A stretch of DNA of 31,713 nt, from positions 1 to 31,713 of IMG/VR virus record IMGVR_UViG_3300020430_000061; one strand, written 5' to 3'. Below the pieces are notes generated by a model that searched no databases, was not told the origin of the DNA, and saw only the letters and a list, made by a program, of their open reading frames with translations. Of the stretch, positions 1-31,713 are shown one piece after another. Every line of letters begins with the position of its first letter. Position 1 is the first letter of the stretch. A program made the translations under genes and the position numbers. Source of the DNA: a virus.

Positions 1-179
1 TTATCAGTCGCGCAACGATATGGGATAACATATTCCTCAGATGACCACTCGGTTATATTATTATGACCGTCGAGGAACCTAAAAACGGCTCTTTCCCATG
101 ACGATCGATAAACCACTTCTTTGTGGTTACCCTTGTACTTTGCAATATTTTTTACCTTGTATCGGCCTTTATAAGTCAT
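1..179 (-). CDS. 4: Head completion nuclease, T4 gp4-like (5' part, runs off the left edge)
   Basis: On the minus strand an ATG at 177-179 opens a frame that stays open to the window edge, giving 59 codons. It begins MTYKGRYKVKNIAKYKG and continues with VVYRSSWERAVFRFLD and ITEWSSEEYVIPY. The pattern of YKG-x-K, then YRS-x-WE, then W-S-S-E-E is the signature of the T4 gp4 head-completion family, small VSR-like nucleases that act on filled heads before tail attachment. The C-terminal part, with the remaining nuclease residues, is outside the window. The gene is divergent from the baseplate genes that start at 224. In T4, genes 4, 53 and 5 are also neighbours, which supports the call. Confidence 0.85.
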   Translation of the reverse strand, partial: MTYKGRYKVKNIAKYKGNHKEVVYRSSWERAVFRFLDGHNNITEWSSEEYVIPYRCATD

Positions 180-186
180 ATAAATA
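179..186 (+). promoter_or_regulatory. T4-type late promoter -10 box (TATAAATA)
   Basis: A perfect TATAAATA lies 38 bases upstream of the ATG at 224 in the short divergent gap. This is the consensus recognised by the T4 late sigma factor gp55. It would drive the 224-17907 baseplate operon. Confidence 0.8.
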
Positions 187-214
187 ACATTAGATAATTT
201 TAACACTAGCGAGA

Positions 215-222
215 TATTTATT
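215..222 (-). promoter_or_regulatory. Possible late promoter box (AATAAATA) for the gp4-like gene
   Basis: Read on the minus strand, this octamer differs by one base from the T4 late box and lies 36 bases upstream of the gp4-like start. One mismatch in A+T-rich DNA is weak evidence, but position and orientation fit. Confidence 0.4.
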
Positions 223-223
223 C

Positions 224-1189
224 ATGTCAGATTACCATACAGAGGCATTTGGAGATCCCCGTCAAGCAGTGGCACCTATTGCTTCTCCAAGAGAGCAAGC
301 TAATGCAGCGGCAAAAGAACGTGCTAGCAAAATCGCATCTAAAAAGAAATTTGTATATCCGGGTGACTTAGCTTCGAAACATCCTGTTCAGACAAGAATA
401 TCTATTCTTCGAAGAAATACACAATTGGCAGAGCTTTTAGCTTCAGGGAATTCGCCAAGCACGCAAATCCTAGGTGATCTTCAAGACTTTACTCAAAATG
501 CGGCTAATCAAAATAGAACTACCGACACAGTTGAGACCGCATTAGCTAACATTTATTTGTATGTTCCTTCATCTGTTTCAATTAATGACGCATTGCAATA
601 CGATAATTCTGAAATTGGTATTATTGCTTCTTCTGTTTTATCGGCGGCTGATGACGCAATTGAACAAAATGCTAGTAGTATAGAACAAGGGCTGGCAGTT
701 ATGGGTGGAATCGCCGGCGGAGCTGTAATGGCAGGAGTTACCGAAGGAGCAAAGGCCTCTGGTCTTAAACAGCTTGGAAGACAAGCATTAGGTATTGCTA
801 GAAATCCAAGAACGGAAATGTTATTTAAGGCTCCATCATTAAGACAATTATCTCTTAATTGGAAATTGATGCCAACTAATCAACAAGAATCAGATGAAAT
901 TTATAATATGATTCAGTTTATGAGAGCTCATGCGTATCCAGCTACTGCTGGAAATGAAGTAACATTTACATTTCCAGACATTTTTCAAATCGATTTTATT
1001 ACAAGAACTGGTGGTGCCGCTCAGATGATTCGATTCTCAAAAGCATATTGCACATCAGTTACTACAAATTACGGCCCTTCAGGACCAGCATTCTTTCCTG
1101 GTGGTAAACCCGTTGAGATTGACCTTACTATGACATTCCAAGAAACAGTAGTTCAAACTCGCGAAACTATTAAAGAAGGCGGTTACTAA
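224..1189 (+). CDS. 48: Baseplate tail-tube cap protein, T4 gp48-like
   Basis: This 321-residue protein has an N-terminal polar region, a hydrophobic Gly/Ala segment near residues 155-175, and a conserved C-terminal domain from about residue 200. That domain contains LFKAPSLRQLSLNWKLMP, QQESDEIYNMIQFMR and TTNYGPSGPAFFPGGKPVEI. The order of S-F/L-x-W, then an E-S-x-x-I helix, then N-Y-G-P and a P-V-x-I-x-L-x-x-F-x-E strand is typical of the T4 gp48/gp54 family, which joins the baseplate hub to the first tail-tube ring. Separating gp48 from gp54 by eye is uncertain; the gp48 label follows cyanophage practice. It heads the operon behind a late promoter and its stop overlaps the next start (TAATG). 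Confidence 0.72.
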   Translation: MSDYHTEAFGDPRQAVAPIASPREQANAAAKERASKIASKKKFVYPGDLASKHPVQTRISILRRNTQLAELLASGNSPSTQILGDLQDFTQNAANQNRTTDTVETALANIYLYVPSSVSINDALQYDNSEIGIIASSVLSAADDAIEQNASSIEQGLAVMGGIAGGAVMAGVTEGAKASGLKQLGRQALGIARNPRTEMLFKAPSLRQLSLNWKLMPTNQQESDEIYNMIQFMRAHAYPATAGNEVTFTFPDIFQIDFITRTGGAAQMIRFSKAYCTSVTTNYGPSGPAFFPGGKPVEIDLTMTFQETVVQTRETIKEGGY

Positions 1190-1899
1190 TGCAGTACTTT
1201 AGATACTTTCCTCAAATTGAATATGATTTAGATGCCAATGGGCAGACAAGAACTATTGTTGATACATTTCGTTTTGCTAAAATCGTAAATGACTATAAGG
1301 ATGATATTACCTTTTATAGATTTTATGATATTCAAGAAGGCGAAAGACCTGACCACGTATCAGAAAAATTATACAATACACCAAATTATTATTGGACATT
1401 CTTTTTATGTAATCCTGAACTAAAAAGTTTAGAAAATGATTGGCCAGTAGAAGTAAATGAACTAGAAGATAAATTAAAACACAAGTATCCAAACAAAGTA
1501 TTGACCATCAATACAAATGATTTCCATAGTAAGTTTGATGTTAACGAGCAGATTAATGGACTGATCTCTGGTGCCACTGCCACATATATTGGTAAAGATA
1601 GTAATAAGGGATTTGTTACTATTAAGAATGTGACTGGTACATTTACAAATGGTGAGATCATTCAAGGTCAAACCTCTGGTGATACTGCAACTATTGGTAC
1701 ACAAGTTAATGAGATCCAAGCTCCTCATCATTATGAAAAGGATGGTCTCCAAGTGCCAAGAGGAACAGCTGGCTCTTCAGAAGTTACTAATCTTCAGTAT
1801 GAGCAGGGTAAAAATGATGCCAAGAAAAAAATTAAAGTGATTCGCCCTGAGCTAATTAGTGATGTGGCCAAGCAATTTAGGAGAATAGTACGTGGCTGA
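1189..1899 (+). CDS. 53: Baseplate wedge protein, T4 gp53-like, with a C-terminal beta insertion
   Basis: This is a 236-residue protein. The N-terminal half resembles T4 gp53 (about 196 residues): an FRFAKIVNDY region, then a conserved block SEKLYNTPNYYWTFFLCN with the Y-x-x-P-x-Y-Y-W pattern of the family. Residues about 120-172 form an extra Gly/Thr-rich beta module (GEIIQGQTSGDTATI) that also appears in the gp8 and DUF4815 proteins of this window. In T4, gp53 binds the wedge complex and helps join six wedges around the hub. The start uses a TAATG overlap with the upstream gene, which suggests translational coupling. Its end overlaps the GTG start of the hub gene by 8 bases. Confidence 0.82.
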   Translation: MQYFRYFPQIEYDLDANGQTRTIVDTFRFAKIVNDYKDDITFYRFYDIQEGERPDHVSEKLYNTPNYYWTFFLCNPELKSLENDWPVEVNELEDKLKHKYPNKVLTINTNDFHSKFDVNEQINGLISGATATYIGKDSNKGFVTIKNVTGTFTNGEIIQGQTSGDTATIGTQVNEIQAPHHYEKDGLQVPRGTAGSSEVTNLQYEQGKNDAKKKIKVIRPELISDVAKQFRRIVRG

Positions 1900-3178
1900 A
1901 CAAGTACAGCTGCCGTCCGATATTAAACTTTTAAAAGTTGATCTTACTACTGGCGATGGCAAAATTGTCGATATAACAGATCTTATCCATGAGATCTCTA
2001 TTTATGAAGCAATAGGACAAACTGCTGTTTATGGCCGTATGTTTATTGTTGATGGTACTAATGTGTTATCACAAGCAAATATTTCTGGTCAAGAAATAGT
2101 TACTTTTACATTTTCTAAGTTTGATACTAATGATGAACATATTTTCCATGTGATGAAAATTGAACAGGTTAGCATTGTTAACGAAACTGTTTCTCAGTAT
2201 ACTCTTACCTTTATCGACAGAGAATATGTACTTGATTCGATGTCTTTAGTTTCTCAGGCATATGAAGGTACTATTGACTCTATTATGAAAGACATTCATC
2301 TCAATGCCTTTGAAACAGAAATTGAAGAAGCCGATGCTTGTACTGGAACTTATAGGTTTGTAATTCCAAATTGGAAACCACTACAAACTTTAGAATGGCT
2401 AAGTAGAAAAGCTATAGACTCAAATGGTGTGCCATTAGTATATCTTAAAACTTTTAGACGTGGACCAAAACTTTTATCATTTGAAACTATGACAGCTGAT
2501 GATAATATTGTTTGTGAGTATTTTATTAATATGTCTACCGATCCACAGGCTTCAGTTTCATCAAATCAATACGACTATCAAAACATTGCAAGAAAAATAA
2601 TTAACTTTCGAACTTTACAGCATGGAAATGCATTAGATCAGATTCGTGATGGAACATACGCGCAAACATATATTAATGTCGATACTCAAGGTAAGACTGC
2701 AATTGTTAAAGATTTTTCTGGAGAGGATGTTTTTACAAATAATCCACGATTGAATGAGTATCTTCCAGTATCGATAAAGGCAAAATATGGTCCACAGGAT
2801 CAGAAAATTACTGAGCTTTCAAGATCAAAACAGTCTATTTCTTATCATCAAGGATCAAACTTTGGTAATCAATTCTTAAATTATAATAGTGAAACCCATG
2901 ATATTGACACCATTAGACAAAACTATAATGGAATGCTCGGAACATATATGTATGAAATTACTGTACCTGGTAGATTTGATTTAGAACCGGGTCGATTGGT
3001 TAATATTACGTTTCCTTCGAATAGACTTCAAAACGAAAAAGAACCTGAAGCAAATATAGATAATAAAAGATCAGGTAAGCATTTGATTTTAGCATGTCAT
3101 CACCACTTCAAAAAAGATTCTTACCACTGTATTCTTGAAGTTGCAAGTGATGGGTTTGGAGAAGAATATGAGTCTTAA
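1892..3178 (+). CDS. 27: Baseplate hub protein, T4 gp27-like
   Basis: This 428-residue protein starts at GTG 1892, preceded by the ribosome-binding sequence TAGGAG about 8 bases upstream, and overlaps the end of the gp53-like gene. Its N-terminus (LLKVDLTTGDGKIVDITDLI, then VYGRMFIVDGTNVL) and a C-terminal strand pair (TVPGRFDLEPGRLVNITF, about residue 356) match the gp27 / VgrG N-terminal fold, in which trimers form the channel that connects tube to spike. The gp5-like spike gene follows directly, and gp27 and gp5 bind each other in T4. There is no sign of truncation. The distant family similarity makes the exact symbol less sure than the role. Confidence 0.78.
   Translation: MAEQVQLPSDIKLLKVDLTTGDGKIVDITDLIHEISIYEAIGQTAVYGRMFIVDGTNVLSQANISGQEIVTFTFSKFDTNDEHIFHVMKIEQVSIVNETVSQYTLTFIDREYVLDSMSLVSQAYEGTIDSIMKDIHLNAFETEIEEADACTGTYRFVIPNWKPLQTLEWLSRKAIDSNGVPLVYLKTFRRGPKLLSFETMTADDNIVCEYFINMSTDPQASVSSNQYDYQNIARKIINFRTLQHGNALDQIRDGTYAQTYINVDTQGKTAIVKDFSGEDVFTNNPRLNEYLPVSIKAKYGPQDQKITELSRSKQSISYHQGSNFGNQFLNYNSETHDIDTIRQNYNGMLGTYMYEITVPGRFDLEPGRLVNITFPSNRLQNEKEPEANIDNKRSGKHLILACHHHFKKDSYHCILEVASDGFGEEYES
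3158..3161 (+). promoter_or_regulatory. Ribosome-binding site deciding the gp5-like start
   Basis: GGAG lies 6 bases before the ATG at 3168. A TTG at 3135 in the same frame has no comparable site, so 3168 is preferred. Confidence 0.7.
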
Positions 3179-4421
3179 CAATATGATATTTTTTATTGGT
3201 GTGGTTGAGGATCGTAAAGATCCTAAAAGCCAAGGTCGTCTTCGTGTACGTATTTATGGAGATCATGATGCCGATAAAGTAAAAATTCCAACTGAATCTT
3301 TGCCTTGGTCGCAAGTTATGATGCCAGTTACTTCAGCTTCTTGCGCTGGTATTGGTCAATCAGCAACAGGTATTGTTGAGGGATCATGGGTTGTTGGTTT
3401 CTATATGGACGGAGAATCAAAGCAGAATCCTATGATTATGGGAACACTGCCAGGTGAAGCAGGTCCAAGTGGAAGACCTGATGCTGGTTTTGCTGATCCA
3501 GCTGGTATTAACCCAGTAAGAACAGAAGGCCCTGATACACCTTACAACGCTACAGCAAGATATTATAAAGAACACGCTTCAACAAAAGATAAAGTTAATT
3601 TAAGAAAAGAAGGTGTTGAAGTTGCTATTCCACAAAAAGTTTCAAGTGTAGTAGAAAACGAGGCAGACTCTTATTATGAAAGAACTACTTGGGATATGCC
3701 CAAGCCTTTTAAAGATATAAGACCAAAGTATCCGTATAATAAAGTAATTGAAACAGAAGGTGGTCATGTCTTTGAGGTTGATGATACACCAGGTAATGAA
3801 AGAGTAAGCACATATCATACTTCTGGTACAAATGAAGAATATATGGCTAATGGTGATAAAACAGTTACGGTTGTAGGTTCTACCTATAAAGCCATTTATG
3901 GCAGTGACTATGTTTATATTAAAGGTAGTGCTAATATTACAGTTGATGGAGATATGAGACAGCTTGTAAAAGGTAACTATCATTTAGAAGTTGAAGGAAA
4001 TAAAACGGAAGCTGTTCACGGATCTCGTCAAAGTAAAATTAAAAATTCTGAACATATCGAAATTGGACAAGACTTTGGCTCTAATGTAAACGAAAATTAT
4101 GTACAAAGGATTGGTGGAGACGAAACAAGAATTGTTGACCTTAAAAGAAATACCACAATTGGTCAAACCGAAGATCTTACAGTAAAACAAGAAACTAGTT
4201 TTATTGTTATGGATAAGTTAAATATTTTTGCGTTAAAAGATTATTCAACTACCACGGCTGGCCAACTTAAAATAACATCAAAAGGTAATATTACAGTCGA
4301 AACACCAGCAAGTATGACCACGAATGTAGAAACTGATGTGACTACAAATGTTGAAGGCAACTTAACTGATAATGTTGTAGGCAATGTTGATGTTAATGCG
4401 ACAAGGATTGATCTAAACTAA
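3168..4421 (+). CDS. 5: Tail spike (cell-puncturing) protein, T4 gp5-like, without a lysozyme domain
   Basis: This is a 417-residue protein. Residues about 5-100 form an OB-fold-like domain (IGVVEDRKDPKSQGRLRVRI, a central P-W, then a GSWVVGFYMDGESKQNPMIMG strand pair). This matches the gp5 N-terminal domain, which sits on gp27. After a linker, residues about 200-417 are short alternating beta repeats rich in V/I/T/N/G (such as GDKTVTVVGS, GSANITVDGD, VEGNLTDNVVGNVDVN), the triple-stranded beta-helix needle. T4 gp5 (about 576 residues) has a T4-lysozyme domain between these parts; here the linker is too short and shows no lysozyme motif. The following PAAR-peptidase gene may supply the missing enzyme. 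The end overlaps the next start (TAATG). Confidence 0.85.
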   Translation: MSLNNMIFFIGVVEDRKDPKSQGRLRVRIYGDHDADKVKIPTESLPWSQVMMPVTSASCAGIGQSATGIVEGSWVVGFYMDGESKQNPMIMGTLPGEAGPSGRPDAGFADPAGINPVRTEGPDTPYNATARYYKEHASTKDKVNLRKEGVEVAIPQKVSSVVENEADSYYERTTWDMPKPFKDIRPKYPYNKVIETEGGHVFEVDDTPGNERVSTYHTSGTNEEYMANGDKTVTVVGSTYKAIYGSDYVYIKGSANITVDGDMRQLVKGNYHLEVEGNKTEAVHGSRQSKIKNSEHIEIGQDFGSNVNENYVQRIGGDETRIVDLKRNTTIGQTEDLTVKQETSFIVMDKLNIFALKDYSTTTAGQLKITSKGNITVETPASMTTNVETDVTTNVEGNLTDNVVGNVDVNATRIDLN

Positions 4422-5416
4422 TGGGTAAGTTAGCAATAAGACAAGGTGATTCATTAACTACAGGACATCTTTGTGCCACAACAACTACGCTTGCTCCACC
4501 AGGTCAAGGCGATGTTTATATTGAAGGAGCCTTAGTATCAAGAAGAGGTGATCCGACAGTATCGCATCCATTTCCTCCGGTTCCAGCTTGTCTTCCTCAT
4601 GTCGCATCAGTTGGACATGGATCGCCAAATGTTTATGTGCATGGTCAAAAAGTTGGATATATTACTGGCCCAGCAGATGCAGGATCTATGATAAGTGCAA
4701 ATGGTACAGTTCGAGTTGCAACAAATGCTGAAGCTGTAGCCCTTTTATTAAATATTGAAGTGTTTGAACCAGTTATCGACACAACAGTATTTCCAACGAT
4801 TGAAGCTTTTGCCACAGAGGTAATTGAAGGAAGAGAAACTGAAGAGGCTGCTGGAGAAGATCCAGAAACTTTTGAAGCTATTGAATATGGAGATGGCGGT
4901 ATTTCAAGTGCAAGGTATAATAATACTAGCCCAGTAAATAATGTAAGTGGCGCACAAGATACACCGGCTGTTACAACTGGTCAATCGGATAGTCCTGACC
5001 CTGATGCAAGTGGAACACCTGGATTAAATTTTTTACCGCATACCGATCCAAGAATTAAAACACAGCTAAAAAATATTTTACAAAGCGTAGCATCAACATT
5101 AGGTGTTACCCTTGATATTACGTCAGCATATCGTTCACCAGCATATAACGCTTCTGTTGGTGGAGCCAAAACAAGTCAGCATATGTTAGGTAATGCATGT
5201 GATATTGTTCAAACAGGTTGGTCAGATTCTCAAAGAGCAAACTTTATTACTACATGCTATAATGCTGGAATTCGTGGATTTGGTGTATATAATGGCTTTA
5301 CACACGTTGACATTGGTAATAAAAGAGCTTGGGGTAATACAGGTTCTCGGACATCATTACCAAGATATCCGTGGGCGCAATCCGCACTTAGTCCTTTTGG
5401 ATATGCGACATCATAG
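4421..5416 (+). CDS. PAAR spike-tip protein fused to an M15-type peptidoglycan peptidase
   Basis: This is a 331-residue protein in three parts. Residues 1-95 are a PAAR domain (IRQGDSLTTGHLC, VYIEGALVSRRGDP, HGSPNVYVHGQKVG), the cone that caps gp5-type needles. Residues 105-205 are an acidic, Gly/Ser/Thr-rich linker. Residues about 206-305 look like a peptidase M15 (D-Ala-D-Ala carboxypeptidase / endolysin type): YRSP with Arg238, SQHMLGNACDI giving zinc ligands His254 and Asp261, and THVDIG giving His295. The whole zinc motif S-x-H-x-x-G-x-A-x-D-I is present. In T4 the PAAR protein gp5.4 is a small separate protein and the wall-cutting enzyme is inside gp5. The fusion suggests the tip itself opens the peptidoglycan. 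Confidence 0.85.
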   Translation: MGKLAIRQGDSLTTGHLCATTTTLAPPGQGDVYIEGALVSRRGDPTVSHPFPPVPACLPHVASVGHGSPNVYVHGQKVGYITGPADAGSMISANGTVRVATNAEAVALLLNIEVFEPVIDTTVFPTIEAFATEVIEGRETEEAAGEDPETFEAIEYGDGGISSARYNNTSPVNNVSGAQDTPAVTTGQSDSPDPDASGTPGLNFLPHTDPRIKTQLKNILQSVASTLGVTLDITSAYRSPAYNASVGGAKTSQHMLGNACDIVQTGWSDSQRANFITTCYNAGIRGFGVYNGFTHVDIGNKRAWGNTGSRTSLPRYPWAQSALSPFGYATS

Positions 5417-5425
5417 GAGAATACA

Positions 5426-6430
5426 ATGTTAAATTGCGGAAATAATACAGCACTTGATGATTTAACTGGTAAGGCTGATGAAATTAAAGCTAAACTGGCT
5501 GAAGGTATGGCTGCACTTGGTGATCTTGAGTCAAAAGCTGGAGAAATTACTTCGGCGTTAAATGATTTTGCAGCTGAAATTCCTACATTTAACTCATTGC
5601 AAGCTGATCTAAATACTGCACTTTCTCAAGCTACAACTGACGCGTCGGCGGCATTTGCTACCTTTAGAGAAAAATGGGGTGATGCAATTCCTGAGGCAGA
5701 AATTCAGGAATATCTTGATACAATTACCTCTATTGCAAGTGACCCAGCCTCTTTATTAACTTTTGATCCGTGTAAAGCGTTTCCCAATAAAGAATTAAAT
5801 CCAAGTACTGGAGTAGTAGAGCAAAAAGCTAAAAAGGGTACAACACCAAATACAAGTGTAGATTTTAGTGAGTTTCTAGGAACACCTACTGGTGATGCAT
5901 CTCCTACTTCTACGACTTATGAATCTAAAATTACGCCAGAAATGACTGCATGGACTCAAGCAAGACGAGATAATATGGATAATCAATCGCAGTATTTTGA
6001 GACAGTGTATAAACCATATGCCGACAAATTTGCTGAAATGGAACAAGATCCAGACTTTATCTCACTTGATAAAAAAATAGAATCTTCAGGAAAAAAATCA
6101 TCTCAATTAATTAAAGAAGGTAGACTTACTGAAGGTGAAATGAAAGTACGTGATAAATGGAATGCTGCAGTTGATGAGGTAGATATTATTGAAGCAAGAG
6201 ATGCGTTAATGTCTAGACAATTAATAGCTTATGAATTTTTGATTACTGGAGAGATGCCACAAGAAACATATGACTCTGAAGCAAAAAATCCACAAGGATA
6301 TCTAAATGGCGGTAAAGATGGAGCAATTCCTCAAGCCGATATCGATAAGTTTAATGAGTTAGCTGCAAACTTAGATGCAAATGTTCAGGGTGGAAAAGAG
6401 TGGAAGGCCTATAGAGATGCTAGGGCGTAA
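5426..6430 (+). CDS. Unassigned baseplate-module protein, helical N-terminus
   Basis: This 334-residue protein starts at ATG 5426 with GGAG about 8 bases upstream. Residues about 10-110 are Ala/Leu/Glu-rich with heptad-like spacing and probably form a helical bundle or coiled coil. Residues about 125-190 are Pro/Ser/Thr-rich, and the C-terminal half is charged and helical. There is no signal peptide or transmembrane segment. It lies between the spike-tip gene and the gp25 gene group and ends just before a late promoter, so a structural or assembly role in the hub is likely. In T4 the hub also needs gp26, gp28, gp29 and gp51, but I see no motif that identifies it as any of these. Confidence 0.8.
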   Translation: MLNCGNNTALDDLTGKADEIKAKLAEGMAALGDLESKAGEITSALNDFAAEIPTFNSLQADLNTALSQATTDASAAFATFREKWGDAIPEAEIQEYLDTITSIASDPASLLTFDPCKAFPNKELNPSTGVVEQKAKKGTTPNTSVDFSEFLGTPTGDASPTSTTYESKITPEMTAWTQARRDNMDNQSQYFETVYKPYADKFAEMEQDPDFISLDKKIESSGKKSSQLIKEGRLTEGEMKVRDKWNAAVDEVDIIEARDALMSRQLIAYEFLITGEMPQETYDSEAKNPQGYLNGGKDGAIPQADIDKFNELAANLDANVQGGKEWKAYRDARA

Positions 6431-6434
6431 CCCG

Positions 6435-6442
6435 TATAAATA
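6435..6442 (+). promoter_or_regulatory. T4-type late promoter -10 box (TATAAATA)
   Basis: A perfect TATAAATA is preceded by G in the 37-base gap after the stop at 6430. It is 26 bases upstream of the ATG at 6468, so it would start a transcript for the small ORF, gp25 and gp6. Confidence 0.8.
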
Positions 6443-6467
6443 GTTAAAACAAACCATGGAGTGAATC

Positions 6468-6668
6468 ATGAGAGAACAAATGATTGAGGCATTAAGAAAA
6501 TATGCCGAAGGTAACATTGCAATGCATAAAGCCAACGTTGAAGTCTATCTGAATAGACCAGCTGGTATCGGTGAACATCCACAGGTGATGGAAGAACTGA
6601 CAGAACAGCTGAAAAAAATGGCTGAGTGGGATGATGTAATTAACATGATCGATGAGTATTTAGGATAA
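6468..6668 (+). CDS. Small conserved T4-like phage protein upstream of gp25
   Basis: This is a 66-residue acidic, helical protein: MREQMIEALRKYAEGNI, then an NRPAGIGEHP loop, then a second helix rich in Glu/Lys/Met. A purine-rich GGAG ribosome-binding site lies about 8 bases before the ATG. I recognise the type as a small protein of unknown function common next to gene 25 in cyanophage-like T4 relatives, but no role is established. The two-helix hairpin layout and tight coupling with gp25 (1-base gap) suggest a small assembly or binding protein. The ATG follows a late promoter directly, so it is the leader gene of this transcription unit. Confidence 0.8.
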   Translation: MREQMIEALRKYAEGNIAMHKANVEVYLNRPAGIGEHPQVMEELTEQLKKMAEWDDVINMIDEYLG

Positions 6669-6669
6669 T

Positions 6670-7107
6670 ATGGCACGGACACAGACAAAATCAGACGCTA
6701 ATAAAAAGGCGATTATTACCAGTAGAGATGTTCTCTATTCTGATTTTGATCTGTCTTTCCTTAAGCATCCCAATACAAAAGATGTTACCATCTTAAAAGA
6801 TATTGATGCAGTCAAGCAGTCAGTAAAAAATTTAGTACTTACTGCACGAGGTGAAAGACCTTTTGAACCACTGCTTGGATCAAATATTAGAACACTTCTT
6901 TTTGAACCAGTAGATGATTTTACTGCGTTTGATATTAAAGAAGAAGTTGCGATTACTTTACAAAACTTCGAGCCAAGAGCAAGAATTTTGAACATTGATG
7001 TCGTATCTGAACCCGATAATAATCGATTTAGACTTTCAATTGACTTTCAAATGATTACTAATCTTCAAACTGGCACTGCTTCATTTTACTTAGAGAGAAT
7101 TCGATAA
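6670..7107 (+). CDS. 25: Baseplate wedge protein, T4 gp25 (gpW/gp25 family)
   Basis: This 145-residue protein is close to the usual family length (T4 gp25 is 132). It shows the conserved core: a Y-S-D-F-D-L-S-F segment, VTILKDIDAVKQSVKNLVLT, the family block GERPFEPLLGSNIRTLLFEP, and the C-terminal FEPRARI / VVSEPDNNRFRLSIDFQM strands. gp25 forms the sheath-initiating handshake with gp6 and gp53 at the wedge core and is also conserved in type VI secretion (TssE). The gene ends in a TAATG overlap with gp6, its binding partner. This is one of the most secure calls in the window. Confidence 0.95.
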   Translation: MARTQTKSDANKKAIITSRDVLYSDFDLSFLKHPNTKDVTILKDIDAVKQSVKNLVLTARGERPFEPLLGSNIRTLLFEPVDDFTAFDIKEEVAITLQNFEPRARILNIDVVSEPDNNRFRLSIDFQMITNLQTGTASFYLERIR

Positions 7108-8969
7108 TGGCCGTAACCGTATCAAAAGAAAGATTGACAGTCACTGATCTTGACTTCGATCAAATTAAAACAAATCTAAAAACATTTCTTCAGGCACAGC
7201 CAGACTTGGCTGATTATGATTTTGAAGGATCTGCCTTAAGTACTATTATTGATGTGCTGGCATATAATACCTTCTATAATTCATTCAATGCCAATGTAAA
7301 TATGAATGAAATCTTTTTGGATACCTCACAAATTCGAAATAATGTGGTAGCACACGCTAAGTCACTTGGATATGTTCCAAGATCGGCTACTAGCCCGTTT
7401 GCCAGTATTAACGTAACAATCAATAACCCTGCTGGAGCTCCATCCTCACTTTCTATGTCTCGAGGTACTACATTCCAGACTACTATTGATGGAACTAACT
7501 ATACATTCCTTAACCTTGAGGCTCAAACTATTCAGCCAGTTGGCGGGGTATACACATTTAGCAATCTAAAGGTTAATCAGGGTACACTCAGAACTCAGTC
7601 ATATGTTGTTGATGATACTTCAACCGCTCAGAAATATGCTATCCCCGATACCAATGTCGATACGGCCACATTGGTTGTCAAGGTAAAAACAAATAGCACT
7701 TCATCTGATTTTGATGTATATACACTTGTTACAAATATCGTAGATGTGAAAGGCGATACTCAGGCATACTTCCTCCAGGAAGGTATTGATGGTCAGTTCG
7801 AAATTTATTTTGGTGATGACGTCTTCGGTAAAAAATTAGATGCTGGTAATGTAGTTGAAATTGAATACCTAGTTACCGAAGGTGTTGCAGCAAATAACGC
7901 AACTGTATTCAAAATGACTGGTAACGTCTCTGGTAATACAAATGCATCGGTCACCTTGGTCGATAAATCAGGTGGTGGTGCCGACAGAGAAGAAATAGAT
8001 TCTATTAAATTTAACGCACCACTATCATTCCTCTCTCAGAACCGAGTGGTAACGGCTGACGATTATAAAGCTATTGTAAAAAATAACTATACCAACACCG
8101 AGACTATTTCAGTTTGGGGTGGTGAGGAACAGGCAGTTCCTGAATATGGTAAGGTGTTCTTATCGATTAAACCAGCCAATGCCGATACTTTAACGGCTAC
8201 TCAAAAGCAGTTTATTAAAGACTCGATTTTGAAAACAAAGAACCTGGTTTCGATTACACCAGAGATTGTGGACCCTGATTATACCTTTATTAAATTGGAA
8301 GTGTTCTTTAAGTATGATCCAAACCTCACCTCTTTAACAGCCGGTGAGTTAAAGAATGCTGTGATTGCTACAATTACAAGTTACAATAATACTAACCTTA
8401 AAAAGTTTGATGGTGTGTTTAGAGCGTCACAAGTAACAACTCAAATCGATGCTACCAATCCTGCTATTCTGAATACTATTATGCGAGTCAATGTTCAGAA
8501 AAGACTTTATCCAACAATTGGTACTGCTAAAAAATACGAACTTGAGTTCTCATCTCCTTTCTCTACGAATATTGCTGAAAATGCTTCGGTTATCGATTCA
8601 TCGGAATTTGTCCTGAATGGGTTTAACCATAAGATGCAGGATATTAAAACTGATGATCCAAATATCCGCCAGGTTCAGTTCTATCGTATTACAAACAATC
8701 AAAAGATTATTACCACTGAAAATGCTGGTACTGTTGATATTGCGGCTGGTAAAGTAACACTTACCAACTTTAACCCAGCATCGATTACGAACGGTAGTTC
8801 ATATATTACAGTTACAGGTACACCAAGCTCAAATGACTTGGCGCCTAAAAGAAATCAGCTTCTTCAAATCGACTTGCTTCAAACAACCGTTACTCCGCAA
8901 ATCGATGAGATCGCAACTGGTGCGGTTATTGCTGGTATCGGTTACACAACAACAGCGAATAGTTCATAA
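7107..8969 (+). CDS. 6: Baseplate wedge protein, T4 gp6-like (gpJ family)
   Basis: This is a 620-residue protein (T4 gp6 is 660). The N-terminal third has the family block: DFEGSALSTIIDVLAYNTFY, then NANVNMNEIFLDTSQIRNNV and AHAKSLGYVPRSATSP. Later come a GIDGQFEIYFGDDVFGKKLD strand set and the VVTADDYKAIVKNNY region, both usual in gp6/gpJ proteins. Two gp6 copies per wedge form the inner ring of the baseplate, linked by gp25 and gp53. The gene is translationally coupled at both ends through TAATG overlaps. Nothing suggests truncation or insertion. Confidence 0.93.
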   Translation: MAVTVSKERLTVTDLDFDQIKTNLKTFLQAQPDLADYDFEGSALSTIIDVLAYNTFYNSFNANVNMNEIFLDTSQIRNNVVAHAKSLGYVPRSATSPFASINVTINNPAGAPSSLSMSRGTTFQTTIDGTNYTFLNLEAQTIQPVGGVYTFSNLKVNQGTLRTQSYVVDDTSTAQKYAIPDTNVDTATLVVKVKTNSTSSDFDVYTLVTNIVDVKGDTQAYFLQEGIDGQFEIYFGDDVFGKKLDAGNVVEIEYLVTEGVAANNATVFKMTGNVSGNTNASVTLVDKSGGGADREEIDSIKFNAPLSFLSQNRVVTADDYKAIVKNNYTNTETISVWGGEEQAVPEYGKVFLSIKPANADTLTATQKQFIKDSILKTKNLVSITPEIVDPDYTFIKLEVFFKYDPNLTSLTAGELKNAVIATITSYNNTNLKKFDGVFRASQVTTQIDATNPAILNTIMRVNVQKRLYPTIGTAKKYELEFSSPFSTNIAENASVIDSSEFVLNGFNHKMQDIKTDDPNIRQVQFYRITNNQKIITTENAGTVDIAAGKVTLTNFNPASITNGSSYITVTGTPSSNDLAPKRNQLLQIDLLQTTVTPQIDEIATGAVIAGIGYTTTANSS

Positions 8970-9874
8970 TGTCTCATAAAGTAGCGTCCATAGTACCAGA
9001 GCATATTCAGCTTGAACGTCCTCAATTGATGAAGTTCATGGAAGCATACTATGACTTCCTGGACCAAGACGATCAACCTGGTGCTTTCTTAAATAATTTA
9101 ACGGTCCATAGAGATCTTGATCAAACCGCTACTGTCTTTTTGGAGATGCTTCAAAGAGAATTGGCTGTTCCAATTCCTGAGACTGTTGTTGCTGACAAAC
9201 GTAAGCTCTATAAAAATATTACTGACATTTATTTGTCAAAGGGTGCGCAACCTTCATTTGAAGCTTTGTTTAGACTGATCTTTAATGATGAGATTGAATT
9301 GTACTTTCCAAGGGTAGACATTCTCAAACCATCAGATGCTAAATGGGATGCCATAAACCAAAGATGGCTAAGTGATGATGGTAAACTTTCGGTAAAGAAA
9401 TTTATTCAGGACTCACGGTTTTATCAGTCATTCTCATATGTTATTCGTACTGGTCAGACAGTTGACAACTGGAGAGACGCAGTTAAAAAGCTACTTCACC
9501 CAGCTGGATTTGCATTTTTTGGTGAGGTTGCTATTTTCTCTCAGGCCACTGGAGCAAATGCAGCAAAAGTACAAAGAGCGTTTCCTGCTGACTTCTCGTC
9601 TCAAGATACGGGTACACCAGTTATTGCTCCAACGGTAGAAGTTACTGTTGAGATTCCAGTTATTGGTGGGCAACAAGTAAATCTGAATCTGACATTTATT
9701 CTTCAACCACAAGCTCAGCATGCTGTTGGACCTACGTTCCTTCATGTTGACAAATATAAATTCCTGCCTGAAATTGGTCCTATAAGTAACTATGCGGACT
9801 TTACAATAGCGCAGGCAAACGCGGGTGCAAAAATCGATGTTTCATTTGAATCAGTTATCGATATCACTCCATAA
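8969..9874 (+). CDS. Baseplate wedge component, gp7 / tail protein I-like
   Basis: This is a 301-residue protein. The N-terminal region (VPEHIQLERPQLMKFMEAYYDFLDQ, then LLRLIF-like stretch ALFRLIFNDEIELYFPRVDI) is typical of T4-like marine phage virion proteins encoded next to gp6. The pattern of a helical start followed by 'Y-x-S-K-G-x-x-x-S-F-x-x-L-F-R-x-I-F' resembles the tail protein I / gp7 N-terminal domain. The C-terminal 80 residues are beta-rich. T4 gp7 is far longer (about 1030 residues), so this would be a minimal wedge protein. The role rests on position between gp6 and gp8 plus this pattern, so the exact equivalence with gp7 is an inference. Confidence 0.68.
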   Translation: MSHKVASIVPEHIQLERPQLMKFMEAYYDFLDQDDQPGAFLNNLTVHRDLDQTATVFLEMLQRELAVPIPETVVADKRKLYKNITDIYLSKGAQPSFEALFRLIFNDEIELYFPRVDILKPSDAKWDAINQRWLSDDGKLSVKKFIQDSRFYQSFSYVIRTGQTVDNWRDAVKKLLHPAGFAFFGEVAIFSQATGANAAKVQRAFPADFSSQDTGTPVIAPTVEVTVEIPVIGGQQVNLNLTFILQPQAQHAVGPTFLHVDKYKFLPEIGPISNYADFTIAQANAGAKIDVSFESVIDITP

Positions 9875-9879
9875 AGTGT

Positions 9880-9887
9880 TATAAATA
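9880..9887 (+). promoter_or_regulatory. T4-type late promoter -10 box (TATAAATA)
   Basis: A perfect TATAAATA sits just after the stop at 9874 and 35 bases before the ATG at 9922. It would start a transcript for gp8 and the large DUF4815-type gene. Confidence 0.8.
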
Positions 9888-9921
9888 GTTTAAATCTAAT
9901 TTAATGAGGTAAGGTTATAAA

Positions 9922-11226
9922 ATGGTAGCCATAATTTCAAAACAAATCAGGGTCAATAACGCGGTAAACTTCCGTGATGATATTGGCACTAACAGTACAT
10001 ATCTGTATATTGGTCGGTCACATCCATGGCCCAATTCAGATACTGATATCGCAACACCAGTAGATACAGTTGCAGCCAAAAATAATGTACATCAAAATAT
10101 GATTGCATTGAAAAAGGTAGCACAATCTGATGTATCCCATTGCATTACTCGATACAACTGGCTTTCTGGTACTACATACACTGCGTATGACGACCAGTTG
10201 ACTACGCTAGGAACATCTCAATATTATGTTATTACTGATGACCTTAACGTTTATAAATGTCTCCAGGCTGGTACAGGTGCTTCGGTTGTTAAACCTACTG
10301 GGCAAACTACAAACGCAGCCAATGCCGTAGAATCGGATGGTTATGTTTGGAAATTTATGTATTCGCTTTCTGGTACTCAGGCAACTAAGTTCTTAACTAG
10401 TTCGTTTATCCCTGTCAACGTTCTTACCTCCGATGATGGGTCATTGCAGTACCAAGTTCAAACAAACGCACAGAACGGTTCAATTCATAGAATTGTACTG
10501 ACAGCTGGCGGTTCGGGTTATACATCAAACCCAACAGTTACAATTACTGGTAACGGATCTAGTGCCACGGCTTCGGCTACAGTCGTAGGTGGAGTGGTTA
10601 CTGGTATTTCAATGAGCAATATTGGCTCGGGCTATGATGAAGCCTTAGTAGAAATCAGTGGTGGAGGTGGTAATGGTGCTACAGCCCGTGCCGTAATTTC
10701 TCCTCCAGGTGGACATGGCGCAAATGCTGCTGATGAACTGGGTGGTTTCTTTGTGATGACGAACGTTAACCTAGACTCGGATGAAGGTTCCGGTGACTTC
10801 CCAATCGATAACGATTATCGCCAATTGGGTCTACTTCGTAATCCATTTAACCACGGTACAACTACTGTATCTTCGGCATCCACTCTTCAGGCTACACGGT
10901 CATTAACTACAGCCGCTCCAACTGGTGGAACTTTTGCGGTTGATGAGATTATCACTGGCGGTACGTCCGGAGCACAAGCCTATATAACATCATATGATTC
11001 AACAGGCAATGTTATTCGATATCATCAAGATGCAACCACAGGGTATGGAACATTCCAAGCTTCTGAAACTATTACAAACACCGGTGGAACCTCGGCTACA
11101 ATTAGTTCCCTTGGTGATCCAGAAGTTGAGAAATTTTCGGGTGAAGTAATTTACATCGAGAACAGAAGTGCGGTGGCAAGAGCAAATTCGCAAATTGAAG
11201 ATATTAAACTTGTATTAGAGTTTTAA
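9922..11226 (+). CDS. 8: Baseplate wedge protein, T4 gp8-like, with Gly-rich beta insertions
   Basis: This is a 434-residue protein, about 100 longer than T4 gp8 (334). Shared landmarks are TYLYIGRSHPWPN near residue 27, ESDGYVWKFMYSLS near residue 135, the RQLGLLRNPF block near residue 305, and the C-terminal FSGEVIYIENRSAVARANSQ leading into a final E-D-I-K-L-V-L-E-F strand. Between them are two insertions absent from T4: residues about 190-258 with a twofold G-S-G-Y repeat, and residues about 330-400 with ITGGTSGAQAYI and NTGGTSATI. gp8 forms dimers in the wedge and contacts gp10. A GAGG-like ribosome-binding site precedes the ATG. Confidence 0.92.
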   Translation: MVAIISKQIRVNNAVNFRDDIGTNSTYLYIGRSHPWPNSDTDIATPVDTVAAKNNVHQNMIALKKVAQSDVSHCITRYNWLSGTTYTAYDDQLTTLGTSQYYVITDDLNVYKCLQAGTGASVVKPTGQTTNAANAVESDGYVWKFMYSLSGTQATKFLTSSFIPVNVLTSDDGSLQYQVQTNAQNGSIHRIVLTAGGSGYTSNPTVTITGNGSSATASATVVGGVVTGISMSNIGSGYDEALVEISGGGGNGATARAVISPPGGHGANAADELGGFFVMTNVNLDSDEGSGDFPIDNDYRQLGLLRNPFNHGTTTVSSASTLQATRSLTTAAPTGGTFAVDEIITGGTSGAQAYITSYDSTGNVIRYHQDATTGYGTFQASETITNTGGTSATISSLGDPEVEKFSGEVIYIENRSAVARANSQIEDIKLVLEF

Positions 11227-11237
11227 GGTAAAAAATA

Positions 11238-14200
11238 ATGACACTCGATTTTAATGTATCCCCATATTACGACGACTTTGAGACCAATGCGAAGACTCAG
11301 TATTATCGCATTCTCTTTCGTCCTTCAGTCGCTCTTCAAGCAAGAGAGTTAACACAACTCCAATCAACTCTTCAAAATCAGATCAAGTCTTTTGCTGATC
11401 ATACTTTTGAAGATGGTGCCATGGTTATCCCTGGCGCAACAGCTATCGATAAAGAATATGGATTCATTAAAATTGGTTCTACCTATAACTCAGCTGACGT
11501 TGAATTATACAGAGCTGAGTTTCTAAACACTACCATTACGGGTGGAACAACTGGTGTGACTGCCAAGGTTGTTGGAACTGTACCGGTATCTGGCTCTGAT
11601 CCAATTACCTTATTTGTCAAGTATACCGGTTCTGGTACAAATAAGACTACCAAAGAATTCGCACAAAACGAAGTTATTACATCTAATGCAGCAACTCCAA
11701 GATCGGCTCAGATCGAAAATGTATCTGGCTCAGTTGGATTTGGATCGGCTGCAAATATCCAGCCAGGTATCTATTATGTGAATGGAACCTTTGCCTTTGT
11801 CACAAGTCAAACACTGGTTCTTGATAAGTATACAAACACTCCATCATATAGAGTTGGTTTGACTGTCAGTGAGACTATTGTTACGTCTACCGATGATGCT
11901 AACCTTACTGATAACGCAACGGGCTCTCCAAACTTTGCGGCTCCTGGTGCAAACAGATATAAGATCGAACTTACACTTGCCAAGAAAGCTTTGACTGCCA
12001 CAGATGATCAGAACTTTATTGAACTGATTCGTGTTGAAGATGGTGTCATTGCAAATCAAATTAGAGCAACTGAATATTCGGTCCTTGAGGATACCTTTGC
12101 AAGAAGAACCTATGATGAATCTGGTGACTATACAGTTCGTCCATTTGGTATCGATGTAAGAGAACATTTAAAGTCTGGTGACAATCGTGGTATCTATACT
12201 TCCGGCAATAGCGGCAGTGAAGCAAAACTTGCTATAGGTCTGGAAGCTGGTAAAGCTTATGTCCGTGGTTATGAAATTGAAACACTTACCACAAACTTTA
12301 TCGATGTTGATAAAGCAAGAGATACAGAGCAGATTGTAAACTCTGTGGTTTCATTTGACATGGGTAACTATACTCTAGTCAATACTACAACCAACGCGCC
12401 GGATATTAGTACATACGAAAAATTAGATCTGAAAAGCTCGGGTAATACCATTATTGGTACCGCAAGAGCAAGAGCATATGAATTACATTCAGGCACACCT
12501 GGTACACCTGGTGCAGTCTATAAATTATTCCTGTTTGATATTGAGATGACAGGTTCCAATACATTTGGTTCAGTTAACACAATCAATGTTGTAGGTTCTA
12601 CCAGTGGACAGTTTGCTTCAACCACAGTAAAAACTGGTGGATTGGCCAAACTTTATGCAGTGGATAGTAATGATCTTTTATTCCCACTTCCATATCAAAC
12701 TGTAGAAACTATCAGAGCTGCTGATAACTCGATTGATACAACTATTACAGTTAGACGAGTTTATACTCAGACGCTTTCGTCTGGTTTGGCTACGATTACT
12801 GCTGGTTCTGATGAATCATTCCAAACGCCATATTCTGGTATCGACTTTGTAGTGGCTAATGCCAACACTGGTACAGTTTATGATATGTCTACGGCTGATG
12901 GTACGAGTGGTGCAAATCGTCTGTCTATCTCTGGTACAAACAATGTTAACCTTAATATTGACCTTACTGGTGCTAGCTTAACTAACGAAACACTTACCAT
13001 TATTGCAACAGTAGTAAAAAGAGTAGCTCAAGAAAAACAGAAAACACTGGTTACTAACCATAACCTAAACATTTCTACTCCAAATACAACAGCAAATGGA
13101 TTTGATTCTCTCTTTAAGGCTGACATTTATCGAATTGTTTCAATTCATGATTCACTTCAGTCTGGTACAAACGCTACTACTTCTGATCTTGACATTACAT
13201 CTCGTTACGAATTAGATAACGGTCAAAGAGATAACTTTTATGATGTAGGTCAAATCAAACTTAAGCCTGGAATGCCATCACCTACTGGTCGTATCCTAGT
13301 GGTCTTTGATTACTTTACACATGGTGCTGGTGATTACTTTTCGGTAGACTCATATAGTGGTCAGGTTGATTATGCTGACATTCCAACCTATTCTTCTACC
13401 ACTACAACATACGAATTAAGAGATGTTCTTGACTTCCGTCCAAGAGTCAGAGATGATGGAACATCCTTTGTAAACGCTGGTGGCTCTAATCAGTCAGGTG
13501 CCGCTCTTACCGAAATTGGTAAGGTTGCATCAAATATGATTATGGACTTTAGATATTACCTGCCACGTAGAGATAAGATTTACGTAGACAATAAAGGTAA
13601 CTTTAAAGTTTTAACTGGTGTTTCTGCTGCTGTACCAGCTATTCCTAGTGATCCAGATGATGGCATGGTACTTTACGAATTAGACATTAGACCATATACA
13701 TTCGGTGTTACCGATGTGATTGCTACCATGAAAGATAACAAGCGCTTTACGATGCGTGATATCGGTAGATTAGAACATCGTATTAACAACCTTGAATACT
13801 ATACATCGCTTTCGCTTCTTGAAAAAGAAACAGCCGATGCTCAGATTCTAGATAGCAATAACGTAGATAGATTTAAGTCTGGCTTTATTGTTGATCCTTT
13901 CTATGGTCATAATGTAGGTAATCCAAAAGATCCAGACTATCATGTATCGATTGATGCCGACAAAGGCGAAGCAAGACCTCAGTATTATGAGGGTAACGTA
14001 AGAATCCAACAAAGTGGTTCTGGTGCTTCAAATACTTATCAGCAAACTGGTGATATTATTTCACTGCCATATACCGAACAAACGGTAATCGATCAGCCAT
14101 TTGCTTCTGGCTCTGAAAACGTTAACCCATATGACATCTTTGCCTTCATTGGTCAAATTGACCTGACGCCAACAAGTGATGAATGGAAAGAAACTGAAGT

Positions 14201-16523
14201 AAGACCAGATCTAATTATCGATAACGAAGGTCTATTTGATGTGGTGAATACCTTGGCAGATGCTGATGGTGTTCTTGGTACAGTTTGGAATGAGTGGGAA
14301 ACTCAGTGGGAAGGCCGTGAAATGGAAATTGGTACTTCCGGAACTTTAAGATCCGGTCGTAGACTTTTCCAGGAAACATTGCTTGCCCAACAGGCTACTC
14401 AAACAAGAACTGGTGTTCGTACTTCGGTTGCACCTGATACTGTTCAAACCTCACTTGGTGAAAGAGTGGTAGATGTTAGAATGGTACCATTTATTCGCTC
14501 AAGAAGAGTGAAGTTTAAGGCAACACGGTTTAAGCCGAACACTCGGCTTTATCCGTTCTTTGAGGATATTAGTGTAAGTGATTTTACAAAAGACATTACA
14601 GCAGCTCAGTTCATTCGTCATACTACGACGCCTGTTGACCCTGAGCCTGACACTTCTGCAGTTCGTCACCCTGACCTTTCGGCTAGTGATATTACCAATG
14701 GCACTAATGCTATTATTACCGATGCTACTGGTACTGCTCATGGTGAATTTTATATTCCAAATACCGCTAATATTAGATTTAGAACGGGTGAGAGACTCTT
14801 TACACTCGTGGATGACCCGAATAACGTAAACTCAAACATTACCACATCTGGTAGAGCAACCTATGCCGCAACAGGTATTATCAACTCTACTCAAGAGGTA
14901 AGTTTACGTTCACCAACTCTGGCACAGGAAACTGTGACTGGCCAAAGAGATACTATCCTCACACGTCAGTCTACACGTACAGTTGGTTGGGTTGACCCAC
15001 TTGCTCAAACCTTCTTGGTTGATAATCCAGATGGTGCATTTATTACAAGTGCCGATATCTTCTTTAAAGCAAAAGACAATAATATTCCAGTAACCCTGCA
15101 AATTCGTGGCGTGGTAAATGGTTATCCTTCACCTGAAATCTTAGCATTTGGTGAAGTTGTAAAAGAGGCAGTCAATGTTAATACTTCCACTGATGCTACG
15201 ACGGCAACAACGTTTACTTTCCCAGCTCCTATATATCTGAGACCGAATCAGGAATATGCACTTTGTCTCTTGGCTAACTCTAACCAATATGAAGTTTATA
15301 CAGCTGAAATTGGTCAGAACTCGCTTGGAACTACAAGACGTATTTCGACTCAGCCATATGCTGGTGTATTCTTTAAGTCACAAAACGGTTCAACCTGGTC
15401 AGCTGATCAGACCAAAGACCTTAAGTTTAAGATTAAAAGAGCACAGTTTGATACCACAGCTTCTGGTGTAGTTGATTTTGTTAACCATGCTATTCCAGCT
15501 AAACCACTGGGTGCTAACTCAATCTATGTGACTATCAATACTAACAAAGCAATTGTAAAACATAAAAACCACGGTATGCCAGCTGGTTCAACTGTTACTA
15601 TTGCTGGTGTCTCGGCTGATATTGGTGGAATTGCTCAGTCTCAGTTTAACGCAAATCATGTGATTAGCCAAGTTGAACAAGATCAGTATGCAATTACCAC
15701 ATCGTCAAATGCTGCCTCAACCACAAATGGTGGTGGCACAGCGATTACGGCTACTGAAAACAAACATATCGATATTCTGTATCCTACCATGCAAGAAGTT
15801 ATCCTGCCTGGTACTGCAATTTCGTATGCAATTCGTACTACTTCATCTAAGTCGCTGGCTGGATCTGAAAATACTTATCAAAAGCCAACAAGCTATACTT
15901 CGATTATTTCAAATCAGAACTATTACCCTGATAACCCACAACAAGTAGCTTCAGCAATTAACGAAACTACTTCTATGGCTGGGGCGAAATCATTGGATCT
16001 AAGAGCTACTATGAGTTCTACAACTGAATGGATTAGTCCAATGATTGACTTGGAAAGAACTTCGGTTCATACCATTTCAAATAGAATTGATAACCCAATG
16101 GCAATTGGTGGAACTGATAGTGGTAAAAACGAAGTGGCTGACTTCTTAGCTGAAACTGCTCCAACTGGTGGATCTGCGCTTTCCAAGTATATCACTCGTA
16201 AAGTATCACTGGCTCAAAGCTCGGTTGGTCTTAGAATTATTTTTGCTGGTAATAGACCAGATGGTTCTGCAATTGAAGTCTATACTAAGACACAAGAAGC
16301 TGGTGCAGAAGCTCCATTCGCATCCTTGAACTGGACCTTGGCCACTATTGATAACGCAGTGTCAAGTACAGATGACCCAACAAAGTTTAATGATTATGAA
16401 TATACAGTAGATCTTTCATCTACACCGTTCCAATCGGTAGCGGTTAAAGTTGTATTCAAATCACAGTCTTCGACTTCCGTTCCTAGAATTAAGGACTTTA
16501 GAGTAATTGCATTAGGTACATAA
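11238..16523 (+). CDS. Very large DUF4815-type baseplate/tail protein
   Basis: At 1761 residues this is the largest gene in the window. The N-terminus (MTLDFNVSPYYDDF, then YRILFRPSVALQARELTQLQ and LQNQIKSFADHTFEDGAMVI) is the DUF4815 signature found in large structural proteins of marine T4-like phages. The middle is a long series of beta-rich segments. Around residue 1248 is a conserved VGWVDPLAQTFLVDNPDGAF block, followed by a beta-sandwich with a HKNHGMPAGSTVTIAG motif near residues 1430-1500. The C-terminal 150 residues form a jelly-roll-like stretch. It occupies the place of T4 genes 9-12, so it probably builds the outer baseplate or anchors the fibres. The stop overlaps the next start (TAATG). 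Confidence 0.88.
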   Translation: MTLDFNVSPYYDDFETNAKTQYYRILFRPSVALQARELTQLQSTLQNQIKSFADHTFEDGAMVIPGATAIDKEYGFIKIGSTYNSADVELYRAEFLNTTITGGTTGVTAKVVGTVPVSGSDPITLFVKYTGSGTNKTTKEFAQNEVITSNAATPRSAQIENVSGSVGFGSAANIQPGIYYVNGTFAFVTSQTLVLDKYTNTPSYRVGLTVSETIVTSTDDANLTDNATGSPNFAAPGANRYKIELTLAKKALTATDDQNFIELIRVEDGVIANQIRATEYSVLEDTFARRTYDESGDYTVRPFGIDVREHLKSGDNRGIYTSGNSGSEAKLAIGLEAGKAYVRGYEIETLTTNFIDVDKARDTEQIVNSVVSFDMGNYTLVNTTTNAPDISTYEKLDLKSSGNTIIGTARARAYELHSGTPGTPGAVYKLFLFDIEMTGSNTFGSVNTINVVGSTSGQFASTTVKTGGLAKLYAVDSNDLLFPLPYQTVETIRAADNSIDTTITVRRVYTQTLSSGLATITAGSDESFQTPYSGIDFVVANANTGTVYDMSTADGTSGANRLSISGTNNVNLNIDLTGASLTNETLTIIATVVKRVAQEKQKTLVTNHNLNISTPNTTANGFDSLFKADIYRIVSIHDSLQSGTNATTSDLDITSRYELDNGQRDNFYDVGQIKLKPGMPSPTGRILVVFDYFTHGAGDYFSVDSYSGQVDYADIPTYSSTTTTYELRDVLDFRPRVRDDGTSFVNAGGSNQSGAALTEIGKVASNMIMDFRYYLPRRDKIYVDNKGNFKVLTGVSAAVPAIPSDPDDGMVLYELDIRPYTFGVTDVIATMKDNKRFTMRDIGRLEHRINNLEYYTSLSLLEKETADAQILDSNNVDRFKSGFIVDPFYGHNVGNPKDPDYHVSIDADKGEARPQYYEGNVRIQQSGSGASNTYQQTGDIISLPYTEQTVIDQPFASGSENVNPYDIFAFIGQIDLTPTSDEWKETEVRPDLIIDNEGLFDVVNTLADADGVLGTVWNEWETQWEGREMEIGTSGTLRSGRRLFQETLLAQQATQTRTGVRTSVAPDTVQTSLGERVVDVRMVPFIRSRRVKFKATRFKPNTRLYPFFEDISVSDFTKDITAAQFIRHTTTPVDPEPDTSAVRHPDLSASDITNGTNAIITDATGTAHGEFYIPNTANIRFRTGERLFTLVDDPNNVNSNITTSGRATYAATGIINSTQEVSLRSPTLAQETVTGQRDTILTRQSTRTVGWVDPLAQTFLVDNPDGAFITSADIFFKAKDNNIPVTLQIRGVVNGYPSPEILAFGEVVKEAVNVNTSTDATTATTFTFPAPIYLRPNQEYALCLLANSNQYEVYTAEIGQNSLGTTRRISTQPYAGVFFKSQNGSTWSADQTKDLKFKIKRAQFDTTASGVVDFVNHAIPAKPLGANSIYVTINTNKAIVKHKNHGMPAGSTVTIAGVSADIGGIAQSQFNANHVISQVEQDQYAITTSSNAASTTNGGGTAITATENKHIDILYPTMQEVILPGTAISYAIRTTSSKSLAGSENTYQKPTSYTSIISNQNYYPDNPQQVASAINETTSMAGAKSLDLRATMSSTTEWISPMIDLERTSVHTISNRIDNPMAIGGTDSGKNEVADFLAETAPTGGSALSKYITRKVSLAQSSVGLRIIFAGNRPDGSAIEVYTKTQEAGAEAPFASLNWTLATIDNAVSSTDDPTKFNDYEYTVDLSSTPFQSVAVKVVFKSQSSTSVPRIKDFRVIALGT

Positions 16524-16729
16524 TGAAAAGAGTGAATATACAAGACAGACCAGGACTTCAAAGAGATATTTCCAGTGGTGCTGTAATAAATACTGATAAT
16601 ACCGCTTATGCAAAGGCTTTAAAAGCTCAGGAACTGGCAAAGGCAAAACAAAATGAGATCGAAGATCTCAAACAAGATGTAAAAGAGTTGAAACAACTTA
16701 TGCAAACGATTATTGAGAGGCTTAACTAA
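16523..16729 (+). CDS. Small coiled-coil virion-associated protein
   Basis: This 68-residue protein has a polar N-terminus (VNIQDRPGLQRDISSGAVIN). Residues about 28-66 are a single long helix rich in Lys, Glu, Gln, Ala and Leu with heptad spacing (IEDLKQDVKELKQLMQTI), a short coiled coil. Stop/start TAATG overlaps link it to both the DUF4815-type gene and the following fibre-like gene. Short proteins of this build are common in tail regions of T4-like cyanophages and probably help trimerise or join fibre parts. The function is not known. A similar-sized coiled-coil gene lies at 30568-30783, past the minus-strand block. Confidence 0.8.
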   Translation: MKRVNIQDRPGLQRDISSGAVINTDNTAYAKALKAQELAKAKQNEIEDLKQDVKELKQLMQTIIERLN

Positions 16730-17907
16730 TGGCTGCTATTAATGTACCTGTAACTGATACTTTCGAAAACTGGAGAACCAAAACCAATGACATTTCGACG
16801 TTGGTAGGTGACGGTGGCCAACTTTCAAATGCATATACGGCTAATAACATCATTGGTGTACTTAACGAAATTAAAAGTACTGCCACATTTGATAATGTTA
16901 TAACAATTAACGACCAAGCAACTGATGGAACTACCGAATTAGCTGGTAATGCAGCTAGTATGATTATTAGTACTGGTGCTCAAACAGTTCTTACCATGAA
17001 TCAAACTGGTGACCTTAGTGTACATGCCGATTTGACTACTGGTGGAGTGGCTAATGTTGGTACACAATTAAACGTTACTGGTAATACCATCATTGGTGGT
17101 ACTACTATTTCTCAGCAGTTACTTACCACAAACGGCGGCCTGGATTGTAATGGCAATGCCGATGTATCAGGTACACTAGACGTAAGTGGTGCCACAAGTT
17201 TGGCTGATACACTTGCGGTAACTGGTAATACCACGGTAGGTGGAACACTTACTGTGACAGGTACTACTACTCTAAATAGTACACTTGATATGCAAAATAA
17301 TAATATCAATAGCGTTGGTACTCTTGGAATTACTAATGCAAATGTGGGAACTCTATCAGTTAATAATAATACCACACTTGGTGACGCAACCAGCGACAAT
17401 GTAACATTTAATGCAAGAGTAAATAGTGCATTGAATCCAGATTCTGATAATTCACGTACACTTGGTACTTCATCTTTAAGGTGGTCAACTGTTCACGGTG
17501 TTACCTTCTCGGGTACAGCAACTACCGCAAACTATGCTGACTTGGCTGAGCTTTATCTTTCTGATTTTGCATATGAAGCTGGTACAGTGGTAAGAGTCGG
17601 TGGTGAGTTCGAGGTAACAGCTACTGATGGTGAACATAACCACTCAGTACTTGGAGTAGTATCGGCTTATCCTGCATATCTTATGAACAATCAGTTGGAA
17701 AACGGTTTGCCAATCGCACTGAAAGGCCGAGTACCTGTAAAGGTAAAAGGTTCAGTCAATAAGGGTGATCGCTTAGTGGGTGGGCCAGAAGGGCACGGAA
17801 TCGCTGATAACGATTCACCTCACGGATTTGCGATTGCGCTTGAAGACTTTGTTGCGAAGAAATCTGGCCAAGGTAGATACGGCGTAGTAGAAGCCGTAGT
17901 GCTCTGA
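16729..17907 (+). CDS. Tail-fibre-like structural protein
   Basis: This is a 392-residue protein. After an N-terminal segment (VPVTDTFENWRTKTNDISTL) that resembles virion-attachment ends of marine phage fibres, residues about 90-240 are a series of short V/T/G/N repeats (DVSGTLDVSGATSLADTLAV, TVGGTLTVTGTTTLNSTL), expected for a trimeric beta-structured shaft. Residues about 265-392 form a globular end (TANYADLAELYLSDFAYEAG, DGEHNHSVLGVVSAYPAYLM, ALKGRVPVKVKGSVNKGDRL) known from many phage fibres. I do not see a catalytic S74-type chaperone. It is the last plus-strand gene before the minus-strand block; the two stop codons are 4 bases apart. Confidence 0.85.
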   Translation: MAAINVPVTDTFENWRTKTNDISTLVGDGGQLSNAYTANNIIGVLNEIKSTATFDNVITINDQATDGTTELAGNAASMIISTGAQTVLTMNQTGDLSVHADLTTGGVANVGTQLNVTGNTIIGGTTISQQLLTTNGGLDCNGNADVSGTLDVSGATSLADTLAVTGNTTVGGTLTVTGTTTLNSTLDMQNNNINSVGTLGITNANVGTLSVNNNTTLGDATSDNVTFNARVNSALNPDSDNSRTLGTSSLRWSTVHGVTFSGTATTANYADLAELYLSDFAYEAGTVVRVGGEFEVTATDGEHNHSVLGVVSAYPAYLMNNQLENGLPIALKGRVPVKVKGSVNKGDRLVGGPEGHGIADNDSPHGFAIALEDFVAKKSGQGRYGVVEAVVL

Positions 17908-17911
17908 TAAA

Positions 17912-18439
17912 TTATTCATCACTATAAAGATACATGTCAAATGCTGCTGATACCCGGAGCATATTAACGGGTCTTACACTGTGGTATAAGAAACTAGGGA
18001 ATACTAATAGGTCACCCTGTTCTGGCTGATAAACCAGGTTATCAAACAAAGGTCTAAATTTCATATCATATCCACGGGATGCAAAGTTTCTTGGATCTTG
18101 AAATACGATCTCTCCACCCAAGCCGCTTTCAATAATGGCAATTGCACTTAAATGAGAACCTGCATGTGTGTGCATTTCCATACCAACGTGCTCTTTGTCA
18201 TATTTGTTAATCCATGACTTGACTTGATAGTGATGCCAATCAGACGTTTCCTTATCAAGACTTTGTTCTAGGTGATGTTCAAATCCCTCAAGGACTTGTT
18301 CATACAAATCATCTGTAATTTCATTGAACCCCATAGCCTGGTGAACAATATCATCTGTAATTTCAATATTTGATTTAGTCACTAAAGTCGGAAACAGAAA
18401 ATTCGTTCCCCAGTTCAGCGTCATAGTATCTTCTAACAT
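17912..18439 (-). CDS. 2OG-Fe(II) oxygenase (2OG-FeII_Oxy_5-like)
   Basis: This 175-residue protein is the last gene of the minus-strand block. The core pattern is that of the small phage/marine oxygenase family PF13759: MEMHTHAGSHLSAIAII (His90, His92, His96), then GGEIVFQDPR, then QPEQGDLLVFPSFLYHSVRP with distal His153, and LRVSAAFDMY with Arg162 for 2-oxoglutarate. Such enzymes hydroxylate or otherwise oxidise protein or small-molecule substrates using iron, oxygen and 2-oxoglutarate. The start could also be ATG 18424 (MTLNWGTNFLFPTLV), which would cut the overlap with the upstream gene from 65 to 50 bases. Family members are frequent in T4-like cyanophages, usually without known substrate. 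Confidence 0.88.
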   Translation of the reverse strand: MLEDTMTLNWGTNFLFPTLVTKSNIEITDDIVHQAMGFNEITDDLYEQVLEGFEHHLEQSLDKETSDWHHYQVKSWINKYDKEHVGMEMHTHAGSHLSAIAIIESGLGGEIVFQDPRNFASRGYDMKFRPLFDNLVYQPEQGDLLVFPSFLYHSVRPVNMLRVSAAFDMYLYSDE

Positions 18440-18803
18440 CTGGTACCATCCCTTTCATAGCGAGTTTGCCGCCATTATTAGCGCACACAACTCCAATTAT
18501 TTCATTATACGTATTACTATCTTTCCTATATGGAACAAAGTAATTATCCAATGGAAGAAGCTCGGAATCATTTAGAACATCATAAAAATTTTCATCATAG
18601 TCTTCCATAATCCAAAATGCATAGCAAATTGCTACCATATACGATTTGGCTGGATAGATCCAACCAACATCTTTTTCTCTAAAATATCTTATTGCATTGT
18701 TAACAATATCGTCCGATTCTTCAATGGTAACCCATTTCAAATCATCAGAGTGATTGCGATTTAGTTTGTGATATAGTTGTTGTTTAACTTTCCACTCTTG
18801 CAT
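18375..18803 (-). CDS. Unassigned 142-residue cassette protein
   Basis: I do not recognise a family. The protein starts at ATG 18803 with GGAG 7 bases upstream, inside the end of the radical SAM gene (20-base overlap). It is acidic and rich in Tyr, Trp and Asp. Residues about 30-65 look helical (DDIVNNAIRYFREKDVGWIY, then YMVAICYAFWIMEDY), followed by FYDVLNDSELLPLDNYFVPY, a turn-rich segment. No signal peptide, metal motif or transmembrane helix is evident; the AICYAFWIM stretch is too short. Its place between a radical SAM gene and an oxygenase gene, coupled to both, suggests a partner, carrier or substrate-recognition protein, but that is guesswork. Confidence 0.8.
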   Translation of the reverse strand: MQEWKVKQQLYHKLNRNHSDDLKWVTIEESDDIVNNAIRYFREKDVGWIYPAKSYMVAICYAFWIMEDYDENFYDVLNDSELLPLDNYFVPYRKDSNTYNEIIGVVCANNGGKLAMKGMVPDVRRYYDAELGNEFSVSDFSD

Positions 18804-19686
18804 ACCACTCCAATAGTCCTCTATACCCGTTGCATGAATTTTTTAGATCTTCTACATATCTATAATGTTCTGTCAGGCAACTTCCATACCAAGGACATTC
18901 AAGACAAATTTCAGATAACGCATCTTTTTCAGCTCGGCACCAATCAATATACTTATCATAGTCGTCTAGTTCTAAGAAATATTCTTTATCCCAATTATCA
19001 AATTCTAATACAGCAAAGTTACCATTGGGTGTAATATAAATGTGATCATCAGAAAAAGCATTATATTGACCATAATAAGAATCGATAAGACGTTCTATAT
19101 TTTGAAATTGAAAGTTCTTTTTGACTGGACTTGTAATCCATTTAATAACAAACTCTTCAAAGTCCTTATGTGTTACATTATCGGCATTTGCCTGGTTAAT
19201 TGAGTATGGTTTAATCTCAACAGACATTACCTGGTTACACATATTGAGTTGTTGAATCATTTCGTCCACATTCATTTCCAATACTTTCTTAGATGCCAAG
19301 ATAAGTACGGCAATAGGCTTAGGACTCATTAACATATTATTGAATACTAGGTCGGACTTTTCTCTTGCTGAAAAATCATATGAGACGGAAAGAGTGATTC
19401 CATCGTCGAAGAATCGCTCGTCAAGCATAGAGAAATTAGTATTAATGTTGATAGGACCACTATACCAGCGGCGAATAACTTCGATAATTTCATTATAATA
19501 ATCCTTTTTCAGTGCACCAATCTCTCCACCATATAGATCTACATGGTCAATCTTTGGTACTTCACTTAATAAGAAATCCAACCTTTCAGGAGAAATCTTT
19601 TTTTGATCACCTAATTGTTCTGGTGTAAGATAGCAGAAGTCACAACGAAAGTTACAAAAGTATGATGGATTGATTGATATGTTCAT
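18784..19686 (-). CDS. Radical SAM protein with short C-terminal Cys cluster
   Basis: This is a 300-residue protein. The [4Fe-4S]-SAM motif C-x3-C-x2-C is at Cys11, Cys15 and Cys18 (NPSYFCNFRCDFCYL), and the SAM-contacting GGE is at residues 53-55. The C-terminal region has Cys250, Cys261, Cys264, Cys270 and Cys285 (CLECPWYGSC), a reduced version of the SPASM/twitch auxiliary cluster region; it lacks the first half seen in the other proteins of the block. Radical SAM enzymes with such ends usually act on peptides. It starts in an ATGA overlap with the preceding radical SAM gene, so the two are probably made in equal amounts and may form a pair. Confidence 0.88.
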   Translation of the reverse strand: MNISINPSYFCNFRCDFCYLTPEQLGDQKKISPERLDFLLSEVPKIDHVDLYGGEIGALKKDYYNEIIEVIRRWYSGPININTNFSMLDERFFDDGITLSVSYDFSAREKSDLVFNNMLMSPKPIAVLILASKKVLEMNVDEMIQQLNMCNQVMSVEIKPYSINQANADNVTHKDFEEFVIKWITSPVKKNFQFQNIERLIDSYYGQYNAFSDDHIYITPNGNFAVLEFDNWDKEYFLELDDYDKYIDWCRAEKDALSEICLECPWYGSCLTEHYRYVEDLKNSCNGYRGLLEWYARVES

Positions 19687-20714
19687 ATTGATTCATTTAC
19701 GTACGGTGTCATTTGCATGTCTAAACCGTTCGCCTCTAAGATCTTTGGGCCAAGTTGTTTCATATGATAGCAATGATCTTCTACCATATCATGTTCTTTT
19801 AGGTCTTTAATTGTTTTCTTACAGCCATTACAAATACTAAACATAGGACAGGAATAGCATCCCATCTTTAAACTATTTAGTTCAGGAGAATCAGCCAATG
19901 GTGTAACAAAGCCACCTTTCATTTCAAAGTCAAAGTCAATAGCCTTATCTTTATCATCACCAAAGGCTCCACAAGAATAATAATCACCTTCTGGTTGTAT
20001 GGTTCTAATATTACTGTCACACGTACGCGTAAGCGGGCAGATAGTATTCTCACCACGAATACGTTTCATCATTTGCTGAGTGTTATGTTCCCAAGGAGCT
20101 AAACCAGCTTCCCAGATTTTAATATATTGTTCGTATATCTTGGATAGTCTATACGGAGCATCCTGTTCACCAGATGCCATAGCATAGTTTACCTTACAAA
20201 CCACATCCATTTCTTTTGCAAGTTCAACTGTTTTAATTACACTCCACTCATTTTCCTCAGTGATTACTGCAATAAAGGAAGGTCTATATCCAACATAGTA
20301 TAACATATAGTCAGAACAAACTGTAAAGTCCTGTTCAGTAAATACTGAATAGTCGCCTTTTAATCGGCCTTCACCATACTGAAATGATGTGGCCACACCA
20401 ACACGGCGATGTCTAAAAAGCTTTATCCATTTCTGTGGATTTTTATAGAATGGCCAAAGGTTAGTTGTAAGAGATATTGTGGCAGGCAAATCATTATCAT
20501 CAAGGTACTTAATAATTTCCCAATAGTATTGTGGGTCCATCATTAACGGATCACCACCATTTACAATAATGGTCTTTGTCTCTGGATACCTATCCAAAAA
20601 CTGAAAGATCTTCATAAGGTCGAGCTTAGCCGCTTTATCCTCAACTAACTTAGTTGACGAACAAAAGGTGCATTTGAAATTGCACAACTCTGTCGGCTTA
20701 ATTATTAGGTCCAT
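19683..20714 (-). CDS. Radical SAM/SPASM protein
   Basis: This is a 343-residue protein. The radical SAM motif is at Cys11, Cys15 and Cys18 (KPTELCNFKCTFCSS). GGDP at residues 53-56 replaces the usual GGEP. A C-terminal SPASM-like set is visible at Cys226, Cys232, Cys248, Cys286, Cys289, Cys295, Cys298 and Cys315, enough for two auxiliary iron-sulfur clusters. SPASM proteins generate an adenosyl radical and mostly modify peptides (thioether or carbon-carbon links, epimerisation) or mature sulfatases. The length fits the family. It starts in a TAATG overlap with the upstream oxygenase gene and ends in ATGA with the next radical SAM gene. Confidence 0.92.
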   Translation of the reverse strand: MDLIIKPTELCNFKCTFCSSTKLVEDKAAKLDLMKIFQFLDRYPETKTIIVNGGDPLMMDPQYYWEIIKYLDDNDLPATISLTTNLWPFYKNPQKWIKLFRHRRVGVATSFQYGEGRLKGDYSVFTEQDFTVCSDYMLYYVGYRPSFIAVITEENEWSVIKTVELAKEMDVVCKVNYAMASGEQDAPYRLSKIYEQYIKIWEAGLAPWEHNTQQMMKRIRGENTICPLTRTCDSNIRTIQPEGDYYSCGAFGDDKDKAIDFDFEMKGGFVTPLADSPELNSLKMGCYSCPMFSICNGCKKTIKDLKEHDMVEDHCYHMKQLGPKILEANGLDMQMTPYVNESI

Positions 20715-21274
20715 TAAAATAATGCAGGTACTAAGTACTCAAAGCTTAATACTCGTCTCACTCCACTTTTATGTGTTGCCCGATGTTGGAAACACTTCTT
20801 TTGATTTAACCATACAAAATCTCTACGTGACGGATAGAGAATATTAATATAATCGTTACTTGCTACCTGAATATTATTACCATTTTCTTCGGTATTATCA
20901 TCCATATAGACTAAAATATTAGAATTGAATGCGTCACCATCTTCAAAATCATTATGCCAATTCCTTGATCCTTCGTCTACACCAGACCACATGGCACAGT
21001 CTTTCATTTCAAAGTCATCAAACATTTTTGATACGTAGTTATCAGCAAACCATTGATGGATTCGGCTAAGATCAGACTTTGCCTTAGGATCTAACCATAT
21101 CTCTTCTGGTTGATTACAATCTTTGAAATCGAATGATTCAAACATTTCGATGTCGAGGTCATCAGGCAAAGTACCTAACCAATAACCATCGACAAAGAAT
21201 GTTTGTTCAGGAGTCATTTGGTCTTGAGTATCCGTATCTATACGTACAATCTTCTGTATATTCTGTGTCTCCAA
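20714..21274 (-). CDS. 2OG-Fe(II) oxygenase (prolyl-hydroxylase-like)
   Basis: The protein has 186 residues from a TTG at 21274. The jelly-roll core is clear: NWHNDFEDGDAFNSNILVYM gives the iron ligands His107 and Asp109, CFQHRATHKSGVRRVLSFEY gives distal His164 and the 2-oxoglutarate-binding Arg173/174. The start is uncertain: TTG 21274 has AAGGAG 9 bases upstream, whereas ATG 21217 (MTPEQTFFVDGYWLG) has no good site but gives a shorter overlap with the preceding gene. The frame is open to 21292. It resembles the oxygenase at 21493-21996 in its W-H-x-D-F/T-E-D core and R-R-V-x-S-F end, so the two may be paralogues acting on related substrates. Confidence 0.85.
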   Translation of the reverse strand: METQNIQKIVRIDTDTQDQMTPEQTFFVDGYWLGTLPDDLDIEMFESFDFKDCNQPEEIWLDPKAKSDLSRIHQWFADNYVSKMFDDFEMKDCAMWSGVDEGSRNWHNDFEDGDAFNSNILVYMDDNTEENGNNIQVASNDYINILYPSRRDFVWLNQKKCFQHRATHKSGVRRVLSFEYLVPALF

Positions 21275-21509
21275 TTGCTTCCACTCCTTCAATTTCGCAT
21301 ATGAGTCTATTACACTCTCGTATTTCTTCCTTAACCATATTTGAGTATGGCTCTAAGTTTTGGATCATATCGGCATATTGATTATACTTGAACTCATCGC
21401 CTTGATGGTCATGCATCTTAGTAATCCAAAGGTTATATAATTCAGCGGTCAAATCTCTTTCTTTACAAAGAGTCTTTTTTCTTTCAACGACCTCAGATAT
21501 TGTAGTCAA
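21207..21509 (-). CDS. Small unassigned helical protein between two oxygenases
   Basis: This 100-residue protein starts at TTG 21509, preceded by a very strong ribosome-binding site (AAAGGAGGG, 10-base spacer) inside the end of the upstream oxygenase gene. Residues about 1-75 look like two long helices rich in Glu, Lys, Met and Asn (VVERKKTLCKERDLTAELYN, then MIQNLEPYSNMVKEEIRECN). The tail is Tyr/Asp/Thr-rich with a third region YTEDCTYRYGYSRP. Five cysteines are scattered, without a known metal motif. No family is recognised. Its overlaps with both flanking oxygenase genes support a real, co-translated gene; it could bind a substrate or bridge the two enzymes, but this is not shown. Confidence 0.68.
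   Translation of the reverse strand: MTTISEVVERKKTLCKERDLTAELYNLWITKMHDHQGDEFKYNQYADMIQNLEPYSNMVKEEIRECNRLICEIEGVEAIGDTEYTEDCTYRYGYSRPNDS
21284..21289 (-). promoter_or_regulatory. Ribosome-binding site for a possible TTG start at 21274
   Basis: AAGGAG on the minus strand with a 9-base spacer to TTG 21272-21274. It is the only good site near the start of the oxygenase gene. Confidence 0.45.
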
Positions 21510-21996
21510 AACTTGCTACCCTCCTTTGAATCTTTGTATCTTCGGCTCTATGCCAGAATCCACGTTCATTAGAGATTAGAAATAGGTCACCTTTCTTTGG
21601 CTGATAACTTGCTTCACAGTCACCATCCCATTTGAAATTGATAGACCCACCAGTCTCTTCGGCAGTATCATCAAAATAGTATAGGAAGAAAATATCATAG
21701 TCTTCAAAAGTATCGGTATGCCAACCCTGATTATCTTTATCAACTCCATCCCATACTAAGAACTTATTAAAGCTAGCCTCTGGCCAATTTGGCTTAACAT
21801 ATTCCTGTTCTAAATAATAACCAAAGAGTCTCATCTTATTGGTTAATTGAACATCAACATCCTTTTCACCGTTATCTCTTGCTCTTTCTTCTGTGTTTAA
21901 TAAACGGTGATCATCTAATCTTACTAAGTCTAAGCCTGCAGGAACATTACCGATATAGGCATATCCTACCTCTTTCAGTTTCTCTTTTAACGTCAT
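21493..21996 (-). CDS. 2OG-Fe(II) oxygenase (prolyl-hydroxylase-like)
   Basis: This 167-residue protein starts at ATG 21996 in an ATGA overlap with the B12-type radical SAM gene, with AGGAG 7 bases upstream. The catalytic set is complete: GWHTDTFEDYDIFFLYYFDD supplies His93 and Asp95, GFWHRAED supplies His149, and QRRVASFDYN supplies Arg158/159. A KKGDLFLISNE strand precedes the distal His, as in many hydroxylases of this fold. It would use iron, oxygen and 2-oxoglutarate to hydroxylate or desaturate a substrate, possibly the product of the neighbouring radical SAM enzymes. No signal peptide, so it acts in the host cytoplasm. Confidence 0.9.
   Translation of the reverse strand: MTLKEKLKEVGYAYIGNVPAGLDLVRLDDHRLLNTEERARDNGEKDVDVQLTNKMRLFGYYLEQEYVKPNWPEASFNKFLVWDGVDKDNQGWHTDTFEDYDIFFLYYFDDTAEETGGSINFKWDGDCEASYQPKKGDLFLISNERGFWHRAEDTKIQRRVASFDYNI
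21518..21527 (-). promoter_or_regulatory. Strong ribosome-binding site for a TTG start
   Basis: AAAGGAGGGT on the minus strand, with 10 bases between its GGAGG core and TTG 21507-21509. No ATG occurs before residue 32 of the frame, so this site fixes the start. Confidence 0.6.
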
Positions 21997-23672
21997 GCAA
22001 GTCTCCTAAATAATTCACTGATCAGTATTGGGCGGTTCTTTTCTAAGAACTCCTCAATTGTGTCAACTCTAAATTTACCACCAAGCTGCCTAATAGACCT
22101 AGGTGGAGTGGATGGACAGAATATATCTTCGATCTCAGTATATATCCCCTCCCAACCATCTAGATTAATTATAACACAAAAACACTCTTTTGTAAACCCC
22201 TGAGGTGAAATTATTTCATCAAAAATTGGATAAATGTTCTTTAACAAATAATTAGCCGCGTTGTTCATAAAATACATCTGGTGCATCTCATGGTGAGTAA
22301 AAGAGTTGCAAGACCTAATGGTATGGAAATAAGTCTTCTTATTTTTATATAGGCTATTCCAATTGTCTGTGCCGTCTTCATCTACGATATCAGAATAGAC
22401 TTCGACTGTTTCAATGTTGTGTAACATTTTATAGTCAGCTGAATTTAGTCGTGAATCGGGTAAGAACATATAGTCGTGTCTAAATGATCCCCATGCTTTG
22501 AAGTTGTTAATGATCTCCATTTCATTATAGAAATCTTCCAAGGTAGAACCTGGCATGGCTAGGATAAGTTCAAGAGCTGGGATCGGAAAGCCATGTTCTT
22601 TACATCGTTGATTGATATACCTACTCAGTTCCAGTTTGTTTTCAGTTGATAGATCCACTCTATCAGCCAGTTTCATAGCTTCTTCACTAATACTTTGAAT
22701 GGAAACCGTTGGAACTACCGATACATATTCAGTTTCGCCCCACATATCTAAGCCACCTTTACCTTCACCAGACTTAGGTGCCCTTGCATCTTTACCAACA
22801 ATATCAAACCAACGGTCAATTAGTCGTTTACGTCTTTTAATATCTTTAGACTTCATGGTAGAGATATCGGTAAGATTGAAACCATTTTCCCAACCAAAGG
22901 CGAAGATCTCTAGGTCACGATCTTCAAAGGCTCCAAAGTTAGCATCAGTTAAATATGCATCACGGTATCCAGCGGCTTTCATAGCTAGAATATCACGTTT
23001 AACGATCTCAATATCCTTTTTATAGATCTTGGTATTAATACCACCACCCCACTCGCAGAATACACATTTGTATGGACAGCCTCTTGTTGTTTCGATAACA
23101 ATAAAAGGTTCCATATTGTTTTGTCTAGCATAGTCAACTGATTCTTTTAGATAATCCTGGTGTTCTTCGTATATAGAATAATCTTCGGTAGACAGGTCAT
23201 GGATGCGTCCAGTACCATTACGAAGTTCCCATGCAATACTTTTTGGATCTAGTCGATTCTCAATATAACAATCGATTAGGTCTTCCATAAAAGGCTCACC
23301 TGGTTTTGTAGGCTCACAAATATAATCGTAATATTTTCGACCTCTTAAAAGGTCTGGATCATTTGTACCAATATGAGGTCCACCAAGTACTAGGATCTTT
23401 TCGGGATATTGTGACTTGATATGTTTTGCGATGCCATCCACAATTGTATAGTTCCAGGCATAGGAACTGAACATGATGACATCAGCAGATTTAATTTCTG
23501 CGATGACGTCATCGTATGACTCGTATTGGTTCCATTTGTATGGAGCCGGGATAAATTCGACTTGGTCTGCATAGCGGCCTCGGTGCTTATAGTGACTTTG
23601 AATTAACAAATAGGTCACATTGTTCGCTAGTGACCAGTCAGCGTGTGGTGGGTTTATAAATGCTATCCGCAT
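21993..23672 (-). CDS. B12-binding-domain radical SAM protein
   Basis: The protein has 559 residues from ATG 23672 (MRIAFINPPHADWSL); an upstream ATG at 23702 would add 10 residues. Residues 1-130 look like the Rossmann-type B12-binding domain of class B radical SAM methyltransferases (MRIAFINPP, ADVIMFSSYAWNY, KILVLGGPHIGTND). The radical SAM motif C-x3-C-x2-C is at Cys199, Cys203 and Cys206 (TTRGCPYKCVFCEWGG). Further conserved parts are DAYLTDANFG and LELILAMPGSTLEDF. Such enzymes often methylate unreactive carbons of peptides, sugars or lipids, but some do ring chemistry. Cobalamin would have to come from the host. The C-terminal 200 residues are not assignable. Confidence 0.88.
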   Translation of the reverse strand: MRIAFINPPHADWSLANNVTYLLIQSHYKHRGRYADQVEFIPAPYKWNQYESYDDVIAEIKSADVIMFSSYAWNYTIVDGIAKHIKSQYPEKILVLGGPHIGTNDPDLLRGRKYYDYICEPTKPGEPFMEDLIDCYIENRLDPKSIAWELRNGTGRIHDLSTEDYSIYEEHQDYLKESVDYARQNNMEPFIVIETTRGCPYKCVFCEWGGGINTKIYKKDIEIVKRDILAMKAAGYRDAYLTDANFGAFEDRDLEIFAFGWENGFNLTDISTMKSKDIKRRKRLIDRWFDIVGKDARAPKSGEGKGGLDMWGETEYVSVVPTVSIQSISEEAMKLADRVDLSTENKLELSRYINQRCKEHGFPIPALELILAMPGSTLEDFYNEMEIINNFKAWGSFRHDYMFLPDSRLNSADYKMLHNIETVEVYSDIVDEDGTDNWNSLYKNKKTYFHTIRSCNSFTHHEMHQMYFMNNAANYLLKNIYPIFDEIISPQGFTKECFCVIINLDGWEGIYTEIEDIFCPSTPPRSIRQLGGKFRVDTIEEFLEKNRPILISELFRRLA

Positions 23673-24657
23673 ATCTAAAAGTCGCCTTAAAAACGCATTC
23701 ATCCATATCTTGTTCTATATGTTTATAGTCCTCTTTAATAAAACAAGATAGCGGGCAGCGTTGAAAGTATTCACATTCAAAACAGTTATATTTGCCGAGA
23801 AAATTCTCAACGATTTGTGGACCACCTAGTTCTTCAGTTTGAGCATCTTTCAAGAACACAGAACCAGAACAACCCTGAGGTTTAGCACCATCAGGCATGA
23901 TAGTTAACGAGTTGCCCCTTGTACATATCATTTTGTTTGCTGGTTTGTCATTTACGAAATGATCAATATTCAAACATCTAGGATATTTATTCACCAACAC
24001 CTTATAGAATTCAAATAATTCTTTTTCACTTGGCATTAAAATTCTTGAGGTAGCTACACTTGGTAAGAAGTGATCAAAGTCACAGGTATAGTTAGTGTAT
24101 AGATCTTCAAAGAGCTGATCATTAGCAATAATACGATCTATGTTTTGTTTGGTTGCTACAATAGAAACCATTTCAATATGATCTTGGAAATAGATTATAT
24201 TGCGTGTAAATATTTCTAAATCTGATTTACTAAACCGGCCGGCGGGATCATAGCTAATCGAAACTTTCAAATCATTACGATCTAGGAAGTCCATTACTGG
24301 TTTACGGTTTTCAAATACCAGATTTGTAATAAAATTAAAGTGAATGTCTGACTTTGTTTGGATGTCAATAAGAGATATAAGGTCTTCATAGTGTTTAAGA
24401 AAACCTTGGTCAATCCACCGATCTTGAAATAGCTCACCACCCATAAGATGAATCTTATAGGCCTGTTGACGCGGGTTATTATTAATCCAATTTACAATTG
24501 GACTTACCTTCTCCATGATTTCATCATAGGAGGCGCCAAGAATAGAGTTATGGTCTTGTGGGCAGAATGCGCATTTTAGATTACAATGTTCAAATAAGCA
24601 AACAACTATCTCACCATAACGAACTACTTTAGTATCAATCAAGTCATAGATATTCAT
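23638..24657 (-). CDS. Radical SAM/SPASM protein
   Basis: This is a 339-residue protein. The radical SAM motif is at Cys25, Cys29 and Cys32 (FEHCNLKCAFCPQ), and GGE is at residues 73-75. The C-terminal auxiliary-cluster region has Cys245, Cys263, Cys292, Cys295, Cys301, Cys305 and Cys321 (CFECEYFQRCPLSC), a SPASM layout. The extended N-terminus of about 20 residues before the motif differs from the other three small radical SAM proteins, whose motif starts at residue 11-16. It starts in a TAATG overlap with the unknown gene upstream and ends inside the B12-type radical SAM gene. A peptide substrate is likely for the family. Confidence 0.92.
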   Translation of the reverse strand: MNIYDLIDTKVVRYGEIVVCLFEHCNLKCAFCPQDHNSILGASYDEIMEKVSPIVNWINNNPRQQAYKIHLMGGELFQDRWIDQGFLKHYEDLISLIDIQTKSDIHFNFITNLVFENRKPVMDFLDRNDLKVSISYDPAGRFSKSDLEIFTRNIIYFQDHIEMVSIVATKQNIDRIIANDQLFEDLYTNYTCDFDHFLPSVATSRILMPSEKELFEFYKVLVNKYPRCLNIDHFVNDKPANKMICTRGNSLTIMPDGAKPQGCSGSVFLKDAQTEELGGPQIVENFLGKYNCFECEYFQRCPLSCFIKEDYKHIEQDMDECVFKATFRYADSIYKPTTR

Positions 24658-25793
24658 TACATCACTGCGTATTGCTCTCTAAATTCCTTTTTGCCGTCAA
24701 GTAATCCTTGTACGAAATAGTTATTTACTGTCTCAAGGTCAATTGAGAAGAAAGAACCAGCGGCATGTTCATAGGTAGCTTCTACCTCTAGGATAGTATC
24801 CAATTCCTTATCGGTAATCTCACCAGCCGATACAGCTTTTACAAAGTCTAGCTTTGAGACATCAGACTTTACAAATTCGTATACGCTTTCCTCTTGCCAA
24901 CATGCACCAGCCAACTTAGTAAATTTTTGGAATGACTTGATATGTTTGTCGGTGATTGCATCAAAGTTTACATTCTTACCAGAGGATGCAATATTCATAT
25001 ACGGTGACTTCCAAATATTCTTATCTAAGAACAGCTTTGGAAACTCAGACTTGTCTTCTAAAATCTCATTATAGTTGGTAAAGTCATATGTCTTTTCCAG
25101 ACCCAGAGTTTCGGTAAACCTTTGAGTAAGTAAATGAGCAAAGAAGATTTCTTTTAATTCATACAGATACTTTTCTAAATCTTTCTTCAATAGGATCTTC
25201 ATTACATTTTTCAGCTCTTTTTTCATCTTACCATTTGTAAGATAGGTAGCCAAAAGATATTCAAAGCTCAGAGCAGCTTTGTTTTCGGTAATGAATTGTT
25301 TGCGTCTGGCAGCCGTTGGTTTATTGGCGCCATTAAAGATCTTTTTGAATCCACTAATATCGATTGAGTGCTGACCAAGACCAGCATTACCAGAGAATCG
25401 ACCTTGGTTGAATACCTCATATTTGAATACCATTGACTCAAGTAAGTCAACACAAGCATCGGCATTTGGCTTGGCAAAGATAAGTTTAAACCAAAGAGCC
25501 ATTATGACTTTGAATGCTTTGCTATCACAATAAACAACTACTCGTTTACCGGTAGCATCGGTATGATCTCCAAGCTTATCAAACATGTCCATGGTGTCCA
25601 TGTAAGGTAATTCTTTAGAACCAATTAGGTTTTTGACTTCTTTTGCATGTGCTAATAACGTACCTGGCTGCATATCTTGTGCAGCTGGTTCATAAAACTC
25701 ATAGCCATGTTCAGCCGAAATAACAACACGGTCAAATGATACATCAATAATATGGTCTGTTGCTACGTAAACCTTCTTAAACAGATGTAGCAT
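24657..25793 (-). CDS. Unassigned 378-residue cassette protein
   Basis: The start is ATG 25793 (MLHLFKKVYVATDHIIDVSF), with AGGAG 7 bases upstream; the frame is open to 25829 but lacks a site there. I recognise no family. The N-terminal 110 residues are mixed alpha/beta, including EHGYEFYEPAAQDMQPGTLL and GKRVVVYCDSKAFKVIMALW. The middle is helical and Lys-rich (KMKKELKNVMKILLKKDLEK), and the C-terminal 100 residues look helical. No signal peptide, metal motif or nucleotide-binding loop is seen. It lies between the other unknown gene and a SPASM radical SAM gene, coupled to both, and could be a scaffold or substrate-binding protein. Confidence 0.85.
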   Translation of the reverse strand: MLHLFKKVYVATDHIIDVSFDRVVISAEHGYEFYEPAAQDMQPGTLLAHAKEVKNLIGSKELPYMDTMDMFDKLGDHTDATGKRVVVYCDSKAFKVIMALWFKLIFAKPNADACVDLLESMVFKYEVFNQGRFSGNAGLGQHSIDISGFKKIFNGANKPTAARRKQFITENKAALSFEYLLATYLTNGKMKKELKNVMKILLKKDLEKYLYELKEIFFAHLLTQRFTETLGLEKTYDFTNYNEILEDKSEFPKLFLDKNIWKSPYMNIASSGKNVNFDAITDKHIKSFQKFTKLAGACWQEESVYEFVKSDVSKLDFVKAVSAGEITDKELDTILEVEATYEHAAGSFFSIDLETVNNYFVQGLLDGKKEFREQYAVM

Positions 25794-26448
25794 TTTCTTT
25801 CTCCTGTAATTTACCAGTGGCAATACCACTCGTTAATAGAAACATGGGATTGTTTTCATTTGCCCAGTAACTATATAGATTATTTCCTTTAAACATATAG
25901 TCATTAAAATATGACTTATAATATACTTTGTGCTCTGGAATAACTCTTCCATAGAACATAAAGAATTTCTCCTGGTCTAAAAGAGATACAAAATTGACAC
26001 CCGTTAAATCTTTAGTATCATCTTCTGGATATGACATAACATAATCTTTTATGGTAGGTGAATCCACGGTGTAAAGATTATATAGTGTAAGTGCATCTAA
26101 TTTTTTAGTCCACTCTTTTAGAATGTCGACATTAGCATCAATAAACTCTTTTTCGGTTAGTTCAGCCAAGCCTTTCATCTGAAGAAGCAAATTAATAACA
26201 CGATCTTTTAGAATTGGAATGTTTACGATAAAGTTTGCTTCAAGATAATGCTTGGTCATTTCATCAAAGGCTTCTTGAGTGGTAAACCCAATATCACATG
26301 GAATTTCTAAGTTCCCTAGATAGGTGAGTAGCTTTGATCCTTGAAGGGTAGACTCTTCGTAATGAATCAGGTAAAATGTGTCTTTATCATTAAAGAATAA
26401 TTTAAGCTCCTCCAATTCGATAGGAGCGGTCGTCTCAATAACATTCAT
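25777..26448 (-). CDS. Unassigned protein coupled to the Cys-His-x-Ser-tailed protein
   Basis: This 223-residue protein starts at ATG 26448, whose A is the last base of the TAA stop of the tailed protein gene (TAATG). The two are therefore likely made together. No family is recognised. It is acidic and rich in aromatic residues. The N-terminal half alternates strands and helices (LKLFFNDKDTFYLIHYEEST, FIVNIPILKDRVINLLLQMK), and the C-terminal part is Tyr/Phe-rich (YYKSYFNDYMFKGNNLYSYW). No signal peptide or metal motif. Direct coupling to the candidate substrate makes a chaperone, leader-binding or partner role worth considering, but only position supports this. Confidence 0.82.
   Translation of the reverse strand: MNVIETTAPIELEELKLFFNDKDTFYLIHYEESTLQGSKLLTYLGNLEIPCDIGFTTQEAFDEMTKHYLEANFIVNIPILKDRVINLLLQMKGLAELTEKEFIDANVDILKEWTKKLDALTLYNLYTVDSPTIKDYVMSYPEDDTKDLTGVNFVSLLDQEKFFMFYGRVIPEHKVYYKSYFNDYMFKGNNLYSYWANENNPMFLLTSGIATGKLQEKENATSV
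25801..25805 (-). promoter_or_regulatory. Ribosome-binding site deciding the start at 25793
   Basis: AGGAG on the minus strand with a 7-base spacer to ATG 25791-25793. It places the start 12 codons inside the longest open frame. Confidence 0.65.
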
Positions 26449-27029
26449 TATCTTCTTCCTCTGGAACTATGGCAAGAGCTATGACATGATGCATGGCAAG
26501 TGTTTAGAGTAACTGTTGTAGTCGTTCCTCTTGCTGCATTATATAAGTCTCTCAATTGAGCAAATTTTTGTTCTAAATGAGAATCATCGATCATTGTATA
26601 TGATCCACTTCCCAATACAATAGAACCGTTATATACAGAGTTTTGACGATATGAAGTACTCATATATGCAATTGCAGTATTATCGTAAATAATACCAGGT
26701 GATGGTTGTGAACCAGTGTTACCTCCACCGCCAGTAATATTATGACGAGCTCTTAAACTACGAATTGAGCTATAATTAAATGTTTCGTTTTCAATTGCTG
26801 TTTCTAGTCCACCGCCAGTAATTAACTCACCGCTATTTTTTAAAGATGCACCTGTAATTCCAAGTGATCTGCCGCCTGTGGTTCCGCCAAAATAGCTAGG
26901 CCAGTCGCCATGTGAAAATGGGTGAGCATTAGATCCCCATGAAATACCAGTGTTTGCAGCTGGTGGCACATAGTCAGCAAATCGATTTACAATGTTTTGG
27001 TCTTCGACCGGATTAGTTAGTGTTGCCAT
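26448..27029 (-). CDS. Cys-His-x-Ser-tailed protein, candidate modification substrate
   Basis: This is a 193-residue protein. The N-terminal 145 residues are rich in Gly, Ser, Thr, Asn and Tyr (GISWGSNAHPFSHGDWPSYF, GGTTGGRSLGITGASLKNSG, NITGGGGNTGSQPSPGIIYD), resembling phage structural proteins more than a short leader. Residues about 148-166 are probably helical (SHLEQKFAQLRDLYNAARG), followed by a TTTTVTLNT strand. The end, residues 178-193, is CHASCHSSCHSSRGRR: three Cys-His-x-Ser units and a basic tail. All three cysteines are here. It overlaps a SPASM radical SAM gene upstream by 17 bases and an unknown gene downstream, inside a block of radical SAM and oxygenase genes. I infer it is a substrate; a metal-binding virion protein is the alternative. 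Confidence 0.85.
   Translation of the reverse strand: MATLTNPVEDQNIVNRFADYVPPAANTGISWGSNAHPFSHGDWPSYFGGTTGGRSLGITGASLKNSGELITGGGLETAIENETFNYSSIRSLRARHNITGGGGNTGSQPSPGIIYDNTAIAYMSTSYRQNSVYNGSIVLGSGSYTMIDDSHLEQKFAQLRDLYNAARGTTTTVTLNTCHASCHSSCHSSRGRR
26463..26498 (-). repeat. Three tandem Cys-His-x-Ser codon units
   Basis: Twelve codons encode CHAS, CHSS and CHSS in residues 178-189 of the tailed protein. Cys uses TGC and TGT, and Ser uses TCA, AGC, TCT, AGT and TCC. The mixed codons show the repeat is kept at protein level rather than being a fresh DNA duplication. Confidence 0.9.
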
Positions 27030-28047
27030 ATTTCTCGTCCAATTCTTTCATTAAAAATCTTGGCGCGCCACATATATCATCTTCCCAAGCCAATTGGTGG
27101 CAGTCGCCTTTACAGTATTTATACACTTTGCACTCGTAACATCGTGGATCTCTTTGCAATTCTTCCATGATAACATTACAGCGTTTTGGCGAATTGATAA
27201 CCAATTCTGGCGGTTCCATAATATGTCCAAAAGCACTTGTTGGAGCCGAATTTGGACATCCGGCTATCCCACCGTCAGCATTTATAGTGAATAGCTTTTG
27301 TTCACAGTCACGGCAAAATGTACCGGCGCCGGTATAGCCAGTTTCAAATTTGGTGTATATGTTTTCCATAAACTCATTATCAAACCAACTGCGAGCTCCA
27401 GTTGATTCCATAAAGTGATGCATATCTAAGAAATAGTTTTGTAGGTCTAGGTTAGATGGAAAGACTGGATTGCGAGTGGCATTACCATCATGAGTAATAC
27501 GTTCAAGGGCCATTTCTTGTACACCTAAATCTCTGACATATCTTAATAGCTTTTCAGGACCCATTTGAATAGTATCACTTGTAAGTGATACAAACAACTT
27601 AATAGTATAACCTCTTTGTAATAATAATTTGACATTTGATTCAAATAGATCTCTTTGTTTCTCATTATCAAATCGAATGGTTGGATCCCATGAGGTACCA
27701 ATACGTTTGTTGCATACACTATCTAAAAAGTCTAATCGTTTTTCGGTAAGTTTAAGAACCAGGTTAGTGGTGATACCATAAGTAGCATCATCACCCCACT
27801 TTTCCTGCGTTAATTCATAGAATCTCATCATATCATTAACAGGCGCAAGAAAAGGCTCACCACCGTGATACTCAAAATGAGTGGTCATTGTTGGATGAAG
27901 TTCTTTTAATTCATTACACCACTTGGCTACAGCATCAGGATTAAAATAAATCTTGGCTCCATTGATACCATTTGTAAAGCAGTGGTCACAGTTTAGATTA
28001 CATGTCTCCGTCGTTTTGACGTAGATCATAGTGTCATTTTTAATCAT
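27013..28047 (-). CDS. Radical SAM/SPASM protein next to the candidate substrate
   Basis: This is a 344-residue protein. The radical SAM motif is at Cys16, Cys20 and Cys23 (TTETCNLNCDHCFTNG) and GGEP at residues 62-65. The C-terminal SPASM set is Cys245, Cys248, Cys264, Cys303, Cys306, Cys312, Cys316 and Cys326 (GTFCRDCEQKLFTINADGG, RCYECKVYKYCKGDCHQ), matching the anaerobic-sulfatase-maturase / peptide-modifying group in layout. The start overlaps the cupin-like gene (ATGA); ATG at residue 7 is an alternative. Its stop lies 17 bases inside the Cys-His-x-Ser protein gene. This adjacency makes it the first candidate to act on that protein. Confidence 0.93.
   Translation of the reverse strand: MIKNDTMIYVKTTETCNLNCDHCFTNGINGAKIYFNPDAVAKWCNELKELHPTMTTHFEYHGGEPFLAPVNDMMRFYELTQEKWGDDATYGITTNLVLKLTEKRLDFLDSVCNKRIGTSWDPTIRFDNEKQRDLFESNVKLLLQRGYTIKLFVSLTSDTIQMGPEKLLRYVRDLGVQEMALERITHDGNATRNPVFPSNLDLQNYFLDMHHFMESTGARSWFDNEFMENIYTKFETGYTGAGTFCRDCEQKLFTINADGGIAGCPNSAPTSAFGHIMEPPELVINSPKRCNVIMEELQRDPRCYECKVYKYCKGDCHQLAWEDDICGAPRFLMKELDEKYGNTN
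27116..27123 (-). promoter_or_regulatory. Internal late promoter box (TATAAATA) before the tailed-protein gene
   Basis: A perfect TATAAATA on the minus strand lies inside the SPASM radical SAM gene, 87 bases before the start at 27029. It is the only exact match on that strand that I found in the block. It overlaps Val-Tyr-Lys-Tyr codons, so chance is possible. Confidence 0.45.
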
Positions 28048-28448
28048 TCAATTCCTATTGATAACATAATAGATGGTTCAATATTCATAGCATGGTGAGG
28101 TGTATTTGCTGGGATCTTAATATAACTACCTTCTTCAATAATAGTTATCTCGCCATCAATCATCATAGTTTTGGATCCTTCTAAAACGTATATAAATACA
28201 TCTATAGGATCTGTATGATCCGGAAACGAAATGCCGAAAGGAGGTGAGATATAACAATGAACCGTATGTTTATCCGTTATGCCGAGCTTTTGCACAATAT
28301 GTTCAAACTCATGTTCAAGCCCTTCTACCTTGACGACGTTTCGCTCCTCAGCGATATGTCTGCCGATAGAAAGTACAGGGATTACGTGATCGCGCCCAGC
28401 ACTATCAATAAAACAAGCTTTTGAACCTTTATGCAAAATATCGAGCAA
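28044..28448 (-). CDS. Cupin / JmjC-like protein, first gene of the minus-strand block
   Basis: The protein has 134 residues from TTG 28448. A cupin core is visible: HCYISPPFGISFPDHTDPID, VFIYVLEGSKTMMIDGE, then EEGSYIKIPANTPHHAMN. His78 and Asp80 (H-x-D) with His118 or His119 form an iron-binding triad of the kind used by JmjC-type 2-oxoglutarate hydroxylases; the 'ISPP-G-x-x-x-P-H-x-D' arrangement recalls bacterial ribosomal-protein hydroxylases such as YcfD. A simple metal-binding cupin is the alternative. No ATG occurs near the start; the frame is open further up to 28475 and reads plausibly, so a rare ATT start at 28472 cannot be excluded. It overlaps the SPASM gene by ATGA. Confidence 0.8.
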   Translation of the reverse strand: MLDILHKGSKACFIDSAGRDHVIPVLSIGRHIAEERNVVKVEGLEHEFEHIVQKLGITDKHTVHCYISPPFGISFPDHTDPIDVFIYVLEGSKTMMIDGEITIIEEGSYIKIPANTPHHAMNIEPSIMLSIGIE

Positions 28449-28465
28449 TTCTAATTTCCAATCTA

Positions 28466-28473
28466 TATAAATA
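28466..28473 (+). promoter_or_regulatory. T4-type late promoter -10 box (TATAAATA)
   Basis: A perfect TATAAATA in the 63-base divergent gap, 38 bases before the ATG at 28512. It would restart late transcription of the plus-strand tail genes after the minus-strand block. Confidence 0.8.
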
Positions 28474-28480
28474 ACTCAGT

Positions 28481-28492
28481 AATATTATATAT
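28481..28492 (-). promoter_or_regulatory. Possible sigma70-like -10 region for the minus-strand block
   Basis: Read on the minus strand, this A+T-rich stretch contains TATAAT about 35 bases upstream of the TTG at 28448. No clear -35 box is seen. If real, the block would be read by host-type polymerase, unlike the late tail genes. Confidence 0.3.
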
Positions 28493-28511
28493 CATATCGC
28501 AGGAAATGTAA

Positions 28512-28844
28512 ATGGCTATTTATGCTAATCTAGTAGTTGACCAAGGGACAGACTTCTCGTCGTTTATCACGCTTGAAGATACGTCTGGTGCGGTTGTTGA
28601 CCTTACAGGTTACACAGCTGCTGGTATGGTCAGAAGAACTTATAAGTCTTCAACATCAATTAGTTTCACAACCTCTATTCCAGATCCAACATCTGGAGAG
28701 ATTAAGATTCAATTGGATGCTTCTACGACATCTGGCATGAAAGCTGGGCGTTATGTGTATGATGTAGAAATTACTTCATCGGGTGGTGCAGTTTCAAGAG
28801 TGGTCGAAGGCCAGCTTGAGGTTAATCCAGGCGTTACTTACTAG
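28512..28844 (+). CDS. Small beta-sandwich virion protein
   Basis: This is a 110-residue protein preceded by AGGA, 7 bases before the ATG. The sequence is a chain of beta strands: NLVVDQGTDFSSFITLEDTS, VVDLTGYTAAGMVRR, SISFTTSIPDPTSGEIKIQL, GRYVYDVEITSSGGAVSRVV. A small Ig-like or BppU-type N-terminal fold fits. Such single-domain proteins occur next to fibre genes in T4-like marine phages and may be neck, collar or fibre-attachment parts. It opens a new plus-strand transcription unit behind a late promoter and is followed 9 bases later by another small structural gene. Confidence 0.8.
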   Translation: MAIYANLVVDQGTDFSSFITLEDTSGAVVDLTGYTAAGMVRRTYKSSTSISFTTSIPDPTSGEIKIQLDASTTSGMKAGRYVYDVEITSSGGAVSRVVEGQLEVNPGVTY

Positions 28845-28853
28845 GAGAGTTAG

Positions 28854-29075
28854 ATGCCAGCTACTAATATTAAAGCAGTTGTTTCTTCGGGTACCAACCT
28901 AAGAGCTAAAACAGTTGCTATTGCCCCTCGTCAAAGTCTATTAGACTTAACTGATGTTAACCCCTCGGGATTGGCCGACGGGGCGGTACTATTATATGAT
29001 GCAGCAACTCAACAATTCCTAGTCAAAAATGAAATGGATAAAGCCACAACCAAGATCATTGGAGGACATTACTAA
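28854..29075 (+). CDS. Small fibre-associated structural protein
   Basis: This 73-residue protein has GGAGAG 6 bases before its ATG. Residues about 27-60 carry the motif SLLDLTDVNPSGLADGAVLL then YDAATQQFLVKN, the 'L-x-D-V-x-x-x-x-L-x-D-G-x-V-L-x-Y-D' pattern common in phage tail-fibre and head-fibre proteins, where it forms a trimeric beta element. The stop overlaps the start of the following large fibre-like gene (TAATG), so the two are coupled and may form one structure. The sequence is too short for a firmer family call. Confidence 0.78.
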   Translation: MPATNIKAVVSSGTNLRAKTVAIAPRQSLLDLTDVNPSGLADGAVLLYDAATQQFLVKNEMDKATTKIIGGHY

Positions 29076-30550
29076 TGGCTACTATAATTAAGATTAAAAA
29101 TTCCGGTACTTCCGGCGCTCCCTCCGCTGTAGCTACCGGTGAATTCGCTTACTCGTATCAGGCGGGTTCGCAAGCAAACGGAGGTGATAGACTTTATATT
29201 GGTACTGGTACTGAAACAAACGGTGCTGCTGCAAATATCGAAGTCATTGGTGGTAAGTATTTCACAGGAATGCTTGACCACGTTCATGGTACAAACACTG
29301 CGTCTTCGGCCGCAATCTTGGATGCAAACCAAAAGATTGATGTATGGAACGTTGATAACCTTACCATGGATGGTAACTCGATTACGAGTACAGATACAAA
29401 TGGTGATATTACTCTGGATCCAAATGGTACTGGTAACATTAACCTTACCGGTCCAGTAGTTCATACCGCTGGCGATTTTAGCGCTACCACAAACACTGCT
29501 GGTAATATTACACTGGATGCTACCGCTTCTGGTACTGTTTCGCTTATTGGTGCAGTATCTATTAACGGTGCTCTTGCACAAACTGGTAACTCAAGTGTTA
29601 CTGGTCTGTTGAATGTTGATAATCTTCGCCTTGATGGTAACACCATTTCAACAACTGATACAAATGGCGATATGACACTGGCGCCAAATGGTTCTGGTGA
29701 GATTATTACCAATGCAACATCTTCGTTAAAAATTCCAGTTGGTTCAACTGCTCAAAGACCTACAGCCGCTACTGGTCAAATTCGTTTTAATAACACGGAC
29801 GGTAGATTTGAAGGTTACGACGGTAATGCTTGGGCAGGTCTTGGTGGCGTGGTTGACGTTGACCAGGATACTTTCATTAAAGCAGAAACTTCACCAACTG
29901 TTGATAACGACGAATTAGAATTCCACACTGGTGGTACAAAGCGTGCTACAATGTCTACCACAGCGATGACATTCAACGACACTGCTATGACCTTCCAGGT
30001 TGGCAAAATTAAAATCGATGATGATACAATTTCAACTACCTCTGGTGGTACAATGTATCTTGATCCAAACCCTGCTGGTTCAGCTGGTTCGGTTGTTATT
30101 GAAGGTGACTTAACTGTTAATGGTACTCAAACCACAGTTAATTCTACCACAGTAACAATTGATGATCCAGTCTTCACACTGGCTGGTGATACTGCACCAA
30201 CCACAAATGATGGCTTGGATAAGGGTATTGAATTCCGTTGGTATGATAGTGCTGCAAAGATGGGCTTCTTTGGTTACGATCTTTCTGATAACAGATTTAA
30301 GATGATCGAAGATGCTACCGAGTCTGGTGGTACATATTCTGGTACAGTTTCTGGCGTTCAATTTGGTAACGCAAAACTTACTAGCATTACGATGGATGCA
30401 ACAGGTACTGGTTACGCACAAAATGGTGTCCTGGTTACTGATTCAAATGACGATGTTGTTTACAAGACATCTTCAACTGATGGTCATGTACTTCAGGTAA
30501 ATGCTTCTGGCGTACCTTTCTTTGGACACATTGATTGCGGGACTTACTAA
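29075..30550 (+). CDS. Repeat-containing tail-fibre-like protein
   Basis: This is a 491-residue protein. The N-terminus (KIKNSGTSGAPSAVATGEFA, then GDRLYIGTGTE) is a virion-fibre start seen in marine phages. Residues about 93-212 carry two near-identical units, VDNLTMDGNSITSTDTNGDI and VDNLRLDGNTISTTDTNGDM, each followed by T-L-x-P-N-G-x-G. A third, degenerate unit is at about residue 313 (KIDDDTISTTSGGTMYLDPN). Around residue 225 is STAQRPTAATGQIRFNNTDG with RFEGYDGNAW, a common fibre module. The C-terminus is Gly/Thr/Asp-rich (HIDCGTY end). A trimeric beta-structured fibre that contacts the host surface is the likely role. Confidence 0.83.
   Translation: MATIIKIKNSGTSGAPSAVATGEFAYSYQAGSQANGGDRLYIGTGTETNGAAANIEVIGGKYFTGMLDHVHGTNTASSAAILDANQKIDVWNVDNLTMDGNSITSTDTNGDITLDPNGTGNINLTGPVVHTAGDFSATTNTAGNITLDATASGTVSLIGAVSINGALAQTGNSSVTGLLNVDNLRLDGNTISTTDTNGDMTLAPNGSGEIITNATSSLKIPVGSTAQRPTAATGQIRFNNTDGRFEGYDGNAWAGLGGVVDVDQDTFIKAETSPTVDNDELEFHTGGTKRATMSTTAMTFNDTAMTFQVGKIKIDDDTISTTSGGTMYLDPNPAGSAGSVVIEGDLTVNGTQTTVNSTTVTIDDPVFTLAGDTAPTTNDGLDKGIEFRWYDSAAKMGFFGYDLSDNRFKMIEDATESGGTYSGTVSGVQFGNAKLTSITMDATGTGYAQNGVLVTDSNDDVVYKTSSTDGHVLQVNASGVPFFGHIDCGTY
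29351..29445 (+). repeat. Fibre repeat unit 1 (VDNL-x-x-DGN)
   Basis: This stretch encodes a roughly 32-residue unit starting VDNLTMDGN and ending at the T-G-N-I-N-L strand. It matches the unit at 29615-29709 at protein level and in much of the DNA. Confidence 0.75.
29615..29709 (+). repeat. Fibre repeat unit 2 (VDNL-x-x-DGN)
   Basis: Second copy of the unit at 29351-29445, reading VDNLRLDGN. The 264-base distance between copies is an exact multiple of three, as expected for an in-frame duplication. Confidence 0.75.
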
Positions 30551-30567
30551 TATTATAAGGATATATT

Positions 30568-30783
30568 ATGTCAATAGAATATGATCAGCAAGAATTGCTG
30601 AATGAATACATTGCAAGACAAAATCGAAAGATTAGCGAGTTACAAAGCCAGAATATTATGCTTGAAACTCGCCTTGCAATGGCCGAGAAGAAAATTATAG
30701 ATCTTGTCGGTGATGATGAAGAGGTTATGGACGCAGGAACATTTGGCCCAGAAGATGAGCCAGAACAAGATAAGGAAGAATGA
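30568..30783 (+). CDS. Small coiled-coil protein in the fibre region
   Basis: This is a 71-residue protein with AAGGAT 8 bases before its ATG. Residues about 8-48 form one long helix with heptad spacing (EYIARQNRKISELQSQNIML, then ETRLAMAEKKIIDL), followed by a strongly acidic tail (GDDEEVMDAGTF, EDEPEQDKEE). This is a short coiled coil with a charged end. The layout recalls the small gene at 16523-16729 on the other side of the minus-strand block, though clear sequence identity is lacking. Possible roles are fibre assembly or a trimerisation aid. The function is unknown. Confidence 0.78.
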   Translation: MSIEYDQQELLNEYIARQNRKISELQSQNIMLETRLAMAEKKIIDLVGDDEEVMDAGTFGPEDEPEQDKEE

Positions 30784-30786
30784 TAA

Positions 30787-31278
30787 ATGGGAACTGTAGT
30801 TCAGTTTAAGAGATCGACTACGGCAAATGCGAAACCACAAGCCAGTGATTTAACGGCCGGTGAAATTGCCATAAACACTAATGATGGTAAATTGTTCCTT
30901 GAAAAGGATAATGGCTCGGTAGTCGAAATTGCATTTGGTGACAATGAACTTATCCTTGATGATTCGGTTATTACCACAGCCACTCTTACGACTACAAACA
31001 ATAATGCAAACCAAGTTGTCGATTCATTCGCGGCAGCTACATTTCGATGTGTCAAATATCTTATTCAAGTAACATCTGGTACTGATTTCCAGGTGTCTGA
31101 AATTTTATCAGTTCACGATGGTACCACAGTTTATCTTACAGAATATGCCTCAATTGCAACTAATGCAGAGTTAGCAACCTTTGATTCAGATATTAGTTCA
31201 AACAATGTAAGGCTTTTAGTTGATCCAGTTAATAATGCTACAACAATAAAAATTACACGGACTGGAGTGAAAGCATAA
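30787..31278 (+). CDS. Virion structural protein with fibre-type N-terminus
   Basis: This is a 163-residue protein. The N-terminal segment QFKRSTTANAKPQASDLTAG then EIAINTNDGKLFLEKDNGSV is the common 'L-x-x-G-E-I-A-I-N-x-x-D-G-K-L-F' module of phage fibre and tail proteins. Residues about 60-163 are a beta-rich domain (CVKYLIQVTSGTDFQVSEIL, SVHDGTTVYLTEYASIAT), typical of small receptor-side or decoration domains in marine T4-like phages. The ribosome-binding site AAGGAAG lies inside the end of the preceding gene. The stop overlaps the next start (TAATG). Confidence 0.8.
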   Translation: MGTVVQFKRSTTANAKPQASDLTAGEIAINTNDGKLFLEKDNGSVVEIAFGDNELILDDSVITTATLTTTNNNANQVVDSFAAATFRCVKYLIQVTSGTDFQVSEILSVHDGTTVYLTEYASIATNAELATFDSDISSNNVRLLVDPVNNATTIKITRTGVKA

Positions 31279-31713
31279 TGCCAATCAATAAGATTCCACA
31301 ACGGGCCTTTAGCAACGACGATATGATCGTTGATAATTATACAGCCACAGCCGGTCAAACGGCATTTACTTTAACTAGGGCTGCAGCTGTTAACTCACTT
31401 CTTGTACACGTCAATGATGTTATTCAACAACCTACTGTAGATTATACAGTGGCTGGTACTACATTGACATTTACTTCTGCTCTTTCAGTGAATGATGATG
31501 TAAGAGTTCGTGTCATGACTGAAAGACCTCTTGGTACTCAGTCAGGTGGAAGTGGTGCTACAACTCTTGGTGCGTTAAATGATGTTTCTTCGGCTGCACC
31601 AGCCACGGGCCAAGTACTTAAGTGGAGTGGTACTCAATGGGCACCAGATACTGATGCAACTGGAGGCAGTGGTGGCGGTGGAGCATTTACTTCAACTACC
31701 GACGGCGCAAGTT
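31278..31713 (+). CDS. Tail-fibre-like protein (5' part, runs off the right edge)
   Basis: ATG 31278 (in a TAATG overlap) opens a frame that stays open for 145 codons to the window edge. It begins MPINKIPQRAFSNDDMIVDN, followed by YTATAGQTAFTLTRAAAVNS with LLVHVNDVIQQP and DYTVAGTTLTFTSALSVNDD. This is the 'F-T-L-x...V-x-V-N-D-V-x-Q-x-P...Y-T-V-x-G-x-T-L-T-F' module of phage fibres. It then has a TTLGALNDVSSAAPATGQVL segment of the same type as the 28854-29075 protein and a Gly-rich linker. It is probably a large receptor-binding fibre; the C-terminus is outside the window. Confidence 0.83.
   Translation, partial: MPINKIPQRAFSNDDMIVDNYTATAGQTAFTLTRAAAVNSLLVHVNDVIQQPTVDYTVAGTTLTFTSALSVNDDVRVRVMTERPLGTQSGGSGATTLGALNDVSSAAPATGQVLKWSGTQWAPDTDATGGSGGGGAFTSTTDGAS

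Follow-up and report, generated by a model that had tools for sequence, protein, structure and literature searches.

What fourteen overlapping genes, most of them for enzymes, do among the tail genes of a phage is the question raised by positions 1 to 31,713 of IMG/VR virus record IMGVR_UViG_3300020430_000061, the 31,713-nucleotide stretch called here the window. The genes fill positions 17912-28448 on the minus strand, every open reading frame being present at its coordinates (Table 1), and on either side lie T4-like genes for baseplate and fibre proteins, carried on the plus strand. A preliminary description of the locus had proposed a modification cassette with the logic of a RiPP pathway, whose product is part of the virion or acts with it.

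Gene content, enzyme families and distribution

The inventory of that description, 14 open reading frames with five radical SAM and four iron-oxygenase-type genes, was confirmed by Pfam, NCBIfam and motif analysis, and its gap-free operon by overlaps of 1-86 nt at all 13 gene junctions. Of the operon's five radical SAM enzymes, four (A-D) are of the SPASM/twitch kind and one is a B12 enzyme; the remaining genes encode four proteins of Fe(II)-oxygenase type, four small proteins or proteins of unassigned function, and a 193-aa protein ending in TCHASCHSSCHSSRGRR. The conserved Met that starts p390 is probably residue 13 of the called frame. Comparison of p223, p390, p142, the 193-aa protein and the cupin with each other by HHalign gave no hidden relationship.

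Table 1. Features of the operon and the adjoining fibre gene, in window coordinates
Feature	Coordinates	Strand	Remarks
Cupin/JmjC-like Fe(II) protein	28044..28448	-	First gene of the operon; H78, D80 and H118 conserved
Radical SAM/SPASM enzyme A	27013..28047	-	
Putative substrate, 193 aa	26448..27029	-	Fibre-linked; folded body and C-terminal core
16-residue core CHASCHSSCHSSRGRR	26451..26498 (codons)	-	Residues 178-193 of the 193-aa protein
p223 (phrog_20767)	25777..26448	-	Signature partner protein; in 75/75 complete loci
p390	24657..25829	-	Conserved protein; in 68/75 loci
Radical SAM/SPASM enzyme B	23638..24657	-	
B12-binding radical SAM enzyme	21993..23702	-	Accessory; in 32/75 loci
2OG-Fe(II) oxygenase (PF13640)	21493..21996	-	
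100-aa small protein	21207..21509	-	Found in few loci
2OG-like protein, 192 aa	20714..21292	-	HxD...H motif; phrog_19592, shared with the 21493-21996 protein
Radical SAM/SPASM enzyme C	19683..20714	-	Most conserved enzyme; 1 cluster at 50% identity
Radical SAM enzyme D, twitch-like	18784..19686	-	4 C-terminal Cys
p142 (phrog_20737)	18375..18803	-	Conserved putative helper
2OG-Fe(II) oxygenase (PF13759)	17912..18439	-	
Tail-fibre protein	16729..17907	+	Homologues lie beside the operon in 131 loci

Radical SAM domains were found by Pfam and NCBIfam in five operon proteins, with a B12 domain also in one of them (21993-23702). The CxxxCxxC motif was present in 57 of 58 distinct homologues of A and in all those of B (50/50), C (37/37), D (40/40) and the B12 enzyme (20/20). 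Together with seven to eight conserved SPASM cysteines, it makes A, B and C full SPASM enzymes, and a reduced set of four makes D twitch-like. The B12 enzyme combines the marks of a radical SAM methyltransferase, namely B12-binding and radical SAM domains and similarity to characterised methyltransferases, and is a probable C-methyltransferase. The cupin matched Pfam Cupin_2 (E 7e-11) and JmjC_2 (E 2e-6), and its HxD...H triad, that of the JmjC ribosomal oxygenases, is invariant among homologues. Its profile matched both quercetin dioxygenase and MINA53/NO66; since it is closer to the former and the similarity is weak overall (E 1e-5 to 3e-3), membership of the MINA53/NO66 subfamily is not claimed. 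The cupin gene is absent from 5 of 75 complete loci, and the B12 and 2OG genes vary among loci.

Among NCBIfam families, A and C come closest to the SPASM peptide maturases (DynA, DarE, PapB, GrrM), including those of dynobactin and darobactin, with 41-44 bits for DynA, but the scores of both enzymes fall far below the cut-offs of at least 450. The operon also differs in that its substrate candidate is large and folded and that no export gene was recognised. The alignment of enzyme A with the anaerobic sulfatase maturase anSME (E 1.8e-8) spans the whole SPASM enzyme. Like quinohemoprotein maturase, anSME modifies a protein that remains whole; however, both are single-enzyme cellular systems without a CHxS core, and A scores below the NCBIfam cut-offs. 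In the His-Xaa-Ser (HxsA/B/C/D) system, paired radical SAM enzymes stand beside a protein with terminal H-x-S repeats. The arrangement here is similar and B and C match HxsB and HxsC weakly, but against TIGR03977 and TIGR03978 the scores are 26.6 versus 267.9 bits for HxsC and 24.5-28.3 versus 370 for HxsB; unlike Hxs, the operon combines a C-H-x-S unit repeated three times and an RxRR end with four radical SAM enzymes and with oxygenases, and it stands beside phage fibre genes. Membership of the Hxs, sactipeptide, ranthipeptide and dynobactin families was rejected, all NCBIfam scores lying below cut-off, and from its sequences the enzyme set fits no named family.

PADLOC gave weak matches to pVip (18-30 bits), which raise the idea of viperin-like nucleotide chemistry in defence or counter-defence. 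The match is confined to the shared radical SAM core, the NCBIfam viperin score is 15-25 bits against a cut-off of 180, and SPASM cysteines are present, so that the chance of such a function appears negligible.

Homologous operons were found in phages of Sinorhizobium, Agrobacterium, Burkholderia and Pseudomonas, in more than 100 IMG/VR contigs, and on the chromosomes of a few Bdellovibrionota, with the canonical gene order in 69 of 75 complete loci. The co-occurrence that had been set as a check on a single system was thus observed, the genes keeping together and in order in phages that are unrelated. The 12 radical SAM genes of one marine T4-like viral genome have been read as auxiliary metabolic genes for the host's Fe-S or iron metabolism (PMC5332604), and the operon could be given the same role. 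Radical SAM enzymes, however, use Fe-S clusters and are not assembly factors, and such a role explains neither the constant gene order nor the presence of the CHxS gene and p223; it is considered very improbable.

The substrate candidate and its CHxS core

The repeat-tailed protein suspected to be the substrate proved real, with the tail as its key feature; its gene alone in the operon encodes a near-invariant short C-terminal segment. The C-terminus, written CHxSCHxSCHxSRxRR or, more narrowly, CHxSCHxSCHxSRGRR, is near-invariant in 153 distinct genes. The core lies at the C-terminal end in 212 of 212 open reading frames with the C, H and R positions fixed, part of this invariance being imposed, in the pattern-scan set, by the search pattern itself. 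Different synonymous codons are used at the fixed residues, serine even switching between AGY and TCN, and for this reason an element of the DNA or RNA itself at the end of the gene was rejected. The pattern gave 14 matches in 257 Gb of cellular contigs, of which 11 end in the RxRR core; the other three, with neither a cassette gene nor an RxRR terminus, look like chance.

Substrate homologues are 130-310 aa long, with a body of 110-290 residues for which a fold is confidently predicted and is common to distant phages. The bodies have diverged so far that BLAST no longer recognises them, whereas the enzymes remain alike, giving 39 substrate clusters at 50% identity versus 1-16 for the enzymes. 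This divergence accounts for the tblastn search of phages with the 193-aa protein, which gave no match even at E 1 despite true homologues; these were located through neighbouring genes. Fold searches of the PDB with the substrate and with p223 returned no match.

In an alternative explanation, the tail stays unmodified and serves as a tip that binds metal or forms disulfides, and the enzymes have another product, for example a small molecule or an alteration of the fibre. Three fixed Cys and three fixed His are ordinary metal ligands, in split-type loci the enzyme genes stand apart from the substrate gene, and the fibre gene is linked equally. Yet enzyme A and substrate adjoin in most loci and share a record whenever it is long enough, and conservation of the core follows that of the enzymes and not that of the substrate body, which makes an unmodified tip unlikely. 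Accessory enzymes and variable core positions show a weak trend, uncorrected for relatedness.

Linkage to the tail fibre and a probable place in the virion

A linked tail-fibre gene lies within 1 kb of the operon, at a median of 12 nt, in 131 of 131 loci where one was found, and the substrate gene follows it in 34 loci. The antisense placement in the tail module holds for the window but not generally, since fibre gene and operon share a strand in 126 of 132 cases. Linkage of this kind could reflect a shared insertion position. In L144-L147, the substrate N-terminus is joined to the glycine-rich tail-fibre domain Gly_rich_2. This recalls the Gly-rich fibre-tip adhesins, likewise encoded by a small gene beside the fibre gene, in their case after it; the known adhesins differ in lacking the CHxS core and the enzymes, and the substrate body has no PDB match.

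In Agrobacterium phage Atu_ph07, the virion proteins seen by mass spectrometry form a published block, CDS 170-215 (PMC6102473), and gp170, its first gene, is a CHxS-tailed homologue. Judging from this block boundary, gp170 would be present in virions. The suggested virion link thus gains support from the fibre-gene linkage, the Gly-rich chimera and, indirectly, this proteome.

The module is rare in genomes of predatory bacteria (5 of 129 and 3 of 144), and its Bdellovibrionota copies sit near S74 fibre genes. Phage-like trimeric MAT/S74 fibres of such predators have been described in Bdellovibrio (PMC10769870), and the passages of that paper available contain no occurrence of radical SAM.

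A rival reading is a classical RiPP, in which the body is only a leader and the modified core is cut off and released as a toxin, signal or superinfection factor. A putative ribosomal precursor with a conserved core segment stands beside tailoring enzymes, several of them SPASM radical SAM enzymes and oxygenases, and the core is C-terminal, as in most RiPPs. Pfam recognised no protease or transporter family among the cassette genes or the accessory genes that often accompany them, with host proteases a possible substitute, and RiPP logic therefore stands for the enzymes and not for a released peptide. The folded body exceeds usual leaders, and both the fibre linkage and the position of the CHxS gene at the start of the Atu_ph07 virion block count against this reading; release of the core is judged distinctly improbable.

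A model for core remodelling and its implications

Since the same enzyme set stands beside a small fibre-linked protein whose end is always the CHxS tail, remodelling of that tail is probable, and a model is proposed in which the operon likely modifies a virion protein associated with the fibre, acting post-translationally on its C-terminal core. A protein of 130-310 aa, encoded beside the tail fibre, would be made with a fast-evolving folded body and a flexible 16-residue core. Radical SAM enzymes A-D, of the SPASM/twitch peptide-maturase type, would work on this tail as their substrate, together with the cupin/JmjC-like protein and with p223 and p142 as helpers; further changes, depending on lineage, would come from the 2OG oxygenases and the B12 enzyme. 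As a guess, the H-x-S and C-x3-C spacing would suit His/Cys cross-links or Ser/Cys oxidation, and the cupin might add His or Arg hydroxylation. The modified protein would then be assembled into the virion with the fibre, a placement with which the published Atu_ph07 proteome statement is consistent. The fixed core would act at the cell surface, probably as a host-independent contact in the form of a cross-linked or metal-bound element. More tentatively, and with some doubt, this non-canonical amino-acid structure, built by radical SAM enzymes at the fibre end, may be a near-universal contact to Gram-negative surfaces that is swapped between unrelated phages and also carried on the prey-catching fibres of predators.

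To our knowledge, no phage is known in which an operon of several radical SAM enzymes and dioxygenases remodels a virion protein, and a full-text literature search, whose coverage excluded most subscription journals and bioRxiv, returned no description of such an operon. If true, the model would represent an undescribed kind of virus-particle chemistry and would account for several radical SAM genes, listed as unexplained or metabolic, in many jumbo and T4-like phages. The motif defined here for the substrate candidate opens the chemistry to a direct test by mass spectrometry in phages that are in culture. The near-invariant tail, shared by phages with widely differing hosts and by predators, points to a common target or physical task at Gram-negative surfaces.

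Operon and enzymes in the window

The window is the tail region of a T4-like phage (baseplate wedge phrog_219, fibre families) and lies within a 45,093-base contig of a 2.03-Mb assembly. The operon comprises 14 minus-strand ORFs, overlapping by 1-86 nt at all 13 junctions. The preliminary description counted five radical SAM and four iron-oxygenase-type genes, and the count was correct. Radical SAM domains were found in five ORFs, one of which also holds a B12 domain. Of the four Fe(II)-oxygenase types, one is cupin/JmjC-like and two are 2OG proteins by Pfam; the last, of 192 aa, is 2OG-like and shares a PHROG with one of these two. SPASM cysteine sets are full in enzymes A, B and C and reduced in D. 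The nearest solved relative of enzyme A is the anaerobic sulfatase maturase; those of the B12 enzyme are TokK and CysS, both known methyltransferases. HxD and a distal His are kept in the cupin, whose matches are quercetin dioxygenases and, at weaker similarity, the histidyl hydroxylases MINA53 and NO66. No enzyme of the operon passed an NCBIfam equivalog cut-off, so the reaction is not readable from family membership. The 193-aa candidate substrate ends in TCHASCHSSCHSSRGRR.

These enzymes belong to superfamilies already known, and the logic of the gene set resembles that of a RiPP; Pfam found no RiPP cleavage or export feature in the cassette and its frequent accessory genes. The defining features of the Hxs system and of viperin were sought in the operon and were absent. 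Single-phage papers, in the sections available, name radical SAM, Fe-S oxidoreductase, cupin and 2OG genes uninterpreted (PMC8066314, PMC11898562, PMC5468394), and 12 radical SAM genes of a marine virus genome were taken as Fe-S related (PMC5332604); the available text of these four on the phages' genes does not describe the CHxS protein. Left of the window, the start of contig C9, which contains ambiguous bases, carries tmRNA and tRNA genes (Table) about 2 kb ahead of the first phage-like genes; either this is DNA of an alphaproteobacterial host joined to the phage, or the phage carries a tmRNA of its own, or the scaffold is chimeric.

Gene order and the core in other genomes

Tblastn of 50,697 phage records with p223 and with enzyme A returned an identical set of seven: Sinorhizobium phage Phosso, Agrobacterium phage Atu_ph07 (twice), Burkholderia FLC6, FLC8 and SURPRISE13, and Pseudomonas pPa_SNUABM_DT01. 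Six of these were compared, and all six run cupin - enzyme A - variable protein - p223 - B - C - D - p142; p390 or further genes are scattered among these. The window's 193-aa protein had no tblastn match to the variable proteins in the phage records; those examined end in CHTSCHASCHSSRSRR, CHSSCHASCHNSRSRR, CHSSCHTSCHGSRGRR and CHTSCHTSCHSARGRR. Atu_ph07 is a member of the T4 superfamily (PMC6102473), whereas FLC6 has radical SAM, cupin and 2OG proteins in common with RSF1 (PMC8066314), a relative of PhiKZ-like phages (PMC5468394); thus, the operon-bearing phages are no close relatives of one another.

IMG/VR was scanned twice with differing biases, by a DNA pattern for the core and by enzyme A, which is motif-blind. 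The pattern gave at least 120 stretches; among the matches listed, 117 had an ORF, 105 of them with another cassette gene within the fetched stretch. Enzyme A returned 80 loci, 79 of which, with the six phage loci, form a set of 85. Of these, 55 have a CH..CH..CH gene no more than 900 nt downstream of enzyme A, and seven have one elsewhere in the locus; six reach a contig edge, and 17 lack the gene locally (eight carry a tandem pair on another part of the contig; the other nine are fragments under 24 kb). The order cupin-A-substrate-p223-B-C-D-p142 holds in 69 of 75 complete loci. These contain p223 (75), B (75), cupin (70), p390 (68), p142 (62), some 2OG protein (69) and the B12 enzyme (32). 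From these counts, the B12 and 2OG genes look accessory to a module core of A-D, cupin, p223, p142 and substrate.

CH..CH..CH falls inside the last 25 residues in all 212 ORFs carrying it. Among 153 distinct core-pattern genes, C1, H2, C5, H6, C9, H10, R13, R15 and R16 are fixed, a fixation partly imposed by the search pattern; Ser occupies positions 4, 8 and 12 in 144-150 of these genes, and 140 have Gly at position 14. The enzyme-A set has the same tails, with Ser replaced in rare cases by Q, N or A. Furthermore, core codons vary silently (Ser AGY or TCN, Arg AGR or CGN), so selection on the core acts at the peptide level. At 50% identity, C forms one cluster, A six, D six and B 16, versus 39 for the substrates. 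The AlphaFold pLDDT of the substrate is 86 overall and about 52 in the tail. A fold search found no solved structure similar to the body; in a viral structure library it matches the 296-aa Atu_ph07 protein (15% identity, E 1.6e-7), so a single body fold bears the core in distant phages. The same fold was seen in BFVD A0A8S5USJ8, A0A8S5USJ7 and A0A8S5USV2 (Myoviridae sp. ctijX18, 504-660 aa). Separately, non-Ser residues at core positions 4, 8 and 12 are commoner in loci with the B12 enzyme (12/90) than in those without it (1/105; complete loci, every non-Ser residue counted, kinship ignored).

Searching 257 Gb of contigs from bacteria and archaea for the core gave 14 matches, 11 real and three chance-like. 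Phage contigs in metagenome bins probably account for some of the eleven, and several sit in genomes of Bdellovibrionota amid cellular genes (e.g. thiolase, clostripain, two-component kinase, AMP-binding enzyme, ABC protein). Core and neighbours occur in 5/129 genomes in the class of one Bdellovibrionota carrier, and p223 in 3/144 of another class.

Fibre genes and the virion

Across 131 loci, 132 homologues of the fibre gene beside the operon were counted. None lies farther than 1 kb from the module (median distance 12 nt), and 126 share its strand. Going downstream from the fibre gene, the first cassette gene reached is the cupin in 90 cases, whereas in 34 it is the substrate. Where a locus is of the split type, with the enzymes set apart from p223 and the substrate pair, the substrate comes directly after the fibre; therefore these loci hold fibre and substrate together. 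A chimera in L144-L147 fuses the substrate's first 37 residues to Gly_rich_2, a domain typical of tail-fibre tips, the remainder being a separate CHxS protein.

In cells, six of eight carrier genomes have an S74 fibre-chaperone gene at about 3-14 kb from the module, although S74 genes number only one to five per genome; in the other two it is on another contig. S74 trimeric fibres of predatory Bdellovibrio act on prey (PMC10769870); thus, the fibre-protein association is seen again in a cellular setting.

In Atu_ph07, CDS 31-76, 170-215 and 284-329 hold most virion proteins identified by mass spectrometry (PMC6102473). The record, which agrees with that paper's numbering, gives gp170 as the CHxS protein, gp181 as baseplate wedge, gp198 as portal and gp204 as prohead core, so the block 170-215 starts with the substrate; p223, B and C, the next operon genes (gp169, gp168, gp165), fall outside. 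From this block boundary, we infer that gp170 was probably detected in virions.

Coordinates of the operon, the fibre gene and features of the compared loci
Feature	Location	Strand
Tail-fibre gene	window 16729-17907	+
Operon, 14 ORFs	window 17912-28448	-
Alphaproteobacterial-type permuted tmRNA and tRNA-Leu(taa), start of contig C9	L234:1376-2170	
Two dihydrofolate-reductase-like genes between B and C, Burkholderia phage operons	L010:18325-19538; L013:18394-19571	
Pseudomonas phage DT01 operon, extra radical SAM genes besides A-D	L011:15488-20965	
Split-type loci (examples), two tandem substrate genes of ~126-140 aa straight after fibre, away from enzymes	L015:2523-3286; L031:136-971	
Chimera, inserted between the genes of enzyme A and of a shortened CHxS protein (also L145-L147)	L144:11007-11933	
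Chromosomal module copies, Bdellovibrionota, S74 genes nearby	L229-L230, L231, L232, L233, L239, L243	
S74 protein inside cluster, with pilin-type N-terminal methylation motif	L232:4629-5921	

Proposed mechanism

On the most economical reading, the operon enzymes would act on a fibre-associated protein ahead of virion assembly and modify its CHxS core. If one of the proteins serves as chaperone or adaptor, the best candidate is p223, whose gene comes after that of the substrate in both architectures. Established chemistry suggests the hypotheses that the SPASM enzymes would cross-link His or Cys side chains, that Cys or Ser may be oxidized as by anSME, and that the cupin may hydroxylate His or Arg. 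A diverging body with a fixed core suits a host-independent job, and the core may be a cross-linked, metal-bound or reactive tip that performs it.

Follow-up and report, generated by a model that had tools for sequence, protein, structure and literature searches.

Why would a phage keep, among its baseplate and tail-fibre genes, a small protein that ends in three copies of a Cys-His-x-Ser unit, and encode it in one operon with a whole set of radical SAM enzymes? The question is raised by a 31,713-nucleotide stretch of viral DNA, the whole of which is here called the window and which represents a phage baseplate and tail-fibre region. The locus probably encodes a phage maturation system, in which the 193-residue protein would be (i) a fibre- or baseplate-associated host-contact protein with a variable body, (ii) the bearer of a fixed substrate, its last 16 residues, for enzymes of the same operon, and (iii) retained at full length.

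The tailed gene has 193 codons and an ATG start, and the C-terminus of its product, CHASCHSSCHSSRGRR, lies directly before the stop codon; spelled out, the tail is C-H-A-S, C-H-S-S, C-H-S-S and R-G-R-R. A preliminary description of this DNA had reported a protein of this length whose only cysteines form a C-terminal (Cys-His-x-Ser)x3 array, and this is exact: C178, C182 and C186 are the only ones, all within the tail. From composition alone, (C,H,S)x3 is expected at any one position with a probability of ∼3e-13; the tail is not a chance occurrence. Its codons are mixed in the window (Cys TGC/TGT/TGC; Ser TCA, AGC, TCT, AGT, TCC), and in 156 distinct relatives both Cys codons and both His codons are used about equally, with Ser drawn from the TCN and the AGY boxes. 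A peptide that stays fixed despite such mixed synonymous codons is under selection at the protein level, as had been proposed from the window's codons. Searches of Pfam and NCBIfam with the window protein gave no match, its body matches no known virion family, and PDB profile searches with the putative substrate and with two functionally unannotated proteins of the operon, p20767 and u390, returned chance-level matches only. The functionally unannotated PHROGs group phrog_35144 is matched by all 54 aligned tailed-protein members (best 6.7e-11), the match of the window protein spanning its last 27 residues. The source assembly (2.03 Mb, of which the contig makes up 45,093 bases) contains no second copy of the tail pattern.

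The tailed gene shares 17 bases with the upstream radical SAM gene at its start and a single base with the downstream gene at its stop (TAATG), which places it inside an operon. This operon runs on the minus strand from 28448 to 17912 and comprises 14 genes, each overlapping its neighbour, with the tailed gene third; it is flanked by a tail fibre gene (16729-17907) and by tail-fibre assembly or fibre-like genes (28512 onwards). In operon order, with the fibre gene last, the features are:

28044-28448, minus strand: cupin (Cupin_2, weaker JmjC_2), conserved in place
27013-28047, minus strand: rSAM_A, radical SAM/SPASM protein, CxxxCxxC at 16/20/23 and many C-terminal Cys
26448-27029, minus strand: tailed protein and putative substrate, 193 aa, variable body (1-177) and invariant tail (178-193)
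26451-26498, minus strand: codons of the 16-residue tail CHxSCHxSCHxSRxRR, conserved in pattern-found and enzyme-selected loci
25777-26448, minus strand: core protein phrog_20767 (p20767), functionally unannotated, shared by both cassette types and predators
24657-25829, minus strand: core protein u390, functionally unannotated, conserved in cassettes
23638-24657, minus strand: rSAM_B, radical SAM protein, best curated match HxsB (1e-5, below cut-off)
21993-23702, minus strand: B12-binding radical SAM protein, KedN5-type C-methyltransferase matches below cut-off
21493-21996, minus strand: 2OG-Fe(II) oxygenase (PF13640)
21207-21509, minus strand: u100, small conserved protein, in some cassettes only
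20714-21292, minus strand: 2OG oxygenase-like protein (phrog_19592, common to the oxygenase at 21493-21996)
19683-20714, minus strand: rSAM_C, radical SAM protein with SPASM-type C-terminus
18784-19686, minus strand: rSAM_D, radical SAM protein
18375-18803, minus strand: u142, functionally unannotated, conserved among cassettes
17912-18439, minus strand: 2OG-Fe(II) oxygenase (PF13759, 2.6e-12)
16729-17907, plus strand: tail fibre phrog_19602, C-terminal domain like phi29 gp12 and tailspike chaperone domains

Elsewhere in the window, the baseplate region encodes a fusion of a PAAR-domain protein with an endolysin/peptidase-like domain (4421-5416), and a short protein at 30787-31278 has an N-terminus like Mtd_N (major tropism determinant) and matches long-tail-fibre families.

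Relatives of the tailed protein are not readily found by similarity: tblastn of the whole protein, of the tails and of a 258-residue form against the phage collection gave no match, likely owing to divergent bodies and low-complexity filtering, and the neighbouring genes were therefore used as queries. Through their homologues the tail was found in the jumbo phages Atu_ph07, Phosso, FLC6, FLC8, SURPRISE13 and pPa_SNUABM_DT01, in proteins of 178 to 306 residues that occupy the corresponding cassette position, end in CHxSCHxSCHxS/A-RxRR and are annotated as hypothetical in their records. In Agrobacterium phage Atu_ph07 the putative substrate is AUZ94952.1, and in Burkholderia phage FLC6 it is gp72. 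A scan of IMG/VR with a degenerate tail pattern matched at least 120 stretches; with the cultured phages and the window counted in, at least 154 ORFs end in CHxSCHxSCHxSRxRR exactly at the stop. Two pattern matches (L031 and L129) are due to chance, and L137 has no readable tail.

Since the pattern itself forces C, H and R, a second, tail-independent search was made with an alignment of rSAM_A only, yielding 79 new loci, 5 of them ending within 400 bases of the enzyme. Homologues lacking the tail beside the same enzymes had been named beforehand as a finding that would count against a modified or metal-binding tail; instead, the tail is present in the locus at 71 of the 74 untruncated loci, and two of the remaining three (L197, on the same contig as L023, and L219) have it elsewhere on the contig, the third (L176) being an 11-kb fragment. 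In this enzyme-selected set the three CH pairs and the RxRR end are invariant, and the fourth position of the unit, usually Ser, can also be Asn, Gln or Ala. The expectation that the tail is the most conserved part of the protein held, with a mean pairwise identity of 0.857 (86%) for the tail, 0.336 (34%) for the body and 0.293 (29%) for the 20 residues preceding the tail. The accompanying expectation of a variable number of units did not: every relative has three. Bodies range from ∼110 to 300 residues, and the family is represented on hundreds of phage contigs.

The association with the enzymes is equally regular. Among the matches listed, many environmental cassettes keep the gene order of the window. 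Of the distinct pattern-selected loci, 79 have 3 kb or more of sequence on one side; a radical SAM gene is present at 73 of them, and at the other six the contig ends within ∼2 kb downstream. Where 9 kb downstream is present, the median among these matches is five radical SAM genes (range 3-9), and p20767 lies within 4.5 kb downstream at 85/88 listed loci. Some phages have parts of the enzyme set several kb away from the tailed genes. Radical SAM and 2OG-Fe(II) genes occur in the same cassettes, in keeping with the link to radical SAM or oxygenase chemistry that the preliminary description had drawn from the tail itself. It is very probable, judging from this association, that the cassette enzymes modify the CHxS tail.

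What chemistry might be involved can be gauged from the enzyme families. Four SPASM-type radical SAM proteins and a B12-binding radical SAM protein are encoded in the operon, and the CxxxCxxC motif and SPASM-type C-terminal cysteines that characterise the radical SAM/SPASM superfamily are present. Members of the rSAM_A family match peptide-maturase models (PapB 27/27, DynA 26, HxsB 16, YhhB 15, CXXX-repeat maturase 5), all below threshold, and the rSAM_A profile matches the thioether-forming CteB structure 5wgg as well as sulfatase-maturase structures. The window rSAM_A scores far below the curated cut-offs of the PapB, DynA, HxsB and YhhB-type models.

Two known systems come close. The CXXX-repeat peptides and ranthipeptides (TIGR04115, PapB/PapA) likewise have period-4 Cys repeats or CX3D motifs adjoining a SPASM maturase. 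Here, in contrast, the unit is CHxS, there are exactly three, the end is RxRR, the body is large and variable, and at least four unlike maturases are encoded, in phages, with no recognised protease or exporter. The window substrate has no NCBIfam match, rSAM_A reaches 34.2 bits against a PapB cut-off of 340, and the CXXX-repeat maturase model (TIGR04115), matched by 5/27 rSAM_A members, is not among the 12 models that match the window rSAM_A at 1e-6. The His-Xaa-Ser system (HxsA/HxsB/HxsC) and the His-type triceptides (HaaB, YhhB) share the H-x-S unit; the best curated match of rSAM_B is HxsB, rSAM_C matches HxsC, and rSAM_A matches HxsB and YhhB. Unlike these systems, the tail has a Cys before every His, no HxsD match was seen, and the setting is that of phage fibres; scores also remain far below the cut-offs (HxsB 28.3 against 370 bits for rSAM_A; HxsC 26.6 against 267.9 for rSAM_C).

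SPASM enzymes form His(i)-Cbeta(i+2) cyclophanes, for example in the HaaB and YhhB products (PMC11002830), and PapB forms Cys thioethers in CX3D motifs (PMC9413430). By analogy, several radical SAM/SPASM enzymes would act on the three C-H-x-S units and introduce carbon-sulphur and/or carbon-carbon cross-links, the candidate bonds being Cys thioethers or His(i)-Ser(i+2) C-C cyclophanes. A Ser position that tolerates Asn, Gln or Ala suits a Cbeta attachment site. The 2OG-Fe(II) oxygenases, and in some phages the B12-radical SAM enzyme, may add hydroxyl or methyl groups. That the bonds are indeed cross-links is a reasonable but less secure proposition.

The surroundings of the cassette point to the tail fibre. 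In many phages a phrog_19602-type tail fibre lies directly upstream of it, and at 44 of the 68 listed loci with enough sequence the 6.5 kb preceding the tailed gene encode a tail-fibre C-terminal domain. Profile searches with this domain gave weak matches (E 0.004-0.007) to phi29 gp12 and to a tailspike chaperone. Trimeric fibres and tailspikes with chaperone domains (phi29 gp12, Dpo31, S74) offer a weak likeness to the neighbouring fibre, whereas the tailed protein itself has no chaperone domain and no fibre-family match. Longer tailed relatives share a short module with a baseplate-region protein of the window (E 5e-5, pairwise), and in L151 and its relatives a protein sharing the tailed-protein N-terminus runs into a Gly-rich phage-fibre domain (PF21722, 1.8e-10). 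Some relatives thus carry virion-type modules or a fibre-type N-terminus, and the body is no short leader, as the preliminary description had also held. From the neighbourhood, the shared module and the weak profile matches, it appears somewhat probable that the tailed protein is retained on the virion fibre and has a host-contact role. It would not be cleaved; the whole protein, its tip rigid and perhaps able to bind metal, would become part of the tail-fibre region and help to contact the host surface. Retention of the tail on the full protein is suggested by the fibre context and by the lack of recognised peptidases.

Directly ahead of the tailed ORF, and in a different frame, L013, L072 and L151-L154 encode a Gly-rich fibre-type protein of 308 residues that begins with the same ∼45 residues as the tailed proteins. 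The pair represents two genes or, by way of a frameshift, one long form.

Alternatively, the body could be an oversized leader and the tail the core peptide of a secreted RiPP-type product that acts, once cut off, as a toxin, a signal or a carrier of metal. A repeated C-terminal core motif with SPASM maturases, 2OG enzymes and a B12-radical SAM enzyme is typical RiPP anatomy, and a precursor with a conserved core does lie beside modifying enzymes, as in RiPP clusters in general. Genes for leader removal and export, however, were not recognised in the cluster: the 67 representative unlabelled cassette proteins belong mostly to 2OG-Fe(II) and radical SAM families, with one DHFR and a few weak others, and include no peptidase or transporter family, although host enzymes could fill this role. 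Bodies of the length found here, the fibre-gene neighbours in phages and predators, and the poorly conserved residues preceding the tail, which hold no conserved leader cleavage motif, also make a released peptide unlikely.

It is rather unlikely, too, that the tail binds metal without covalent modification, its three C-H pairs holding Fe, Zn or Cu at the fibre tip while the enzymes act elsewhere. His-x-His motifs bind metal in the T4 gp37 tip, and absolutely invariant Cys and His beside a more tolerant Ser position would fit such a site. This would leave the near-universal linkage to several SPASM-type maturases in an overlapping operon unexplained, and the Ser and the RxRR end are nearly or fully invariant as well.

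The tail might instead be a processing or sorting tag, through which the enzymes join the protein covalently to another virion component or cofactor. A C-terminal signal that stays the same on dissimilar bodies and finishes in a basic RxRR, usually encoded close to the functionally unannotated core proteins p20767 and u390, is what a tag could look like, but three-fold repetition is unusual for a tag and the cassette has no known conjugation enzyme, so that this reading is improbable. On another view, the radical SAM genes would serve auxiliary Fe-S metabolism and have no relation to the small tailed protein; a precedent is a T4-like genome for which 12 radical SAM genes, but no substrate, are reported (PMC5332604). 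This view is very improbable and strongly disfavoured, as searches lead from tail to enzymes and from enzymes to tail, both in unlike phages and on predator chromosomes.

The cassette also occurs in predatory bacteria. A scan of species genomes for the tail gave 12 stretches, several of them chromosome-like Bdellovibrionota contigs, and class-wide counts of genomes with the system are 5/129 and 3/143. Genes flanking the predator cassettes look cellular when their translations are read by eye (dehydrogenases, oxidase subunits, ABC and RND transporters). At four Bacteriovoracia loci a protein with a C-terminal Peptidase_S74 chaperone domain adjoins the cassette (L238:628-1920, L240:14955-16142, L241:284-1525 and L237:6654-7691); its N-terminus is that of a type-IV prepilin, recognised in three through the Pfam prepilin methylation motif and in the fourth by eye. 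No S74 neighbour was seen at the predator loci L134, L245, L246 and L247, some of which are on short contigs. Predatory Bdellovibrionota would use the same cassette, often beside fibre-like surface proteins of their own. Bdellovibrio recognises prey via S74 fibre proteins, and the text describing these mosaic adhesive trimeric (MAT) fibres does not mention radical SAM (PMC10769870). The likeness lies in phage-like S74 prey-recognition proteins in the same predator phylum; the difference is that here S74 is fused to a type-IV-prepilin-like N-terminus and adjoins the rSAM/CHxS cassette. The prepilin-S74 proteins are a possible pilus-anchored version of the predator fibre proteins.

The same four loci also carry a conserved ∼195-residue protein. 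This protein and the phage fibre C-terminus each weakly match phi29 gp12; equating the two was rejected, as profile comparison gave 8.5% probability and pairwise BLASTP was negative.

On the rSAM_A tree, three changes between phage and predator labels are needed, which implies transfer of the system between the two or repeated loss. It is quite possible that a horizontally exchanged system, common to phages and predators, gives a host-recognition protein a covalently cross-linked tip that may carry metal, with RiPP-like chemistry serving a permanent structural part rather than a free peptide.

A literature search for phage RiPP or radical SAM systems or for the motif found no description, in a literature set that included few subscription journals or preprints. 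Published accounts of FLC6 (PMC8066314), SURPRISE13 (PMC11898562) and T4-like marine genomes (PMC5332604) list such cupin, 2OG and radical SAM genes but name no substrate, and the CHxS tail supplies a candidate substrate for them. If the proposed system is real, enzymes of phages and predatory bacteria apply to a host-contact protein a chemistry familiar until now from peptide natural products, hardening or decorating it. The system would constitute a new class of virion modification and a new peptide-modifying enzyme set with a fixed 16-residue substrate, and would link phage and predator attack machinery directly at the molecular level.

The cassette also occurs in a second type, in which two tandem ∼127-residue tailed proteins are followed by several divergent CxxxCxGC radical SAM proteins; it includes a p20767 homologue and adjoins a collagen-like fibre gene. 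NCBIfam searches with the CxxxCxGC proteins gave no match, bar one weak NrdG-like match, and they are probably a new radical SAM family. The set lies downstream of the tandem proteins at L068:5361-12884, L066 and L112. Within the cassettes of Burkholderia jumbo phages, two dihydrofolate-reductase-like genes are present (L005:17931-19108 and L007:17930-19143), and the IMG/VR record 2706796094 (L033; 222,888 bases) has a cassette closely resembling those of the Burkholderia phages.
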